From NCBI GenBank assembly GCA_030428905.1, contig JAUIED010000002.1:1-64000 (forward strand): a stretch of 64,000 bases of DNA. The letters run 5' to 3'. This document shows positions 1-64,000 of the stretch, piece by piece. The translations under genes and the position numbers were made by a program. Source of the DNA: Gammaproteobacteria bacterium (lineage in GTDB: Bacteria; Pseudomonadota; Gammaproteobacteria; Pseudomonadales; Azotimanducaceae). Under the pieces are notes generated by a model that ran no database searches, was not told where the DNA came from, and saw only the letters and a program-made list of their open reading frames with translations. Numbering within the stretch: position 1 is the stretch's first letter; the number at the start of each line of letters is the position of its first letter.

Positions 1-875
1 TGCGCCCGCAGGTTGTGCGTGCGAACGACCTCGTTCCAGATCGCTTCGTGTTTCGGCATCTCCTCGGCAAGGCGCAAGGGCTGCGGATCGCCCACATCCA
101 CTCCCAGCGAGCTGCCCAACTCCGGCCAAAGGGAAGGCCAGTGGATAACATCACCGTTGGTCACGTTGTAGGTCTCACCGGCAGCTATCGGGTTGCGTCC
201 GGCCCAGAGAACGGCCTCGGCGAGCAGGTCGGCGTCGGTCGCCTCGGTAACGAAGTCACCGCCGCCGGGAAAGGTGAACGGCAAACCCTGCGCCTGCTGC
301 ACGGCTGCCAGCACGCCGATGGCAGCCACGGTGTTCATGGGGCTGCCCTGGGCGACACCGCAGACGATCTGTGGGCGCAGAATGGAAAACGCCCAGCCAC
401 CGGCAGCTGCGCGCTCGCGCACCAGATCTTCCTGGTTCCAGTAGAAGTTGGCGCCTGCCGGCCGCGGCTGCCATTCCTTGCCCGGCAACGACATGGGCCG
501 CAGGTGGGCGCCATAGGCCTTAGTGCCCTGCAGCAGGGTCAGGTGCCGCGCGGGTTGCAGATGATTGAGCACGTTCTCGAGCATCCGCGCGTTGGTCCGT
601 ATCTGTTCCTCATGGCGCCAGCCGCCGATGAGGTCGTCCCGCTCGTACAGCGCGCAGTAGACGATATTCGTTACGCCCTGGCATGCCTGCGAGCGGAAAG
701 CGTCCGCGCAAGCGGCTCGATCCGTGAGATCCACCGACAGCCACCGCGCCTGGCCTGGCGTCTGCGGCGTTCGACGGCTCAGCGCCACCACGTCCACCCC
801 ATCACGTTCGAGCGCCGTCACCACCGCCCGGCCCACGAGGCCAAGGCCGCCAATCACAAGATATTTCTCCGCCAT
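1..875 (-). CDS. PRISE-like short-chain reductase, partial at the left edge
   Basis: The minus strand reads open from an ATG at 875 to the window edge, giving 291 residues without a stop. The N-terminus carries the dinucleotide-binding glycine motif GGLGLVGR (residues 9-16). GTKAYGAH (117-124) and NFYWNQED (143-150) match the signature of the progesterone 5-beta-reductase/iridoid synthase-like (PRISE) branch of extended SDRs, in which the Lys and Tyr/Phe of these motifs act in NADPH-dependent reduction of enone carbonyls. Family members are about 350 residues, so perhaps 60 are missing. A role in steroid enone reduction would suit the rest of the window, but that is inference. The gene is divergent from the oppA-like gene, 38 bases away. 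Confidence 0.8.
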   Translation of the reverse strand, partial: MAEKYLVIGGLGLVGRAVVTALERDGVDVVALSRRTPQTPGQARWLSVDLTDRAACADAFRSQACQGVTNIVYCALYERDDLIGGWRHEEQIRTNARMLENVLNHLQPARHLTLLQGTKAYGAHLRPMSLPGKEWQPRPAGANFYWNQEDLVRERAAAGGWAFSILRPQIVCGVAQGSPMNTVAAIGVLAAVQQAQGLPFTFPGGGDFVTEATDADLLAEAVLWAGRNPIAAGETYNVTNGDVIHWPSLWPELGSSLGVDVGDPQPLRLAEEMPKHEAIWNEVVRTHNLRA

Positions 876-913
876 GGCATCATTGTGTCTCAACACTTCA
901 GTGCTTGGAACTT

Positions 914-2458
914 ATGCACCGTTTTCTGCTGTCCCTCATCACGTTGCTGCTCAGCGCCACTGTTGCGGCGGAGCTGCGCATCGGCCTCGGCGGCGAGCCG
1001 TCGACGCTGGACCCGCACCGCTACAACCTGCGCATAGAGGAAACCGTGCTCACGGATCTGTTCGAGGGGCTGGTGACCTTTGCGGCGGATGGCAGCGTCG
1101 CGCCGGGAGTGGCGGAGTCCTGGCAGACCTCCGACGACGGCCTGACCTGGCAGTTCAACCTGCGCCGGGATGCCCGCTGGTCAGACGGTCATCCGGTGAC
1201 TGCGGAAGACTTCGTGTACGCCTTTCGCCGGCTGCTCAATCCCGCCACAGCCGCCAGCCTCGCCTATTTCATGTACCCGCTGGCGAACGCCCGCGAGATC
1301 GCCACTGGCGAGGCGGAGCCACACACGCTGGGCGTGCAGGCGGAGCAGCCGCACACCCTCGTCATCACGCTCGCAGCGCCTTATCCGTACCTGCCGGAGC
1401 GGCTGCTCTACCCCACCGGCTACCCGGTGCCGAGACACGTTGTGGAGCGCGTCGGCGACGACTGGGTGCGGCCCGAGCACTGGGTATCCAACGGTGCCTA
1501 CACGCTGAAGGACTGGCGGCCGCAGGAAGCCATTGAGCTTGCGCGCAACAAGCACTTCCACACACCGGCTACGCTGGCCGGCGCCACCTACGTACCGGTA
1601 GCGAGCGCGCAGAACGCTTTCAACCGCTACCGCACCGGCGATCTGCAGGCCATCGCCGGTTTCCCCGCCGGAGAGCTCGAGCGCCTGCGTGCCGAGCGTC
1701 CGGCGGAACTGCGCGAGGCGCCCCTGCAGTCCGCCTTTTACCTGGCGTTCAACACCACGAAACCGCCCTTCAACGACGTGCGCATCCGCCGGGCATTGGC
1801 GCTGGCCGTCGAGCCCCGCGTGCTCACCCATCAGGTGCTGAAAACCGGCGACATCCCATCCGAGTCGCTGGTGCCGCCAATGGTGCCGCGCTACACGCCA
1901 CCGGCCCTGCCCCACGCCAACCTGCCGCAGGCGGAACGCCTGCGCCTGGCGCGGGCACTGCTTGCGGATGCCGGTGTTGGCGAGCGTCTGGAAGTGACGC
2001 TCAAGCACGCCGCGGGCATTGCCAACAAGAAAGCGAGCCTGGCCATCGCCGGCATGTGGCGGCAGATCGGCGTGCGCACGCGCCTGCATCAGGCGGAACT
2101 GCGCGCTCACTACGCCGACTTGCGCCAGGGCAATTTCGAGGTCGGCCACGCGGCATGGCTTGGGGAAGCAAACCCCGAGCACTACCTGGCACTGCTCTAC
2201 AGCGGCACCGGCGACACCAACTACGGCCGCTACGCGAACGCCGAATACGATGCGCTGTTCGAACAGGCGAAGCTGCAGGCTGATGTAGCGGCGCGCCACG
2301 CGCTGCTTGCCCAGGCGGAGGCGGTGGCATCGGCCGATTACCCGGTGATGCCGCTCTACGCCGCGGCATCCCAACGCCTGGTCAGCACGCGTATCCGAGG
2401 CTGGCGGGAGAACGCTCGCGACGTGCATCCGCTGCGCTACCTCGCCGTCGATCCATGA
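914..2458 (+). CDS. peptide/solute-binding protein of an ABC importer (OppA-like, SBP_bac_5)
   Basis: A 514-residue periplasmic substrate-binding protein. I start it at the ATG at 914, not the in-frame TTG nine bases upstream, because this gives a clean signal peptide (MHRFLLSLITLLLSATVAA). The mature protein opens with LRIGLGGEPSTLDPHRYN, typical of family 5 extracellular binding proteins, followed by GLVTFAADGSVAPGVAESW and the DGLTWQFNLR and RWSDGHPVTAEDF blocks of OppA-like proteins. The length fits the family (about 500-550). It overlaps the next gene by 4 bases (ATGA), so translation is coupled to the permeases. The ligand, probably an oligopeptide, cannot be read from the sequence. Confidence 0.9.
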   Translation: MHRFLLSLITLLLSATVAAELRIGLGGEPSTLDPHRYNLRIEETVLTDLFEGLVTFAADGSVAPGVAESWQTSDDGLTWQFNLRRDARWSDGHPVTAEDFVYAFRRLLNPATAASLAYFMYPLANAREIATGEAEPHTLGVQAEQPHTLVITLAAPYPYLPERLLYPTGYPVPRHVVERVGDDWVRPEHWVSNGAYTLKDWRPQEAIELARNKHFHTPATLAGATYVPVASAQNAFNRYRTGDLQAIAGFPAGELERLRAERPAELREAPLQSAFYLAFNTTKPPFNDVRIRRALALAVEPRVLTHQVLKTGDIPSESLVPPMVPRYTPPALPHANLPQAERLRLARALLADAGVGERLEVTLKHAAGIANKKASLAIAGMWRQIGVRTRLHQAELRAHYADLRQGNFEVGHAAWLGEANPEHYLALLYSGTGDTNYGRYANAEYDALFEQAKLQADVAARHALLAQAEAVASADYPVMPLYAAASQRLVSTRIRGWRENARDVHPLRYLAVDP

Positions 2459-3378
2459 GCCTGGCCTGGCTGGCGCGCCGCCTGGCCGGTGTCGTGCTCA
2501 CCTTTGCCGTGATCGTCGCGGCGGTGTTTGGCCTGCTGCGGCTGGCGCCGGGCGGGCCGTTCGACGGCGAGCGCGCCCTGCCGCCGGAAGTGGAGGCCAA
2601 CCTGCGCGCCGCCTACCATCTCGACGAGCCGCTGCCATATCAATTCGCACGCTACGTGGCAGCCCTCGCTCAGGGCGATCTCGGCCCTTCGTTCAGGCAG
2701 AAAGATTTCACCGTGAACGACCTGGTGGCCCGCGGAATGCCAGTGAGCGCCACCCTCGGCGCCGGCGCGCTGGTATTGGCCGCTGGCGTCGGCCTGTGGA
2801 TCGGCATTAGCGCCGGGTTGCGGCCCGGCAGCAGGCGAGATGCCCTGCTGATGAGTATCGCCAGCCTCGGCATCGCCCTGCCGCCGGTGGTCGCCGCACC
2901 TGTGCTCGTGATGGTGGTGGCGGTGTTCTGGCAGCTCCTGCCGGCGGGTGGCACCGGCGGGCCGGCGCACTACGTGCTGCCGGTGCTGGCCCTGGCGCTA
3001 CCGTACACCGCTGCCGTGGCCCGTCTCACCCGCGGCTCTGTGGTTGAAACCCTCGCTGCACCCCACCTTCTCACGGCCGCCGCCAAAGGTTTGCCGCAAC
3101 GTCGCGTGCTCCTCCGCCACATCCTGCCGCTAGCGCTGTTGCCGGTGCTCAGCTACCTCGGACCCATGGCCGCCGGTCTGCTGGCGGGCTCCGTAGTGGT
3201 GGAGCAGGTGTTCGACCTGCCGGGCATCGGCCGCTACTTCGTGCAGGGCGCCATCAACCGCGACTACACCCTGGTGATGGGCGTCACCCTGGTGTATGCC
3301 GCCCTCGTGCTCTTGTTCAACCTCGCCGTCGATCTGCTCTACGGCCGCCTCGATCCACGCATCCGGCTGGCCCGGTGA
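2455..3378 (+). CDS. ABC importer permease, OppB-like
   Basis: A 307-residue inner-membrane protein with an N-terminal helix, then LRLAPGGPFD, which matches the PGDP-type segment of OppB/DppB proteins, and about five further helices. The cytoplasmic EAA loop (AAAKGLPQRRVLLRHILP, around residues 203-220) contacts the ATPase subunits. The C-terminus has VVVEQVFDLPGIGRYFVQGA, a strongly conserved OppB block. It overlaps oppA-like by 4 bases and the following oppC-like gene by 4 bases, so the three are one translational unit. Confidence 0.92.
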   Translation: MSLAWLARRLAGVVLTFAVIVAAVFGLLRLAPGGPFDGERALPPEVEANLRAAYHLDEPLPYQFARYVAALAQGDLGPSFRQKDFTVNDLVARGMPVSATLGAGALVLAAGVGLWIGISAGLRPGSRRDALLMSIASLGIALPPVVAAPVLVMVVAVFWQLLPAGGTGGPAHYVLPVLALALPYTAAVARLTRGSVVETLAAPHLLTAAAKGLPQRRVLLRHILPLALLPVLSYLGPMAAGLLAGSVVVEQVFDLPGIGRYFVQGAINRDYTLVMGVTLVYAALVLLFNLAVDLLYGRLDPRIRLAR

Positions 3379-4211
3379 AACCATCTGTCAGACACACGTT
3401 GTTCGGCACCCCGGCCGCTGCAATCGCAAGCGTGCTGCTGGCCGCCGTGCTGCTCTACCTCGCCGTCGGCGCGAGCCTGTCCGGCTACGCGCTGGAAGAT
3501 ATCGACTGGGACGCCATGGAGGCGCCACCAACCGCCACGCATTGGTTCGGCACGGATCTCGCCGGACGGGACCTCTTCACCCGGGTGAGCAGCGGTGGCC
3601 GTGTGTCGCTGGGCGTGGCGGTCATCGCCACCCTGGTCAGCATCGCCATCGGCGTGCCCTACGGTGCCTTTGCCGGTTATCTGGGCGGCAGGGCGGATCA
3701 TGTGATGATGCGCATCGTCGATACGCTCTACGCCTTACCCTTCGTGCTGGTGGTGATCCTTCTCGTGGTGGTCGTCGGGCGCAGCACCCTGCTGTTGTTC
3801 GCAGCCCTTGGCGCGGTGTTCTGGCTCGATATCGCCCGCATCGTGCGCGGCCAGACCCTGCGTGTTCGCCACGCCGCGTTCGTCGAAGCCTCACGCGGCC
3901 TCGGCGCAGGCACCGTTCATATCGTGCTGCGCCACGTGGTGCCGAACGTCGCCGGCCCGGCCCTGGTGTATGCCACCCTCACCGTCCCCGGCGTCATGCT
4001 CGCCGAAGCGTTTCTGAGCTTTCTCGGCCTCGGCGTACAGGAGCCCGACACGAGTTGGGGCGTGCTCATCGCCGACGGCACGGAGAACATGCAGGCGGCA
4101 CCCTGGGCACTGGCAATCCCTGCCGGTTTTCTGGCTGCCACGGTCTGGTCGCTGAACATCCTCGGCGACCGCCTGCGCGATCGGCTCGATGCGGCAGTGC
4201 GATCCGGCTAG
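3375..4211 (+). CDS. ABC importer permease, OppC-like
   Basis: A 278-residue permease starting at a GTG that overlaps the oppB-like stop. It has an N-terminal helix, the block HWFGTDLAGRDLFTRV found just before the second helix in OppC/DppC, and an EAA loop (EASRGLGAGTVHIVLRHVVP) for ATPase contact. The end carries AEAFLSFLGLGVQEPDTSWG, also characteristic. No OppD/OppF ATPase gene follows: the next gene is a HAD hydrolase. The pump must therefore borrow ATPases encoded elsewhere. Confidence 0.92.
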   Translation: MKPSVRHTLFGTPAAAIASVLLAAVLLYLAVGASLSGYALEDIDWDAMEAPPTATHWFGTDLAGRDLFTRVSSGGRVSLGVAVIATLVSIAIGVPYGAFAGYLGGRADHVMMRIVDTLYALPFVLVVILLVVVVGRSTLLLFAALGAVFWLDIARIVRGQTLRVRHAAFVEASRGLGAGTVHIVLRHVVPNVAGPALVYATLTVPGVMLAEAFLSFLGLGVQEPDTSWGVLIADGTENMQAAPWALAIPAGFLAATVWSLNILGDRLRDRLDAAVRSG

Positions 4212-4220
4212 ACTGACGCC

Positions 4221-4946
4221 ATGGACATTCGCGGTATCTTCTTCGATCTGGGCGGCACGCTGTTTCACTACGACGGCAACCGCAAACGCACCGGCCGCGC
4301 GCTGATGCAGGCCATGAGCCAACTGGCCGGCTCGCGTCACCTCGCACCTGAGGACATCGGCCGCGCCTACCGCGCCGCCAACGATGAGATCGCACGCGAG
4401 TACGCACAGCTCGACTACTACTTGCATGCGGACATGTTCCGCGACACGTTCCGCCGTGCCACGCAAATTCTCGGCATCGGTTTCGACGATGACGTCTACG
4501 CCGTGTACCACCACGCGCAGCACACCGATATCGTCGAAGGGCTGGCGCTGAAAGAGGACTGCCTGCACACACTGGCGGCCCTGCGCGATGCCGGCCACTA
4601 CCTGTCCATCGTGTCCAACATCGACGAAGACATGCTGCACCCGCTGGTGGAACGCGAGGGCCTGCACGACTACCTGCACCACTGGACCAGCTCAGAGGCG
4701 GCGCAGTCCTGCAAACCCCACGCCCGCTTTTTCGAGGTAAGCCTCGAAAAGTCCGGCCTCGCCGCGGAGCACGTGATGTTTGTGGGCGACTCCCCGGAGC
4801 ACGACGTGAACGGCGCCGCACGGGCCGGCATGCGCACCGTGCTGATCAGGAACGGTGACAAGCCCGCACCATTGCAGAGCGGCGCACCAACGGTCGACCC
4901 GGACCACACGGTGGACAAGCTTTCGCAGATTCTGGACCTGGTGTAG
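4221..4946 (+). CDS. HAD-superfamily hydrolase (phosphatase-like)
   Basis: A 241-residue cytoplasmic protein with all four HAD motifs. Motif I is FFDLGGTL (residues 7-14, nucleophile Asp9; the usual second Asp is Gly, as in many DLGGTL members). Motif II is IVSNID, motif III the Lys in SCKPHARFF, and motif IV is FVGDSPEHDVNGA. The insertion between motifs I and II is helical (C1 cap), suggesting a small phosphorylated metabolite. The gene starts 9 bases after oppC-like and its stop overlaps the GTG of the kinase-like gene downstream, so the two are probably translated together. The substrate is unknown. Confidence 0.88.
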   Translation: MDIRGIFFDLGGTLFHYDGNRKRTGRALMQAMSQLAGSRHLAPEDIGRAYRAANDEIAREYAQLDYYLHADMFRDTFRRATQILGIGFDDDVYAVYHHAQHTDIVEGLALKEDCLHTLAALRDAGHYLSIVSNIDEDMLHPLVEREGLHDYLHHWTSSEAAQSCKPHARFFEVSLEKSGLAAEHVMFVGDSPEHDVNGAARAGMRTVLIRNGDKPAPLQSGAPTVDPDHTVDKLSQILDLV

Positions 4947-6085
4947 TGGCGGCGCGGCGCTTCATCCCGGAAACCCCGGAAGCGCTCACCGCAGATTGGC
5001 TCAACGATGTGATGGCGCCGGCAGACCCGGTGCAGAGCCTCACGCAGACCGTGCTCGGCGAGGGTGAAGGCCTCATGGGCGACACCCTGCGCCTTGAGCT
5101 CAGCCGCGCCTCCGGCGCTACCGACAGCCTGGTGGCAAAGCTGCCCAAACTGGAAAACCGCACCGTCGGTGAGCTCCTCGGCGCCTACGAGCGGGAGATT
5201 CTGTTCTATCAGAACTTCGGCGACACGCTGCCCGTGCGCTGCCCGACGCTGCTCTTTGCCGACTTCGACCGCGATCGCGGCAGCGAGAACCAGGAGGTCA
5301 TCCTACGCAAGGCCGACGCACTGCCGCGCTGGACCAACGCCATCACCACCCGCCTGGGGCGCTGGATCGCCGCGTCGAAAAAGCGTCGCTACATCCTGCT
5401 CATTGAGGACGTGGGCGGCGCCGAACCTGGCAACCAGGTGGCCGGTGCCAGCCGCAAGCGCTGCCGTGTGGTGCTCGAACAGGCAGCAAAGCTGCACGCT
5501 GCGTATTGGAACGATGATCGTCTGAAGGGTCAGTTCTGGCTGCTGCCCATGGACGTGGACATGCGCATGCGCCACAGCATGAGCGTGCAGGCAAGACCCG
5601 CGTTCGACGCCTTGTTTCCCGAGGCAGCGCCCAAGCTCGCCCCGTATCTGGACGACGGCAAAGCGCACGGCATCGAGCACACTCAGCAACTTGCGCAGGG
5701 GCCCACCACGCTGCTGCATTACGATCTGCGCCTGGACAATCTGATGTTCGACGTCCGGGGAGAAAGGGATCAGGTCATCTTCATCGACTGGCAGCTCGTG
5801 CGCCGCGGCCACCCCGCATACGACCTCGCCTACTTCCTGTCGAGTGCAGTCACCGATGATGGCAGCGCCGAGGAACTGATCGATCACTACCACCAGGCGC
5901 TGTGCGGCAACGGAGTTTCGGACTACAGCCGTGCGCAGCTGCAAACCGACTACGCGACAGCCCTGCGCGTGGTGGCCATGAGCCTCTCGAGCGTCGACCA
6001 GGTGGATGTGGGCGACGGCCGCGGTCGCGAGCTCTTAACCGGCTGGATGCAGCGGCTCGCCAACCGTCTGGCCGCCGACGGCTGA
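4946..6085 (+). CDS. APH/choline kinase-like phosphotransferase
   Basis: A 379-residue protein of the aminoglycoside phosphotransferase fold. I see the catalytic loop HYDLRLDNLMFD (Asp base and Asn metal ligand) and the metal-binding FIDWQLVRRGHPAYDLAYFL, both near residues 255-295, and an N-terminal lobe Lys in DSLVAKLPK. The closest named groups are the ecdysteroid-kinase-like and phosphotransferase-family proteins that turn up in lipid- and steroid-degrading bacteria. It starts at GTG, overlapping the HAD hydrolase stop, which suggests a kinase/phosphatase pair acting on related substrates (inference). The true substrate is unknown. Confidence 0.85.
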   Translation: MAARRFIPETPEALTADWLNDVMAPADPVQSLTQTVLGEGEGLMGDTLRLELSRASGATDSLVAKLPKLENRTVGELLGAYEREILFYQNFGDTLPVRCPTLLFADFDRDRGSENQEVILRKADALPRWTNAITTRLGRWIAASKKRRYILLIEDVGGAEPGNQVAGASRKRCRVVLEQAAKLHAAYWNDDRLKGQFWLLPMDVDMRMRHSMSVQARPAFDALFPEAAPKLAPYLDDGKAHGIEHTQQLAQGPTTLLHYDLRLDNLMFDVRGERDQVIFIDWQLVRRGHPAYDLAYFLSSAVTDDGSAEELIDHYHQALCGNGVSDYSRAQLQTDYATALRVVAMSLSSVDQVDVGDGRGRELLTGWMQRLANRLAADG

Positions 6086-6104
6086 CTTTACGGAGACCAA
6101 TCTG

Positions 6105-7031
6105 ATGAGCATTCGCGCCGGTATCGGCATCGCCAACTTCACCTTCGACGACGGTGCCGGGTTCTGGGAGTGGGTCAAACTCTGCGACGACGGCGCGGTG
6201 GATTCCATCTGGCAGAGCGACCGCATCATCGGCACCGACGCCAACCTCGAATGCATGAGCGTCATGGCCGCACTTGCCGGCGGCACGAAGAAGATCAAGT
6301 TCGGCATGAACGTGGCCAGCCTGGGTTTGCGCGACCCGGTGCTCATGGCCAAGGCCTGCGCCACCATCGACGTGCTGTCCAACGGTCGGCTGCTGCCCGC
6401 CTTCGGCGTGGGCAGCGCCTTGTCGCGCGACTACGGCGCCACCGGCACACCGACGAAGGGCCGTGGCGAGCGTAGCGCCGAAGGCCTGGAGATCATGGCG
6501 CGCCTGTGGACCGAAGATGAAGTGACCTTTTCCGGCAAACACTTCCAGCTCGACCGCGCCAGCATCGCGCCGAAACCCGTGCAGAACCCCATGCCGCTCT
6601 GGGTGGGCGGCTCGGCGCCCCAGGCGGTGGAACGCACCGCGCGCTGGGGCACCGGCTGGCAGGCGGGGGTGGAAAACGCCAGCGACATCGCGCCCGTGAT
6701 CGAGGCGATCAAGGGCCGCGCCGAAGCACTCGGCCGGCCGATGGATCCTGACCACTTCGGCGCCGGCTTCGGCTTTCGCTTCGGCAGCGCCGATGAGCCC
6801 ATCGTCGAGCGCTACACGAGCCTCTTGTCAAAGCGGCTCGGCCGCGACGCCAGCGGCTTCACGGCCGTGGGCGGAACCGACGAGATGGTGGCACTCGCGC
6901 GCGAGTTCATCGCCGCCGGCGCAAGAAAATTCATTCTGCGCCCCATCGCCTCGGGCACCGCCGACATGATCGAGCAGACCCGACGCATGTCCGAGGAGCT
7001 GCTGCCGGAGATCAACGCCCTGAATTCGTGA
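6105..7031 (+). CDS. LLM-class flavin-dependent oxidoreductase
   Basis: A 308-residue luciferase-like (TIM-barrel) oxidoreductase. The segments GIGIANFTFDDG, GTKKIKFGMNVASLGLRDPVLMAKACATIDVLSNGR and FGVGSALSRDYGA are the classic flavin-site and barrel elements of the LLM family. KPVQNPMPLWVGGSAPQAVERT is the family's phosphate-binding-side block. It may use FMN or F420; the sequence alone does not decide. An RBS (GGAG, 6089-6100 region) precedes the ATG. It lies 19 bases after the kinase-like gene and is the first of four LLM enzymes in this window. Confidence 0.9.
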   Translation: MSIRAGIGIANFTFDDGAGFWEWVKLCDDGAVDSIWQSDRIIGTDANLECMSVMAALAGGTKKIKFGMNVASLGLRDPVLMAKACATIDVLSNGRLLPAFGVGSALSRDYGATGTPTKGRGERSAEGLEIMARLWTEDEVTFSGKHFQLDRASIAPKPVQNPMPLWVGGSAPQAVERTARWGTGWQAGVENASDIAPVIEAIKGRAEALGRPMDPDHFGAGFGFRFGSADEPIVERYTSLLSKRLGRDASGFTAVGGTDEMVALAREFIAAGARKFILRPIASGTADMIEQTRRMSEELLPEINALNS

Positions 7032-7083
7032 TATTCATGGATATTCATCTTCGGAGTAGGCCAGGAATCTCCAAGAATCTCCT
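7031..7083 (+). repeat. two pairs of 10-bp direct repeats upstream of the XRE gene
   Basis: ATATTCATGG/ATATTCATCT at 7031-7050 and GGAATCTCCA/AGAATCTCCT at 7064-7083 are adjacent 10-bp repeats, so equivalent bases sit on the same face of the helix. They fill the gap before a DNA-binding protein gene and could be its own operators; this is inference. Confidence 0.45.
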
Positions 7084-7100
7084 GCGAGCCAACAGGAGAT
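7077..7100 (+). promoter_or_regulatory. hairpin masking the Shine-Dalgarno of the XRE gene
   Basis: ATCTCCTG (7077-7084) and CAGGAGAT (7093-7100) form a perfect 8-bp stem with an 8-nt loop. The 3' arm contains the AGGAG Shine-Dalgarno that sits 8 bases before the ATG at 7107, so the folded leader would block ribosome access. Confidence 0.6.
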
Positions 7101-7106
7101 AACCCC

Positions 7107-7814
7107 ATGAACTTCGGTGACAAACTCAAGAGCCTGCGCGCAGACAAAGGCTGGACCCAACCCGACGCGGCCGAGACCATCGGCGTGGAGCAGTCCTACC
7201 TCTCAAAACTGGAGAACGGCCACTCCACCCCCTCGGGGGCTGTGTTCGAGCGAATCCTGGAAGCCTACGGCCTGAGCGTGGCCAACATGCTTGAAGGGCT
7301 GGATCACTCCGCCAAAGCGCAGCTGCGCCAGATTGCCGAGGTGGATCAGCACCTGTCCTCCCAAAATGATGCCCAGGCGCGGCAGCGACGCCGCTGGGCA
7401 GGCGCGCTCACCGTGTGCATGGCACTGGGTGCGGCGCTGATCTACGCAGGCCAGGTGCATCTGTTCTTTGCCGACACCGAGCACCGCTACGTGTCGCTGG
7501 GTGTCGTTCACGCCGGCGAACCGTCGGACCTGTTTCAACGGCCACCCGCCCACCTGCGCTCACCCGAAGCGATGGATTCGTACCGGCACGACATTGCCAA
7601 CCGCCGAGAGGAGCTGGAGTTGTGGAGCACAGACAACCGCGGCACCGAGTACATCGACGCCGTGCCCGGCGGCACGCGACTCTATGTTCGTGATGGCAGC
7701 CGGCCGATCAATCGCACCAGCAACAAGTTCGTCACTTTTCTCGGCGTGTTTGCGGCCACGCTCGGTTTTTTCGGCCTTCTGGTACAGGCATCAAGCAAAC
7801 GCCGCCCGGGATAA
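7107..7814 (+). CDS. membrane-anchored XRE-type transcriptional regulator
   Basis: 235 residues. An N-terminal Cro/C1-type helix-turn-helix occupies about residues 4-65 (LKSLRADKGWTQPDAAETIG, then VEQSYLSKLENG as the recognition region). A charged linker ends in RQRRRW, followed by a membrane helix (about 94-112), a roughly 90-residue segment that would be periplasmic, and a second helix near 207-226 with a basic tail (SKRRPG). The topology puts the DNA-binding domain in the cytoplasm with a sensory loop outside. I do not recognise the periplasmic domain. Direct repeats and an SD-masking hairpin precede the gene. Confidence 0.82.
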   Translation: MNFGDKLKSLRADKGWTQPDAAETIGVEQSYLSKLENGHSTPSGAVFERILEAYGLSVANMLEGLDHSAKAQLRQIAEVDQHLSSQNDAQARQRRRWAGALTVCMALGAALIYAGQVHLFFADTEHRYVSLGVVHAGEPSDLFQRPPAHLRSPEAMDSYRHDIANRREELELWSTDNRGTEYIDAVPGGTRLYVRDGSRPINRTSNKFVTFLGVFAATLGFFGLLVQASSKRRPG

Positions 7815-7861
7815 GTAAAATGCGCCGCTGCAAACCTGCTCACACATCAAGAGGATAAGCC

Positions 7862-8395
7862 GTGCGCATCGACGCGATTCCAACAGGTAAAAACCCGCCG
7901 GATGACATCAACGTGATCATCGAGGTGCCGGTAGGGGGCGAGCCCATCAAGTACGAAATGGACAAGGCCAGCGGCGCACTGTTCGTTGACCGCTACCTCT
8001 ATACCTCCATGCGGTACCCGGGCAACTACGGCTTTGTACCGCACACGCTGAGCGACGATGGCGACCCCATCGATGTGCTGGTGGCGAGCACCCGCGCCAT
8101 CACGCCCGGCGCGGTGCTCAACTGCCGCCCCATCGGCGCGCTGATGATGACCGACGAAGCCGGCGGTGATGAGAAGATCGTCGCGGTACCGTCCGCCAAA
8201 CTGTCACGCCGCTACGAGAAAGTCGCCAACTACAGCGATCTGCCGCAGATCACCATCCAGCAGATCGAGCACTTCTTCGCCCACTACAAGGACCTGGAGG
8301 GCGACAAGTGGGTGCGGGTCGACGGCTGGGTGGACGCAGAGGCCGCACGCAAGCTCATCCAGGACGGAATCGATCGCGCAGCTGCCAAACAGTAA
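7862..8395 (+). CDS. ppa: inorganic pyrophosphatase, family I
   Basis: A 177-residue soluble pyrophosphatase (PPi to two Pi), of typical length for bacterial family I. It starts at GTG with the RBS GAGGATAA just upstream. Diagnostic blocks are [16 protein letters not shown] (substrate Lys and Glu), [12 protein letters not shown], the Mg-binding [10 protein letters not shown] with its three Asp residues, and [14 protein letters not shown] near the C-terminus. It is a housekeeping gene, useful here because PPi is released by the acyl-CoA synthetases encoded nearby. Confidence 0.96.
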
Positions 8396-8422
8396 CCACA
8401 CCAACGCGTCAGGGGGCACGCC

Positions 8423-9547
8423 ATGCTGAACAAGTTCGACGACTTTCCGATCCATCAAACCGCCGAACCGCTGGCGCACCCCGCCACCAGCGACCGTAAC
8501 GTCTACGACCGCACCTGGTTCAACGGCTACGCCAAAGACGGCTCCTACTACTTCGGTATCGGCATGGCCATCTACCCGCACCGGCGGATACTCGACTGCG
8601 CCTTCAGCGTGGTCACTCCCGGGGGGCTGCAGCACTGCTTCTACGGCTCCCGGCGCGCACCCGAGGAGCGTAGCGAGATGATCTGCGGGCCCATGCGCAT
8701 CGAAGTGCTCGAACCCATGAAACGGGTACGCGTGGTGCTGGAAGACAACGACTCAGGCATCAGCGCCGATGTGACGTTCTCTACCCGTACCGCAGCCATC
8801 GAAGAAGCGCACCAGACATTGTGGTCCGGTGCGCGGCGCGTGATGGATGCCACCCGCTTCGACCAGTTCGGTTTCTGGAGCGGCTGGGTGCAATCTCCTG
8901 ATAGGCGCATCGATGTGCGCGAGGACGTCTGCCACGGCACCAAGGATCGCTCCTGGGGCGTACGCGGTGTGGGCGAGCCGGAGAGCGGAGGCGCGCCGGT
9001 GGTGCCGAACGGTATCTGCTTCGTATGGGCGCCGCTGTTCTGGGACGACCACGTCACTCACGCCATCTTCTTCGACGGTCAGTCCGGCGAGCCGCTGGTG
9101 CGCGAGGGTATCGTTGCACCGCTGTATGCCAGCGAAGCCGAAGTGCCCGGTGTGCTCGACGGCCGCGACGAGCGCATGGCAACCGCTGCCCACCGTATCA
9201 CCTACCACAAGAACACGCGCCTGGCGGCCTCCGCGGAGATCGACCTGGTGCGTCTGGGCGGTGAAACCCGCACCATCACCCTGGAACCCATCCTCAAGTT
9301 CCAGATGAAGGGGCTCGGCTACGGCCACACCGAGTGGCGCCAGGGTGCCTGGAAGGGTGAGCTCGCCACCGGCAGCGAAACCTTCGATCCGCGCCAGCTC
9401 GATCTGCTGGCGCCAGACAACATTCACGTGCAGCAGGTTGTCAGAGCGCGGGATGGCGAGCGCGAAGGCATCGGCGTGCTGGAGCAGATCGTCATTGGGC
9501 CGTACGCCCCTGCAGGCTTCAAAGACTTCCTCGATGGTGCCCAGTAG
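8423..9547 (+). CDS. conserved protein, CrtC/hydroxyneurosporene-synthase-like fold (tentative)
   Basis: A 374-residue protein with no signal peptide and no membrane helix. It contains many short beta-type segments (YYFGIGMAIYPHRRILDCAFSV, then FDQFGFWSGWV). The pattern resembles the lipocalin-like CrtC/AttH group and unnamed proteins found beside lipid-catabolic SDRs, but I have no catalytic motif to rest on. It starts 27 bases after ppa and is followed by a hairpin and then the TonB-receptor promoter region. Function unknown; a lipid- or steroid-binding or hydrating role is speculation. Confidence 0.75.
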   Translation: MLNKFDDFPIHQTAEPLAHPATSDRNVYDRTWFNGYAKDGSYYFGIGMAIYPHRRILDCAFSVVTPGGLQHCFYGSRRAPEERSEMICGPMRIEVLEPMKRVRVVLEDNDSGISADVTFSTRTAAIEEAHQTLWSGARRVMDATRFDQFGFWSGWVQSPDRRIDVREDVCHGTKDRSWGVRGVGEPESGGAPVVPNGICFVWAPLFWDDHVTHAIFFDGQSGEPLVREGIVAPLYASEAEVPGVLDGRDERMATAAHRITYHKNTRLAASAEIDLVRLGGETRTITLEPILKFQMKGLGYGHTEWRQGAWKGELATGSETFDPRQLDLLAPDNIHVQQVVRARDGEREGIGVLEQIVIGPYAPAGFKDFLDGAQ

Positions 9548-9562
9548 CGTTGCGGCGGCGCC

Positions 9563-9590
9563 GCGCGCAATTCTGGTGCGCGCATCGCTT
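9563..9590 (+). terminator. hairpin after the CrtC-like gene, possible terminator
   Basis: GCGCGCA (9563-9569) and TGCGCGC (9577-9583) form a perfect 7-bp stem with a 7-nt loop, 16 bases after the stop codon. The following T-run is weak (CGCTTTTC), so termination would be inefficient. Confidence 0.4.
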
Positions 9591-9650
9591 TTCGTCAGTT
9601 AAAACGCCATTAATCGCGGGAAACGTTAATTCAGCGCCTGCTGGCTTCCC

Positions 9651-9684
9651 ATTTGCGTAATTTTCATTGCAAATGCTACGCAAG
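9651..9684. promoter_or_regulatory. operator A: inverted repeat upstream of the TonB receptor
   Basis: TTGCGTA at 9653-9659 and TACGCAA at 9677-9683 are perfect inverted repeats, 47 bases before the receptor start. The left arm, TGCGTAATTT, is the same half-site seen in operators C and, less exactly, B. The arms are one base closer together than in operators B, C and D, so it is a related but less certain member. Confidence 0.5.
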
Positions 9685-9729
9685 GCTGCCAGACTCGCCG
9701 CCGTGGGTTAAATGAGGAGAGGAATATCC

Positions 9730-12174
9730 ATGTCTTCCACTGCGTTTTCCGGCCGGCTGCACATGATCAGCGCTCTGGCCGTCGCTGCGGCGTCCTGGCA
9801 CGTCGCCACCCCGGCCCAGGCCGAACAGGTCATCGAAGAGATCGTTGTCACCGCCCGTAAGCGCGCCGAGAGTGCGCAGGACGTTCCCGCCGCCGTCAGC
9901 GCCTTCGGCGCAGAGGAGCTGGAAGAGCGCGGCGTGGAGAACATCCTCGACATCGCCCGCCTGACGCCGAACGTCACGATCAACGAAACCAACGGCCTCA
10001 TCGCCGGTGCCATTCAGATCTTCATCCGCGGTATCGGCAACGATCCGGGCTTCGACCAGGGCGTGGGGATCTACGTGGACGACGTCTACATGAACCGCAC
10101 CTCCGGCGCGTTGCTGGAGGTCTACGACGTGGAGCGCGTGGAAGTACTCAAGGGCCCGCAAGGCCACCTCTACGGCCGCAACACCATCGGTGGTGCAGTC
10201 AAATACATCAGCCGCGAGCCGGACAACGAGTTCCGCGCCTTCGTGGAAGGCAAGGTCGGCACCGACAGCCTGCGCAAGCTCAAGGTCGGCATGTCCGGCG
10301 CTCTGGCCGAAGATCGCCTGTTCGGCAGCATCGCCATGTCGGCCACCGACATGGACGGTTACCAGACCAACACCTTCGACAACAGCGAGTGGGCGTCGAA
10401 AGAGCAGTTCGCCATGCGCGCGTCGCTGCTATGGCAGGCAGCGGAAAACTTCCAACTCAAGCTGGTGGGTGACTACTACGCCGACGACTCCGCACCCTAC
10501 ATCCCCACCCGCGTGGCCGTGGAACAGGGCGGCGCTGGCGGCCTCGGTACCTTCCAGGCGCTGCTGAGCACCGCCAACCTCTTCGTACCGGGTGCCGGCT
10601 TCCTGGCACCGGGCCAGACGCTGGACACCAGCCTGCCCGCAGACGTGGACGACGTGAACACGGCGTTCGTCGGTCCGGGCGGCTTCGATGAGTACAAGAT
10701 CGAGTCCTCCGGCCTTGCTCTGACGGCCACGTGGGATATCAACGACAACTGGTCGCTGAAGTCCGTTACCTCATCGCGCTGGCTCGACAACAACATGCCG
10801 TTCGACTTCGACGGTTCAGATCAGGTGTTCATCAACACGCTGCAGCGCCGTGAGCAGCAGGACCTCACCCAGGAACTGCAGCTCAACTTCACCAGCGACC
10901 GCGTGAACATGGTGCTCGGCGCCTACTACCTCGACGGTGAGTTCGAGAACCGCGCGCAGACCACGCAAACGCCGTTCCTGCGCCTGCTCACGAGCCACTT
11001 CAAGGACACGTTGCAGGATGACCGCAACGAAAAGTCCACCTCCTTCTACGCCAACGTGGATTGGGATATCAACGATCAGTGGCAGCTCTCTCTCGGCGGC
11101 CGTTACACGAAGGACGAGAAAGATCTGGACCAGATCGCCAACGTCACGCTCACGCAGCACGTGGCAGGTTTTGTGAACCTCCCGGGCCTGCAGCAGGCAC
11201 CGCTGGTGCTCTCGCCGCTTGGCGCGCAGGTCTTCCCGCTGCTGCCGTTCTTCAATTTCTTCCTGCCGCATCGTGATCCGGCGGGCAACATCATCAACTT
11301 CGGCAACGCCGAGACGGTCACCATGTTCCCGGAGAACAAGGTGGGCAGTGAGGAGTGGACGGAGTTCACCCCCAGCGCACGTATCCGCTTCCAGGCAACC
11401 GACGACCTGATGTTCTACGGCGGCATCGCAACCGGCTTCAAGTCTGGCGGATTCGACACCAACGGCTCCGCGCTCGTCGCCAACGAGTACGAGCCGGAAA
11501 CGGTCACCACCTACTCCCTCGGCATGAAGTCCACGCTGCTCGACGGCAGCCTGCGCATCAACGCCGAAGTGTTCCAGAACGACTACGAAGACAAGCAGCT
11601 CGACGTGATCCAACTGACTGGCGGCTCGCTGGTGCTCACCACGAACAACGTGGGTGAGGTGGAATCCCGCGGCGCCGAGCTCGAGATCCTGTGGCTGCCG
11701 CCGATCGACGGCCTCGCCATCAATCTGAACGTCGGTTGGCTGGACGTGGAGATCGAGAAGTTCATCGACCAGATCCCCGGCACCAACACGACAGGCGACG
11801 TGTCTTCCAGCCGCGAGCTGGGCTACGCGCCGGAACTCACCTGGCAGGCCCGTGTGCAGTACGAAATGCCGCTGGCCAACGGCGGCACGCTGACGCTGGG
11901 CGCCGATGCGGACTATCGGGATGAGATGTTCACCGACTCGCCCATCGACACGACGAACCCGTTCTTCCTGAACGCGCAGTCGGAAGACCGCACCATGGTC
12001 AACGCGTTTCTCACCTACCGCTCGCCGGACCAGCGCTGGCGGCTGGCACTGGAAGGTAAGAACCTCACCGACGAGCGTGTGCTGGAGAACACTTTCAACG
12101 TGTCCAACTTCATTCTCGGCGGTTACAGCCGGGGCCGTACCTACGGCATCACGGTCGGCTACACGTTCGAGTAA
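9730..12174 (+). CDS. TonB-dependent outer-membrane receptor
   Basis: An 814-residue TonB-dependent receptor. I use the ATG at 9730, which has GAGGAGAGG 7 bases upstream, rather than the in-frame ATG at 9712. A signal peptide ending TPAQA is followed by the TonB box region EEIVVTARKR, the plug domain (VPAAVSAFGAEELEERGVENI; GIYVDDVYMNR; EVLKGPQGHLYGRNTIGGAVKYIS), and a beta-barrel ending in GRTYGITVGYTFE with the terminal Phe-Glu. The plug motifs match receptors common in Sphingomonadales and steroid- or aromatic-degrading gammaproteobacteria. It may import steroids, supported by operator A upstream, but the ligand is not proven. Confidence 0.95.
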   Translation: MSSTAFSGRLHMISALAVAAASWHVATPAQAEQVIEEIVVTARKRAESAQDVPAAVSAFGAEELEERGVENILDIARLTPNVTINETNGLIAGAIQIFIRGIGNDPGFDQGVGIYVDDVYMNRTSGALLEVYDVERVEVLKGPQGHLYGRNTIGGAVKYISREPDNEFRAFVEGKVGTDSLRKLKVGMSGALAEDRLFGSIAMSATDMDGYQTNTFDNSEWASKEQFAMRASLLWQAAENFQLKLVGDYYADDSAPYIPTRVAVEQGGAGGLGTFQALLSTANLFVPGAGFLAPGQTLDTSLPADVDDVNTAFVGPGGFDEYKIESSGLALTATWDINDNWSLKSVTSSRWLDNNMPFDFDGSDQVFINTLQRREQQDLTQELQLNFTSDRVNMVLGAYYLDGEFENRAQTTQTPFLRLLTSHFKDTLQDDRNEKSTSFYANVDWDINDQWQLSLGGRYTKDEKDLDQIANVTLTQHVAGFVNLPGLQQAPLVLSPLGAQVFPLLPFFNFFLPHRDPAGNIINFGNAETVTMFPENKVGSEEWTEFTPSARIRFQATDDLMFYGGIATGFKSGGFDTNGSALVANEYEPETVTTYSLGMKSTLLDGSLRINAEVFQNDYEDKQLDVIQLTGGSLVLTTNNVGEVESRGAELEILWLPPIDGLAINLNVGWLDVEIEKFIDQIPGTNTTGDVSSSRELGYAPELTWQARVQYEMPLANGGTLTLGADADYRDEMFTDSPIDTTNPFFLNAQSEDRTMVNAFLTYRSPDQRWRLALEGKNLTDERVLENTFNVSNFILGGYSRGRTYGITVGYTFE

Positions 12175-12195
12175 CCTTGCGCGTAGCGATCCGAC

Positions 12196-12221
12196 AACGG
12201 GCCTCCTTGAGGCCCGTTTTT
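12196..12221 (+). terminator. rho-independent terminator after the TonB receptor
   Basis: ACGGGCCT (12197-12204) pairs with AGGCCCGT (12210-12217) around a 5-nt loop and is followed by TTTTT. It separates the receptor gene from the flavoprotein operon downstream. Confidence 0.88.
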
Positions 12222-12236
12222 GTTTGAGGAATCAGC

Positions 12237-13730
12237 ATGAGCAACAAATCCTCCCCCTGCCACGCCCGAGCCGAGCGCGACATCGACACCTGGCACCTGC
12301 ACACCGACGTCGCCATCGTCGGCTGCGGCGGTGCCGGCGCGTGTGCGGCCCTTGAAGCTGCCGATGCCGGCTCCCGCGTTATGGTATTCGAGGCGGCGTC
12401 CGCGCCGGGCGGCTCCACCGCTCTCTCCGGCGGTGAGGTGTACCTGGGCGGCAGCGGCGGCACGCGCATGCAACGCAGGTTTGGTTTCACCGACAGCAGC
12501 GAAAACATGATCGCCTACCTGCACATGCAGCACGGCGCGCAGGCAGATGCCGACAAGATCCGCGCCTACGCGGAGGGAGCTGCTGCGCACTTCGACTGGC
12601 TGTGCGATCAGGGAGTGCCGTTCAAGGAGTCCTACCTCGAAGAGCGGCTGGTGGAACCCATGACAGACGACTGCCTGATCTGGAGCGGCAACGAAAAAGC
12701 CTGGCCGGAAGTAGACGCCTGTGCGCCCGTGCCGCGGGCACACGTGGTGCAGAAGGTGGGCATGGGTGCGGGGGAAGTGCTCATAGCAAAACTCGTAGAG
12801 GCGATGACACAGCGGCCGCAGATCGAACTCACCTGCGATGCGCGGGCGCTGTGCCTCATCGAGAACGCACAAGGCGAAGTGGTGGGCCTCACCGTGCGCA
12901 TCGACGGCGAGGAGCGAAACTGCCGCGCCGCCGGCGGCGTCATTCTCTGCGCCGGCGGCTTCGTGATGAACGAAGCCATGCTCAAGCAGTACGCACCGAA
13001 ACTCCTGCGCTGCTCCATGCCCATCGGCAACCCCAACGATACGGGCTCCGGCATCCAGATGGGTCAATCCGTGGGCGCAGCCGCCATCAACATGCACGAG
13101 GGTTTCGCCAGCATTCCCTACTACCCGCCCGCGAGCCTCACCTACGGCATCGTCGTCACCGACAAGGGCCAACGCTTCATCAACGAAGACGCCTATCACG
13201 GGCGCATTGGCTCCTTGCTGCTCGAACAGATCTGCGAACGGGCCTACCTGATCGCCGATGTGGAGGCCTACGGGACCTACGAGGAGATGAACTTTCTCGC
13301 CGCCGATGTAGCCGGTACAGGCGACACTATCGAGGAGCTGGAAGCCGAACTCGGCATGACGCCGGGAAGCCTTTCGCACACGGTATCCATGTACAACGAT
13401 TGGGCAGCAAAGGGCGAAGATCCGCTGTTCCACAAACAGGCCGCCTGGCTGCGGCCGCTCCAGCCGCCGTACGTTGCGCTGGATGTCACCCCCGGGCGCG
13501 GCTGCTTCATGCCTTATTTCACACTCGGTGGGTTGGACACCGCACCCACCGGCGAAGCTCGACGCATAGACGGTAGCGTCGTTGCCGGTCTCTATGCCGC
13601 TGGGCGCACCGCCGCCGGCGTGCCGCGGCGGGGGTTTGGCTACAACTCGGGCATCAGCGTCGGGGATGCAACATTCTTTGGCAGGATGGCGGGACAAGCG
13701 GCAGCGCGACGGGCGCTGCAGCTGCGCTAG
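12237..13730 (+). CDS. FAD-dependent 3-ketosteroid dehydrogenase-like protein
   Basis: A 497-residue flavoprotein of the fumarate reductase/3-ketosteroid dehydrogenase family. The FAD-binding Rossmann motif is VAIVGCGGAGACAALEAADAG (about residues 23-43), followed by GGSTALSGGEVY. A second FAD contact is GLYAAGRTAAGVPRRGFGY and SGISVGDATFFGRMAG at the C-terminus, the pattern seen in KstD and 3-keto-5-alpha-steroid delta-4 dehydrogenases. These put a double bond in ring A, a step required before ring B opening. Delta-1 versus delta-4 activity is not decided, and a non-steroid enoate substrate remains possible. It begins after the terminator and heads a five-gene run. Confidence 0.8.
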   Translation: MSNKSSPCHARAERDIDTWHLHTDVAIVGCGGAGACAALEAADAGSRVMVFEAASAPGGSTALSGGEVYLGGSGGTRMQRRFGFTDSSENMIAYLHMQHGAQADADKIRAYAEGAAAHFDWLCDQGVPFKESYLEERLVEPMTDDCLIWSGNEKAWPEVDACAPVPRAHVVQKVGMGAGEVLIAKLVEAMTQRPQIELTCDARALCLIENAQGEVVGLTVRIDGEERNCRAAGGVILCAGGFVMNEAMLKQYAPKLLRCSMPIGNPNDTGSGIQMGQSVGAAAINMHEGFASIPYYPPASLTYGIVVTDKGQRFINEDAYHGRIGSLLLEQICERAYLIADVEAYGTYEEMNFLAADVAGTGDTIEELEAELGMTPGSLSHTVSMYNDWAAKGEDPLFHKQAAWLRPLQPPYVALDVTPGRGCFMPYFTLGGLDTAPTGEARRIDGSVVAGLYAAGRTAAGVPRRGFGYNSGISVGDATFFGRMAGQAAARRALQLR

Positions 13731-13768
13731 ATTCGGTGTAGCCTCCTCAGCGGAGGGAGGCACACCAC

Positions 13769-15124
13769 ATGAGCGAGCCGGCCGCGGCGGCGCCGCGCGA
13801 AGATGACTACCCAGGGGTCTACCCAAGCATGGCTTCGGCGTCGTACTGCCTGGCGCTGCTGTTCGTCGCCTACATCTTCTCCTTCATTGACCGCTCCATT
13901 CTTGCCCTGCTGGTGGGGCCAATCCGCGAAGACTTCGGCATCACCGATTTTGAGTTCAGCCTGCTGCAGGGCATCGCTTTTTCTCTGCTCTACACGGTGG
14001 CAGGTCTGCCGCTCGGACGCCTGGCGGATCGCTACGCGCGCAAGTGGATCGTCTCCGGATCGGTGTTCTTCTGGAGCCTCGCCACCGCCGCCGGCGGGCT
14101 GACGCAGAACTTCACGCAGCTCTTTATCGCCCGCATGGGTGTCGGCGCAGGTGAAGCCGGGCTTGCACCGCCTGCCTACTCGCTGATCTCTGACAGCTTC
14201 CGACCCAGGCATCTGGGCTACGCCATGGCCGTGTACAAGCTCGGTGTGAAGGTGGGCGCCGGCATCGCCTTCATCGTCGGCGGCGTGCTCTTTGACTACT
14301 TCTCCGGGTTCGAGCGTCTGGCGTTGCCGCTGGTGGGTGAGGTCAAGCCATGGCAGGCCACCATGATCGCCGTCGGCGCGCCGGGCATCCTGCTGAGCCT
14401 ATTGCTGGTGACCATTCGCGAGCCGAGCCGCAAAGGCTTGATGGAAACCGCAGGTGCGCACGTGTCGCTGCGCGACGCGGGGCGCTTCATGTGGGCGCGG
14501 TGCAGGGTCTATCTGACGCTGTTTCTCGGCTCTTCCATGATGGCCATGGCGGGCTATGGTACCGGCGCCTGGTATCCGGAGCTGTTCGCTCGACATTACG
14601 GCATGTCGAAGACCGACGCCGGCATCGCCTACGGCACCATCGTGCTCGTGGCCGGCAGCCTCGGCGTGATGCTGGGCGCCTGGTTCGCTGGTTGGCTGGC
14701 GCGTCGTGGCCATACGGACTCCTGGGTGCGTGCGTGCCTGTACACAGCGCTGCTGGCGGTGCCGTTTCATGTTGCTGGGCCACTCAGCGGGTCTTCGGCA
14801 GTGAATCTGGCGTTACTCTGGCCCGGCATGATCATGACCGGCTCGTACCTCGGCGTGCTGGCGGTGGCGATCGTCGTGATCACCCCCAACCAGCTGCGCG
14901 GCCAGGTCACCGCCGTGTATATTTTTGTCACCAACATTCTGGGCATGGCGCTGGGTACGAGCATCCTCGCCGCCTTCACGGATTTTCTGTTCCAGGACGA
15001 CGCCCTGCTGCACTATTCGGTGGCCAGTGCGTGCGGCCTGTTCTACCCGCTGGCGGCACTGTTCTTTGCGCTGTGCCTGCCGGCCTTTCGCCGCGCAATT
15101 ACCGACATGGAGACCGCCCGTTGA
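13769..15124 (+). CDS. MFS transporter, Spinster-like
   Basis: A 451-residue, 12-helix major facilitator. SYCLALLFVAYIFSFIDRS in helix 1 (the FxDR motif), GLPLGRLADRYARKW (motif A, loop 2-3) and RMGVGAGEAGLAPPAYSLI in helix 4 identify the Spinster-like branch that is abundant in proteobacterial steroid and aromatic-acid gene clusters. It probably moves a hydrophobic acid by proton symport or antiport; the substrate is unknown. Its TGA overlaps the TTG start of the LLM gene downstream. Confidence 0.92.
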   Translation: MSEPAAAAPREDDYPGVYPSMASASYCLALLFVAYIFSFIDRSILALLVGPIREDFGITDFEFSLLQGIAFSLLYTVAGLPLGRLADRYARKWIVSGSVFFWSLATAAGGLTQNFTQLFIARMGVGAGEAGLAPPAYSLISDSFRPRHLGYAMAVYKLGVKVGAGIAFIVGGVLFDYFSGFERLALPLVGEVKPWQATMIAVGAPGILLSLLLVTIREPSRKGLMETAGAHVSLRDAGRFMWARCRVYLTLFLGSSMMAMAGYGTGAWYPELFARHYGMSKTDAGIAYGTIVLVAGSLGVMLGAWFAGWLARRGHTDSWVRACLYTALLAVPFHVAGPLSGSSAVNLALLWPGMIMTGSYLGVLAVAIVVITPNQLRGQVTAVYIFVTNILGMALGTSILAAFTDFLFQDDALLHYSVASACGLFYPLAALFFALCLPAFRRAITDMETAR

Positions 15125-16056
15125 AACTGTCCGTGATTTTTCCCAACGTCTTCTACCGCGAAGGCCAGGCTGGGGTAACGCGCCTGATCCAGGGTATCGA
15201 ACGTACTGGTTTTCACGAGCTCGGCATGTTCGATCACGTGGTGATGGGCTACCCCACCGAGCGCCGCCGCGCGCCGTTCTACCCGCCCACGATGCCCATC
15301 ATGGAAGCCTTCTCCATGCTCGCGTTCGCCGCCGGCATCACAAGCCGCATTCAGCTCGGCACCGGCGTGCTGGTGTTGCCGCAGCGCAATCCGACGCTCG
15401 TGGCGAAGCAGGCCGCCAGCATCGATCTGCTCTCGGGCGGCCGCGTGCGGCTCGGCGTGGGTACCGGATGGCAGCGTGCCGAGTACGAAGCACTTGGGGA
15501 ATCCTACGACGGCCGCGGCGAGCGGATGGACGAAGCCATCGCGGTGCTGCGCGCCTGCTGGCAGGACAGCCACGTACACTACCTGGGCAGACACTACCAG
15601 TTGGACGACATGGCCTTCGAGCCGAAGCCCCGACAGGGCAGCCCCATCCCTATCTGGATCGGCGGCACCAAGACTCCGGCGCTGCGCCGCGTGGCACGCC
15701 TCGGCGACGGCTGGATGGCGATGAATGCACCGGGAGACCCGCCGCTGGAGGAGCGCCTGGCGACACTGCAACGCTTTGCTGAGGAAGCCGGCCGCGACCC
15801 GGCCGACATCGGTCTGCAGATGACCCTGTCCCCCGGTCCGCTGCAGAAAGAAGCGCGCAAGCGCTTCTTCGCCGACCCGGCCCTGCTGCTGGCACGCACG
15901 CAGGAGCTCGCCGAGCTCGGCTTCAGTTGGGCAGCCATCGACTGCGTGCCCATCTTCCAGCACGGCTACCGTTCCGTAGACGCCCTGCTCGATTATCTGA
16001 GCGAGGTGTACGATGTACTTTCTCCTGTTCTCGAACCGCCAACGGAGAGCCCTTGA
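15121..16056 (+). CDS. LLM-class flavin-dependent oxidoreductase
   Basis: A 311-residue LLM enzyme that begins at a TTG overlapping the MFS stop (TTGA). It shows HELGMFDHVVMG, GTGVLVLPQRNPTLVAKQAASIDLLSGGRVRLGVGTGW and IPIWIGGTKTPALRRVARLGDGW, the typical F420/FMN LLM blocks of the group often annotated as F420-dependent. A longer in-frame reading upstream is only the shadow of the MFS gene. Together with the CoA-transferase and CoA-ligase downstream it suggests oxidative handling of a CoA-linked acid. Confidence 0.9.
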   Translation: MKLSVIFPNVFYREGQAGVTRLIQGIERTGFHELGMFDHVVMGYPTERRRAPFYPPTMPIMEAFSMLAFAAGITSRIQLGTGVLVLPQRNPTLVAKQAASIDLLSGGRVRLGVGTGWQRAEYEALGESYDGRGERMDEAIAVLRACWQDSHVHYLGRHYQLDDMAFEPKPRQGSPIPIWIGGTKTPALRRVARLGDGWMAMNAPGDPPLEERLATLQRFAEEAGRDPADIGLQMTLSPGPLQKEARKRFFADPALLLARTQELAELGFSWAAIDCVPIFQHGYRSVDALLDYLSEVYDVLSPVLEPPTESP

Positions 16057-16057
16057 C

Positions 16058-17242
16058 ATGACAACCAACACCCGTAGCGGCCCCCTCGACGACGTCACCA
16101 TCATCGACTGCAGCATGGCCTACGCCGGCCCGTTCGGCACCACGCTGCTGGCCGACCTCGGCGCCAACGTCATCAAGGTGGAGCCGCCGGGAGGCGACGG
16201 ATTTCGCACGGTGTCGCCCTACCCGCCAGAATACGCGCACGCGTTCAAGCACCAACCCACCGGCGCTGACTACGGTACACCGTTCGCCTCGGTGAACCGC
16301 AACAAACGCAGCATCTGCCTGGATCTGAAAGAAGCCGAGGATCGCGAGGTGCTGCTTCAGCTCTGCGAGCGTGCGGACGCCATCGTGGAGAACATGCGCG
16401 CAGGTGTAATGGACAAACTGGGGCTGAGCTACGAGGTCATCGCCGCGCGCAACCCGGCGATCGTCTACGCCACCGTGCGTGGCTACGGCGACCCGCGCAC
16501 CGGCGAAAGTCCTTACGCGCCGTGGCCCTGCCTGGATGTGGCCGGCCAGGCGGCCGGCGGTTTCGTGGAAGCCACCGGCGACCTGTCGCCGGTGGCCATT
16601 GCAGACATCTACCCCGGCACGCTGATGGCGCTCGGCCTCGTGACGGCGCTGTTGCGCGCGCGCCAGACCGGCAAGGGAGACTTCGTGGATGTGGCGATGG
16701 TGGACAGTATGCTCACGCTGTTGAAGTCGAACGTCACCCAATACAGCCTCACAGGCCGTGAGTCGAAACCCGGCCGCCGGGCGCTGGTGCCGTTTGGCCT
16801 CTTCCCGGCCGCCGACGGCCGCGTGAGCATCGCTGCCCCGGTTGAACGGCACTGGCAGATTCTCTGCGAGGCCATGGGCCGGCAGGATCTCATCACAGAC
16901 GAGCGCACCAGCTCGAACGCAAAGCGCGCCGCCAATCAGGATTTCACCGAGGCGCAGGTCGCCGCCTGGACCTCCGCTCTGAGCAAGCAACAGATCCTCG
17001 CGGCACTCGGCGGCAAGGTTCCCTGCGGCCCCGCCAACACCATGCAGGAAGTGTTCGCCGACCCGCACAACGCCGCGCGGGACATGCTGCAGCCCTGCGC
17101 GTTGCCGGGGGACAACCCGAACGTGGTGCTGGCCGGCAACCCCATCAAGTTTGCCGGCGCGCCCACCAGCCTGTACCAGGCGCCGCCGCGGCTGGGAGAG
17201 CATACGGAGGAAATACTCGCGGAGTTCGGCATTTCGAGATAG
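16058..17242 (+). CDS. CaiB/BaiF-type (class III) CoA-transferase
   Basis: A 394-residue class III CoA-transferase, moving CoA between carboxylic acids. The start at 16058 has GGAGAG upstream; an earlier in-frame ATG (16013) lies inside the LLM gene. LADLGANVIKVEPPGGD is the signature N-terminal block, NRNKRSICLDLK the next, and GDFVDVAMVDSMLTL carries the catalytic Asp region. In steroid degraders such enzymes can pass CoA to bile-acid side chains; here that is context-based inference. Confidence 0.92.
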   Translation: MTTNTRSGPLDDVTIIDCSMAYAGPFGTTLLADLGANVIKVEPPGGDGFRTVSPYPPEYAHAFKHQPTGADYGTPFASVNRNKRSICLDLKEAEDREVLLQLCERADAIVENMRAGVMDKLGLSYEVIAARNPAIVYATVRGYGDPRTGESPYAPWPCLDVAGQAAGGFVEATGDLSPVAIADIYPGTLMALGLVTALLRARQTGKGDFVDVAMVDSMLTLLKSNVTQYSLTGRESKPGRRALVPFGLFPAADGRVSIAAPVERHWQILCEAMGRQDLITDERTSSNAKRAANQDFTEAQVAAWTSALSKQQILAALGGKVPCGPANTMQEVFADPHNAARDMLQPCALPGDNPNVVLAGNPIKFAGAPTSLYQAPPRLGEHTEEILAEFGISR

Positions 17243-17282
17243 CCGCGTATCATCACGGTTTCCCGTGTAGCAGCGAACCGCC

Positions 17283-18917
17283 ATGCCTTCCTCGATCTAC
17301 GACACCGACCTCGACAAGACCGCAGCAAACTTTCAGCCGCTGACGCCCATCTCCTACCTGGAACGCGCCGCATACGTTTACCCGGATCGCACCGCGGTGA
17401 TCCACGGCACCGCCTCCACCACCTACGGCGGGTTGCTGCAACGCTGCCGCCGGCTGGCGTCTGCGCTCGAGCGCCGAGGCATTGGCTACGGCGACACGGT
17501 ATCCGTCATGCTGTCCAACACGCCGGCCATGATCGAATGCCATTACGGTGTGCCGATGACGGGAGCGGTGCTCAACGCCATCAACACGCGCCTGGATGCG
17601 GCCACCATCGCCTACATCCTCGAGCACGCGGAGGCGAAAGTGCTCATCACCGACCGGGAGTTTGCCCCGGCGGTGAAACAAGCACTGGCGCTCACCACAG
17701 CGAAACCGCTGGTGATCGATTACGACGATGCCGAGTTTCCGCAAAGTGGCGAACGGCTGGGTGGCCTCGACTACGAAACGCTGCTGGACAGCGGCGATTC
17801 CGCCTACCAGCGCGAACACCCACTGGATGAGTGGGCCGCCATCTCGCTCAATTACACCTCGGGTACCACAGCGCGCCCCAAAGGCGTGGTGTACCACCAC
17901 CGCGGCGCCCACCTCCTGGCAGCGGACAACGTCATCACCTGCAACATGGGCGACGGAGCCGTGTACCTGTGGACGCTGCCCATGTTCCACTGCAACGGCT
18001 GGTGCTTTCCCTGGTCGGTGAGCGTGGTGGCGGGCACCCACATCTGCCTGCGTGAGGTGCGTGCAAAACCGATATACGAGCGTATCAGCGCCCACCGCGT
18101 CACCCACATGTGCGGCGCGCCGGTGGTGCTGGCTACGGTGAGCAACGCACCCGCAGAAGACAAGCTACCGCTCACACAATCGGTGCGATTCATGACAGCC
18201 GGTGCGCCGCCGCCCGAGGCGGTGCTGGCCGACGCCCGTGAGGCGGGTTTCGACGTGACCCATTTGTACGGCCTCACGGAGGTCTATGGGCCGGCCGTGA
18301 TCAACGCCTGGAAATCCGAGTGGGATGAGCTGCCGGCGGATGCATGGGCGGCGCGCATGGCCCGCCAGGGTGTGCGCTACACCATGCTCGAGTCGCTCGA
18401 TGTGCTGGACCCGGAAACCATGCAGCCGGTACCACGCGACGGCGAGACCCTGGGTGAGGTGATGTTTCGCGGCAACGTGGTGATGAAAGGCTACCTGAAG
18501 AACCGCGAGGCCACTCAGGAAGCGCTGGCACAAGGCTGGTTCCACTCCGGTGACCTCGGCGTGATGCATGCCGACGGCTACATCCAGCTCAAGGACCGCT
18601 CCAAGGACATCATCATCTCGGGCGGCGAGAACATCTCCTCTATCGAGATAGAGGATGCGCTGTACAAGCACCCGGCGGTGGCGAGCGTTGCGGTGGTCGC
18701 CAAGGCAGACCAGCGATGGGGCGAGACGCCCTACGCCTTCGTGGAGCTGAAGCCCGGCCAGTCTGCCACCACTGAGGAACTGCTAGCGGTTTGTGAGAAG
18801 CACCTCGCGCGCTTCAAATTGCCCAAACACATCGAATTCTCCGACCTGCCCCGGACCTCCACCGGCAAGATTCAGAAGTTTGCCCTGCGCGAACGGGCTA
18901 ACAAGGCAACCGACTGA
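17283..18917 (+). CDS. AMP-forming acyl-CoA synthetase
   Basis: 544 residues of the ANL adenylating superfamily. The P-loop is YTSGTTARPKGVVYHHRG (about residues 199-216), motif A5 is YGLTEVYGP, A7 is HSGDLGVMHADGYIQLKDR and A8 is KDIIISGGENISSIEIED; the A10 Lys is in TSTGKIQKFALRER. FHCNGWCFPW and the overall pattern resemble the medium-chain/methylmercaptopropionate-type CoA ligases (DmdB-like). It probably activates a side-chain or fatty acid for the operon. The stop is 3 bases from the convergent decarboxylase gene. Confidence 0.93.
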   Translation: MPSSIYDTDLDKTAANFQPLTPISYLERAAYVYPDRTAVIHGTASTTYGGLLQRCRRLASALERRGIGYGDTVSVMLSNTPAMIECHYGVPMTGAVLNAINTRLDAATIAYILEHAEAKVLITDREFAPAVKQALALTTAKPLVIDYDDAEFPQSGERLGGLDYETLLDSGDSAYQREHPLDEWAAISLNYTSGTTARPKGVVYHHRGAHLLAADNVITCNMGDGAVYLWTLPMFHCNGWCFPWSVSVVAGTHICLREVRAKPIYERISAHRVTHMCGAPVVLATVSNAPAEDKLPLTQSVRFMTAGAPPPEAVLADAREAGFDVTHLYGLTEVYGPAVINAWKSEWDELPADAWAARMARQGVRYTMLESLDVLDPETMQPVPRDGETLGEVMFRGNVVMKGYLKNREATQEALAQGWFHSGDLGVMHADGYIQLKDRSKDIIISGGENISSIEIEDALYKHPAVASVAVVAKADQRWGETPYAFVELKPGQSATTEELLAVCEKHLARFKLPKHIEFSDLPRTSTGKIQKFALRERANKATD

Positions 18918-18920
18918 GCT

Positions 18921-20084
18921 TCAGATGTAGTACGCCTTCAGCGGCGGAAAGCCATTGAACTCGATGGCACTGTAGCTGGTGGTGTACGCACCGGTGGAGA
19001 ACCAGTACAAGCGGTCGCCGATGGCCAGCGTCAGCGGCAGCGGGTAGCGGTAGTCTTCGTACATCACATCAGCGCTGTCACAGGTAGGGCCTGCAAGGAT
19101 CGACTCCTCCAGCTCGCCCTGTTTGTCGGTGTACACCGGGTACTTGATGGATTCACCGAGAGTTTCGATCAGCCCGGAGAACTTGCCCACGTCGAGATAA
19201 ATCCAGCGGTGCAGGCTGGTTCGCGATTTGCGTGAGATGAGCACCACCTCGCTCACCAGCACGCCGGCGTTGCCGACCATGGAGCGGCCGGGTTCCAGGA
19301 TGATCTCCGGCAACTCCTCACCGAAGTCTTCGTGCAGAAATCGGGTGATCTCCTCCGCATAGGTCGAAAGCTCATGCGTACGGTTGACATAGTTGGCGGG
19401 AAAGCCGCCGCCGAGGTTGATCATTTTCAGATCGATGCCGTCTTCTTCCTGCAGGCGCTCGAAGATGACTTTGACCTTGGCGATCGCCGCATCCCACACG
19501 CTGATGTCACGCTGCTGTGAGCCCACGTGGAACGACAGGCCGTACGGTACGAGGCCGAGGTCGCGCGCGAGGATGAGCAGGTCCAGGGCCATGTCCGGCT
19601 GGCAGCCGAACTTGCGCGACAACGGCCAGTCGGCGGTTTGCGTACCTTCGGTGAGCAGCCGCACGTAGATGCGCGAGCCGGGGGCTGCCTTGGCGATGTT
19701 GCGCAGATCCGCCTCGGAATCGGTGGCATACATGCGCACACCGCGCTCGTAAAAATAGCGGATGTCCTGCGCTTTCTTGATGGTGTTACCGTAGCTCACC
19801 CGGCTGGCATCCACGCCGCGGGAGAGCACCCGGTCGAGTTCGTAGATGGAGGCGATGTCGAAATTGGAGCCCCGTGCAGCGAGCAGGTCGATCATCTCAG
19901 GCGCAGGGTTTGCCTTTACGGCGTAGTAGACCTTGGCAAAGGGAAACGCCTCAGTGAGCTCGTCGTACTGATCGGCGACGATGCCGGTATCCACCACAAG
20001 AAACGGCGTTTCTTTACCTTGCGCGAACTGGCGCATCCGCTCGAATCGTCCTGGGTCGTAGTAGTCTTCAACGTTTGGAATCAT
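18921..20084 (-). CDS. type III PLP-dependent decarboxylase, ornithine decarboxylase-like
   Basis: A 387-residue group IV basic amino-acid decarboxylase. The PLP Lys is in YYAVKANPAPE (about residues 53-63), then SFHVGSQQ, the glycine-rich phosphate site NLGGGFPANY, EPGRSMVGNAGVL, and the active-site Cys in GPTCDSADVMYED. The ornithine decarboxylase group is more likely than diaminopimelate decarboxylase from the GPTCD motif and length. It would make putrescine (or cadaverine) for polyamine synthesis. It stands alone between convergent and co-directional neighbours. Confidence 0.9.
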   Translation of the reverse strand: MIPNVEDYYDPGRFERMRQFAQGKETPFLVVDTGIVADQYDELTEAFPFAKVYYAVKANPAPEMIDLLAARGSNFDIASIYELDRVLSRGVDASRVSYGNTIKKAQDIRYFYERGVRMYATDSEADLRNIAKAAPGSRIYVRLLTEGTQTADWPLSRKFGCQPDMALDLLILARDLGLVPYGLSFHVGSQQRDISVWDAAIAKVKVIFERLQEEDGIDLKMINLGGGFPANYVNRTHELSTYAEEITRFLHEDFGEELPEIILEPGRSMVGNAGVLVSEVVLISRKSRTSLHRWIYLDVGKFSGLIETLGESIKYPVYTDKQGELEESILAGPTCDSADVMYEDYRYPLPLTLAIGDRLYWFSTGAYTTSYSAIEFNGFPPLKAYYI

Positions 20085-20120
20085 TGGTGTCTCCCGCTGG
20101 GCGCGCGCATCTTATACAGG

Positions 20121-20146
20121 ACGCCGCTGTGCGCAAGCGGCTTTTT
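20121..20146 (+). terminator. plus-strand hairpin with T-tract in the decarboxylase leader region
   Basis: GCCGCT (20121-20126) and AGCGGC (20134-20139) flank a 7-nt loop and are followed by seven T residues on the plus strand. Both neighbouring genes run on the minus strand, so as a terminator it would stop antisense transcription coming through the decarboxylase gene. Confidence 0.5.
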
Positions 20147-20167
20147 TTCATAGTCTTTCAGGCCCGT

Positions 20168-21943
20168 TCAACCGGTCAATGGCCACAGATATGGCAGCAC
20201 CAGAACGGTCACCGCACAACACACGAGATTGAGCGGCACGCCGATACGCAGGAAGTCGCTGAACCGGTAGCCGCCAGGGCCGTAGACCATGAGATTGCAT
20301 TGATAGCCAATGGGCGTGGCGAAGCTCGCAGAGGCTGCCATCATCACGGCAAGCACGAAGGGTTCAGGATTCAGTCCTGCACTGGCAGCCACGGCAAGCA
20401 CCACAGGCAACATGAGAAGAGCGGCCGCCGTGTTGGTGATGAGTTCCGTCATGACCATAACCGCAAGGTAGGTCAGCAGGAGCAACAACCAGGCATCTCC
20501 ACCCGCGGCAAGCACCATGCGTTCACCGAGATACGCAGCAGCACCAGTCACTTCGAGTGCGGCGCCCAGCGCGAAACTCGATGCTACTGTCACCAGCACC
20601 TGCAGATCGAGGCTGCGCCGCGCTTCCGCCACACTCGTGCAACGCAGCACCACCATGGCACCGGCGGCGAGGAGTGCTGCGTTCATCATTGAAGTTACGC
20701 CTGTGGCTGCGAGCGTCAGCATGGCCGCCATCACCACCCACGCCCGGGCGGCACGGCTGTGGTCCGGCAGTTTGTGATCGAGCTTGTTGATGAGGATGAA
20801 ATCGCGCGATGCGCTCAGGCGTGAGTGTGCGTCCGGTGCGCCTTCGAGCAGCAGCACATCACCCTGCTCGAGCTCGATGGAGCTCAGCCGCCCACTGACA
20901 TGCTCACCGTTACGTGCCACCGCCAGCACCGCCGCTCCGTAGCGATCCCGAAAACGTCCGCCACGAATGGTGCGCCCCAGCAGCTCGCAACGGGTGGACA
21001 CCACGGCCTGCATCAGCACACGTTGCGGATACTCCCGTTCCAGAGTGGGTACGTTGCCCACAGCAGGAACGATGCCGTTCATGCTGAGCACATCGACGAT
21101 GGCTTCGGTCTCACCAACAAACACCAGCCGGTCACCAGCGCGCAGCACCTCTTCCGGTGCCACTGCGGTGAGCACCACGCCGTCCCGCTCGATCTCCGCG
21201 AGGTAGATGTCGCGCAGCGCGCGCAAACCCGCCTGCTGGATCGTACGCCCCGGCAGCGGCCCGTCAGCGGCAACGGCCACCTCGAAGGTGAATCGCCGTT
21301 TGTCGGCAAAGGTCTCGCTCGGGTTTCTGCGCGCCCGCAACAGTACGGGACCCAACAGCACCACGAAGGCAATGCCAGCCACTGCATTGATCAGGCCCAG
21401 TGGCGCCAGGTCGAACAGGCTGAAACCTGGATCATTGGTCAATGCGCGGTACTGGCCGTTGACTACCAGGCTGGTGCTGGTGCCGATGAGCGTCAGGGTG
21501 CCGCCAAGGATGGAGGCATAGCTCAACGGAATCATGAGGTCCGATGCACGCAGACCAATGCGCTTGGCCCACTGCCCGACGGCGGGAATCAGCGCCGCCA
21601 CCACGGGTGTGTTGTTGACGAACCCGGATACCAGCGCCACAGGTACCATGAGGCGCAGCAACGCACGGCGATGTCCGCCAGGCTCGCCGAGCACGCTTCT
21701 TACCAGGTAGTCCACTCCGCCGCTTGCACGGATGGCGTCCGCGACGACGAAGAGAGCTGCAATGGTAATGACCCCAGGGTTGGCGAAGCCGGCAAGCGCC
21801 TGTTCAGGTGCCAGCACCCCGGTGACGGTCAGTACCACCAGCGCTCCCATGAGAACGACGTCGGGCGCAAACCTCGGCAACGCGACCAGGATGGTGAGCG
21901 TGCTTGCGGTGAGGGTAAGAACGAACCAGGCTTGCCAGTCCAT
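20168..21943 (-). CDS. SLC13-family permease with two RCK_C (TrkA-C) domains
   Basis: A 591-residue membrane protein. The N-terminal half (about 1-205) has several helices with GFVNNTPVVAALIP, the divalent anion:sodium symporter motif. A cytoplasmic insert (about 215-390) holds two RCK_C domains (GDRLVFVGETEAIVDVL and GDVLLLEGAPDAHSRL). The C-terminal half is again membrane-embedded with ITNTAAALLMLPVVLA and FATPIGYQCNLMVYGPGGY. Such proteins carry dicarboxylates or sulfate. It is co-directional with the kshA operon but 85 bases beyond it. Confidence 0.9.
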   Translation of the reverse strand: MDWQAWFVLTLTASTLTILVALPRFAPDVVLMGALVVLTVTGVLAPEQALAGFANPGVITIAALFVVADAIRASGGVDYLVRSVLGEPGGHRRALLRLMVPVALVSGFVNNTPVVAALIPAVGQWAKRIGLRASDLMIPLSYASILGGTLTLIGTSTSLVVNGQYRALTNDPGFSLFDLAPLGLINAVAGIAFVVLLGPVLLRARRNPSETFADKRRFTFEVAVAADGPLPGRTIQQAGLRALRDIYLAEIERDGVVLTAVAPEEVLRAGDRLVFVGETEAIVDVLSMNGIVPAVGNVPTLEREYPQRVLMQAVVSTRCELLGRTIRGGRFRDRYGAAVLAVARNGEHVSGRLSSIELEQGDVLLLEGAPDAHSRLSASRDFILINKLDHKLPDHSRAARAWVVMAAMLTLAATGVTSMMNAALLAAGAMVVLRCTSVAEARRSLDLQVLVTVASSFALGAALEVTGAAAYLGERMVLAAGGDAWLLLLLTYLAVMVMTELITNTAAALLMLPVVLAVAASAGLNPEPFVLAVMMAASASFATPIGYQCNLMVYGPGGYRFSDFLRIGVPLNLVCCAVTVLVLPYLWPLTG

Positions 21944-22028
21944 GGAGGGCTTCAGATGAACTCAGGCGCGCATCATGGGGCTGACCGAGGTAATTCACCA
22001 GCGCTGAATGTGAGCGCCTTGTTCGAAA

Positions 22029-23222
22029 TCAGGATGGCAGCCCGAGGGCCTTCGCCACCAGGTTGAGCTGTACCTCGGTAGTGCCGCCACCGATAGAAAG
22101 CGAACGGTTCATGAGAAACAGCCAACCGGTCTTGATTTCTTCCTCGCTGAATCCCGACCCGCGCACGCCCAAACCCTGGATGCCCACCATCGACAAAATC
22201 AGCTCATCGCGCCGCTTGTCCTCTTCGGTGGCGTAGGCTTTGAAGTAGCTGGTAGCAGCGCGCTCCAGCGTACCGGCCCGAGCCTCCTCGGCTACTCGCC
22301 GCTGCGCCAGGGCAAGCGCTTGCACGTTCATACGGTGATCGGTGATGCGGCGCCGCAAGGATGCGCCCGATACCTTGTCGTTTTCGTCACGCTCGGCATA
22401 CCTGCGCGCCGCTTCGAGCACGGGAATAGGCGGCTTCGGTGCCACTTCCTGAAGCTGCGACATCATCGTGCGCTCATGCACGAGCAGCGCCTTCGCCACC
22501 TGCCAACCGGCATCGCGCTCACCTACGAGGTTTTCCTTGGGCACCCGCACGTCCGTAAACCAGGTGTCGCTGAAGTGCTCGCTGCCGTTGATCAGGCGTA
22601 CCGGCCGCGCCGCCACGCCGGGACTCGCCATGTCCACCAGAAGAAAGCTGATGCCGGCTTGTTTGACCGGCTGGTTCGGATCCGTGCGCACCAGAAGAAA
22701 TATCCAATCGGCAAGATGACCATCAGTGGTCCAGCACTTCTGGCCGTTGACGAGAAAGTGGTCGCCCTCGTCCTCACAGCGGCAGCGCAGGCTCGCAAGA
22801 TCAGACCCCGCACCCGGCTCGCTGTAACCCTGACTCCAACGAATCTCGCCTCGGGCAATCCGCGGCAGATGCTCACGTTTCTGCGCCTCGGTACCGAATT
22901 CCAGGAGGGCTGGGCCGAGCATCCACACGCCATGCCCCGACAACGGCGCCCGACAACCGAGGCGTTTCATTGCCCGTCTAAGTGCTGCATGCTCCGCCGG
23001 GCTCAACCCCGCCCCACCATAGGCCCGCGGCCAATCCGGCACCGTCCAGCCTCGCTCAGCCGCGCGTTGCAACCACACCCGCGCATCTTCTGAGGGGAAT
23101 ACAAAGTTGCGGCCGCCATACATGAGGTCGTCAGGAGACTTCGGCGGCTGGCGCATGGACGGAGGGCAGTTTGCCTCGAGCCAGGCTATGGCCTCGGCTT
23201 CAAACTCTGCAAGCGAACCCAC
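22029..23222 (-). CDS. acyl-CoA dehydrogenase family protein
   Basis: A 397-residue FAD acyl-CoA dehydrogenase, GTG start. N-terminal helical domain, then YSEPGAGSDLASLRCRCEDEGDHFLVNGQKCWTT split over residues about 128-162 (flavin and substrate contacts), and a C-terminal LSIGGGTTEVQLNLVAKALGL where FAD and dimer contacts lie. It resembles the FadE enzymes of steroid side-chain and HIP degradation that act as heteromers. It follows the LLM gene by 3 bases in the kshA operon. Confidence 0.9.
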   Translation of the reverse strand: MGSLAEFEAEAIAWLEANCPPSMRQPPKSPDDLMYGGRNFVFPSEDARVWLQRAAERGWTVPDWPRAYGGAGLSPAEHAALRRAMKRLGCRAPLSGHGVWMLGPALLEFGTEAQKREHLPRIARGEIRWSQGYSEPGAGSDLASLRCRCEDEGDHFLVNGQKCWTTDGHLADWIFLLVRTDPNQPVKQAGISFLLVDMASPGVAARPVRLINGSEHFSDTWFTDVRVPKENLVGERDAGWQVAKALLVHERTMMSQLQEVAPKPPIPVLEAARRYAERDENDKVSGASLRRRITDHRMNVQALALAQRRVAEEARAGTLERAATSYFKAYATEEDKRRDELILSMVGIQGLGVRGSGFSEEEIKTGWLFLMNRSLSIGGGTTEVQLNLVAKALGLPS

Positions 23223-23225
23223 AGC

Positions 23226-24089
23226 TCAGGCTGCGAGCTCTGGAATGACCTCAGCGAAACGGTCGATCATGGGTAAGACCTGTTCCGGCTTGTCCCAGGC
23301 GTCCATGGACACGCCGATGGTGGCACGCTCTACGCCGAGGTCACGGTAGAGTTTGAGCTTGTCGAGGTTCTGCGTATCCATGATCTGCAGATTGATCTCG
23401 ACATCCGCCGGGTCGCGATCGGCACGGCGCACCATCTCGCGAAACGCCGACAGCTCCGCGGCCACATCGGGGAGTGCTACGTCCACCGGGTACCAGCCAT
23501 CGGCCCAGCGGGCCGCATGCTGACGGCCCAGGGGACCCATGACGCCGAGGAAGATCTTCGGCCCACCCGGTTGGAGGGGCTTAGGGTCCTGCCATACCGC
23601 GTCGAACCGCACGTAGTTGCCGTGAAAGCTCGCCTCCTCATCGCGCCACAAACGACGCGTTGCTTCCACCGTTTCCCGCAACACCGCGTAGCGCTTATCG
23701 AACGGGTACGGGCAGATATTCTCAAACTCTTCGCGATTCCAACCCACGCCGGTGCCGATCATCACCCGGCCACCGGAAAGGTGATCCAGTGTGGCAATGG
23801 TCTTTGCCTGGGAAAAGATGTCGCGCTCCATCAACAGCGCAATGCCGGTACCGAGCCTCAGGGTGCTGGTGGCATTGGCTGCCGTCATCAGCGACAGGTA
23901 TGGGTCGAGCATACGGCGATACGGCGCCGGCATCTCACCACCCGGCGGGTACGGTGTAGTCCGGGCGCAGGGTATGTGGCTGTGCTCCCCGTACCACAGC
24001 GACTCGAAGCCTCGCTCCTCCAGCGCGCGGGCGAGCACCGCAGGGTGCGGGTCGCTGAGGTTGTTCATGGAAGAGAAGGCCAGGTGCAT
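23226..24089 (-). CDS. LLM-class flavin-dependent oxidoreductase
   Basis: 287 residues. LEERGFESLWYGEHSHIP, TLRLGTGIALLMERDIFSQAKTIATLDHLSGGRVMIGTG and GVERATIGVSMDAWDK are LLM-family blocks close to the group annotated as F420-dependent. Its ATG shares one base with the kshA stop (TGATG), so it is translationally coupled to the oxygenase. A coupled flavoenzyme could supply a reduction or Baeyer-Villiger-type step in ring processing; this is inference. Confidence 0.9.
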   Translation of the reverse strand: MHLAFSSMNNLSDPHPAVLARALEERGFESLWYGEHSHIPCARTTPYPPGGEMPAPYRRMLDPYLSLMTAANATSTLRLGTGIALLMERDIFSQAKTIATLDHLSGGRVMIGTGVGWNREEFENICPYPFDKRYAVLRETVEATRRLWRDEEASFHGNYVRFDAVWQDPKPLQPGGPKIFLGVMGPLGRQHAARWADGWYPVDVALPDVAAELSAFREMVRRADRDPADVEINLQIMDTQNLDKLKLYRDLGVERATIGVSMDAWDKPEQVLPMIDRFAEVIPELAA

Positions 24090-25174
24090 CAGTAGCGGCC
24101 CTTCGCTACCACAGCATCAGGCGCGGGCTCGAGCCAGGGCGTGAGGTATTTTCCGTTCATCTTCTCCTGCCGCCCGGCAGCTTCTGCGCGCGGGTTGTAG
24201 AACTGCTTGTACCACTCGCGCACTTTGTGAAACGGTCCGTCGCTCTTGATCTGCAGGATCTGGAACACCGGCGCTTTGGCGGCCCACACCTCGAAGTCCT
24301 GCAGAAACGCCAGGCGGCTCGACTCCTGGAATGCACGGGCCGTGGCCACGTCCTCCTCGGTGGCGACCGCGTTCTCGCTTTTCACCAGAAGTGCATGCCA
24401 GGCTTTGATGCGGCCGTCGTCCACTGGTGTGTGGGTGATCAGCATCAACGCCTCGTAGAAGCCGGTGAGCCGCGACAGCAGAATGCCGGGGCCGGTGTAG
24501 AAGGTGTCGGTTTCCAGCAACGTGTTATCCGCCGCGAGTGTTCGATGGCCGCCGCCCTGGCGCTGAATGATCACGTGGTCGCGAAGCTCGTTCTCGAAGT
24601 AAGCCAGCGTCGAGCCGTGGATCGGCCCCAGATGCGGAGCGTCTGCCATATTGTCGAGCACTTCCTGCGGGTGACAATCGAGCTCACCGAGGTGGTCGAG
24701 GGTCCAGTGCACCCAGGCCGCATCGTCCCACTCGGGAACCGCGGGCAGGTCGTAGTCGGGGGCACCACCCTCCGGGTCGTGCCAGGCCCACACGCAGCCG
24801 TAGCGTTCCTCCACCTGCCACTTGGTCAACCGCGCTTTGGGCGGGATGGGGCCGTCGTGATACGGAATGTCGTCGCATTTGCCGTCGGCCCCGAAACGCC
24901 AGCCGTGGTACGGGCAGCGCACCGAGTCCCCTTCGATCTGCCCGTCGAGCACTACGTAGGACGTGGTGTTGCGGGCGATGTTGGTACCCATGTGCGGACA
25001 GATGGCATCGAGAAGCACCAGGTCGCCGCTCTGGCCACGGTAGAGCGCCAGCTCCGTGCCAAAGAAGCGCAGCGGCAACACCTTACCGTCCTGCACCTCG
25101 CTGGCTTCGGCCACCATGAACCAGCCGCGTGGGTAAGTGAACGGGCCGAGCCCGTACTCTGCAGTGGTCGCCAT
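24089..25174 (-). CDS. kshA: Rieske oxygenase, 3-ketosteroid 9-alpha-hydroxylase oxygenase-like
   Basis: A 361-residue Rieske non-haem iron oxygenase alpha subunit. The [2Fe-2S] ligands are C59-P-H61 in CPHMGTNIARN and C87-P-Y-H90 in CPYHGWRF; the mononuclear iron site is DNMADAPHLGPIHG with His181 and His186. The C-terminal block FLQDFEVWAAKAP and DGPFHKVREWYKQFYNP follows the KshA pattern (FLQD-ExW, WYxxFY). KshA hydroxylates C9 of androstadienedione and so opens ring B. The reductase partner is not in the window. It has a strong RBS (AGGAGG), a good promoter and operator B upstream. Confidence 0.82.
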   Translation of the reverse strand: MATTAEYGLGPFTYPRGWFMVAEASEVQDGKVLPLRFFGTELALYRGQSGDLVLLDAICPHMGTNIARNTTSYVVLDGQIEGDSVRCPYHGWRFGADGKCDDIPYHDGPIPPKARLTKWQVEERYGCVWAWHDPEGGAPDYDLPAVPEWDDAAWVHWTLDHLGELDCHPQEVLDNMADAPHLGPIHGSTLAYFENELRDHVIIQRQGGGHRTLAADNTLLETDTFYTGPGILLSRLTGFYEALMLITHTPVDDGRIKAWHALLVKSENAVATEEDVATARAFQESSRLAFLQDFEVWAAKAPVFQILQIKSDGPFHKVREWYKQFYNPRAEAAGRQEKMNGKYLTPWLEPAPDAVVAKGRY

Positions 25175-25224
25175 ACGCGCCTCCTTCCAATTCCGTCCAA
25201 TCGAGCGTTGCGATGCGAGCCTTC

Positions 25225-25252
25225 AGTGTAACTTCCGCGTAATTTCAGTCAA
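25225..25252 (-). promoter_or_regulatory. sigma-70-type promoter of the kshA operon
   Basis: On the minus strand TTGACT (25252-25247) and TACACT (25230-25225) are separated by 16 bases, close to consensus -35 and -10 boxes, about 50 bases before the kshA ATG. Operator B overlaps the -35 box, a layout expected for repression. Confidence 0.65.
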
Positions 25253-25269
25253 TTGATATTACGCATATG
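25236..25269. promoter_or_regulatory. operator B: inverted repeat between kshA and the araC-like gene
   Basis: GCGTAAT (25237-25243) and ATTACGC (25258-25264) are perfect inverted repeats; the right arm continues into CATATG. The first 11 bases are identical to operator C and the last 11 match it at 10 positions, with exactly the same spacing. It sits in the divergent promoter region. Confidence 0.75.
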
Positions 25270-25404
25270 AACAATGTAGAAGGATTTTTCTTCTCATTTG
25301 CGCTTTTTCGACGCGCATACACTCGCGCTTGCTCCGACCCTGACGATACAGATAAATTCGGCCAAAAAAGCCCAAGAGGTCGGCGCCAGACACACAGCAA
25401 TGCC

Positions 25405-26478
25405 ATGACAAAACCTACCATCATCGCCACCGGCACCTACGAAAATTCCCCGCGAACCATCAGCGCGCTGATCAGCCAGCTTTTCCGTGCGGGGTTCTCG
25501 CGGGACGCCGTACTGTCGCTGCTGCGCAGCGCAGGTTTGCCGGAACAGGTGCTGGACGATCCGGAGTTTGTCGTCTCCGCGGACTTCGAGCTTGGCCTCA
25601 TCGCCCATGTTGCCGAGCGCCTGGTAGCGGAGGGTCACAACCTCACGGCCTTTGCGCTGGCAGAGTTCAGCCAGATGGGCATCAACCGCTATGGCATGTT
25701 TGGGCTCGCCCTGCAGCACGCACCGTCACTGCATGCCGCCACCGAGGAACTGCTGCGCGTGCCGGAGCTCACCTGGGGGCACTCGCGCATCGTCTTCTAC
25801 GAGGCGCACGACATGCTGCACCTGCAGTTCGAAATGGCATCTCACCCCACGCACCTGGACCAGGAGCTGCTCGGACACCTGTCGAACTACTGTGTCGTGC
25901 GGGATCTGACCTCTACTGTGCGCATGCTGCACGACCTGAGCGGCGGGCAGATCTGGCCGGCCGCAGCGCAGTTCCGATGCGGCCCACCACACCAGGGCTA
26001 TGACAGCACCCCGTACCTCGGTTGCACCGCCGCCTTCGATGCGCAGGCATGGACCGTGTCATACACAAAACCGCAGATGCTCACACCCGCGCTGCATGCA
26101 GACGACCGTTTGTTTCTCTCCTATCGCCGCCGGGCGCGGGCCTTCTCCCAGGTGCGCATCGAGGACGAGCCGCTGGCCAAGCAGGTCACCAATATTCTCT
26201 GGGCTTACACACCAACGCCTTCCCGTCAGACCGTCGCCCGTATGCTCTGCATGGGCGAACGCACGCTGGCACGCCGGTTGGTTGAGGAAAACACCTCCTT
26301 TCGCACGCTGGCCAACGCGGTAAAAATCGGCCGCGCCAAAAACTACCTGTTGCACTCCAGGAAATCGGTGGAAGAGATTGCCGCACTCATGGGCTACTCC
26401 GACGCCGTTGCTTTCTCCCGCGCCTTTCGCAGCGGCACCGGTTCGTCGCCGGCGCGCTGGCGCCGCGAGGTTCGTTAG
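25405..26478 (+). CDS. AraC-family transcriptional regulator (arabinose-binding-like N-terminus)
   Basis: 357 residues from the ATG at 25405; an in-frame ATG at 25267 would add an unconserved basic stretch and run into operator B. Residues about 20-215 form the Arabinose_bd-type ligand domain of OruR/ArgR-like regulators (RISALISQLFRAGFSRDAVL-like start). The C-terminus carries the two helix-turn-helix motifs: QTVARMLCMGERTLARRL and SVEEIAALMGYSDAVAFSRAFRS, then GSSPARWR. It is divergent from kshA across operator B and is a natural candidate local regulator. Its stop overlaps the convergent tetR-like gene by 4 bases. Confidence 0.9.
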   Translation: MTKPTIIATGTYENSPRTISALISQLFRAGFSRDAVLSLLRSAGLPEQVLDDPEFVVSADFELGLIAHVAERLVAEGHNLTAFALAEFSQMGINRYGMFGLALQHAPSLHAATEELLRVPELTWGHSRIVFYEAHDMLHLQFEMASHPTHLDQELLGHLSNYCVVRDLTSTVRMLHDLSGGQIWPAAAQFRCGPPHQGYDSTPYLGCTAAFDAQAWTVSYTKPQMLTPALHADDRLFLSYRRRARAFSQVRIEDEPLAKQVTNILWAYTPTPSRQTVARMLCMGERTLARRLVEENTSFRTLANAVKIGRAKNYLLHSRKSVEEIAALMGYSDAVAFSRAFRSGTGSSPARWRREVR

Positions 26479-27062
26479 CGCGCGGCGAACCACTCGGCGA
26501 GCAGGTCGGCGTGCCGTTCGATGACGGCACCGTCCCCCGCCTGCATCCCGGTAAGCCGCGCGCACTCATGTTGTGTCGCAAATATGAGCGCAGCCGCACC
26601 GGTGAGCATGTAAAACTCGTGCGCCCTGCGAACCGGGTCAGTGGAAATGAACGGCAACGTTTCGTAGATACCTGCCAGATGTGTGTCCACCAACCACGAC
26701 AGGCGGGCACTGGGCCGCTTACCCTCCTCCACCATGAAGCGCACGATCTCCGGGCGCTGGGCAAAGAAGCCAACCAGCGTGCGCATGGCATCACGCACCG
26801 CTTGCGCGGACGTATCCGGGCCGATCCGGGAACGCATACCATCGAGCATCACACGAGCATCATCGAACACCAGGGTCACCGCCTCGCGCCACAGCGTTTC
26901 TTTGTTGCGAAAGTAGTAGGTGATCAGGCCCTGGTTGACGCCAGCGCGGCGGGCAATCTCCCGCGTGCTGGCACCGTCAAAGCCTCGATCGGCAAATGCC
27001 CCGAGCGCCGCTCGGGCGATGCGCTGTCGGGTGTCGACCTCGTCTGGGTTTCGCTGGCTCAT
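26475..27062 (-). CDS. TetR-family repressor
   Basis: 195 residues. The N-terminal TetR helix-turn-helix is at about residues 12-58 (RIARAALGAFADRGFDGAST, then EIARRAGVNQGLITYYFRNKE). The C-terminal ligand domain is of the TetR_C-type with long helices (LVGFFAQRPEIVRFMVEEGK). It is divergent from the RND pump genes with a perfect palindrome between, so it most likely represses the pump and itself. The pump substrate would be the inducer. Confidence 0.9.
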   Translation of the reverse strand: MSQRNPDEVDTRQRIARAALGAFADRGFDGASTREIARRAGVNQGLITYYFRNKETLWREAVTLVFDDARVMLDGMRSRIGPDTSAQAVRDAMRTLVGFFAQRPEIVRFMVEEGKRPSARLSWLVDTHLAGIYETLPFISTDPVRRAHEFYMLTGAAALIFATQHECARLTGMQAGDGAVIERHADLLAEWFAAR

Positions 27063-27085
27063 CCGTGCTATCTTAAAGACAATTA

Positions 27086-27101
27086 TTATTCAGTTGAATA
27101 A
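27086..27101. promoter_or_regulatory. palindromic operator between tetR-like gene and RND pump
   Basis: TTATTCA-GT-TGAATAA is a perfect 7+2+7 inverted repeat centred 31 bases upstream of the TetR start and 44 before the pump start, of the size bound by TetR dimers. Confidence 0.7.
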
Positions 27102-27137
27102 CCTGTTATCCGATAGGTTCCAGCCCACGAAAAGACC

Positions 27138-28199
27138 ATGCAAAGATTGCTCCTCACGTTGCTCGTCCTGACAGCAACGACACCGCTACTGGCAGACACA
27201 CAGGCTGGGCTGAACACCGCGGTACGCGTCCGGGTGGCAGCCGCCGAGTACGCCAGCATCGGCGACCACGCGACCGCCTCCGGGGTGGTCACACCCTTTC
27301 GCCGGGCGGTGGTTGCTGCCGAGGCAGCCGGACGTGTGGTGGAGCGTCTGGTACAGCCGGGCGACACCGTCCGCAGCGGCCAGATCCTGCTGCAGCTCGA
27401 TGACGAGCGGGCGCGCATTGCGCTGCGCGAAGCACAAGCCCGCAAACGCACCCGCGACGTCAACCTCGCCGAAGCCCGCAGCGAGCTCGCCCGCGGCGAA
27501 AACCTGCGGCAGAAGCAGTTCATCAGCGAAGATACGCTGGAAACCCTGCGTTTTGCCGTGCAACGGGCCATTTCCGGCGCCAGCGAGGCAGATGCAGCGC
27601 TGGCTTCTGCCAGACGCATGCTGGCCGACACGCAGATCCGCGCCCCGTTCGATGGAAGCGCGGAGCTGGTGCAGGTCGATGTGGGAGACTTCGTAAACCC
27701 CGGCAGCCCCGTTGCCACGCTGGTGGACTTCTCCCGCGCCCGCGTCCGCGCCGGGGTTACCGCCAGGGAAGCTGCACAGATCAGCATCGGCAGCGCCGCG
27801 CGCATTGGCCTGGAAGCCCTCGGCGCTGGCCTGCTCACAGGCCAGGTAAAAAGCGTCTCGCGCATCAGCGATCCCGGCAGCGGCACGTACACCGTGGAAA
27901 TCTGGATAGACAACCCCGACGACAAGCTGCGCGAAGGCATGCTCGCAAGCGTCCGCCTGGGCTTCGATTCACCCGATACCAGTCTGACTGTGCCAAGCGT
28001 CGGCGTGTTCCGGCGCGACGGCAAGATGCACGTGTTCACCGTGCGCGACAACGTCGCCGAGCTGCGCACGGTGGAAACCGGACGTACGAGCGGCGCTACC
28101 ACCGAGATCGTGCGCGGCCTCGAGGCCGGAGAGCGCGTGGTCGTGGACGGCCAGTTCGCGCTTCGCGACAGCGCGCCGGTCACCGTGCTCGGGGAGTGA
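27138..28199 (+). CDS. RND efflux membrane fusion protein (periplasmic adaptor)
   Basis: 353 residues with a signal peptide (MQRLLLTLLVLTATTPLLA). AAGRVVERLVQPGDTVRSGQ is the biotinyl-lipoyl-like half motif, followed by an alpha hairpin (about residues 95-145), and a second lipoyl half (APFDGSAELVQVDVGDFVNPG). The beta-barrel and C-terminal domains follow (SVRLGFDSPDTSLTVPSVGV; VETGRTSGATTEIVRGLEAGE). It links the inner-membrane pump to an outer-membrane channel and is 4 bases from the pump gene. Confidence 0.93.
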   Translation: MQRLLLTLLVLTATTPLLADTQAGLNTAVRVRVAAAEYASIGDHATASGVVTPFRRAVVAAEAAGRVVERLVQPGDTVRSGQILLQLDDERARIALREAQARKRTRDVNLAEARSELARGENLRQKQFISEDTLETLRFAVQRAISGASEADAALASARRMLADTQIRAPFDGSAELVQVDVGDFVNPGSPVATLVDFSRARVRAGVTAREAAQISIGSAARIGLEALGAGLLTGQVKSVSRISDPGSGTYTVEIWIDNPDDKLREGMLASVRLGFDSPDTSLTVPSVGVFRRDGKMHVFTVRDNVAELRTVETGRTSGATTEIVRGLEAGERVVVDGQFALRDSAPVTVLGE

Positions 28200-28203
28200 T
28201 CCG

Positions 28204-31200
28204 TTGGAGCGCCTGTTAGGCTTCTTCGTCCGCCGCCATCTGCTCGTCAACGTATCGGCGGTGGCCATGGTGGTGCTCGGCTACCTGTCGGCCACCAGCC
28301 TGCAGCGCGAGTTCATCCCGAGCGTCGCCACACCCATTCTGTGGATCACCGCCACACTGCCCGGCGCCTCCGCACGGGATGTAGAAACCAAGGTGACGAT
28401 CCCGATCGAGGAGGCGCTGGAAGAGGTAGAAGGCATTGACGAGTTCACTACCGTCATATCCGACAACACGTCGTTCACCACTGTCGAGCTCCTGGAAGAT
28501 TACACGGCGGTGCAGATCGAGGCCGCGGAACAGGAAGTGCGCGCAGCACTCGACGACATCACCGACTTCCCGGACGACATGCAGGACGAGCCGGTGCTCA
28601 AGCAATTCAACCCGGCGCGCTCCACAGTCATCGAGGTGGCGCTCACCGGCCCACCGGCGCAGGTCGGGCGCACTGCGGACTTTCTCGAAAAGCGGATCGA
28701 GCGTCTGCCGCTGATCGCCAGCGTCAACCGGCTCGGCGTACCCGATCCGGAAGTACGCGTGCTGGTGGACCCGGTGCTGGCACGAGAACACCGCATCACC
28801 CTGATCGACATCCTCACCGCCATCAGAAACCGCAACATCTCCAGCACCGGGGGCATGCTGGAAAGTGCGCAGGACCGACGCCAGGTGGTGATGTGGAGCC
28901 GCTACGACCAGCCCACAGACGTTGCCGACACGATTCTTCGGTTTCGCCCCGACGGCAGCAGCATCCGCGTCCGCGACATCGCGCGCGTCGAAGCCGGGCG
29001 GGAAGATACGGGGCTCCTGGTACATGTGAACGGCACCGAAGGGGCCGTGCTGACCGTGCAGAAGCGGGAAAACGCCGACATCGTCGACGCCGCAAATTCC
29101 GTGCGCGCACTGCTCGCAGACACGCCGCTGCCGGACGACGTGCAGTCGGACCTGGTGGCCGATGAATCCTTCATCATCCGCAATCGCCTGGAGCTGATGA
29201 CCACCAACGGCATCATCGGCGCCGTGCTCGTCGCCGCCGTGCTCTTCGCTTTCGTGCGGCCGCGTCCGGCATTGTGGATTCTCGTCGGCCTGCCTGTCGT
29301 GTTCCTGGGGGGTGTTGCGCTGTTCGGGCAAACCGGCATGTCGCTCAACATGATGGCGCTGACCGGCTTCGTCATCGTGCTGGGCATGGTGGTGGACGAT
29401 GCGGTGGTGGTCTCCGAACGCATCGTCTTCAAGCAGGCCCAGGGGCTGACACCCTTACAGGCTGCGGTGCAGGGCACCGCGGAGATGGTGCCGCCCGTCA
29501 CCGCCGCGGCCCTGACCACCATGCTCGCGTTTCTGCCCCTGGTTTTCCTGGGCGGCATGCCGGGCAAGATCGTCTGGCAGATCCCCGCAGTGGTCGTCAT
29601 TGTGCTGGCCTTCTCGCTCATCGAGTCGTTCTTCATCCTGCCGGCGCACCTGTCCACGGTGCGCGACACGGTAGTGGAGAAGCGCGCATTCGTGCTGAGG
29701 CTTGAACGCATCTACCGGCGCATGCTGCAGTGGGTGATGCGTCACCGCGCCTGGACGGTGCTCATCGCCTTTGGCGGTTTTTTCGCCATCATGATCTTCG
29801 TGCGGCCGCTCGTACCGTTCGTTCTTTTTCCCCAGGATGATGCGGACCGCCTGTTCGTCAAGCTCACCACTGCGCCAGGCACGTCGCTGGAGCAGACCGC
29901 CGCCATCTCATCCACGGTGGAAGCGCAGATCGCCCGCATCGCCGAAGTGGACCTGGACCTCGTGACGGCGCGCATCGGCCATCAGAACACCGACAGCCTC
30001 GACAAACAGTTTGGCGATGCTGACAACGAGGCGGTGATCGTCGTGCAGTTCAGGCGCCTCGGACGCGTGCACACCAACGCTCAATGGATGGAGATTCTGC
30101 CCCAGGAGATCGCCGTACCCGCAGGTACCCGGCTGGTCTACCTCTCCGAGTACTTCGGCCCGCCCACAGACCAGCCGGTGACGGTGCACGTGCTGTCCAA
30201 TGAGGATGAGGTGCGCCGGGCGGCTGCATTCGAGATCGAAACGTACCTGAAGTCCGTACCAGGCGTGGTGGAGATCGAGATCGACGAACGGCCAGGCACA
30301 CCGCAGATCGACCTCAACCTCAACTACGAGAAGCTGGCGCTGCGCGGCCTCACGGCGCAGGCCGTGGGTACCACGCTAGCTGCGGCCTTCTACGGCATCG
30401 AAGCCACAGAGCATCGGGATCTCGATGACACCACCGAACTGCGCGTCTTGTTCGACCCGGCTGCGCGCATGAACCTGGACGCGTTGCTGGAAACAGAGAT
30501 ACGTGCGAACAACGGCGATCTGGTGAAGCTGCGAGACGTCGTGGAACCTATCGAGATTCCAGCAGTGACGCGCATTTTTCATCGCGATGGTTTCCGCTCT
30601 GCCACCGTGCGCGCAAGTTTTTCCGAGTCAGGCGGCCTGACGGCACTGACTTTCGCTCAGCAGATGGAGCGTGAACTGTTCCCGCGCTTCGCCGACACTC
30701 CCGGGCTGCTGGTCTTCAACGGCGGCGAAGCGGTGGAGACCTCGAAGACGACCGGCTCCATCGGCGTTGCCGCCCTGCTGGCGGTGATCGGCATCGGCAT
30801 CGTCATCTGGCTCATGCTGGGCTCGTTTCTCGAAGCGCTGTTCGTGCTGCTCATCATTCCGTTTGCGGTTGCGAGCGTGTTCCTCATCTTCTTCCTGCAT
30901 GGCAAGCCACTCTCCATGTTCGCCATGATGGGCGCAGTAGGCCTTGCTGGCGTGGTGGTTAACGCCTCCATCGTCATGGTGGATTCCATCCACAGACGTG
31001 TGAACGCACGGAATCCCGAGGCTGGCGGCGAAGCCACCGAGGTCATTATCGATGCAGTGGTGGAACGCCTGCGACCGATTCTCGTAACCACACTGACAAC
31101 CCTCGGCGGTGTGCTGCCCACTGCCTACGGTATAGGTGGCTACGACCCCATCGTCGCCATCATCTCTCTGGCCATCGGTTGGGGCCTGGCAGTATCAACC

Positions 31201-31290
31201 CTGGTAACGCTGTTTCTCGTGCCAGCGCTGTACACACTTGCAGGCGACGTCAAACGCATGACACGCCGACGCAAACCGGTAGCCGCTTGA
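28204..31290 (+). CDS. RND multidrug efflux pump
   Basis: A 1028-residue proton-driven pump of usual AcrB-family length, starting at TTG. N-terminal helix (LLGFFVRRHLLVNVSAVAM), the periplasmic pore domain, and helix 4 with VIVLGMVVDDAVVVSERI containing the paired Asp of the proton relay. The second repeat ends with MMGAVGLAGVVVNASIVMVD and TLTTLGGVLPTAYG. There is no outer-membrane channel gene alongside, so it must share a TolC-like protein. Its TGA overlaps the TTG of the glycosyltransferase. Confidence 0.95.
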   Translation: MERLLGFFVRRHLLVNVSAVAMVVLGYLSATSLQREFIPSVATPILWITATLPGASARDVETKVTIPIEEALEEVEGIDEFTTVISDNTSFTTVELLEDYTAVQIEAAEQEVRAALDDITDFPDDMQDEPVLKQFNPARSTVIEVALTGPPAQVGRTADFLEKRIERLPLIASVNRLGVPDPEVRVLVDPVLAREHRITLIDILTAIRNRNISSTGGMLESAQDRRQVVMWSRYDQPTDVADTILRFRPDGSSIRVRDIARVEAGREDTGLLVHVNGTEGAVLTVQKRENADIVDAANSVRALLADTPLPDDVQSDLVADESFIIRNRLELMTTNGIIGAVLVAAVLFAFVRPRPALWILVGLPVVFLGGVALFGQTGMSLNMMALTGFVIVLGMVVDDAVVVSERIVFKQAQGLTPLQAAVQGTAEMVPPVTAAALTTMLAFLPLVFLGGMPGKIVWQIPAVVVIVLAFSLIESFFILPAHLSTVRDTVVEKRAFVLRLERIYRRMLQWVMRHRAWTVLIAFGGFFAIMIFVRPLVPFVLFPQDDADRLFVKLTTAPGTSLEQTAAISSTVEAQIARIAEVDLDLVTARIGHQNTDSLDKQFGDADNEAVIVVQFRRLGRVHTNAQWMEILPQEIAVPAGTRLVYLSEYFGPPTDQPVTVHVLSNEDEVRRAAAFEIETYLKSVPGVVEIEIDERPGTPQIDLNLNYEKLALRGLTAQAVGTTLAAAFYGIEATEHRDLDDTTELRVLFDPAARMNLDALLETEIRANNGDLVKLRDVVEPIEIPAVTRIFHRDGFRSATVRASFSESGGLTALTFAQQMERELFPRFADTPGLLVFNGGEAVETSKTTGSIGVAALLAVIGIGIVIWLMLGSFLEALFVLLIIPFAVASVFLIFFLHGKPLSMFAMMGAVGLAGVVVNASIVMVDSIHRRVNARNPEAGGEATEVIIDAVVERLRPILVTTLTTLGGVLPTAYGIGGYDPIVAIISLAIGWGLAVSTLVTLFLVPALYTLAGDVKRMTRRRKPVAA

Positions 31291-31988
31291 CCATTCCACG
31301 CAAAATTCACTACTGCTGGCTGAGCGGCGATCCTTACCCAGAACTCGTCGACCGCTGCATAGCATCCTGGCGACACCACATGCCGGACTACGAGTTCGTG
31401 CTATGGGATGCCGATCGGTTTGACATCACCTCCGTGCCATGGGTTGAGCAGGCTGTCGCTGCCCGCAAGTACGCCTTCGCCGCCGACTACATTCGCATGT
31501 ACGCTCTGGTGCACGAAGGGGGCATCTATCTCGATTCCGACGTTGAAGTTTTCCAGAGTTTCGATCGGTTCTTGCACCACGAAGCCTTCTCCGGCATCGA
31601 ACACTGGCCGGATATCGACGGCCTTGGCATCGAAGGCGCTGTGGTCGGCGCACGGGCCGGCCATCCATGGCTGAAGGACTGCCTGGCACATTACGACGAT
31701 CGTGAATTCGTTCGAGCAGACGGTTCGACCGATGAGTACATCGTGAGCGGCGTCTTCGCTACCCGGGCAGAGCGCTTCGGATACCAGTTCACCGCTGAAG
31801 AGCAGGCGTTATCCCACGGCATTCACATCTACGCTCCTACGGTGTTTGCGCACAGCGGGATGCAAGTGGAGCCCGGCGTTACCGCCGCCATGCATCATTG
31901 CCGAGGGAGTTGGCGCGACGTTCAACCGGCTCCAGGCCGATTGCGCGCGCGCTGGAACCAGGTGGTGCGACGGCTGCGGCGCCAGTAG
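31287..31988 (+). CDS. glycosyltransferase, OCH1/capsular GT32-like
   Basis: 233 residues. I place the start at the TTG overlapping the pump stop because TIPRKIHYCWLSGDPYPELV is the family's usual N-terminus (IPKxIHxxW). AFAADYIRMYALVHEGGIYLDSDVE carries the DXD metal/sugar-nucleotide motif, followed by FSGIEHW. Such enzymes add a mannose or galactose to surface polysaccharide. The gene is probably translated by coupling to the pump, though a functional link is not obvious. It converges on the DUF3291 gene, 11 bases away. Confidence 0.85.
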   Translation: MTIPRKIHYCWLSGDPYPELVDRCIASWRHHMPDYEFVLWDADRFDITSVPWVEQAVAARKYAFAADYIRMYALVHEGGIYLDSDVEVFQSFDRFLHHEAFSGIEHWPDIDGLGIEGAVVGARAGHPWLKDCLAHYDDREFVRADGSTDEYIVSGVFATRAERFGYQFTAEEQALSHGIHIYAPTVFAHSGMQVEPGVTAAMHHCRGSWRDVQPAPGRLRARWNQVVRRLRRQ

Positions 31989-31999
31989 GCCGCGCAGCA

Positions 32000-32509
32000 T
32001 CAGTCATCCCAACCCACGCAATGCTGGCTTGGGTCATCTACGTTCGGCGCCTCACACATCCCCGGAGGAGCAAAAGGCGACTGAAATGAAAACGCCGCCT
32101 GGGTGGGCCCGCATTCGCGCATCAAGCGCAGTTTGTCCATGGCTAGTTCCACGCTAGGCACCGTACCCGCCGGCACCCACCACAGCACCTGATACGGTTG
32201 CGCTGGCCGTTCAAACCACTGGCGCCGTTTCACCATCACCTTCTGGTGCATGGAGCGATACACGAATGTGTGCAGGCTCTCCACCGACTCCCAGACGGTG
32301 AGATTGACGAGCAGAGAAGGATCCTGCTCCACCTGAATGCCCGTGGCGCTGCCGGTTTCGTCCTGCAGACGCCACACGAATCCCGGACTTGCTTCGGCAA
32401 GCGCGTTGATCTCATCGAGCCGTTCGTAGAATTCGGCGATGCGTGGATCGCCCTGGGTGTAGCGCGCAACGGCCACGTTCAACTGCGCAAGATGCCAATC
32501 ATCACTCAT
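32000..32509 (-). CDS. DUF3291 family protein
   Basis: 169 residues from the ATG at 32509, which has AAAGGAGG upstream. WHLAQLNVAVARY at the start and VNLTVWESVESLHTFVYRS with RRQWFERP and LWWVPAGTVPSVELAMDKL are DUF3291 blocks; the fold is a ferredoxin-like alpha/beta barrel related to antibiotic-biosynthesis monooxygenases. No catalytic function is established for the family. It stands alone. Confidence 0.85.
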   Translation of the reverse strand: MSDDWHLAQLNVAVARYTQGDPRIAEFYERLDEINALAEASPGFVWRLQDETGSATGIQVEQDPSLLVNLTVWESVESLHTFVYRSMHQKVMVKRRQWFERPAQPYQVLWWVPAGTVPSVELAMDKLRLMRECGPTQAAFSFQSPFAPPGMCEAPNVDDPSQHCVGWDD

Positions 32510-32743
32510 GGCCGGACCTCCTTTGAACAATACCCTCAGCCTACCGGATATACGCAACGGAAATCACGATACTGGCCAGGATGAAAGGGATATCGCACTT
32601 CGTAAAGCGAACGCAGCGCCCTATTCACCCGCAACCCGCCTCTCAGACGATCGTCGTCGGCTACGCATTCCTCAGGATCGGGCTTGGCAAGCACGATCTG
32701 CTGGCGCTACAGTTGCGCCATCCCATATCGTGGGGAGGTGGTC

Positions 32744-33691
32744 ATGATCCGTACCGCTTGGAAGATTTCTTTCCTGCCTTTCCTGCCTTTCCTGTCTTTC
32801 CTTTTACTCTTCTTGGCGCCGCTCTGCGCGGTTGCTGAGGAAGCTGAAGCGTCCGAAGTTACCCCCGAGCGCGTGTTTCAGGAAGTTGAAGTGCTTCGCG
32901 CAGAACTGGAAGTCATCCGCCAGGTGCTCGGCATTCGTCCTCCGAGGCAGCGAACATTTCGCCTGCAAGGCGCCGATGAACGCCAGGTGTTTTTCCAGGC
33001 GCAGACACTGTTTCGCAAATGTAACTCCCTTGCGCGAGAGATCGCCGCAATCTCGCGACAAGCGCCTGCACATGCACCGGACCATGCCATCACGCCCTCC
33101 GACGTGCTGAGCCTCCTGGCAGATGCGCGTAAGCAGCTTGGCTACGTTCGCGAGGCCCTCGACATCGATTCGCCACAGGCCACTCCAAAGCTTGAGAGAC
33201 GCCGGACGTTTTCGGACGCCATGCACGGCATCATCGAAGCCGGCTACACTGCCAACGCCATACTGTCGGAACAACCGGACTGGCCTGCGATCTACGATCG
33301 CACGCTGCAGATGATGACCTACATCGGCGGGTTGGCTGGCGAGTCTCCTGCTTACCCGGCCCTGCCAGAGCACGCCTGCTGCAAATCGCCCGAGGATGCC
33401 TATCAAACATTAGTGGGAGCCATGGAGGCATCGAGGCCACTGGCGGAGTCCGCGGGTGTCAACATCGTTCGTATCGAGCCGATCAAGAGGGCCGAAGGCG
33501 GCGCCTCACCGAGTACGGTGTTCGATCTGACGACAACCATGTTGTCGGACATCGCGGAATTCACCCTGCGCCTGGAAGGCGCGGATTCCAGGCCACCAAA
33601 CTATGAGCGGCCCGCTCGCATACTGCCGTCGCACGTTTACCAACTTGCGCTGGCACTGCGAACGCAGATCGACACGGCGGGAACGCGATGA
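32744..33691 (+). CDS. hypothetical exported protein
   Basis: 315 residues from an ATG with GGGGAGG upstream (the in-frame ATG at 32684 lacks this). The signal peptide has a remarkably repetitive core (SFLPFLPFLSFLLLFLAPL) ending ...CAVAEE. The mature part is helical and acidic with ERVFQEVEVLRAELEVIRQVLG (coiled-coil-like), and includes EHACCKSPEDAYQTLVGAM. I do not recognise the family. It overlaps nothing and is followed by a DUF2784 gene after 1 base. Confidence 0.8.
   Translation: MIRTAWKISFLPFLPFLSFLLLFLAPLCAVAEEAEASEVTPERVFQEVEVLRAELEVIRQVLGIRPPRQRTFRLQGADERQVFFQAQTLFRKCNSLAREIAAISRQAPAHAPDHAITPSDVLSLLADARKQLGYVREALDIDSPQATPKLERRRTFSDAMHGIIEAGYTANAILSEQPDWPAIYDRTLQMMTYIGGLAGESPAYPALPEHACCKSPEDAYQTLVGAMEASRPLAESAGVNIVRIEPIKRAEGGASPSTVFDLTTTMLSDIAEFTLRLEGADSRPPNYERPARILPSHVYQLALALRTQIDTAGTR
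32770..32801 (+). repeat. in-frame 9-bp tandem repeat in a signal peptide
   Basis: TTTCCTGCC is repeated three times and a fourth time in part (last units TTTCCTGTC and TTTCC). Each unit adds three hydrophobic residues (FLP/FLS), so copy-number change would lengthen or shorten the signal-peptide core without a frameshift. Confidence 0.7.
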
Positions 33692-33692
33692 G

Positions 33693-34079
33693 GTGATCCG
33701 GCTTGCTGCTGATGCGGTGGTCGTCCTGCACGTCGGCTTCGTCGTGTTCGTGTGCATTGGCGGATTGCTCGCACTTCATCGCCGATGGTGGCTGTTCATC
33801 CATCCGCCGGCTGCGGTGTGGGGCGCGTTGGTGGAAATTGGCGGACTTTCCTGCCCGCTGACCCGTCTCGAATTTGCTTTGCGACGCGCTGCTGGCGAGG
33901 CGGGATACGCCGGGGGCTTCATCGATCACTACATCTGGCCGTTGCTCTACCCAGACGATCTCAGCCGCTCAGACCAGCTGGTGCTGGGTGCGATCGTCGT
34001 GGTGTTGAACGCGGCTGTGTACGCTGTCGTGTGGCAGCGCGCGCGGCGGAACAAGACTTGCGCGTCGGTCAGCGATTGA
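33693..34079 (+). CDS. DUF2784 membrane protein
   Basis: 128 residues from the GTG at 33693, one base after the previous stop; an ATG at 33688 is out of frame. LAADAVVVLHVGFVVFVCIGG, HPPAAVWGALVEIGGLSCPLTRLE and GFIDHYIWPLLYP are DUF2784 hallmarks. About three membrane helices. Function unknown. Confidence 0.82.
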   Translation: MIRLAADAVVVLHVGFVVFVCIGGLLALHRRWWLFIHPPAAVWGALVEIGGLSCPLTRLEFALRRAAGEAGYAGGFIDHYIWPLLYPDDLSRSDQLVLGAIVVVLNAAVYAVVWQRARRNKTCASVSD

Positions 34080-34155
34080 CCAGTGCCGCCGCATCACCGA
34101 GCCTTCCACACAGATACTGTGCATTGCCGGCGATCGTTCATCACAGGAGTCATTC

Positions 34156-34782
34156 ATGAAACTAGCTGCCAGCGTTTGTGCGCTGATGCTCCTGTCCAGC
34201 GGTATCGTCCTGCCGGAAGTTCTGGGTGCGTTCACCGTGGGGTACAGCAGTATTGCTGACTACCTCAGCGCGCTCGGTGCGCTGGACGCACCGTACCGCC
34301 TGCTCGCCAATTATTCGGGCTTTCTACCGGTCGCACTGACAGTCATTGCGATGATCACCGTCCTCTGGCTGCGCCTTCCGCCGACGATTCTCGTGCGTTG
34401 CGGGTTGCTCTCACTTCTCGGCGTCGCGGTGGGTTATCTGGGAGCAGTTGCTTTTCCGTGCGACCCGGGTTGCCCCGCCTCGGGAAGTGCTCGACAAGCC
34501 ATGCACAACCTGTCCGGACTCATCGAGTATGTCGGTGGCATCGTCGGTCTCGCGCTTCTGTACGTTGGCTGGGGCGCTACCGCCACCCGCGCAGTGCGCC
34601 TGACCACGTTGGCAGCGATCATCACCGTAACCGTTGGCGTGCTGCTGATGGCGCATCCGGAACTGACCCGGATTCGCGGCGCGAGCCAACGCCTTGCAGA
34701 CTACAGCCTGTTTCTCTGGTTCAGCTTCGTTACGCTGAGCGTTGTACGCCAGGAACCGCCCGGGACGATTGGCGACGCCTGA
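34156..34782 (+). CDS. DUF998 membrane protein
   Basis: 208 residues with six predicted helices. YSSIADYLSALGALDAPYRLL and FPCDPGCPASGSARQAMHNL followed by IEYVGGIVGLALLYV match DUF998 (membrane proteins with a PC-rich loop between helices). The AGGAGT RBS lies 8 bases upstream of the ATG. Role unknown. Confidence 0.8.
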   Translation: MKLAASVCALMLLSSGIVLPEVLGAFTVGYSSIADYLSALGALDAPYRLLANYSGFLPVALTVIAMITVLWLRLPPTILVRCGLLSLLGVAVGYLGAVAFPCDPGCPASGSARQAMHNLSGLIEYVGGIVGLALLYVGWGATATRAVRLTTLAAIITVTVGVLLMAHPELTRIRGASQRLADYSLFLWFSFVTLSVVRQEPPGTIGDA

Positions 34783-34900
34783 GGGCCCTGTCCTTGCGCT
34801 GTGGTGCACGCCGGACAGCTGCAGATATCAGTCACGCCGGTTCAGTTCCAACGCTGGCAGCGCTATGATCGAAGCCAATCAGACACAGGATCAGAACACC

Positions 34901-35086
34901 ATGCGCACGCAGATCACCATCCTGCTCTCATTTCTGCCACTGGTCGCGGTCGCACATCCGGACCACGGCTCCAGCGTTTTTTCCATAATCCACTATTTCA
35001 CAGGATCACACCTGGCGCTCGGTATCGGTGCCGGCGTGCTTGTCGGTGTTGCTTTGCGCGCCGTCTGGCAACGCTTCGTTCGTTGA
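34901..35086 (+). CDS. small exported/membrane protein
   Basis: 61 residues: signal peptide MRTQITILLSFLPLVAVAHP, a short His-rich stretch HPDHG, and one helix ending in WQRFVR. I place the start at the ATG at 34901 because it gives this signal; an upstream in-frame ATG at 34865 would not. The HPDHG segment resembles a metal-binding start seen in HupE-like small proteins, but this is weak. Confidence 0.55.
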   Translation: MRTQITILLSFLPLVAVAHPDHGSSVFSIIHYFTGSHLALGIGAGVLVGVALRAVWQRFVR

Positions 35087-35174
35087 TTTCCGTCAGTGCG
35101 ACATCGTCTCGCGCTGCGCTCACCTACACAAAACAGGCTGCAACGCTCCACTGAAGACGATCGACGCCTCGCGT

Positions 35175-36203
35175 TTACCCAGCCACGGCCCGCGCAACCT
35201 CACCCCAGCGCGGCAAGTTGCCCGGATTCCTGGCTATATCCTCCGCCGCCAGGTACATGACCACCCGCCCAGCCACACCCTCGTAACGCGCCTTCAACGC
35301 ATCCGCCATGTCGTCCCACCGGGCAACCAGCGCGAAGTGTTCGAGCATCTCGTCGGTGATGGTATCGGCCAGGCCGCCGAAGTCGCCGGCACGCATCAGT
35401 TCGCGGAGCTTGGGTGTTGTGCCTTCGAAGCCGAGGTCGTCGAACTGAAAGGCGTAGTTCGGTGTGGAGCCGTAGAAGGCGATCTGTGTCTTCGCGCGCT
35501 GCAGCATCGCGGCCCGTTCTTCCGGCGTGTCGCCGGGCACCGCAAACACCGGCACGATCAGGTCGATGTCTTCAAGATGACGGCCCGCCTTTTGCGCACC
35601 GGCCTCCACCGCCGGTAGCAGACGGTTGCGAATGTAGGTCATCGAGTGCATGGGATGTACGTGTACACCGTCGCACAGTTCGCCCGCCACCCGGCACATG
35701 TGCGGGCCAACGGCGGAGATGTCCACCTTCACATCTTCGTGGTCATGCCGCGGCGGTGACCACTGCGCGGGCAACAGCGACAGACTGTAGTAAGGGCCTT
35801 CGTGATGCAGCTTTTCCTCGCCACGAAAGGCGCGGATACATGCCTTGAACGCCGCCACGTAATCACGCATCTGCGGTGCCGGCTTATCCCACACCGCGCT
35901 GTAACGGCGCTCGATGTGCGCCTGCACCTGCGAGCCGAGCCCGAGGCGGAACCGTCCCTGCGTGTTCATCGCCAGCTCCCAGGCGATCTGCGCGGAGATC
36001 ATGGGGCTGCGCGGTAGCGCCACGGCGATGCCGGTGCTGAATTCGAGTTGCGGTGCTGCCATGGCCGCAGCGGCGATGGTCATCCAGGGCGTTTGCCCTG
36101 CCTCGGTAAACAACATGCCGGAGAAACCGGCGGCCTGCAGTGCCTTCGCCTGATCCGCCGCTTTCACCCAGGTGCTGGCGCCACTCATCAGATCGAACTG
36201 CAT
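35175..36203 (-). CDS. LLM-class oxidoreductase, last gene of the steroid operon
   Basis: 342 residues from the ATG at 36203, which gives a normal N-terminus (MQFDLMSGASTWVK). LEFSTGIAVALPRSPMISAQIAWELAMNTQGRFRLGLGSQ and PVFAVPGDTPEER fit the LLM group often annotated as F420-dependent in steroid gene sets. It follows the MFS gene by 32 bases and is the last of 18 co-directional genes starting at hsaA. Confidence 0.9.
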   Translation of the reverse strand: MQFDLMSGASTWVKAADQAKALQAAGFSGMLFTEAGQTPWMTIAAAAMAAPQLEFSTGIAVALPRSPMISAQIAWELAMNTQGRFRLGLGSQVQAHIERRYSAVWDKPAPQMRDYVAAFKACIRAFRGEEKLHHEGPYYSLSLLPAQWSPPRHDHEDVKVDISAVGPHMCRVAGELCDGVHVHPMHSMTYIRNRLLPAVEAGAQKAGRHLEDIDLIVPVFAVPGDTPEERAAMLQRAKTQIAFYGSTPNYAFQFDDLGFEGTTPKLRELMRAGDFGGLADTITDEMLEHFALVARWDDMADALKARYEGVAGRVVMYLAAEDIARNPGNLPRWGEVARAVAG

Positions 36204-36235
36204 TCCCCTCTCCCGCTGTGATTTGCCCTGCAATC

Positions 36236-37531
36236 CTACCGCAGGCGAGACAGTGCCTGCGCGTAGTCTGCGGAGGCGCGCCAGTAGACCAGGGCACCGC
36301 CGATCACCGTTACCAGGCTGATGACCATGGCGTAGCGCACCGATTGCTGCGCGAGCTCGTCATGCAGCAGGTCGCTCAGCACACCTACCAGCAGCGGTCC
36401 GAGGCCCATGCCAATGAGGTTGAGCAACAGCAGCAGCATGGCCGACGCCTGGGCGCGCAGGTGCTCCGGCGTCAGCGCCTGTACTGCCGCGTAGGTGGGT
36501 CCCACCCAGAGCGCCGATACGACGCTGCCAAGGAACAGGAACACGCTGGCCACAGGCACATGAAACTCACCCAGCATCCAGAACTGCGACTCCGGCCAGG
36601 TGAGAAAGAGACCAAGGAACAGCACCGACGCTGCAGCGCCAATGGCCGGGAAGCGCAGCTGCCAGCGGGCGTCCCTTGCCGCCAGGCGGTCACAGATCAC
36701 GCCGCCGGAGATGCCGCCGATGAGCGAGCCGAGTGTGCCCACAAGCCCGAGCACCAGCCCCGCCTCGCTCAGGGACATGCCGTGCACCCGGATGAGAAAG
36801 CTGGGGAACCAGGCGCCCATACCGTAGCCCGCCAGGGCGGTGAGCCCCGCAGCCACCGCCAGCGCCACAAGCGACTGCACGCGCCACAGGTGCTGCACGT
36901 CTTGCCACATACTCTGACCGCTGGGCGTAGGCCGCTGCGCCGGTTCGCGAATGGTGGCGAGCACGACAAGCCCGAGCAGCATGCCGGGAATACCGAAAGC
37001 AAAGAATACCGCCCGCCAGCCATAAGCCTCGGCGATCAGCGCACCGCCAAAGAGACCAATGAGCACGCCGAACTGTGAGCCGCTGGCGTACACCGCCATG
37101 GCGGATGAGCGTTTCTCAACAGGAAAGTAGGCAGCGATCAACGCGTGGGAAGGTGGTGTACCGCCGGCTTCGCCGACGCCGACGCCGAGCCGGCACAGTG
37201 CGAGCTGCCAGAAGGAGGCGGCCATTCCACAGAGCGTGGTCATGGCGCTCCAGATAAACGCGCCAGCCGCCAGCACCCGGGTGCGCGACCAGTTGTCAGC
37301 CAGGCGTGCCACCGGCACGCCCATGGTGGCATACAGCACCGCAAACGCGAATCCGCTGAGAAATCCCATGGCCGTGTCGCTGGCGCCGAACTCCTCCTTA
37401 ATCGGCTCGAGCAGGATGGTGAGCACCTGCCGGTCGATGAAGTTGAAGATGTGCACCAGCAGCAGCACCGCCAGCACGAAGTAGGGATAGCGGGTGGTCA
37501 CGACGCTAGCCCAGCCGGGCCTGCCCCCCAT
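36236..37531 (-). CDS. MFS transporter, Spinster-like
   Basis: 431 residues, 12 helices. VHIFNFIDRQVLTILL (FxDR), MGVPVARLADNWSRTRVL (motif A) and CRLGVGVGEAGGTPPSHALI identify the same branch as the carrier at 13.8 kb. The ATG at 37531 lies inside the end of the SDR gene; a GTG at 37501 is an alternative start. It probably imports a steroid acid or exports an intermediate. Confidence 0.9.
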   Translation of the reverse strand: MGGRPGWASVVTTRYPYFVLAVLLLVHIFNFIDRQVLTILLEPIKEEFGASDTAMGFLSGFAFAVLYATMGVPVARLADNWSRTRVLAAGAFIWSAMTTLCGMAASFWQLALCRLGVGVGEAGGTPPSHALIAAYFPVEKRSSAMAVYASGSQFGVLIGLFGGALIAEAYGWRAVFFAFGIPGMLLGLVVLATIREPAQRPTPSGQSMWQDVQHLWRVQSLVALAVAAGLTALAGYGMGAWFPSFLIRVHGMSLSEAGLVLGLVGTLGSLIGGISGGVICDRLAARDARWQLRFPAIGAAASVLFLGLFLTWPESQFWMLGEFHVPVASVFLFLGSVVSALWVGPTYAAVQALTPEHLRAQASAMLLLLLNLIGMGLGPLLVGVLSDLLHDELAQQSVRYAMVISLVTVIGGALVYWRASADYAQALSRLR

Positions 37532-38261
37532 CCACGGCGATGGACTGGCCGCTCACGTAGCGGGCGCCATCGCTGCACAGCTGCACCACGAAGGCGCCGA
37601 TGTCTTCCTCGCACTCACCCACACGGCGCATGGGGATGCTCTGCTGGAACGCCTCAGCCTCTTCCGGGTTGTTCTCCATCCACCACACCAGCCCAGGCGA
37701 CTTGGCGTGCGGCAGAATGACATTGGCGCGGATGCCGTCCGCACCCCACTCACAAGCCGCCGCACGGGTCAGGCTGCGAATCGCTTCCTTGACCGCGGCG
37801 TAGGCGCCGAAGTTGGCCATGTCCCAGCGCATGCCGGCGGTACTTGCAAGGTTGATGATCACGCCATCACCCACAAGGTGCGGGTAAGCGAGCTTCATGA
37901 GCCGCATGGTGGCGAGCGGCCCGGACTCGAATCCCGCGGTGAACGCTTCATCGGTAACACCGTTGAGTGGGCCGAGCGGCACTTCCTGCGCGTTGTTCAC
38001 GAGAATCTGCAGGCCGCCGAAGGTGCCCACGGTGGCCTCGACGATGCGGCCGAGATCTTCGGCACTCTTGACGTCACAAGCCAACGCCAGGGCACGGCCG
38101 CCGCGTGACTCGATCTCCGCCACCGTCGCTTCGCACTTCGACAGCGTCCGGCCGGTCACCGCCACCGCCGCACCTGCACCGGCGAGCGCGAAAGCAATGC
38201 CCTGCCCCACACCCTGGCCTGCCCCGGTCACCAGAGCCACCTTGCCAGACAGTTCGCCCAT
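37506..38261 (-). CDS. short-chain dehydrogenase/reductase
   Basis: A 251-residue classical SDR. VALVTGAGQGVGQG is the cofactor motif (TGxxxGxG), NNAQEVPLG replaces the usual NNAG, and the catalytic block is SSer/Thr in IINLASTAGMRWD with YAAVKEAI (Tyr-x-x-x-Lys). VDGGQARLG ends the protein. It starts 11 bases after the MaoC gene. Likely oxidises or reduces a 3-hydroxyacyl-CoA or a ring alcohol; the exact step is unknown. Confidence 0.9.
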   Translation of the reverse strand: MGELSGKVALVTGAGQGVGQGIAFALAGAGAAVAVTGRTLSKCEATVAEIESRGGRALALACDVKSAEDLGRIVEATVGTFGGLQILVNNAQEVPLGPLNGVTDEAFTAGFESGPLATMRLMKLAYPHLVGDGVIINLASTAGMRWDMANFGAYAAVKEAIRSLTRAAACEWGADGIRANVILPHAKSPGLVWWMENNPEEAEAFQQSIPMRRVGECEEDIGAFVVQLCSDGARYVSGQSIAVDGGQARLG

Positions 38262-38272
38262 CTCGTTCTCCT

Positions 38273-38719
38273 CTATTCGTAAAACCGGCTGATGGTGTCC
38301 ACCACGCACGCCGGTCGCTCGCTACCGTCGATCTCCACGCTCACCCGCACCACCATCTGTTGCCCCCCCTTCACCGGCGTCACCTCGACAATCTCGCCGA
38401 CGCCACGAATGCGCGCCCCCTCTGGCACCGGCGCGGGAAAGCGCACTTTCTCGCAGCCGTAGTTCACACCCATAGACGCCCCTTCCACCGTCACCAGATC
38501 CGGCAGGAAGCGGTTCACCAGTGAAAGCGTGAGATAACCGTGCGCAATGGTGCGGCCGAAGGGGCCGTCTTTGGCGCGCTCCGGGTCCACATGGATCCAC
38601 TGGTGGTCGTCGGTAGCATCGGCAAATTGATCGATGCGGTTCTGATCGATGGTCATCCACGCCGTTGGTCCAAGGGTCTGACCCGCGGCGGCCGGTAAAT
38701 CGCTGAGTTGGATCTTCAT
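38273..38719 (-). CDS. MaoC-like enoyl-CoA hydratase
   Basis: A 148-residue single-hotdog MaoC/NodN protein. The hydratase region is FADATDDHQWIHVDPERAK and GRTIAHGYLTLSL (Asp/His catalytic pair of the family). It overlaps the SDR upstream by 4 bases (ATGA). It would hydrate an unsaturated CoA ester during ring C/D or side-chain degradation. Confidence 0.88.
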   Translation of the reverse strand: MKIQLSDLPAAAGQTLGPTAWMTIDQNRIDQFADATDDHQWIHVDPERAKDGPFGRTIAHGYLTLSLVNRFLPDLVTVEGASMGVNYGCEKVRFPAPVPEGARIRGVGEIVEVTPVKGGQQMVVRVSVEIDGSERPACVVDTISRFYE

Positions 38720-39489
38720 GCGCGCTGGCTCGATACCGACACGGTTTCGCCTGTCATGTAGGTCGAGTAGTCGGATGCCAGAAAGACCATCACGTTGGCC
38801 ACCTCCCACACCTCGGCGGCGCGGCCGTAGGCTTCTTTCGCTGTAAGTTCCGCCAGCAACTCGTCGGTAGTCACCTTAGCGAGGAAGGGATGCATGGCAA
38901 TGCTCGGCGCTACAGCGTTGATGCGGATGCCGTGCTCAGCGCCTTCCAGAGCCGCGCAGCGGGTGAGCGCCATCACACCGGCCTTGGCAGCGGCATAGTG
39001 CGCCTGTCCCTTCTGCGCGCGCCAGCCGAGCACGGAAGCGTTGTTGACGATCACACCGCCGCTGTTGCACATGGCCTGCATGGCGGCACGGGTCATGCGG
39101 AACGTGCCGTTCAGCGTGACATCCAGCACCACGTGCCACTGCTCGTCGGTCATCTCCATGAGGTTGGCGGTACCGCCGAGACCTGCATTGTTGATCACTA
39201 CGTCAAGCGGCCCGGCCGCCGCAAACAGCGAATCCACCTCCGCCTGCTGGGTGACGTTGCACAATTGCGTGGCCGGGCGCGTGCCCAGCGCCTCCTCGAG
39301 ACGGTCGGCCGCATCCGCCAGGCGTCCTTCGTGAATGTCCGAGATCATCACCGTAGCACCTTCTTCCATGCAGCGCTTCGCGGCAGAATAGCCAATGCCA
39401 GTGCCGGCAGCGGCAGTGACGAGCACGCGTTTGCCGGCCAGCAGGTCGTGGCTCGGCGGATACTCGGGCGGGTTGCGCAGATCCGTCAT
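38716..39489 (-). CDS. SDR, IpdF-like 5-hydroxy dehydrogenase candidate
   Basis: 257 residues from the ATG at 39489. GKRVLVTAAAGTGIGYSAAKRC is a modified Rossmann motif (TAAAGTGIG), the catalytic part is NNASVLGWRAQKGQAHYAAAKAG with Tyr-x-x-x-Lys. The long N-terminal RNPPEYPPSHDLLAGK and VFLASDYSTYMTGETVSVS are like the SDR known in actinobacterial HIP clusters as IpdF, which oxidises the 5-hydroxy group of the HIP-CoA intermediate. The assignment rests on motif resemblance plus neighbourhood (fadA6, echA20, ipdC). Confidence 0.85.
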   Translation of the reverse strand: MTDLRNPPEYPPSHDLLAGKRVLVTAAAGTGIGYSAAKRCMEEGATVMISDIHEGRLADAADRLEEALGTRPATQLCNVTQQAEVDSLFAAAGPLDVVINNAGLGGTANLMEMTDEQWHVVLDVTLNGTFRMTRAAMQAMCNSGGVIVNNASVLGWRAQKGQAHYAAAKAGVMALTRCAALEGAEHGIRINAVAPSIAMHPFLAKVTTDELLAELTAKEAYGRAAEVWEVANVMVFLASDYSTYMTGETVSVSSQRA

Positions 39490-39490
39490 T

Positions 39491-40372
39491 TCAGGCTCCG
39501 TATACCGGCTGCGGCGGCACCGATTCGTCGATGAGGGCGCGCACCACTTCATCGAGCTCGTCGGCTTCCCAACGGGCGCCCTTGTCACGCTCCGGGCCTG
39601 TGCGCCAGCCATCGGCGATGGAGAGCTTGCCGCCAAAAATTTCGAAGCAGCGGCCACTCACGGCGGAAGACCGCTCACTGACAAGCCACACCACCAAAGG
39701 CGCGACGTTGGCCGGATCGTACTGGTCGAAGCTGCCGTCTTCCGGCACCTTCATCATGTCGGCAAACACTTCTTCGGTCATGCCAGTGCGCGCCTGCGGC
39801 GCCAGGGCGTTGGCGGTGATGCCGTAACGGCCGAGCTCTGCGGCCTGTACGAGCGTGAGCCCCAGAATTCCAGCCTTGGCAGCCGAGTAGTTGGACTGGC
39901 CCACCGAGCCCAGCAGGCCAGCGCCCGAGCTGGTGTTAATGATACGCGCACACACCGCCCGGCCTTCTTTCGACTGCGTGCGCCAGTAGCGCGCTGCCTG
40001 GTTGCTGAGCGCGTAGTGGCCTTTCAGATGCACCGCGATAACCTGATCCCACTCCTCCTCGGTGAGGCTGGCGAACATGCGGTCGCGGCAGACACCCGCG
40101 TTGTTGACGATAGCATGCACATCACCGTACGCATCCAGCGCCGCCTGGAAGATGGCGCCGGCGCCAGCAAGGCTCGTGATGTCGCCGGTATTGGCAAGCG
40201 CGTGACCCCCGGCGGCCTCAATGTCGGCGACCGTCGCCGCCGCGGTTTGCGCATTGATGTCGTTGACCACGACGTTGGCACCCGCCGCGCCAAGCGCCAG
40301 CGCGTAGCCGCGACCGAGGCCGCCACCGGCGCCGGTAACGATGGCTGTTCTACCCGTACACAACCCGGCCAT
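39491..40372 (-). CDS. SDR, 17-beta-HSD type 4-like (HIP cluster)
   Basis: 293 residues, longer than classical SDRs. TAIVTGAGGGLGRGYALALG, NNAGVCRDRMFASLTEEEWDQVI, NTSSGAGLLGSVGQSNYSAAKAGILGL (catalytic Ser, Tyr, Lys) and a C-terminal extension (ARWEADELDEVVRALI) fit the multifunctional-enzyme-2 type found in steroid degraders. The ATG shares one base with the fadA6 stop (TGATG). Probably a 3-hydroxyacyl-CoA dehydrogenase on CoA esters. Confidence 0.9.
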   Translation of the reverse strand: MAGLCTGRTAIVTGAGGGLGRGYALALGAAGANVVVNDINAQTAAATVADIEAAGGHALANTGDITSLAGAGAIFQAALDAYGDVHAIVNNAGVCRDRMFASLTEEEWDQVIAVHLKGHYALSNQAARYWRTQSKEGRAVCARIINTSSGAGLLGSVGQSNYSAAKAGILGLTLVQAAELGRYGITANALAPQARTGMTEEVFADMMKVPEDGSFDQYDPANVAPLVVWLVSERSSAVSGRCFEIFGGKLSIADGWRTGPERDKGARWEADELDEVVRALIDESVPPQPVYGA

Positions 40373-41523
40373 CACAAACGCTCGATGATCGTGACGTTAG
40401 CCTGGCCGCCGCCTTCGCACATGGTCTGCAGGCCGTAGCGGCCACCGGTACGCTCGAGTTCGTGCAGCAGTGTGGTCATGAGCTTGGTGCCTGTGGCGCC
40501 AAGCGGGTGGCCGAGAGCAATGGCGCCGCCGTTGACGTTGGTTTTCGCGTGGTCGTAGCCGGTGTCGGCCAGCCACGCCAGCACCACGGGTGCGAACGCT
40601 TCGTTGATCTCCACCAGGTCGATGTCGTCGAGGCGCATGCCGGTTTTTTCCATGGCCCGCTTCGTCGCTGGCATGGGTGCCGTGAGCATCCAGATGGGAT
40701 CGTCCGCAAGGACGCTGATGTGATGGATGCGTGCCCGTGGCGTGAGGCCGTAGCGCTTCAGCGCCGCCTCCGAAACGATGAGCATGGCCGATGCCGCGTC
40801 ACAGGTCTGGCTCGACACCGCTGCGGTGATGCGGCCGCCTTCCTGCAACGGCTTCAGCTCTGCCATGGCCTCGAGCGTGGTACCGCGCCGCGGCGTTTCG
40901 TCCTGCGTGACGCTGTTGAGCGGCACGATCTCGCGATCGAAGCGGCCCTCATCGATGGCGGCGAACGCGCGTTCGTTGGAGGTCATCGCAAACCGCTCCA
41001 GATCCTCTCGCGACAGGTTCCACTTCTCGGCGATCATCTCCGCCGAATTGAACTGCGTGACCAGCCCATCGCCGAAACGCTCCACCCAACCGGGAGAGCC
41101 CGTGAACGGATCGCCAAAGCCGAATTCCTGCCCGGCCAGCATGGCGGCGGAAATGGGGATCTGCGACATGGCCTGCACGCCGCCGGCAACCACCACATCT
41201 GCGGTGCCGCTCATCACCGCCTGCGCGGCGAAGTGCACCGCCTGCTGGGAGGACCCACACTGCCGGTCGATGGTCACGCCGGGCACGTGCAGCGGCAATC
41301 CCGCCGCCAGCCAGCAGGTGCGGGCGATATCGCCGGCCAGCGGGCCGATGGTATCCACACAACCGAACATCACATCCTCGTAGTCGTCCGCCGGCACGTC
41401 ATTGCGCTCCACCAGCGCTTTGAGCACATGGCCGCCGAGGTCCGCCGGATGCACTTCGGCAAGGCCTCCGCGTCTGCGTCCGGTGGGCGTGCGCAACGCA
41501 TCGATAATGTAGGCTTCAGGCAT
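40372..41523 (-). CDS. fadA6: thiolase, FadA6-like
   Basis: 383 residues. The nucleophilic Cys89 is in [14 protein letters not shown]; the His/Asn block is [26 protein letters not shown] and [15 protein letters not shown] hold the other catalytic His and Cys. The neighbours (two acyl-CoA dehydrogenases, EchA20, IpdC, IpdAB) identify it as the FadA6-type thiolase that releases acetyl-CoA from the ring-opened C/D product. It lies 12 bases after the second dehydrogenase gene. Confidence 0.9.
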
Positions 41524-41535
41524 AACGTGTTCCCC

Positions 41536-42504
41536 TTAAGATTCGAAACTGTTGTGCGGACCAATGGCGATACCGCCGTCGAGCACCGCTTGCTCGACCA
41601 CGGCAAGATGTTGCTCACGGCTGCCCCAGACGCCGGCCAGCGCCCAGGCCCGCTTCATGAAGTAGTGCAGGTCGGCTTCATAGGTATAGCCCATACCGCC
41701 GTGCACCTGAATGGCTTGCTCCGCGGCGAATAGCGCCGCATCGGTCGCGGCAATTTTGGCATGCGATACGGCCACCGGGCTGTCGAGCGCGGCGCTGGCC
41801 CGGTATACCACGGGCCGCGCGAATTCGAGCTTTACACGGGCATTGGCGAGCAGATGTTTCACCGCCTGGAAGCTGCCGATAGCCTGGCCGAACTGCTCTC
41901 GCGTGCCGGCATAAACAACCGCCAGGTCGATCATACGATCGGCGAGGCCGAGGAGTTCGGCGGCAGCCGCAGTTGCGCCCAGCGCCGCCGCGTAAGCACA
42001 CGCCTCGCGTGCCGCATCTCCTTCGGCCAGAGTGTCTCCCTGGCCGGTCACGGAAAACAGCCTGCGCCACGGATCGATACTGCGCACCGAAACAAGCTTG
42101 GCCGCGTCGCGTGCGAGCCACACCACCCGCTGTGCGTCCAGCAGCAGAATGAAATCCGCCGTATCCGCGTGGTTGGCGTAAGGCGCATCCGCGTGACAAA
42201 TGGCCACACGCGCGCCCTGTGGGCGCCGTCCGGCCGCGCCAAGGGATTGCAGCAGCGGCGCTGCAATCACCGCAGTATCCGCCAGCGGTTCCGGCAATGC
42301 GGTGCGGCCGACTTCCTCGAACAGCGCAATCGCCTCTGCCAGCGGCAGTGAAGCGGCGATGTCCACCAGCCCCATGTCCTCGAGCGCAGGCCACAGCTCG
42401 AGGCCGCCTTCGCGGCGCAGGCGCTCCGGCGGGTTCTGCCCGTCCAGAAACGCGCGCGTACCTTCTTTGAGCGCACCCAAGTCATCAGAGTAAGCAAACC
42501 GCAC
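41536..42504 (-). CDS. acyl-CoA dehydrogenase subunit (IpdE2/FadE32-like)
   Basis: A 322-residue shortened acyl-CoA dehydrogenase: normal members are about 380. It keeps the C-terminal helical part (QAIQVHGGMGYTYEADLHYFMKRAWAL) with a Glu in the catalytic-base region, but the N-terminal half is compact. In actinobacteria such short chains pair with a longer FadE to form heterotetramers active on steroid ring intermediates. It starts 2 bases after the longer dehydrogenase, which supports pairing. Confidence 0.86.
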   Translation of the reverse strand: MRFAYSDDLGALKEGTRAFLDGQNPPERLRREGGLELWPALEDMGLVDIAASLPLAEAIALFEEVGRTALPEPLADTAVIAAPLLQSLGAAGRRPQGARVAICHADAPYANHADTADFILLLDAQRVVWLARDAAKLVSVRSIDPWRRLFSVTGQGDTLAEGDAAREACAYAAALGATAAAAELLGLADRMIDLAVVYAGTREQFGQAIGSFQAVKHLLANARVKLEFARPVVYRASAALDSPVAVSHAKIAATDAALFAAEQAIQVHGGMGYTYEADLHYFMKRAWALAGVWGSREQHLAVVEQAVLDGGIAIGPHNSFES

Positions 42505-42506
42505 CG

Positions 42507-43661
42507 CTACGCCCTCGGCATGCCGAGCACACGCTCGGAAATGATGTTGCGCTGGATCTCGTTGGCGCCTGCATAGATCGGACCGGCCAGCGAGAACATG
42601 TAGCCGTCGAGCCAGCGCGCCTCGTCTGCGGCCTGCGGCGCATCAAGCTCGCCAGCGGCGCCAAGGATAGACAACGCCGTGCGGTGCATGAGCCGGTCCA
42701 GCTCCGACCAGAACACTTTGTTGCAGCTCGTTTCCGGCCCGACAGCACCACCGTTCATGAGCTTTCCTGCGGTCTGATAGGTGGAGTAGCAGTACGCCTG
42801 CGCATCCATCCACGCCTGCACCACCAGGGCTCGGGTCTGCGCGGAAACGTTCGCGCCGCGAGCGCGGCAGAGCGTTACCAGGCGCTCAGCGGTCTTCTGG
42901 AAACGCGCGGGCGAACGGAGCATCAGACCGCGCTCGAAGCCGGCCGTGGCCATGGCCACACCCCAGCCGCCGTGCTCCGGGCCAAGCAGATTTTCCGCCG
43001 GCACGCGCACGTCGTCGAAGAAGATCTCGGCAAAACCCGGATCACCGTCGAGCTGAGCGATGGGGCGGATGGTGATACCCGGCGAGTTCAGGGGCAGCAG
43101 GATCATCGACAGTCCCTTGTGCCGGCTGCTATCGGGATCGGTGCGAAACAGGCCAAAGCACCAGTCGGCGAACACCGCCCGCGACGACCAGATCTTCTGC
43201 CCGTTGATGACATAAGCGTCACCGTCACGCATTGCGCGGGTGCGTATTGCTGCCATGTCGGAACCGGCGCCAGGCTCGGACCACGCCTGCGCCCAGATCT
43301 CGTCACCGGCCGCCATGGCCGGCAGGAAGCGCGCCTTCTGCGCCTCGGTGCCGTACTCCATGAGTGTCGGACCGAGCAGGAAGATTCCGTTCTGGCTGAC
43401 CCTGCCCGGCGCATCGGCGCGGAAATACTCCTCCTCGAATATGAGCCACTCGATGAGGTCCGCACCTCGGCCGCCGTAAGCCTCGGGCCAGGTCACCATA
43501 CCCCAGTCGCCTTGCTTGAGGGTGCGCTCCCAGGCGCGGTGCGCCTCGAATCCTTCCGCGGTGTCGAACGACGGCAACCGCTCTGCCGGTACGTGTTCGG
43601 CAAGCCAGTCCCGCACCTGGGTGCGAAACGCCTGCTGCGCCGGTGTGTAGGTCAGATCCAT
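42507..43661 (-). CDS. acyl-CoA dehydrogenase subunit (IpdE1/FadE31-like)
   Basis: 384 residues, full-length. WSEPGAGSDMAAIRTRAMRD, AYVINGQKIWSSRAVFADW and GVAMATAGFERGLMLRSPARF are FAD and substrate contacts; AGPIYAGANEIQRNIISERVLG is the C-terminal FAD/dimer region. With the short gene downstream it most likely makes the IpdE1-IpdE2-type heteromer that desaturates the ring C/D product. Its stop is 2 bases from the next start. Confidence 0.88.
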   Translation of the reverse strand: MDLTYTPAQQAFRTQVRDWLAEHVPAERLPSFDTAEGFEAHRAWERTLKQGDWGMVTWPEAYGGRGADLIEWLIFEEEYFRADAPGRVSQNGIFLLGPTLMEYGTEAQKARFLPAMAAGDEIWAQAWSEPGAGSDMAAIRTRAMRDGDAYVINGQKIWSSRAVFADWCFGLFRTDPDSSRHKGLSMILLPLNSPGITIRPIAQLDGDPGFAEIFFDDVRVPAENLLGPEHGGWGVAMATAGFERGLMLRSPARFQKTAERLVTLCRARGANVSAQTRALVVQAWMDAQAYCYSTYQTAGKLMNGGAVGPETSCNKVFWSELDRLMHRTALSILGAAGELDAPQAADEARWLDGYMFSLAGPIYAGANEIQRNIISERVLGMPRA

Positions 43662-43663
43662 GC

Positions 43664-44431
43664 TCAGCTCGTTTTCTCGTCGTCGAAGGACGCTGCCTGG
43701 CCGGACGCCACGAACGCATCCCGCGCAGACTGGCTGTCCTCATGCATGTACATCTCGAATGTGAAGCCCTGCTCCCAGCGGTAGCTCTTATCCACGTCGA
43801 AGGGCTCAATACCGTTGAGCGCCTGCTTGGCGATACGCAGCGCATCGCGGGATTTCGACGCAATGACCGCGGCAAATTCCCGCGCCGCCTCGAGGTGCTG
43901 CGCCCGCTCTACCACCTGCGCCACACCGCCCACGCGGTAGGCATCCGCCGCTTCGATGCGCCCGCCAGTGAGAAACGCCGCCCGCACCATGGCATGCGGA
44001 AACATGCGCTGCATGTGCGACGCACCGCCCATGGCGCCGCGGTCGATCTCCGGCAGGCCGAAGTAGGTATCGTCTGCCGCAATCACCGCGTCCGACGCAC
44101 CGCACACACCGATGCCGCCGCCCAGCACGAAACCATGCGGCGCGCTCACCACCGGTACCTCACAGTCATGGATGGCCTTGTAGGTGAGGAAGTTACCCTT
44201 GTTGACTTCAACGATAGCGCCCGCATTTTCGGCCAGCTCCTTGATGTCCACGCCGGCACAGAAACCGCGCCCTTCGGCGCGTATGAGCAGGCAGCGCACG
44301 TCCGGGCGCCGGCCGAGCTCCGTGATGATATCGGGCAGCTCCATCCACATGCGGCCGCTGAAGGCATTCACTGGCGGATGGTTGAACACAAGCTCGGCAA
44401 CGCGCTCGGAAACTCTGGTTTCAAACGGCAT
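43664..44431 (-). CDS. echA20: crotonase-family ring C hydrolase, EchA20-like
   Basis: 255 residues from the ATG at 44431, which has GGAG six bases upstream. PPVNAFSGRMWMELPDII, LLIRAEGRGFCAGVDIKE, FVLGGGIGVCGASDAVIAADD, FGLPEIDRGAMGGASH and SYRWEQGFTFEMYMHED follow the EchA20 pattern very closely, including the RAEGRGF(N/C)AGVDIKE oxyanion block. EchA20 opens ring C of the HIP-CoA derivative hydrolytically. It overlaps ipdC by 11 bases. Confidence 0.92.
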   Translation of the reverse strand: MPFETRVSERVAELVFNHPPVNAFSGRMWMELPDIITELGRRPDVRCLLIRAEGRGFCAGVDIKELAENAGAIVEVNKGNFLTYKAIHDCEVPVVSAPHGFVLGGGIGVCGASDAVIAADDTYFGLPEIDRGAMGGASHMQRMFPHAMVRAAFLTGGRIEAADAYRVGGVAQVVERAQHLEAAREFAAVIASKSRDALRIAKQALNGIEPFDVDKSYRWEQGFTFEMYMHEDSQSARDAFVASGQAASFDDEKTS

Positions 44432-45488
44432 GTAGGGCTCCATTGCTGTTGACCGCTGCCAGGCGGCTGCGCGCTTCGGCGACGATGCCGGAGATCAGCG
44501 CCTCGCAGGTCGGCAGGTCGTCGATGAGGCCAGCCACCTGACCGCTCGGCAGCACGCCTTCCTTCGGCCGGCCTTCGACCATGGCTTTCTGGATGATCAT
44601 CGGTGCGTTAGCGGCCATGAGGGTTTGCGCGAACGTGAGATCCGTGGTTCTCGCCATGGACCAGGCCGAGCGGATGATATCGACGAGGCTTGCATCCATG
44701 TGGCTCTTGAAACGCCAGCCGTTGACCAGCGCGCGCACCAGCATGCTGAACGCTGAGGCATCTTCGAATGCCTGCAGCCGCTCGTTGAGGATCATGCGTT
44801 GCGGCAGACCGTCGAGCTTCGTCGACACCGGAATGCGGGTGACGTCGCTCGCCAGGTAGCAGTCTTTCGTAGCCTGCGGCGTGGGGCTCTCCTGGGTGAG
44901 CAGGAAGCGCGTGCCCATGGCGATGCCGTCAGCGCCGAACGTTAGCGCCGCCGCCAGGCCGCGGCCGTCGCGAAAGCCGCCGCAGGCAACCACCGGCACG
45001 CCGAGATCGGCGTCCAGTACCTGCGCAAGCAACAGCCAGGTCGGCGTGTCACCAGTATGGCCGCCGCCTTCGCCGCCCTGACAAACCAGCACATCGGCGC
45101 CCATGGCCACGGCTTTGGCGGCATGCTTGCCGGCACCGATGGTGGGCACGCAGCGGATATCTTTCGCCTTCACTTTGTCGATGAGCCTGGCTGACGGCGC
45201 GCGGCCGTAGGAAATCGCTGCCACTTCGTGGTCGATGCAGATATCAATAATGCGGTCCACACCCGACTGGAAGGAGTGCAGGTTGACGCCGAAGGGCTGG
45301 TCCGTATGGGTCTTGATGGCACCGATGGCTGCCTCACACTCCTCCGGGCGCATCACCGCTGCTGCGAGAAAGCCGAACGCGCCGGCAGCCGCGCTCGCTC
45401 GCACGAGTTCGGCCGTTGCCACCCACCCCATAGCGGTCTGGATGATGGGGTAACGGCAGCCCAACGCGCCTGTAAGGGCGGTGTTCAA
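44421..45488 (-). CDS. ipdC: flavin enoyl reductase IpdC-like (nitronate monooxygenase fold)
   Basis: 355 residues from a TTG at 45488 that overlaps the upstream stop; this is the usual length of IpdC. LTGALGCRYPIIQTAMGWVA starts the TIM barrel of the 2-nitropropane-dioxygenase family; GADVLVCQGGEGGGHTGD binds the FMN phosphate and VPVVACGGFRDGRGLAAALTFGADGIAMGTRF is the second FMN block. IpdC reduces the C/D-ring CoA intermediate before EchA20. Gene order ipdC-echA20 is as in actinobacteria. Confidence 0.9.
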   Translation of the reverse strand: MNTALTGALGCRYPIIQTAMGWVATAELVRASAAAGAFGFLAAAVMRPEECEAAIGAIKTHTDQPFGVNLHSFQSGVDRIIDICIDHEVAAISYGRAPSARLIDKVKAKDIRCVPTIGAGKHAAKAVAMGADVLVCQGGEGGGHTGDTPTWLLLAQVLDADLGVPVVACGGFRDGRGLAAALTFGADGIAMGTRFLLTQESPTPQATKDCYLASDVTRIPVSTKLDGLPQRMILNERLQAFEDASAFSMLVRALVNGWRFKSHMDASLVDIIRSAWSMARTTDLTFAQTLMAANAPMIIQKAMVEGRPKEGVLPSGQVAGLIDDLPTCEALISGIVAEARSRLAAVNSNGALHAV

Positions 45489-46411
45489 CTTTCCTTTTTC
45501 TTGTTCTCTCGCGCCATGCTCGCCAGGTTGTGGCCGGCAATGTAATCGCCTTTGACCAGCGAGTTCTGCGCGTGCGCGAAGTGGTGGTAGCCGAATACGG
45601 CGTCGATTCCCGTGGTTTTGCCCTGCAGGTCTTCGATGTGATTGCACGCCTGCTTGGTGAGCGCCAGGCCAAGACGCGGCTGTTTGGCAATCTTCTCCGC
45701 CATGGCGCGCACCTGGGCTTCGAGTCCGTCACGCGGCACGACACGGTTGATCATGCCGACCTCGTAGGCCCGCTGCGCCGTCATGCGCTCACCGAGGAAG
45801 AGAAACTCCTTGGCGCGACGCACGTTCATCTCGTGGGCATGAGCGAAGTACTCAACGCCAGGGAAGCCCATGGTGAGCACCGGGTCCTGGAAGAAGGCGT
45901 CGTCCGAGGCGACGATGAGATCGCAGATCCAGGCCAGCATCAGGCCACCGGCGATGCAGCCCTTGTGCACCTGCGCGATGGTGGGCTTCGGCATCACCCG
46001 CCAGCGTTTGCAGAAACCGAGATACACCTCCTGCTCGCGGGCGAAAGCTTTTTCCGCGCCGGGTTTGTTGGTGTGGTCGTACCACATCAGCCGGCGGTTC
46101 ATGGGCAGCTCGAAGTCGCGGCCCGGGGTGCCGATGTCGTGGCCCTGGGAGAAGTGCTTACCGTTGGAGCGCAGCACCACCACCTTCACAGTATCGTCGT
46201 TCACCGCTGCCTGAAACGCATCGTCCAGGGCGTAGAGCATCTGGCTGTTCTGTGCGTTGTGCAGCTGCGGCCGGTTCAGCGTCACCCACGCCACGTGGTT
46301 GACCACCTCGTAGAGCACAGGCTCGTCCTCTTCGTAGACGACGTTTGCCTCCACCCGGTCTACTAGTTCCAGATCTAGTTCGAGCTGTTCTTCTGCCTGT
46401 TTTTCCGACAT
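45485..46411 (-). CDS. enoyl-CoA hydratase, EchA13-like
   Basis: 308 residues from an ATG with GGAGG upstream. RPQLHNAQNSQMLYALDDAF, SNGKHFSQGHDIGTPGRDF, KGCIAGGLMLAWICDLIVASDDAFFQDPVL and PGVEYFAHAHEMNVRRAKEFLF are the features of a distinct crotonase branch often called EchA13. The N-terminus is unusually acidic (EEQLELDLELVDRVEANVVYEEDEP). Its place between ipdB and ipdC suggests a role in HIP degradation beyond the actinobacterial core set. Its stop overlaps the ipdC TTG. Confidence 0.86.
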   Translation of the reverse strand: MSEKQAEEQLELDLELVDRVEANVVYEEDEPVLYEVVNHVAWVTLNRPQLHNAQNSQMLYALDDAFQAAVNDDTVKVVVLRSNGKHFSQGHDIGTPGRDFELPMNRRLMWYDHTNKPGAEKAFAREQEVYLGFCKRWRVMPKPTIAQVHKGCIAGGLMLAWICDLIVASDDAFFQDPVLTMGFPGVEYFAHAHEMNVRRAKEFLFLGERMTAQRAYEVGMINRVVPRDGLEAQVRAMAEKIAKQPRLGLALTKQACNHIEDLQGKTTGIDAVFGYHHFAHAQNSLVKGDYIAGHNLASMARENKKKES

Positions 46412-46424
46412 GGAAACCTCCGAA

Positions 46425-47222
46425 TTACGCGGCGCGACGGCCCGGCGGATTGTCTTTGAATATTCCAGCGCGCAGGTTGTGCGGGTCCAGGCGGCCTGCC
46501 AGCAGCGCAAGCTGCGCGTCCGTTGGTGCGGGTGTATCGCCGAGATCTTCTGCCTTTTGCAGCGCAAAGCCCGTATTGTCCTGCACCTCGTCGAAGGTCA
46601 CACCAGGATGCAGACTGACCACGCGAATGGCATTGTCGGCACCGCCGAAATCCATCACCGCCAGATTGGTGACAATCAGGCGCAGATCCAGGTGTTTCGG
46701 CCGCTCACCATTCGGCCAGCGTGCCGGGTTGTAGCCGATGCCGCCGACCATATCCACCTCACCCTCCACGAACGTACGCTTGTCGTGACTCGGCAGAAAC
46801 ATGGAGTTGGCGTTGGATATCGTGTTACCGGGGTAGCCGCGCACGCCGAGCAGCGCGGTCTTGGGTTGCTCGTAGGTGCCGCCCAGCGCGGAGATGTTCA
46901 TCTGTCCGTAGCGGTCGACCTGCACCGGCGTGACCATGGCCTGACGCTTGCCCTTATAGATGATGTCGAACACCCGTTCGTAGGTCATCAACCCTTCGAT
47001 CTTCGGCTGGTAGTCGCCCCGCGGGCCGACGGGCACCGGTTCAGATACCAGGTAGGCTTCACCATCGGTCATCATCAGACCCGGCTCGAAGGTGAGCTTG
47101 GCAAGCCCCGCCGCCAGCCGCGGCACCAGGCCAATGCTGGTAGCCAGCCGCTCGCCTTCACCGCGAAATGCTTCGGCTGAGGCGCAAATGCACAGTTCCG
47201 CCAGGGAGTAGTCGTTGCTCAT
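46425..47222 (-). CDS. ipdB: ring D CoA hydrolase subunit IpdB
   Basis: 265 residues from the ATG at 47222. Class I CoA-transferase-like beta subunit with LAELCICASAEAFRGEGERLA, ATSIGLVPRLAAGLAKLTF, VDRYGQMNISALGGTYEQP and the C-terminal block RVVSLHPGVTFDEVQDNTGF. With IpdA it forms IpdAB, which cleaves the D ring of the COCHEA-CoA intermediate by retro-Claisen hydrolysis. It is 8 bases after ipdA. Confidence 0.93.
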   Translation of the reverse strand: MSNDYSLAELCICASAEAFRGEGERLATSIGLVPRLAAGLAKLTFEPGLMMTDGEAYLVSEPVPVGPRGDYQPKIEGLMTYERVFDIIYKGKRQAMVTPVQVDRYGQMNISALGGTYEQPKTALLGVRGYPGNTISNANSMFLPSHDKRTFVEGEVDMVGGIGYNPARWPNGERPKHLDLRLIVTNLAVMDFGGADNAIRVVSLHPGVTFDEVQDNTGFALQKAEDLGDTPAPTDAQLALLAGRLDPHNLRAGIFKDNPPGRRAA

Positions 47223-47230
47223 CGTGCCTC

Positions 47231-48115
47231 CTAAAAAACCGGCAGCGGCAGTTGTGCGATCGCCGCTTCGCCGCCGACCTTGCCGATGTAATCTGCATGA
47301 CCCACACCCGCTATGTAGTCGGCGACGTAGGCGTCCCAGCCATCTTTGGCGGCGGCGTTGTATGCCTGCATGTGGGCGATGTCCATGCCGTAGTCCGGGC
47401 CGCAGGAGGTCGGGTGCGCTCCGCACCGCGCCTCGGCCACACCCTGCACCAGCGAGCGCTCGATGGGCATCTGCAGGGCGATCATCGGGTCGTTGAATGC
47501 CGCGGTGTCAACCACGCGCTCCGCGGTGAGATACGCCACATCAGCAGCACGGCAGATCCACTCGTCGAAGAACGGGTCCGGGCCGCTGATGCGCGAGTTG
47601 CCAAGCACATCCGCTTCGTTGACGTGGCACACCGCGAGGTCCAGCGGCAGCGCCGGCATGGCGACGAATTCTTCGCCGTCTGCATAAGGGGAGCGAACGG
47701 TTTTGATCTCCGGGTTGGTCGTGAGCACGTCAGACGCAAACCCGACCCGTGTGGGCAGGAACGGCAGCCGCGCAGCGGCTGCTTTCAGACCAAGCTGCAG
47801 CATACCCTCATCCACCTCCATCACGTCGATGGCGCCGCTCTGCCGCGCCTTGCGAAAGTGCGCTTCAAGCGGGATGGTGTCCATGGAAACAAAACCGAAC
47901 ACGAGCTTTTTCAGCTTGCCTGCAGAGGCCAGCATGCCCACGTCCGGGCCGCCGTAGGCAACCACGGTGAGGTCTCGCACATCGGTGTTCAACAGTGCGC
48001 GAATAAACGCCATTGGCTTGCGCCGCCCGCCCCAGCCGCCAATGCCGATGGTCATGCCACTTTGCACCTGGGCTGCGATGGCTTCCACGGTGATGGTCTT
48101 GTCGATACCGCTCAT
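47231..48115 (-). CDS. ipdA: ring D CoA hydrolase subunit IpdA
   Basis: 294 residues. GMTIGIGGWGGRRKPMAFIRAL, LTVVAYGGPDVGMLASAGKL and FVSMDTIPLEAHFRKARQSG are the classic IpdA blocks of the class I CoA-transferase alpha fold; EVDEGMLQLGLKAAAARLPF and AVCHVNEADVLGN follow. IpdA pairs with IpdB downstream. Its start is 3 bases after the hsaC stop. Confidence 0.94.
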   Translation of the reverse strand: MSGIDKTITVEAIAAQVQSGMTIGIGGWGGRRKPMAFIRALLNTDVRDLTVVAYGGPDVGMLASAGKLKKLVFGFVSMDTIPLEAHFRKARQSGAIDVMEVDEGMLQLGLKAAAARLPFLPTRVGFASDVLTTNPEIKTVRSPYADGEEFVAMPALPLDLAVCHVNEADVLGNSRISGPDPFFDEWICRAADVAYLTAERVVDTAAFNDPMIALQMPIERSLVQGVAEARCGAHPTSCGPDYGMDIAHMQAYNAAAKDGWDAYVADYIAGVGHADYIGKVGGEAAIAQLPLPVF

Positions 48116-48118
48116 CGT

Positions 48119-49003
48119 TTACTCCGGAAAGTTGTACTCATGGCCCCAGACATCACCCACCGTGCTCTTCGTTGGCTGGAAAGTAGACCAGTCCAGCTGC
48201 AAACCGTCGTATCCGACCTCCATGGGGATACCCGCCGGGCAGAGGAAGTAGAAGGACACCATGCGGTCGTTCTCGTGCCGGCCAATGCTGGCGGTGATGG
48301 GCAGACCCGCAGCAGTGACGCGGTCGAGGCAGGCGCCCACCTGATCGAGCGTGCGCATTTCCGTCATCAGATGTACGACCCCTGAAGGCGCCGGCCCGTT
48401 GAACAGCGCAAGGCTGTGATGGCGCGGATTGCCAGCATGATAGAAATGGATGCACATCTCGGGCACCCCTTCCGCCGGTGACGGTAACGTCAGCTCGTCG
48501 CTGATACCAAACCCGAGCACGTCCCGGTAGAACGCCGACGTCTCCGCGTGCGCAAGCGCCGGCAGCACCGCGTGGCCGAGGCCGAGCTCATCCGCGACGA
48601 AGGCGAGGCCGTCGATGCCGGAGCAGAAATCTCCTTCGGTATGGGTACGTCCGTGGAAGAGCTCAAAGTGATTACCCGATGGATCCTGCCCAGCGACGTA
48701 GGCCGTCACGGCACGCGCCGCACAACCCGCCGCGTCGCCCTGTTCCAGCGCAACGCCCGCCTCAACAAGCGCGCCGCACAACGGTTCGAACGCCGCCGCG
48801 TCGCATTCCCAACCGGCCGCCACGAAGCGGTCATCGCTACCGCGTTCGATGAGATAGCGAAATGGCGCGCTGTCCATTCGCAGGCGCACGCTGCCGTCTT
48901 CTGCCGTTGCGCCCGAGAACCCCAGGATATCCTCGCCAACCTGCCGCCAGGCTTGCGGATCACGCATCTCGATGCGCACGTAGCCGAGGGCCTTTACCGT
49001 CAC
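48119..49003 (-). CDS. hsaC: extradiol dioxygenase, HsaC-like
   Basis: 294 residues, GTG start. Two-domain type I extradiol dioxygenase; the C-terminal active domain has Fe ligands His144 (GLGHAVL), His211 (VVHLMTEM) and Glu262 (MEVGYDG), with the catalytic His196 in NPRHHSLAL. HsaC cleaves the catechol-like 3,4-DHSA (aromatised A ring) in meta fashion. The gene order hsaA-hsaD-hsaE-hsaC differs from the actinobacterial order. Confidence 0.92.
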   Translation of the reverse strand: MTVKALGYVRIEMRDPQAWRQVGEDILGFSGATAEDGSVRLRMDSAPFRYLIERGSDDRFVAAGWECDAAAFEPLCGALVEAGVALEQGDAAGCAARAVTAYVAGQDPSGNHFELFHGRTHTEGDFCSGIDGLAFVADELGLGHAVLPALAHAETSAFYRDVLGFGISDELTLPSPAEGVPEMCIHFYHAGNPRHHSLALFNGPAPSGVVHLMTEMRTLDQVGACLDRVTAAGLPITASIGRHENDRMVSFYFLCPAGIPMEVGYDGLQLDWSTFQPTKSTVGDVWGHEYNFPE

Positions 49004-49012
49004 TGCTCGCTC

Positions 49013-49789
49013 CTATTCGAAGCGGACCTCGGCGCTGCCGAGCCCCGCGATCTGCATGTGAAATACATCGCCCTTTACCGCGGGCGCCAGCGGCACCAGC
49101 GAACCGGACAGCACAATCTCGCCAGCCTCGAAAGGGATGCCGAACTCGCCGAGCGTGTTGACAAGCCAGGCAACGGCATTCTGCGGTGCGCCCTGCACGC
49201 TGGCGCCCAGACCCCGGGACAGCGGCTCGCCGTTCTTGGTGACTACCGCTTCCAACGCAGCCAGGTCCAGACCCGCCGGGGAGCGCTCGTCGCCGAGTAC
49301 GAACACGCCACAGGAAGCGTTGTCTGCCACCGTATCCTGAATCTTGATGCGCCAGTCCTGAATACGGGAGTCGACGATTTCGAAGCAGGCCATCACCGAC
49401 TCGGTAGCGGCCAGCACGTCCTGCGGCGTGACGCCAGGTCCGCGAAGGGGTTTCGCCATGCGAAAGGCGATCTCCGCTTCAGCTCGCGGCGCGATGAGGC
49501 TGTCTGTGGCGACCGAGCCGTCGCAGAGCATGGCGTCTGTGAGAAAACCAAAGTCCGGCTGGAACACGCCGAGCATCTCCTGAACCGCCGGGCTCGTGAC
49601 ACCGATCTTCTTGCCGATCAGCCGCTCGCCGTCGATGCTGCAACGCGCATCGAGAAAGGCTCGGGAGATGTGGTAAGCATCGTCCACAGTGATGTGCGGA
49701 TACTGTTCGGTGAGCGGCGCCATGGTGCTGCGCGCGCGCAGATGCGCGTGCAGTGTCCGGCCGATGGATGTGATTTCGTCCGGTGTCAT
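49013..49789 (-). CDS. hsaE: 2-hydroxypenta-2,4-dienoate hydratase, HsaE-like
   Basis: 258 residues of the FAH-fold hydratase/decarboxylase family. GKKIGVTSPAVQEMLGVFQPDFGFL, APRAEAEIAFRMAKPL (metal ligands) and ASCGVFVLGD are typical; GEIVLSGSLVPLAPAVKGDVF ends the chain. It would hydrate the 2-hydroxydienoate left after HsaD cleaves the meta-cleavage product. Its stop is 9 bases from hsaC and its start follows hsaD by 1 base. Confidence 0.9.
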   Translation of the reverse strand: MTPDEITSIGRTLHAHLRARSTMAPLTEQYPHITVDDAYHISRAFLDARCSIDGERLIGKKIGVTSPAVQEMLGVFQPDFGFLTDAMLCDGSVATDSLIAPRAEAEIAFRMAKPLRGPGVTPQDVLAATESVMACFEIVDSRIQDWRIKIQDTVADNASCGVFVLGDERSPAGLDLAALEAVVTKNGEPLSRGLGASVQGAPQNAVAWLVNTLGEFGIPFEAGEIVLSGSLVPLAPAVKGDVFHMQIAGLGSAEVRFE

Positions 49790-49790
49790 G

Positions 49791-50630
49791 TCAGTCGTGG
49801 CGCAGGAAGTCGAGACAGGCTGCGTTGAACATGCGGGTATGCTCCACCATCACCCAATGTCCGCAGTTCGCCACTTCGATGTTGCGGCTCGGCCGGCAGG
49901 CACGGGTGATCTTCGCACCACCCGACGCCGGCAGCAGCTCGTCGTCCACGCCCCAGAAAGAGAGCACCGGACAGGCGATCTGCGCAAGCTCGGCTTCCAT
50001 GTTGGGAATGATCATGCGCCCGAGCACCTCCGGCGGCTGGTTTTGCAGAATCGCCCACCGCTCGTCCACCAGCGCATCGGTAACATGCACGTCGTCATAC
50101 ACCAGGGTCTTCAGAACGTTGCGCAAGCCCTCGCGATCCAGAGCGCCGCCTACGAAATTGTCGATCATGCGCTTCATGGCCGGCATCGCCATGTAGGTAG
50201 CAAGCTCTTCGATGCCACCCGGCGCCATGAGGATGAGTTTGTCCAGCCGTTCCGGGTGGTCCAGCGTCAGGCGGATGCTCACCGCGCCGCCCAGGCTGTT
50301 GCCGATGAGGGTGAAGCGGTCGACACCGATACCGTCGAGCAGGCCCAGCAGGTGCTCGGAGAAGAAGGTAGTTGTGTAGTCCAGGTCTGTCGGCTTGTCG
50401 GAGTACCCGAAGCCCGGCAGGTCAGGCACGACGACCCGGTAGCCGGCGTCAACAAATGCGCCAACGTTCTTCTTGAAGTTGCTGTAGCCGCTCGCGCCCG
50501 GACCACTGCCGTGCACGAACACCACCGTGCCTGAGGCATCACCCTGCGGGCGGTGGTCGTTGTAGTGCAGCGACAGATTCTGCACCTGTTGAATAGCACC
50601 GCGCGGTGGTGCGCCGTTCTCCGTGGTCAT
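49791..50630 (-). CDS. hsaD: meta-cleavage product hydrolase, HsaD-like
   Basis: 279 residues from the ATG at 50630. An alpha/beta hydrolase with the oxyanion HGSGPGASGYSNF, nucleophile Ser112 in GNSLGGAVS, acid Asp229/230 in FWGVDDELLP and base His258 in NCGHWVMVEH. It hydrolyses the C-C bond in the meta-cleavage product of the steroid A ring (4,9-DSHA), yielding HIP and a dienoate. It is 19 bases downstream of hsaA. Confidence 0.93.
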   Translation of the reverse strand: MTTENGAPPRGAIQQVQNLSLHYNDHRPQGDASGTVVFVHGSGPGASGYSNFKKNVGAFVDAGYRVVVPDLPGFGYSDKPTDLDYTTTFFSEHLLGLLDGIGVDRFTLIGNSLGGAVSIRLTLDHPERLDKLILMAPGGIEELATYMAMPAMKRMIDNFVGGALDREGLRNVLKTLVYDDVHVTDALVDERWAILQNQPPEVLGRMIIPNMEAELAQIACPVLSFWGVDDELLPASGGAKITRACRPSRNIEVANCGHWVMVEHTRMFNAACLDFLRHD

Positions 50631-50649
50631 GCCTTCCCCCTCGGTGCCG

Positions 50650-51855
50650 TCACACGAACTCGTCGGTATTTTCTGCGCCCAGCACCATGCCGCCCCAGTT
50701 GCGGCCGAACGGTACCGGGTTGTTGGCCACATGCGCCCTGGCGATATGGATGTCGTGCCAGATGTTCTGCAGCGCCGCACCCTCGAACACCGTACGGCCG
50801 CCACCTACATGAAACAATCGATCCACGGCAGTAATCATGCGATCGATCACGGCGCCCGCCTGATAGCGGTAGCGCACGCGGTCGGCCATGGGAATCTCTT
50901 CGCCGGCACGCACCGCCGCCACCAGGCGGTCGAAGTTACGGTAAAGAATAGCCTCTACCTCATCCGCATCGTTGAGCGATTGCGCCACACGCTGAGTAAT
51001 GTCCGGATCGCCCTGCAGCTTGGTCGGGTCGGTGCTGCTGGTGGCAGCATTTTCAGCAAACACATTCACGGCGGCTCGCACCGCGCCAATGGCCGGAGTG
51101 GAGACGATGCGCGCAAAGATCTGCGCCCAGGGAATCCCGTAAACAGGGTTTTTCTGCCCATGCACGCAGTTGAAGCCGTCGAGCCGCTTGTGCGTGCGGT
51201 AGTCCGGCACGAATACCGGCTCGTCGATGACGATGTCGTTGGAGCCAGTGCCCTGCAGGCCCATGACGAACCAGGTGTCTTCAATACGGTAGTCGCTGCG
51301 CGGCACGAGAAAGGTGCGATAGCCCTCGCCCGGCACGATGCCGCCGAGCAGCGCCCAGGTGCAGTGGTGCGAGCCGGAACTCCAGCCCCACCGGCCGCTG
51401 AGCATCAGTCCGCCATTGGCCAGTGCGACTTTGCCGCCCACCGGATTGTAGGAGCTGGATACGCAGGTGTCGGGATCGTCCTGGTAGACATCGCGGAGCG
51501 CGTCTTCGTTCATGATGGCGAGCTGGTATGCGTGCACGGCGATGATGCCCGTGATCCAGGCAGTGCTCATATCGCGCTCGGCAATGGCGATGGCCGCCTC
51601 AAAAAACTCCTGCGGCGTGGCTTCCAGGCCACCCCACTGCGCCGGCAGAAAGGCCCGCATCATGCCGGTGGACTTGATGGCAGCAACCACTTCGTCCGTC
51701 ACCTGCCGATTGGCGCGGCCTTCACCGGCCTTTTCGGCAATCAGGCCCAGCACGGGTTGCACGGACTGCAGCAGGCTCGGCCTACCCAGGCTACCGTGAT
51801 CCACGCTCTGGGCCACGCCTTCTTGCGCACGCTGCGTGCTCAACGCTTCACTCAT
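50650..51855 (-). CDS. hsaA: flavin monooxygenase oxygenase component, HsaA-like
   Basis: 401 residues from the ATG at 51855. It has the acyl-CoA-dehydrogenase fold of group D flavin monooxygenases, with FLPAQWGGLEATPQEFFEAAIAIAERDMSTAWITGI, NPVGGKVALANGGLMLSGRWGWSSGSHHCTWALLG and TGSNDIVIDEPVFVPDYRTH in order. HsaA hydroxylates the aromatised A ring (3-HSA) using reduced flavin from a separate reductase (HsaB), which I do not find here. Being first in the 18-gene array it probably carries the promoter, with operator C upstream. Confidence 0.92.
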   Translation of the reverse strand: MSEALSTQRAQEGVAQSVDHGSLGRPSLLQSVQPVLGLIAEKAGEGRANRQVTDEVVAAIKSTGMMRAFLPAQWGGLEATPQEFFEAAIAIAERDMSTAWITGIIAVHAYQLAIMNEDALRDVYQDDPDTCVSSSYNPVGGKVALANGGLMLSGRWGWSSGSHHCTWALLGGIVPGEGYRTFLVPRSDYRIEDTWFVMGLQGTGSNDIVIDEPVFVPDYRTHKRLDGFNCVHGQKNPVYGIPWAQIFARIVSTPAIGAVRAAVNVFAENAATSSTDPTKLQGDPDITQRVAQSLNDADEVEAILYRNFDRLVAAVRAGEEIPMADRVRYRYQAGAVIDRMITAVDRLFHVGGGRTVFEGAALQNIWHDIHIARAHVANNPVPFGRNWGGMVLGAENTDEFV

Positions 51856-51917
51856 GCTGTTGCCTCCCGAATGACACTGCCGGGAAGTTTCCCACCGCGG
51901 CGGGGCAAAGTAAACCA

Positions 51918-51953
51918 TTTGCGTAATTTCAAGGGGTGTTTTTTGCGCATATG
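51918..51953. promoter_or_regulatory. operator C: upstream of hsaA and the divergent SDR
   Basis: TTTGCGTAATTTCA (51918-51931) and TTGCGCATATG (51943-51953). The first 11 bases from 51921 equal operator B and the last 11 equal operator D, and all three share exactly 24 bases between matching arm positions. A TTTACT element at 51914-51909 (minus) is in the same place relative to the operator as the kshA -10 box. Confidence 0.75.
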
Positions 51954-52039
51954 GATAAACGCAGGGCGCCCAAGTTGCTCTATCGGTAGTTTTTGCGCAC
52001 AATCCCCAGACGATTCGCAGAGACGGGGAGGCGCGTTCA

Positions 52040-52795
52040 ATGGGCGCATTCGACGGCCTGGTAGCGCTCGTGACAGGCGGCAGCCGCGGTATCGGGCGGG
52101 GTATCGCCAGCGCGTTCCTCGACGCCGGCGCCAAAGTCTACACCTGCGGCCGCCGCCCGCCAGAAGAGGACGCACCCGGCACCTTTATTACCGCCGACGT
52201 GCGCGATGCAGATCAGGCGGGCGCTTTGATCGACGAGATCCTGCGCCGCGAAGGACGCCTGGACACGCTGGTGAACAACGCAGGCGGTGGTCCGCCCGCA
52301 GATGCCGCCACCGCTTCGCCCCGATTCACCGAGTCCATCATCCGTCTCAACCTGCTGGCGCCGCTCATCGTCAGCCAGCAGGCCTACGCCGCCCTGAAAG
52401 CCAGCCACGGCTCCATCGTCAACATCTCCAGCGTTTCCGCCATCCGTTCGTCGCCCGGCACCATGGCCTATGGTGCGGCCAAGGCCGGCCTTGTGTCGGC
52501 TACCCTGTCGCTGGCGCAGGAGTGGGGGCCGGAGGTACGCGTGAACGCCATCATCGCCGGGCTGATCAAAACCGAAGCGGCTGATGCCCACTACGGCGGG
52601 CCGGAAGGCATCGAGCGATTGGAAGCACGGCTGCCGGCAAAACGCATGGGCACACCCGAGGACATCGCCAAGGCCTGCCTGTTTCTCGCCTCGCCAGACT
52701 CAGACTACGTCTCCGGTGCATCGCTCGAGGTGTACGGCGGCGGCGAACCGCCAAGCTTTCTAAGCTTCATCGAGGAAGCCACGCGGCGGGATTGA
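52040..52795 (+). CDS. short-chain dehydrogenase/reductase
   Basis: A 251-residue classical SDR with a strong RBS (GGGGAGG). VALVTGGSRGIGRG is the cofactor motif, LVNNAGGGPP the next, and NISSVSAIRSSPGTMAYGAAKAG holds Ser, Tyr and Lys. YVSGASLEVYGGGEPP ends the core. It is divergent from hsaA across operator C, so it may be co-regulated; the substrate may be a steroid hydroxyl. Confidence 0.92.
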   Translation: MGAFDGLVALVTGGSRGIGRGIASAFLDAGAKVYTCGRRPPEEDAPGTFITADVRDADQAGALIDEILRREGRLDTLVNNAGGGPPADAATASPRFTESIIRLNLLAPLIVSQQAYAALKASHGSIVNISSVSAIRSSPGTMAYGAAKAGLVSATLSLAQEWGPEVRVNAIIAGLIKTEAADAHYGGPEGIERLEARLPAKRMGTPEDIAKACLFLASPDSDYVSGASLEVYGGGEPPSFLSFIEEATRRD

Positions 52796-52808
52796 GGGTT
52801 AGCGAGAC

Positions 52809-53825
52809 TCAGCCGCCGCCCCGCACGGCGTCGATCTGCCGGCACATGTCGGCAAACCGCGGATCAGCGGCAAGTTGCGAGCGCCAGGCATCCACCCAGA
52901 ATGTCTCATCCTCGTTGGCCGGCCCGCCGCGCTCGAGAATTTCGGCGATGGATGAACGGACATATCCCCACCAGTCAGGCTTGCGGCCGTCGATGTCGGT
53001 GAAGCCATACTCTTTGGCCAGCTCCCAACTTGCATAGACGCCGCCGGACTTCTCCGCCACCCGCGCATCTGCCGCCAGCGCCGCCACGGCACGCCCCACA
53101 TAGCACGGCGTTTCCGACTCACTGAAGCCGCGTTCGCCGGATGCCGCATCCATCCAGTTGCTTTCGGTAACGCCGAAATTCTCCAGCATCGCCTCCGAAC
53201 GCAGGAAGCCCGGCGTGACAGCAAGCGCCGTAACGCCTTGCGGGCGAAGATCGTTGGCGAGCGCAAAGGCGAGCCGAATCACCTGATTTTTCGCCAGATC
53301 GTAGTAGAAAGCCCCGCGATATCCGGAATGATCACCGTCGGTGATCTCAACAATCAGACCTTCTCCCGCCTGCACCATGTGCGGGGCTACAACGCTCGCC
53401 GTGATGACATGCGTGCGCACGGCCGTATCCAGCAACGCAAGCCCCTGATCGAGGCTGGATTCCCAAACGGGTTTCCAGTCGGTCATGCCTTCACCGCCGA
53501 TGTCGTTCACCAGGATGTCGATGCGGCCGTGCCTGGACATCACCTGCTCAACCAGGCGCTGCACCGACTGCACGTCGAGGTGGTCGGTCTGCACGGCAAT
53601 ACCCTCGCCGCCCGCAGCATCCACCAGAGCTGCAGTCTCTTCGATGGTCTCCGGGCGACCGATGGGCGACGGGTTGCCGTGCGTGCTGCGGCCGCTGCAG
53701 TACACCGTGGCACCAGCCTCGCCAAGCATCCGCGCAATACCCCGCCCGGCGCCTCTAGTGGCACCGGCGACGATGGCGACCTTGCCGGCCAGCGGTTTCA
53801 ACTCATCCACGTGTCTTTGGCTCAT
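52809..53825 (-). CDS. SDR, DHRS1-like
   Basis: 338 residues, long for an SDR. VAIVAGATRGAGRGIARML is the cofactor motif, LVNDIGGEG replaces NNAG, and the catalytic stretch is EITDGDHSGYRGAFYYDLAKNQ. The extra C-terminal segment (YGFTDIDGRKPDWWGYVRSS) is typical of the DHRS1-like group. It converges on the SDR at 52.0 kb (13 bases apart) and lies downstream of the Lrp pair by 40 bases. The substrate is unknown. Confidence 0.9.
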   Translation of the reverse strand: MSQRHVDELKPLAGKVAIVAGATRGAGRGIARMLGEAGATVYCSGRSTHGNPSPIGRPETIEETAALVDAAGGEGIAVQTDHLDVQSVQRLVEQVMSRHGRIDILVNDIGGEGMTDWKPVWESSLDQGLALLDTAVRTHVITASVVAPHMVQAGEGLIVEITDGDHSGYRGAFYYDLAKNQVIRLAFALANDLRPQGVTALAVTPGFLRSEAMLENFGVTESNWMDAASGERGFSESETPCYVGRAVAALAADARVAEKSGGVYASWELAKEYGFTDIDGRKPDWWGYVRSSIAEILERGGPANEDETFWVDAWRSQLAADPRFADMCRQIDAVRGGG

Positions 53826-53865
53826 TGCAGCCCCGCTTCTGTCACACGCACTGATGGGCCTGGCA

Positions 53866-54336
53866 TCAGTCCTCCGCGAGAATTCGACCCCACCGGTAGT
53901 CGTACTTCAGGCCTTTAACCGCCAGGGTCGTATCCGCGTGGCGTACGCCTGGCAAGGTCATGATCTCCTCGTTCACCAGACGTACCAGTTCGTTGCCGTC
54001 CTTGACGATCGTAATAACAAGAATATCGAAACGTCCGAGCATGGTAGCGGCGAACCGTACGAACGGCAGCTTGGCGATCGTCTGCGCGGTCTCAGCGACA
54101 TGCGCGAGGTCCGCGCGCACGCCGATGTAGGCCATCATCGGCTGATCGGCGCCGGTAAAGCTGGTGAGCGCCATGATCTTGATGATGTTGCTCTCCTGCA
54201 GCCGCTTGATGCGCCCACGCACCGTGCCTTCGGCAAGGCCGAGTTCCTGCGCGATCTCGCGGTTGCTCATGCGCGCATCTACCGACAGATGCTCCAGAAT
54301 CTGCCGGTCCACATCGTCAATCTTTGCTTTGCTCAC
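53866..54336 (-). CDS. Lrp/AsnC-family regulator, second of a pair
   Basis: 156 residues. The N-terminal HTH is DDVDRQILEHLSVDARMSNREIAQELGLAEGTVRGRIKRL (split here only for description), and the C-terminal RAM domain includes ATMLGRFDILVITIVKDGNEL and LPGVRHADTTLAVKGLKYDYRW. The start overlaps the stop of the first Lrp gene by 4 bases, so both are made together and may form a hetero-oligomer. The ligand is unknown. Confidence 0.9.
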   Translation of the reverse strand: MSKAKIDDVDRQILEHLSVDARMSNREIAQELGLAEGTVRGRIKRLQESNIIKIMALTSFTGADQPMMAYIGVRADLAHVAETAQTIAKLPFVRFAATMLGRFDILVITIVKDGNELVRLVNEEIMTLPGVRHADTTLAVKGLKYDYRWGRILAED

Positions 54337-54809
54337 AGCTGCGGCACCATATCGGACTGGTACTTGTACACCTCCACCGTCAGCCCGGGCACCAGCCGGC
54401 CGATGCCGGGAATGCGCGACACTTCCTCGTGCAGAAAGGTGGCGAGCTGATCAAAGGTTTGCGCCGCCACGAGAATCTCCAGGTCGTGCGGGCCGGTGGT
54501 CATGGTCACGGAAAACACCTCTGGCAGCTCAGCAAGCTGGCGCCCCACCGCTTCAGCGTTGTACTGCTCCACCTCGATGCCGATGGCCAGCAGCAGGTCG
54601 TAGCCTGCGGCTGAGAAATCGGTGACTGCAACCACCCGCATGGCTTTGGCGTCTTCCAGCCGGCGTATGCGCTTGCGGATGGTGGAAGATGTGGAGCCGA
54701 GGCGTTTGGCGATGTCCTGCGTGGACATGCGCCCGTCCTCGCGCAATAGCCCGATGATCTCCATGTCCAACTCATCGGGTACGAACGCGGTTTCCGCCGC
54801 TTCACTCAT
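54333..54809 (-). CDS. Lrp/AsnC-family regulator, first of a pair
   Basis: 158 residues. HTH in DELDMEIIGLLREDGRMS then TQDIAKRLGSTSSTIRKRIRRL; RAM domain with TTGPHDLEILVAAQTFDQLA and IPGIGRLVPGLTVEVYKYQ. It differs clearly from its partner, so the pair is old or was acquired as a unit. It is divergent from the SnoaL-fadD3 operon across operator D. An exact TATAAT -10 box lies just upstream. Confidence 0.9.
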   Translation of the reverse strand: MSEAAETAFVPDELDMEIIGLLREDGRMSTQDIAKRLGSTSSTIRKRIRRLEDAKAMRVVAVTDFSAAGYDLLLAIGIEVEQYNAEAVGRQLAELPEVFSVTMTTGPHDLEILVAAQTFDQLATFLHEEVSRIPGIGRLVPGLTVEVYKYQSDMVPQL

Positions 54810-54825
54810 AGCTTGGCCAGCACCT

Positions 54826-54848
54826 GAATTATACGAATTCGGGGAATT
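54826..54848 (-). promoter_or_regulatory. lrp promoter with three GAATT repeats at 9-bp steps
   Basis: GAATT occurs at 54826, 54835 and 54844, each 9 bases apart. On the minus strand TATAAT (54833-54828) is a perfect -10 box about 20 bases before the Lrp ATG. I find no good -35 box, so an activator or autoregulation is likely; this is inference. Confidence 0.5.
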
Positions 54849-54868
54849 CTATCACTTAGCTTTGACGT

Positions 54869-54904
54869 TTTGCGCATTTAATGTTGAAATTTATTGCGCA
54901 TATG
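54869..54904. promoter_or_regulatory. operator D: between lrp pair and SnoaL-fadD3 operon
   Basis: TGCGCA at 54871-54876 and TTGCGCATATG at 54894-54904. The right 11 bases are identical to operator C and the arm spacing (24 bases) matches B and C exactly. It lies between divergent regulators and the HIP-activation operon. Confidence 0.72.
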
Positions 54905-54931
54905 CACAACGAAGCCTGTTTGGAGAGGCAC

Positions 54932-55564
54932 GTGAAAACAGACAACCGGTCTATCGAGGCACGACTGGATCGCCTCGAATCCATCGACGAGATCCGTCAG
55001 CTCGTGGCCAAGTATGCCTTATCCCTGGATATGCGCGACCTCGATGCGCATGTGAATCTGTTCGCCGCGGACATTCGCGTGAGCCGCGAGTTGACCGGCC
55101 GCAGCCACCTCAAGCGCTGGCTCGACGACACGTTGCGACTGCAGTTTACCGGCACATCCCACCACACCGGCAACCACATCATCGAGTTCGACGACGCAGA
55201 TCATGCCCACGGCGTGGTCTACTCCAAGAACGAGCACGAGACCGGCGATGAGTGGGTGATCATGCAGATGCTCTACTGGGACGACTACGAGCGCATAGAC
55301 GGGCGTTGGTACTTTCGCCGTCGCCTGCCCTGTTACTGGTACGCCACCGACCTCAACAAACCGCCGGTCGGCGACGCGAAGATGCGCTGGCCGGATCGGG
55401 ATGCCTACGACGGCGCCTTTCACGACCTTTTTCCCTCATGGGAGCAGTTCTGGGCACACCCGCCTCGCGAGAACGAGCCGCAGGTGGCAGCACCGGCACC
55501 GCTGGAGCAGTTTTTGAAGACCACCCGCCGAGGCGCGCCGGATCCGCGTATTCGCGTCAGATGA
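54932..55564 (+). CDS. SnoaL/NTF2-like protein
   Basis: 210 residues from the GTG at 54932, chosen because GGAGAGG lies just upstream; an in-frame ATG at 54902 falls in operator D. RLDRLESIDEIRQLVAKYAL followed by LDAHVNLFAADIRVS and HHTGNHIIEFDDADHAHGVVY is the SnoaL_4/NTF2-like cone fold shared with ketosteroid isomerases. The catalytic residues are not those of KSI, so a hydratase, isomerase or carrier role is open. It heads the operon with fadD3 (10-base gap). Confidence 0.82.
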   Translation: MKTDNRSIEARLDRLESIDEIRQLVAKYALSLDMRDLDAHVNLFAADIRVSRELTGRSHLKRWLDDTLRLQFTGTSHHTGNHIIEFDDADHAHGVVYSKNEHETGDEWVIMQMLYWDDYERIDGRWYFRRRLPCYWYATDLNKPPVGDAKMRWPDRDAYDGAFHDLFPSWEQFWAHPPRENEPQVAAPAPLEQFLKTTRRGAPDPRIRVR

Positions 55565-55574
55565 GCCACGTGCG

Positions 55575-57140
55575 ATGACCATTCATACCGACCTGCAACG
55601 CACCGTACCCACGGTGCTCGACGATGCCTGCCGCCACTGGCCGGACAAAGCCGCCGTGGTCGATGGCGACGTCACACTGACGTTCACAGCGCTGCGCGAT
55701 GCAGCCCGAAGCTGCGCTCGCGGGCTCCTGGCACAGGGCTACCCAGCCGGCACCCGCTTCGCCATATGGGGGCCAAACCGCTGGGAATGGATCGTCGCCG
55801 CACTGGCCGGGCAACTCGCCGGCATGGTGCTCGTACCCATCAACACACGTTACAAAGGCGTCGAAGCCGGCGATATCCTGCGACGCAGCGGCAGCCGGGC
55901 GCTGTTCGTGGTGTCGGAATTTCTGGGCGTGGACTACAGGGCCATGCTCGCAGACGCGTCTCTGCCGGACCTCGACCTCATCGTGCCGCTCGACTCCGCC
56001 GGACTGAAACAACTACACGAACGCGCCGCCGAGATCAGCGACAATGCGCTGGATGCGCGCATCGCTGACATTTCCGCCGATGCGCTGGCGGATATTCTCT
56101 ACACCTCCGGCACCACCGGCGCGCCGAAAGGCGTGATGACCACACACGGGCAGAATGTTGCCGTCTTCATGCAGTGGAGCGAAGCTGTTGGCCTCAACGC
56201 CGAGGATCGATATCTCATCGTCAATCCGTTCTTCCACACCTTCGGCTATAAGGCGGGTTGGTTCGCGTCGCTGCTACGGGGAGCAACGAGCTATCCAATG
56301 GCAGCATTCGACACCGATGAGGTGCTGGCACGTATCGCCCGTGACCGCATCTCCATGCTGCCGGGGGCGCCGACGATCTTCCAGTCACTGTTGAGCCACG
56401 ACCAGCTCGCCAGCTTCGACCTGTCCTCCCTGCGCTGCGCCGTAACAGGTGCTGCCACGGTGCCGGTACAGCTCGTCAAGGACATGAAGCACGTACTGGG
56501 CTTTCAGGAGGTGTATACGGCCTACGGACTCACCGAGTCGACTGGTGTCGTATCTCTCTGCCGCTCAGGAGACGACTTCGAAACCATCGCCAACACTTCC
56601 GGGCGCGCCATGGAGGGTGTGGAGATCCGCATCACCGACGCCGATGGCGCCGCCTTGCCACCCGGCGAGTCCGGGGAGATCCGCGTGCGCGGATTCAACG
56701 TCATGCGGGGCTACCTGGACAACGATGCCGCAACCGCCGAAACCATCACGCCGGATGGCTGGCTGAAAACCGGCGACATCGGCGTGATGGATGCGCGCGG
56801 CTACCTGAAGATCACCGACCGGGTGAAAGATATGTACATCTGCGGCGGATTCAATTGCTATCCGGCGGAGATCGAGCACCTCCTGCTCGAACACCCGGAT
56901 GTCGCAGACGTTGCAGTCACCGGCACTCCAGACGATCGCATGGGCGAAGTGGGTCACGCCTGGGTGGTGCCCCGCGCTGGTTGCGTTATCGACCCGGCAG
57001 AGATCATCGGCTGGTCACGGCAGCGCATGGCCAACTACAAGGCGCCGCGATTCGTCACCAGCATCCAGGAGCTGCCCCGCAACGCTTCGGGCAAGGTGCA
57101 GAAGTTTCTGCTCACCAAAAACAAGGAAAACAACACATGA
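55575..57140 (+). CDS. fadD3: HIP-CoA synthetase, FadD3-like
   Basis: 521 residues of the ANL family. The P-loop is TSGTTGAPKG (177-186), with INPFFHTFGYKAGWFASLL, LPGAPTIFQSLLSHDQLASF, AVTGAATVPVQLV, TAYGLTESTG and RVKDMYICGGFNCYPAEIEH downstream; the A10 Lys is in NASGKVQKFLL. These blocks (especially NPFFH-FGYKAG, LPGxPTIxQSLL and DMYICGGFNxYPAE) match FadD3, which activates 3aα-H-4α(3'-propanoate)-7aβ-methylhexahydro-1,5-indanedione (HIP) to HIP-CoA. It overlaps the ferredoxin gene by 4 bases. Confidence 0.92.
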   Translation: MTIHTDLQRTVPTVLDDACRHWPDKAAVVDGDVTLTFTALRDAARSCARGLLAQGYPAGTRFAIWGPNRWEWIVAALAGQLAGMVLVPINTRYKGVEAGDILRRSGSRALFVVSEFLGVDYRAMLADASLPDLDLIVPLDSAGLKQLHERAAEISDNALDARIADISADALADILYTSGTTGAPKGVMTTHGQNVAVFMQWSEAVGLNAEDRYLIVNPFFHTFGYKAGWFASLLRGATSYPMAAFDTDEVLARIARDRISMLPGAPTIFQSLLSHDQLASFDLSSLRCAVTGAATVPVQLVKDMKHVLGFQEVYTAYGLTESTGVVSLCRSGDDFETIANTSGRAMEGVEIRITDADGAALPPGESGEIRVRGFNVMRGYLDNDAATAETITPDGWLKTGDIGVMDARGYLKITDRVKDMYICGGFNCYPAEIEHLLLEHPDVADVAVTGTPDDRMGEVGHAWVVPRAGCVIDPAEIIGWSRQRMANYKAPRFVTSIQELPRNASGKVQKFLLTKNKENNT

Positions 57141-57454
57141 GCACTCTGTTCGTCACGGACCGCAGCGGCGACACCCACGAGATCGAAGCAAGCGCCGGCA
57201 CCAGCATCATGGAGATCGTGCGCGACGCGGGGTTCGACATCGAGGCGATCTGCGGCGGCCAGTGCGCCTGCGCCACCTGCCACTGTTTCATCGATGAGGA
57301 GTGGGCGAACAAGCTGCCGCCGGCGGATGAGGATGAAGTGGAGCTCGCCGAGACTTCCGATCACTACCAGGCCGATCGCTCGCGGCTGACCTGCCAGATT
57401 CCCTTCGACGATGCCTGGGACGGGCTGCGGCTCACCATCGCGCCGGAAGATTAA
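57137..57454 (+). CDS. [2Fe-2S] ferredoxin, adrenodoxin type
   Basis: 105 residues. The cluster ligands are C39-x5-C45-x2-C48 in ICGGQCACATCHCFI and C86 in LTCQIPF; C43 and C50 are extra. Adrenodoxin-type ferredoxins pass electrons to cytochromes P450 or Rieske oxygenases. It overlaps fadD3 (ATGA), so it belongs to the steroid operon; its partner could be a P450 or KshA, but no P450 or ferredoxin reductase lies in the window. Confidence 0.93.
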   Translation: MSTLFVTDRSGDTHEIEASAGTSIMEIVRDAGFDIEAICGGQCACATCHCFIDEEWANKLPPADEDEVELAETSDHYQADRSRLTCQIPFDDAWDGLRLTIAPED

Positions 57455-57510
57455 ACCGAACGCCGCCGCAGGGTTTTACCCTATGATGACCGGGGCAAAG
57501 GGGTCATCAG

Positions 57511-58959
57511 ATGAGCTGGCGCATTCGCATTCTCTACGGCCTGGGGCAGCTTCCGGAGGGCATCAAATCTGCCGCCTTCGGCTTTTTTCTGCTGTTCTAC
57601 TACAACCAGGTGCTGGGCCTGTCCGGCACGTTGGGCGGTATCGCCGTATTTCTGGCCCTGGTGGTAGACGCGGTCAGCGACCCACTGGTAGGCAGCCTGT
57701 CGGACTTCACCCGCAGCCGCTGGGGGCGCAGGCACCCGTACATGTATGCCTCCGCGATACCGTTCGCGGCGAGCTTTCTGCTGCTGTTCGCGCCGCCGTC
57801 AGACCTCGGCCAGACTGGTCTTTTCCTGTGGCTGCTGTGCTTCGCTACCCTGACCCGCACGGCGATGACTTTCTACCAGGTGCCCTACCTCGCCATGGGC
57901 GCCGAACTCACGCAGAACTATGACGAGCGCACCCTCATGGCGAGCCTGCGCAACGTCTTCCAGCTCCTGGGCATGTTCCTCGTGCTCATCGTCGGCAATC
58001 TACTGTTCTTCCACGCCACCGATGCGTTCGCCAACGGCCAGCTGAACCCTGCCGCTTATCTCCCCTTTGCGCTCGCCTGCACGCCGATACTGCTGCTCGG
58101 CGTGTGGCTGGCAGCGGCCGGCACCCACAGCGAGATCCGCCGTCTTCCGCCCGCCGCACAGCGCGTGCGTGGTGCCTGGCAGCAGGCGCTGGAAGACGTA
58201 CGCCAGGCTTTCGCCATCCCGTCGTTCGTCGCCATCGTCGGCGCTTCGGTGCTGTTCGGCGTGAATCAGGGCATGGTGTCTGCGCTGCACCTGTACACAG
58301 CCACTTACTTTTTTGAACTCACCTCCAACCAGATCACGCTGCTCTTCGCCGGCGCGATCAGCGGCATCGTCATAGGTTCCGCGTGCAGCCGGCCGCTTGC
58401 GACGCTCGTGCCGGAAAAGCGCACATTGTTCATTGCCGGCAGCATCTGGTATGCCCTGTGGACGAGCGCGGTGATCATCGCCCGGCTCACCGGCCTGCTT
58501 CCGGGCAACGACGTGGCCTGGGTCGCGCCGTTGTACATGGCCACGGGCTGCATCTCCGCGCTGGGCCTGGGCGCAGCGATACCGATGATCGGCAGCATGG
58601 TCGCCGACATCACCGACGAGCATGAACGCCGCCACGGCACCCGGCAGGAAGGGATCTACTATGCCGCTGCTTCTTTCGCCGGTAAGGCCGTGGGTGGCGC
58701 CGGCCCGGTGGTTGCGGGGTTCATCGTGGATCTGGCCGGCATCGCCGCTGGTAGCAACCCTGCGGAGGTGGACCCTGCGGCCATCGAACGGTTCGGTTGG
58801 GCACAGGGGCCGATGGTGCTCGTGTTGTCGGCGTTGAGTATCCTGTGCATCTGTTTCTACCGTATCTCGCGCGCGGAGCACGCGCGCATCGTCGGCGAGA
58901 TCGCCCAGCGGGGCGCGGCAAACACCAACCACCAGATCTCCGGGAGACATACCACATGA
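57511..58959 (+). CDS. GPH-family (MelB-like) MFS transporter
   Basis: 482 residues, 12 helices. LYGLGQLPEGIKSAAFGFFLLFYYNQVLGLS starts the glycoside-pentoside-hexuronide:cation symporter fold, with DAVSDPLVGSLSDFTRSRWGRRHPYM (the cation-site Asp and motif A). ADITDEHERRHGTRQEGIYYAAASFAGKAVGG follows. Relatives in steroid clusters probably carry bile acid or steroid conjugates; the substrate is inferred only. Its TGA overlaps the ATG of the peroxiredoxin gene. Confidence 0.9.
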   Translation: MSWRIRILYGLGQLPEGIKSAAFGFFLLFYYNQVLGLSGTLGGIAVFLALVVDAVSDPLVGSLSDFTRSRWGRRHPYMYASAIPFAASFLLLFAPPSDLGQTGLFLWLLCFATLTRTAMTFYQVPYLAMGAELTQNYDERTLMASLRNVFQLLGMFLVLIVGNLLFFHATDAFANGQLNPAAYLPFALACTPILLLGVWLAAAGTHSEIRRLPPAAQRVRGAWQQALEDVRQAFAIPSFVAIVGASVLFGVNQGMVSALHLYTATYFFELTSNQITLLFAGAISGIVIGSACSRPLATLVPEKRTLFIAGSIWYALWTSAVIIARLTGLLPGNDVAWVAPLYMATGCISALGLGAAIPMIGSMVADITDEHERRHGTRQEGIYYAAASFAGKAVGGAGPVVAGFIVDLAGIAAGSNPAEVDPAAIERFGWAQGPMVLVLSALSILCICFYRISRAEHARIVGEIAQRGAANTNHQISGRHTT

Positions 58960-59495
58960 AAAAAACGCTCAGCCTTTTCGCCGCCTGCCTGGTGTTCACC
59001 GGGCAAGCCGCCGCAGCGGACCTCGCGCCAGGCGACGCCGCCCCTCTGTGGACGCTGGCAGGATCCGACGGTCAGCAGCACAGCCTCGTAGACCTCCGCG
59101 GCAGGCACGTGGTGGTGGCCTTCTTCCCGAAAGCCTTCACAGGCGGCTGAACCCTGGAGTGCAAGTCGCTGCGTGACAGTGACCGGGAAATCAGAAACTT
59201 CAACGTGGCCTACTTCATGGCCAGCGTCGACAGCCTGGAAGACAACACCGCTTTCGCCGAGAAGAACGAAGCGACGTTTCCTATCCTTGCAGATCCGACG
59301 AAAGACACGGCGCGCGCATACGGTGTGCTGAGCGCCATGGGCTTCGCCAAGCGCTGGACGTTCTACATCGACCCGCAGGGGCAGATCCTCAAGATCGACA
59401 AAGACGTCAATCCGCGCAGCGCGGGGGAGAATCTGGTGGCTAACCTGCAGGCGCTGGGCGTGCCCCCGGCCGACGGCACCGGATCGCCGCCGTGA
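58956..59495 (+). CDS. peroxiredoxin with in-frame TGA at the peroxidatic cysteine (likely selenoprotein)
   Basis: 179 residues if the TGA at 59148-59150 is read as selenocysteine (U65). A signal peptide (MKKTLSLFAACLVFTGQAAAA) is followed by a thioredoxin fold, VVVAFFPKAFTGG-U-TLEC-KSLRD and, after the TGA, NVAYFMASVDSLEDNTAFAE, FPILADPTKDTARAYGVL and WTFYIDPQGQILKID. In peroxiredoxins this position is the catalytic Cys (PGCT-x-E-C); here it is TGA, with family residues intact on both sides and the frame preserved, which argues against decay. A SECIS-like hairpin follows. The alternative is a nonsense mutation or read error. Sec-containing peroxiredoxins are known. SelA, SelB and tRNA-Sec genes are not in the window. 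Confidence 0.85.
59165..59183 (+). promoter_or_regulatory. SECIS-like hairpin after the in-frame TGA
   Basis: GTCGCTG (59165-59171) pairs with CAGTGAC (59177-59183), seven base pairs with one G-U, around the loop CGTGA. The loop has G in its second position, 22 bases after the TGA, which satisfies the general bacterial SECIS pattern (upper stem, apical G, 16-37 nt from UGA). It lies inside the coding region, as bacterial SECIS elements do. Confidence 0.7.
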
Positions 59496-59571
59496 CCGGC
59501 TTGCGATCGAAGCTGTAACGGGTTCTAATTTCGTCGCATCGCATTACCGTAACGAAAACCGGGGGAGACCA

Positions 59572-60162
59572 ATGGCGCAAACGCTCGACCACGAAATCGT
59601 GTCGATTTATCCGTTCACGGACGAAGAAGTCGATCAACTCATGAACAACTCCAATGAGTGCGTGCTCATGTGGGCTACGAAGGACGGCTGGCCCGTTGGC
59701 GTCACCCATGCATTTGTGTGGCACGACGGCAAGATCTGGATCACCTTCGCCTCGCACCGGCACCGCACGGTTGCCATCAAGCGCGACAACCGCGTGTCGG
59801 TAAACGTCAGCAGCTGCGGCTACCCGCAACGGGATGAAACCCTGCCCGGTGGCGCTATCACCTTCAAAGGCACCGGCGAATTCTTTGACGACGAAGACAC
59901 CAAGAAGTGGTTCTACGGCGCCCTGTCGAAGAAGCTGAACCCGGACAACTCGGCGGGCGAGGAGTTTTTCTACAACCTGCTGGATTCGCCACTGCGCACC
60001 ATCCTCGCCGTCACGCCGGTGAAGAAGATCATGTACAACGGCGCCATGGCGGGCCGGCACATGGCCGGCACGGCAACTGAAGAAGAGCTTGGCGAGCGCC
60101 TGGAAAGCGATGCCAAGCGTATGAACGCGGAGCGCAAGAAGCTCGGGCTCGACGAGCGCTGA
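59572..60162 (+). CDS. pyridoxamine 5'-phosphate oxidase-like flavin protein
   Basis: 196 residues of the split-barrel FMN/F420-binding fold. LMNNSNECVLMWATKDGWPVGVTHAFVWHDGKIWI and THRHRTVAIKRDNRVSVNVS-type blocks (here ASHRHRTVAIKRDNRVSVNV) match the pyridoxamine phosphate oxidase-related group. It starts after a 76-base gap with GGGGGAG RBS. Function is not fixed within the family; an oxidoreductase on an enone is possible. A strong hairpin follows its stop. Confidence 0.85.
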   Translation: MAQTLDHEIVSIYPFTDEEVDQLMNNSNECVLMWATKDGWPVGVTHAFVWHDGKIWITFASHRHRTVAIKRDNRVSVNVSSCGYPQRDETLPGGAITFKGTGEFFDDEDTKKWFYGALSKKLNPDNSAGEEFFYNLLDSPLRTILAVTPVKKIMYNGAMAGRHMAGTATEEELGERLESDAKRMNAERKKLGLDER

Positions 60163-60169
60163 GATCACC

Positions 60170-60198
60170 GCAGCACCCCGCCTTACGCGGGGTGCTGC
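60170..60198. terminator. 12-bp hairpin between converging genes
   Basis: GCAGCACCCCGC (60170-60181) and GCGGGGTGCTGC (60187-60198) pair perfectly around CTTAC. There is no T-tract on either strand, but its place between convergent stops suggests a bidirectional transcription barrier. Confidence 0.65.
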
Positions 60199-60220
60199 AA
60201 GTCAACGGGTGTAGCTACAC

Positions 60221-61681
60221 TCAGGCGGAAGCGGCGCTCGGTAGAGAGAATCGGAAGCACGTGCCCTCGTGCACGCGCGATGTCACCGAGATAACGCTGC
60301 CGTGCAGCTCCAGAATGCGCCTGACGATGGCGAGCCCAAGCCCGGAGTGGCCGTCGCCTGCGCTCTCGCCGATATGCCGCTCGAACACTTTCGGCAGCAT
60401 TTTCTCTTCAATCCCCCTACCCGAATCGCGCACCTCCACGTAGAGGGACTCGTCGCGCATTGCCAGGGCAACTTCAATGTGACCACCCGAAGGGGTAAAG
60501 CGCAGCGCATTGCCTAACAGGTTTTCAAACACCCGCTGCATGAGGCAGATGTCGGCGCGCACCAGGCCGGCAGCCGCGGCGTTCGGCGCCCGTACAGCCA
60601 GTGAAACGCCGCGCTCCTGTGCCGCCATCTCGAAGTCCTGAGCTACATCCTGCAGCAGCTCCGCGAGGCAGAACGACTCGAACTCCACGCTGTGCGCGCC
60701 GCTGTCGAGCTTTGCAAGCTCAAAGAGCTGCCCGACCATGCGGGTGAGCTGCTGGCTGTGCCGATGCGTCGTCTGCAGGAAACGAAGTCGCTGCGCAGGC
60801 TCGATGCTGTCACCTTTGAGCAGCAGCGTCTCGATGTAGCCCTGCAATGACGCCAACGGTGTACGCAGATCGTGGGAAAGGTTCTCCAACAGCTCGCGAC
60901 GCAGTCGGTCGTTGGTCTCAAGCTCGGCAAGCTGGCGGGCGATGGTGTCGGCCAACAGCTTCACCTCGCGTTTCAGCACACCCACCTCACGCACGTGGTC
61001 GGGCACCTCTTCGATGCCGCGCACATCGCTGAAGTCTGAAGCAGTGTAATCGCCCACCGCTCGCGCCAACGCGGTCAGCGGCCTCCCCACACGGCCCAGC
61101 AACAGGTAGCCGGACACACCGGCAACCAGCAGCGCAGCGAGCAGCACGGCCGCCGCCATGCGGCCAATGAAAGAATCGTAGAACGCTGCCTGCGCAGCTT
61201 CGAACATGGCTCCGCCAAGCACGACGTACAGGTACCCCTGTCTTCCCGCCGGGCTCTCAATGGGAAACGCGCTGAAAGCCTTGCGCGCACTGGCCCGCGG
61301 ATCATCGCCAAGCACCAGTTCGTTCTCCTGCCGCGCCAGAAACCGATGCACCGGCTGCAGATCTACCTTGGCGCCAACGAGCGCCGTATCCGGAAGTGCA
61401 TGGGCGATGACCCGACCCTGCGTGTCCAGGAGGTACACCTCGACACTGGGGTTGATTGTCATGGCGCGCTCGGCCAGAACTTTCAGCGCCTCGGGATTGA
61501 CCTCGCCGTTGTTCAGCAGCTCGAGGCGTTCCACCACATACATGGCAATGCTGGCGTTCAATCGCTGGTTTACCTCGTGAAAATACAGCTCCGAGGCATA
61601 GCGACCCGCCCAGGCGATAGCGATGCCCAGGCCACCCAGCAGCAGCGCCAGCACGAGCGCGAAGCGGGCGTTAAGCGACAT
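60221..61681 (-). CDS. sensor histidine kinase
   Basis: 486 residues from the ATG at 61681, overlapping the response regulator by 11 bases. Helix 1 (about 7-25), a periplasmic sensor of about 140 residues (RLELLNNGEVNPEALKVLAE; VEVYLLDTQGRVIAH, a PAS-like stretch), helix 2 (174-195), HAMP (LGRVGRPLTALARAVGDYT), then the H-box with phospho-His270 (ELLENLSHDLRTPLASL). The ATPase has ENLLGNALRFTP (N), DSGRGIEE (G1) and SGLGLAIVRRIL (G2). The signal is unknown; a periplasmic one is likely. Confidence 0.95.
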   Translation of the reverse strand: MSLNARFALVLALLLGGLGIAIAWAGRYASELYFHEVNQRLNASIAMYVVERLELLNNGEVNPEALKVLAERAMTINPSVEVYLLDTQGRVIAHALPDTALVGAKVDLQPVHRFLARQENELVLGDDPRASARKAFSAFPIESPAGRQGYLYVVLGGAMFEAAQAAFYDSFIGRMAAAVLLAALLVAGVSGYLLLGRVGRPLTALARAVGDYTASDFSDVRGIEEVPDHVREVGVLKREVKLLADTIARQLAELETNDRLRRELLENLSHDLRTPLASLQGYIETLLLKGDSIEPAQRLRFLQTTHRHSQQLTRMVGQLFELAKLDSGAHSVEFESFCLAELLQDVAQDFEMAAQERGVSLAVRAPNAAAAGLVRADICLMQRVFENLLGNALRFTPSGGHIEVALAMRDESLYVEVRDSGRGIEEKMLPKVFERHIGESAGDGHSGLGLAIVRRILELHGSVISVTSRVHEGTCFRFSLPSAASA

Positions 61682-62432
61682 CGACGCTCGCGAGTGCATC
61701 GTTGAATTTGTAGCCAACACCCCACACGGTGAGGATGTATTCCTCGGCGGCGCCGGCCGCCTGCAGCTTCGCGCGCAAGCGGTTGATGTGCGAATTGACG
61801 GTGTGCTCGTAGCCGTCGTGCCCGGTGCCCCACACCTGATCGAGCAACTGCGTGCGTCGAAAGACGCGGCCAGGGGACTGCGCGAAAAACGTGAGAAGGT
61901 CGAACTCCCTGGCGGTGAGCTCGATGTTGGTAGTACCCAGCGTGACCGCACGCGTGGTTTCATCGACCACCAGCACACCGTGCACGATCCGCGATGCCGC
62001 CCGCTCCGGTGCGGCATCCATGGAAACCCTGCGCAGCAGCGCTTTGACCCGCGCCATCACCTCCACCACGCTGAACGGCTTCGACACGTAGTCGTCTGCG
62101 CCGAGCTCGAGGCCGAGCACGCGGTCGAGCTCTGTGGTTTTCGCTGTGAGCATGAGGATGGGCACCCGGCTGCCCTGCGCACGCAGTCGCCGCGTGATCT
62201 CCAGCCCATCGAGCCCAGGCAGGCGCAGGTCCAGCAGCACGAGGTCCCACGTTCGAGATCTCAGGAGCTGCAGGGCCTGCACACCATCGCGGCACCAGGT
62301 GGCATCCAGGTTCTGGTCGGCCAGGTGCAGCATCAGCAGATCGGCTATGTCCTGCTCGTCTTCAACCACGAGCACGCATTTGCGCTGCACACCCAGTCCT
62401 TTCGTTTCGCACCTGGCTTTCGACGCGTCCAC
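61671..62432 (-). CDS. OmpR-family response regulator
   Basis: 253 residues with GTG start (a second GTG at 62390 would give a shorter N-terminus). The receiver has phospho-acceptor Asp68 (LVLLDLRLPG), Thr96 and Lys118 (DDYVSKPF). The winged-helix DNA-binding domain includes TAREFDLLTFFAQSPGRVFRR and the recognition part HTVNSHINRLRAKLQA. Gene order is spondin pair, regulator, kinase, all co-directional. It probably binds direct repeats such as those found upstream of the spondin genes. Confidence 0.95.
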   Translation of the reverse strand: MDASKARCETKGLGVQRKCVLVVEDEQDIADLLMLHLADQNLDATWCRDGVQALQLLRSRTWDLVLLDLRLPGLDGLEITRRLRAQGSRVPILMLTAKTTELDRVLGLELGADDYVSKPFSVVEVMARVKALLRRVSMDAAPERAASRIVHGVLVVDETTRAVTLGTTNIELTAREFDLLTFFAQSPGRVFRRTQLLDQVWGTGHDGYEHTVNSHINRLRAKLQAAGAAEEYILTVWGVGYKFNDALASVDVA

Positions 62433-62438
62433 AGCGGA

Positions 62439-63158
62439 TTAGTTCACCCGCCGAACCTGGATGCGCGCCACCGGGTTGTCGAACCGGTGTTGCTCCGTGA
62501 GCACGGATGTCGGCAGTGCGTCCATCGCCGTCAGCACACCGGAATGCATGGCCACGCGATCGGCATCGTCATCCCGTGCGGCGTTGAAACCCTCACCGCC
62601 ATCCGCCGGTCCGGGAATGGAGCCAGGGGCCTCGTCATCCGCCTCGGTGCCGGCATCGTAGGCCGGGGTGGAAGCTTCCAGCATCTGGCCCGGCGCCAGC
62701 ACACCCACTTCCGGCAACCCGTTCAACGCTGTGAACGCATCGTTGGTGTTAACGAGCATGGTAGCTACCGACACCCGCAGATCCGCGCGCGCGTTGTCGC
62801 TGATGGTCACCGACACCTGTGCCTGAGCGCCGGGCGGAATCGGCGCGTCGAACGCAACGGCCTGGCTCACCGAATCGGCCGCCAGCGCTTCGTCCAGCAA
62901 CGGTTGGGCATCGCCACCCTCTGCCAGCACCTCGAGACCGGCACCCGCCGGTTGGCCGAGTGTGAATATGCGATAGTCACCGTCGTGCAGCATCACAACC
63001 GGGGGCGACAGCGGCTGCGCGTTGGTGAGGTTGGTGACGCTGATCTCATAGGTGGACATCGGCACGGTTTGCGGCGGTGGTGCAGAGGAACTGCCGCCAC
63101 CGCCTCCGCAAGCGGCCAGAACACAGCTCGTTGCCGCCAGACAAATCATTCTTTTCAC
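62439..63158 (-). CDS. spondin-domain lipoprotein
   Basis: 239 residues from the GTG at 63158 (RBS GAGGTGG). The lipobox is TSCVLAAC-G, so the mature lipoprotein is anchored at a Cys followed by GGGGGSSS. STYEISVTNLTNAQPLSPPVVMLHDG and AYDAGTEADDEAPGSIPGPA, with HRFDNPVARIQVRRVN at the end, match the bacterial spondin_N domain. Function in bacteria is unknown; a surface or adhesion role is possible. It precedes the response regulator by 6 bases. Confidence 0.85.
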   Translation of the reverse strand: MKRMICLAATSCVLAACGGGGGSSSAPPPQTVPMSTYEISVTNLTNAQPLSPPVVMLHDGDYRIFTLGQPAGAGLEVLAEGGDAQPLLDEALAADSVSQAVAFDAPIPPGAQAQVSVTISDNARADLRVSVATMLVNTNDAFTALNGLPEVGVLAPGQMLEASTPAYDAGTEADDEAPGSIPGPADGGEGFNAARDDDADRVAMHSGVLTAMDALPTSVLTEQHRFDNPVARIQVRRVN

Positions 63159-63168
63159 GGCAACCACC

Positions 63169-63876
63169 TCAGTTCACCGTGACGGTGATACGGGCCACCG
63201 GATTGAGCCAGCGATGTACCCGTGCGTCCAGGTCGCTCACGCCGCCAGTCGCATCGGTATCGCCGAGCGCGCCGCGATGGATGTGCACGGTGGTGTTGCT
63301 GTCTGAGGGTGCAGCTCCAGAGGCACCGCTGCCGGAACCACCGGGCGCCGCCGGTATACCTGCCACACCGGGCGCGCCGCCGCCGTTGACGACTTCGTCG
63401 TTGGCTTCAGTACCGGCGTCGTAGGCGGACACATTCCACACGTAGGTGCCCGCGGCTGTAGGAATCTCTACCGCGTTCAAACCAATGAAACCGTCGTTGG
63501 TGGGCAACATCATGGCGACGACAGACAGGCGCACGTTATCCGTGCCGTCGGTGTTGAGCGCCGCAGTGGTGTTCTGCGCCGGCGCGAGCAGGCCGCCTGC
63601 GGGGTTTTCTACTACGGTTGCGCTGATCGCCGCCAGATCGCCGGCGAGCCCAGAGATGTCGCCGCCTTCCGCCATCGCCTGCAGGCTCGGGCTTGCTGCT
63701 TCACCGGCAGCGAACAGGCGGCTGCCTTCGCTGTGTGCGGCGACGAGCAGCGGCGTGAAGTAGATACCGTTGGTGAGGTTATCGACGCGGACCGAGAAGT
63801 CCACGGCGTGAACGGGCGCGCACAGCGCCGCGGCTGAGAGGCACAGTGCCGCTCTGACAGGATTCCATCGTGACAT
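63169..63876 (-). CDS. secreted spondin-domain protein
   Basis: 235 residues from the ATG at 63876 (GGAG about 10 bases upstream). The signal peptide is MSRWNPVRAALCLSAAALCAPVHA. The domain has DFSVRVDNLTNGIYFTPLLVAAHSEGSRLF, VSAYDAGTEANDEVVNGGGAPGV and the C-terminal RWLNPVARITVTVN, clearly homologous to the lipoprotein gene next to it, which it precedes by 10 bases. The two are probably an ancient tandem duplication, one free and one lipid-anchored. Confidence 0.85.
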   Translation of the reverse strand: MSRWNPVRAALCLSAAALCAPVHAVDFSVRVDNLTNGIYFTPLLVAAHSEGSRLFAAGEAASPSLQAMAEGGDISGLAGDLAAISATVVENPAGGLLAPAQNTTAALNTDGTDNVRLSVVAMMLPTNDGFIGLNAVEIPTAAGTYVWNVSAYDAGTEANDEVVNGGGAPGVAGIPAAPGGSGSGASGAAPSDSNTTVHIHRGALGDTDATGGVSDLDARVHRWLNPVARITVTVN

Positions 63877-63953
63877 GGGTGTTGGCTCCAATAGGCAATT
63901 GAGGAGCCGCCATGCTCAGGTGGGTTCGTCACGAAAGTATCACGCGAAAATCA

Positions 63954-63991
63954 ACATTTCGTGTCCGTCAGAACATTTCGCGTCTGTCAGA
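63954..63991. repeat. two tandem 19-bp repeats upstream of the spondin-TCS genes
   Basis: ACATTTCGTGTCCGTCAGA (63954-63972) and ACATTTCGCGTCTGTCAGA (63973-63991) are adjacent direct repeats with 2 mismatches. Direct repeats are the usual form of OmpR-type operator, and an OmpR-type regulator is encoded downstream. More copies may lie beyond the window edge. Confidence 0.7.
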
Positions 63992-64000
63992 AAAAGTAGC

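Follow-up and report, generated by a model that had tools for sequence, protein, structure and literature searches.

An apparently broken peroxiredoxin gene predicted to encode an exported selenoprotein in a gammaproteobacterial genome

Background

The BCP/PrxQ peroxiredoxins are cytoplasmic Cys enzymes, and a peroxiredoxin of the Caulobacter cell envelope, also a Cys enzyme, is reportedly reduced by ScsB. Peroxiredoxins in which selenocysteine (Sec) lies in a TxxU motif have previously been catalogued in marine metagenomes, where they are abundant, with 43 genes given in the searchable text of the Sargasso Sea survey (PMC1088965) and 253 in that of the GOS survey (PMC2398784); a Sec-containing peroxiredoxin (Prx) is also listed in the searchable text of PMC13188914. 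The bacterial SECIS element (bSECIS) has been modelled as a hairpin with a loop of 3-9 nt, a stem of 4-16 bp and a G within the first two loop positions, lying 16-37 nt from the UGA (PMC13188914).

Here we describe a peroxiredoxin gene in the window, by which we mean the whole stretch of 64,000 nucleotides that was analysed (Table 1). This apparently broken gene almost certainly encodes an intact, exported, peroxide-destroying enzyme with Sec at its active site.

Table 1. Features of the peroxiredoxin locus, with positions in the window
Feature	Position	Strand	Detail
Peroxiredoxin gene (AhpC/TSA, PrxQ/BCP-AhpE-like)	58956..59495	+	179 aa, Sec at residue 65
Predicted Sec-type signal peptide MKKTLSLFAACLVFTGQAAAA	58956..59018	+	Read from sequence; hydrophobic N-terminal leader retained in homologues
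Sec65, in-frame TGA	59148..59150	+	Peroxidatic residue of the TxxU motif (T62-G-G-U65)
Cys69 codon	59160..59162	+	Probable resolving residue (U+4)
Predicted bacterial SECIS hairpin GUCGCUG-CGUGA-CAGUGAC	59165..59183	+	Stem 59165-59171/59177-59183, loop CGUGA 59172-59176
GPH-family symporter	57511..58959	+	Directly upstream of the peroxiredoxin gene; TIGR00792 E 5e-45, under curated cut-off
ATGA overlap, transporter stop and peroxiredoxin start	58956..58959	+	Probable translational coupling
FadD3-family acyl-CoA ligase	55575..57140	+	Upstream in same gene run; NF005801 703.8 bits against cut-off of 657
CoA-transferase, HsaC-, hydratase-, HsaD- and HsaA-like genes	47231..51960	-	Steroid/aromatic ring degradation neighbourhood

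The gene and its predicted product

A mechanical list of open reading frames cuts the gene at the internal TGA into 58797-59150 and 59205-59495, the second of which starts with GTG. The TGA is nevertheless in the same frame as the ATG at 58956 and the terminal TGA at 59493-59495, and when it is read as Sec, in the context FPKAFTGG-U-TLEC, a full-length Pfam match is obtained, with the 179-aa readthrough product matching AhpC-TSA over residues 25-145 (E 5.6e-30). In the PDB sequence matches, which are peroxiredoxins of solved structure, the peroxidatic Cys occupies the position of residue 65, and selection is purifying on both sides of the TGA. The original prediction had placed the TGA exactly at the peroxidatic position, with family residues kept in frame on either flank of a gene that automatic annotation would split, and each of these points was borne out.

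An AlphaFold model of the Sec-read product, built with 30 homologues, has a mean pLDDT of 92.7 and a pTM of 0.85, and the solved structures closest to it in fold are those of Bcp1/Bcp4, PrxQ and AhpE. The peroxiredoxin active-site residues P58, T62, U/C65 and R133 are invariant in the homologues, giving both the PxxxTxxC/U motif and the conserved Arg. There is a Cys at +4 and a Lys at +5 from the catalytic residue in every sequence compared (104/104 with TGA and 51/51 with Cys, 155 in all), and most members have exactly two redox residues after the signal peptide, U/C65 and C69, which in the model both lie on the helix formed by residues 63-74. One Sec homologue (L078, genome G034) has a lipobox-like LLSGC leader, which suggests a membrane-anchored lipoprotein version.

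It could be argued that the product, although it contains Sec, serves mainly in thiol-disulfide or metal-handling redox reactions and is not primarily a peroxidase. The roles of many Sec thioredoxin-fold proteins are unknown (PMC13188914) and the U-x3-C spacing is unlike that of a PDB relative, 2ywn, which lend this some weight; however, with the four active-site residues invariant and the closest folds being peroxidases, we consider it unlikely and favour a peroxidase.

A frozen hairpin downstream of the TGA

The hairpin that follows the TGA has 7 bp, including one G-U, and a 5-nt loop with G at its second position followed by U; it begins 14 nt after the TGA, with a gap of 21 nt between TGA and loop. 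With this loop and stem, 5 bp of which are conserved, it conforms to the bSECIS model of PMC13188914. Taken singly, the hairpin has an unremarkable folding energy (48-nt z = -1.12) and comparative conservation was therefore used instead; it is from conservation that the significance of the hairpin comes. A scan of the whole window against Rfam gave no matches, as would be expected given that Rfam has no model for the hairpin.

Codons 72-74 (CTG CGT GAC, encoding Leu72-Arg73-Asp74) are 100% invariant in 35 TGA genes, whereas at other conserved codons of the same genes the commonest synonym accounts for only 27-80%. The inner 5-bp core is canonically paired in 72 of 74 distinct TGA windows against 0 of 46 Cys windows; a null of resampled synonymous codons gave a mean of 7.2 paired out of 74 and a maximum of 16 in 1000 trials. 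The hairpin energy in the TGA forms is likewise -7.31 compared with -2.62 in the null (sd 0.25), and Cys forms with the same amino acids use varied codons over the region. In 67 TGA windows the closing pair is G-C; in 7 it is C-G, which is a compensatory exchange. At the fourth position counted from the loop the pair is G-U, G-C or A-U. Judged by this pattern of sequence conservation the hairpin is a real bacterial SECIS, which is what had been proposed for it at the outset. The C-G closing pair (CTC CGT GCG or CTC CGT GAG) occurs in L168, L175, L183, L193, L195, L200 and L204, mostly from Acidobacteria-labelled MAGs.

Selenocysteine machinery

The genome from which the window derives is a MAG in 357 contigs that is 99.6% complete with 3.8% contamination. 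On one of its contigs (C7) selA (482 bits, E 1.2e-144), selB and a tRNA-Sec with anticodon TCA (Rfam score of 72.7 bits, above cut-off) follow one another in a single run, selB being the ORF that lies between the other two and was identified by its match to SelB ORFs of other genomes; selD is found on the same contig (268 bits, above cut-off). The original prediction had named an absence of selAB or selC as one result that would count against it, and selA, selB, tRNA-Sec(UCA) and selD are all found; together with the comparison of Cys and Sec homologues described below, all the available computational tests support a selenoprotein.

Two further features of contig C7 were observed. The selD sequence (L003:5907-7970, minus strand) is the C-terminal part of an open frame of 687-726 aa with an NADH-dehydrogenase-like N-terminus, probably an Ndh-SelD fusion and consistent with those described in PMC2398784. 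A ResA-like protein with the motif WSSW-TGA-GC (L002:18726-19967, minus strand), which has one TGA and scores 221.9 bits with NF041054 against a cut-off of 300, is a probable second selenoprotein of this genome.

Every one of the 27 TGA genomes with a completeness of 90% or more carries selA, in one case as fragments, as do the seven TGA MAGs whose closing pair is C-G. Four TGA genomes, each at most 85% complete, have no convincing selA, and it is also absent from one named TGA MAG of 2.2 Mb. The presence of selA was considered as a means to tell Sec from Cys forms and discarded, selA being almost universal in the family.

That the TGA is read as some other amino acid, either through a general reassignment of the stop codon or through unspecific readthrough, is consistent with the frame staying open beyond it. 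Such a reading is very improbable, however, as the neighbouring genes and the peroxiredoxin gene itself terminate with TGA, the recoded codon is always at the position of the peroxidatic Cys, and a complete sel machinery is present along with a hairpin that conforms to the bSECIS model.

Homologues and exchange of Sec and Cys

Of the 147 taxonomically closest genomes, 35 carry a full-length homologue that has TGA at the codon for residue 65, and all 35 belong to the window's own family; the remaining full-length homologues have TGC or TGT there. The best 80 matches in a collection of named genomes comprise 68 with TGA and 12 with TGC or TGT at the catalytic codon and come from marine Gammaproteobacteria (K189A, OM182, Pseudohongiella and others), from Acidobacteria-labelled MAGs and, in one case, from an Acidimicrobiia-labelled one. 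Pairs of TGA and Cys forms at one catalytic codon are found across dozens of genomes; an alignment with both kinds of homologue had been proposed at the outset. A tree that omits the catalytic column gives six changes between Sec and Cys, their direction not being readable from the tree. Genome G057 has two copies of the TGA form (L084 and L106), and viral contigs searched for relatives of the peroxiredoxin yielded none.

These comparisons bear on whether the TGA arose simply by nonsense mutation, or as a base error, in what is otherwise an ordinary Cys peroxiredoxin; the contig number and contamination of the MAG might be cited for this. The same TGA is present in a sister MAG (G003, 96% identity) and, with the SECIS, recurs in dozens of other, independent assemblies, a frozen hairpin is confined to TGA forms, and the gene is under purifying selection downstream of the TGA (dN 0.013, dS 0.15, dN/dS about 0.09 between the window gene, from genome G000, and that of G003), and so a pseudogene or error is refuted and its probability is negligible. 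Equally negligible is the idea that a truncated product of 64 aa and the GTG-started downstream ORF, which does exist, are separate functional proteins, given that neither half contains the complete peroxiredoxin fold and that in the Cys homologues one uninterrupted protein carries the same active site.

Genomic neighbourhood

Besides the acyl-CoA ligase and the transporter there is a small ferredoxin gene upstream of the peroxiredoxin gene on the same strand. The models for HsaA, HsaC and HsaD give strong matches in the ring degradation genes that are below their equivalog cut-offs, and the neighbourhood can fairly be called a "steroid operon"; this is not a general setting for the peroxiredoxin family, with the arrangement of ligase, transporter and peroxiredoxin in a steroid-type region confirmed only in the window and in G003. 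The original prediction regarded a Sec peroxiredoxin in this setting as unexpected, a view that holds only in part, given the earlier marine catalogues of Sec peroxiredoxins. Nothing relevant came up when the literature was searched for steroid degradation in combination with a selenoprotein.

Elsewhere the gene follows selA-selB directly and on the same strand in 7 genomes of the relatives set, and SelB lies upstream of it in 9 loci of a wider set. No dedicated reductase was evident among the conserved neighbours that were examined; it is the linkage to selAB, seen in some genomes, that is informative. At 62439-63891 of the window, on the minus strand, two secreted paralogues lie side by side next to a two-component system, and their N-terminal domains are similar (VRVDNLTNG... 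and ISVTNLTNA...).

Proposed mechanism and significance

The recoding signature, the machinery, the catalytic position, the exchange of Sec and Cys and the invariant Cys69 are established by computation, and it is from these that we infer how the protein may work. SelB with Sec-tRNA(UCA) would be recruited by the hairpin so that the UGA is read as Sec, and the product would then be exported by way of its signal peptide. In the periplasm Sec65 would attack H2O2 or organic hydroperoxides, these being the presumed substrates, and the selenenic acid formed would be resolved to a selenenylsulfide by Cys69, which is the one redox residue of the mature protein besides Sec65. This could in turn be reduced by a thioredoxin-like partner linked to DsbD, of which the genome has one homologue. 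We place very high confidence in the reading as a whole, that of an exported Sec peroxiredoxin with SECIS-driven recoding and, as proposed last steps, resolution by Cys69 and DsbD-linked reduction.

A broader interpretation can be put forward only tentatively. The exported U-x3-C Sec peroxiredoxins with a sequence-frozen SECIS may form a distinct clade common to marine Gammaproteobacteria and Acidobacteria-labelled MAGs, may in these aerobes be a main client of the Sec machinery, as the selA-selB-prx clusters would suggest, and in the window's genus may have been recruited into a run of genes for sterol or steroid use to remove peroxides formed outside the cytoplasm.

The annotation of a gene that would otherwise be called broken or divided in two is corrected here. 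The homologues also form an extensive natural series in which Sec and Cys are exchanged at a single catalytic codon and, as the SECIS is present in the Sec form and absent from the Cys form, gain and loss of Sec become testable. The findings further suggest that aerobic marine bacteria use selenium to defend their envelope against peroxides.

Comparison with known systems

The window protein was compared with two curated models. Membership of PrxU (NF040737), a named peroxiredoxin model from the selenoprotein literature, was rejected at 38.5 bits against a curated cut-off of 270. The thiol peroxidase Prx-SUH (NF045827) is a Sec peroxiredoxin-fold protein; the window protein scores 21.5 bits with it against 298 and has TxxU where the published Prx-SUH motif is CxxU.

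Members of BCP/PrxQ (Sulfolobus Bcp1, PDB 3drn; Xylella PrxQ, 3ixr) are the best PDB matches in both sequence and fold. A Cys at Cp+5 is present in the relative 2ywn, whereas the family described here has Cys at +4 and Lys at +5, and the adjacent resolving Cys of PrxQ/BCP at Cp+5 is lacking in 155/155 sequences. The proposed reduction of peroxides in the periplasm, fed by a DsbD-like transporter, would by analogy resemble the ScsB-reduced peroxiredoxin of Caulobacter.

The closest likeness is to the Sec-Prx of the Sargasso Sea and GOS surveys (PF00578/COG1225), with which the window gene shares the Pfam family, Sec at the peroxidatic position, the PxxxTxxU motif and an occurrence in marine bacteria; T62-G-G-U65 in a PF00578 protein matches the definition of the Sec-Prx TxxU family by both family and motif. 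The searchable text of the Sec-Prx literature contains no description that we could find of the U-x3-C pair, a signal peptide or export, a frozen SECIS sequence or selAB-prx synteny. The window gene is a well-supported further member of the known Sec peroxiredoxins and not a new family.
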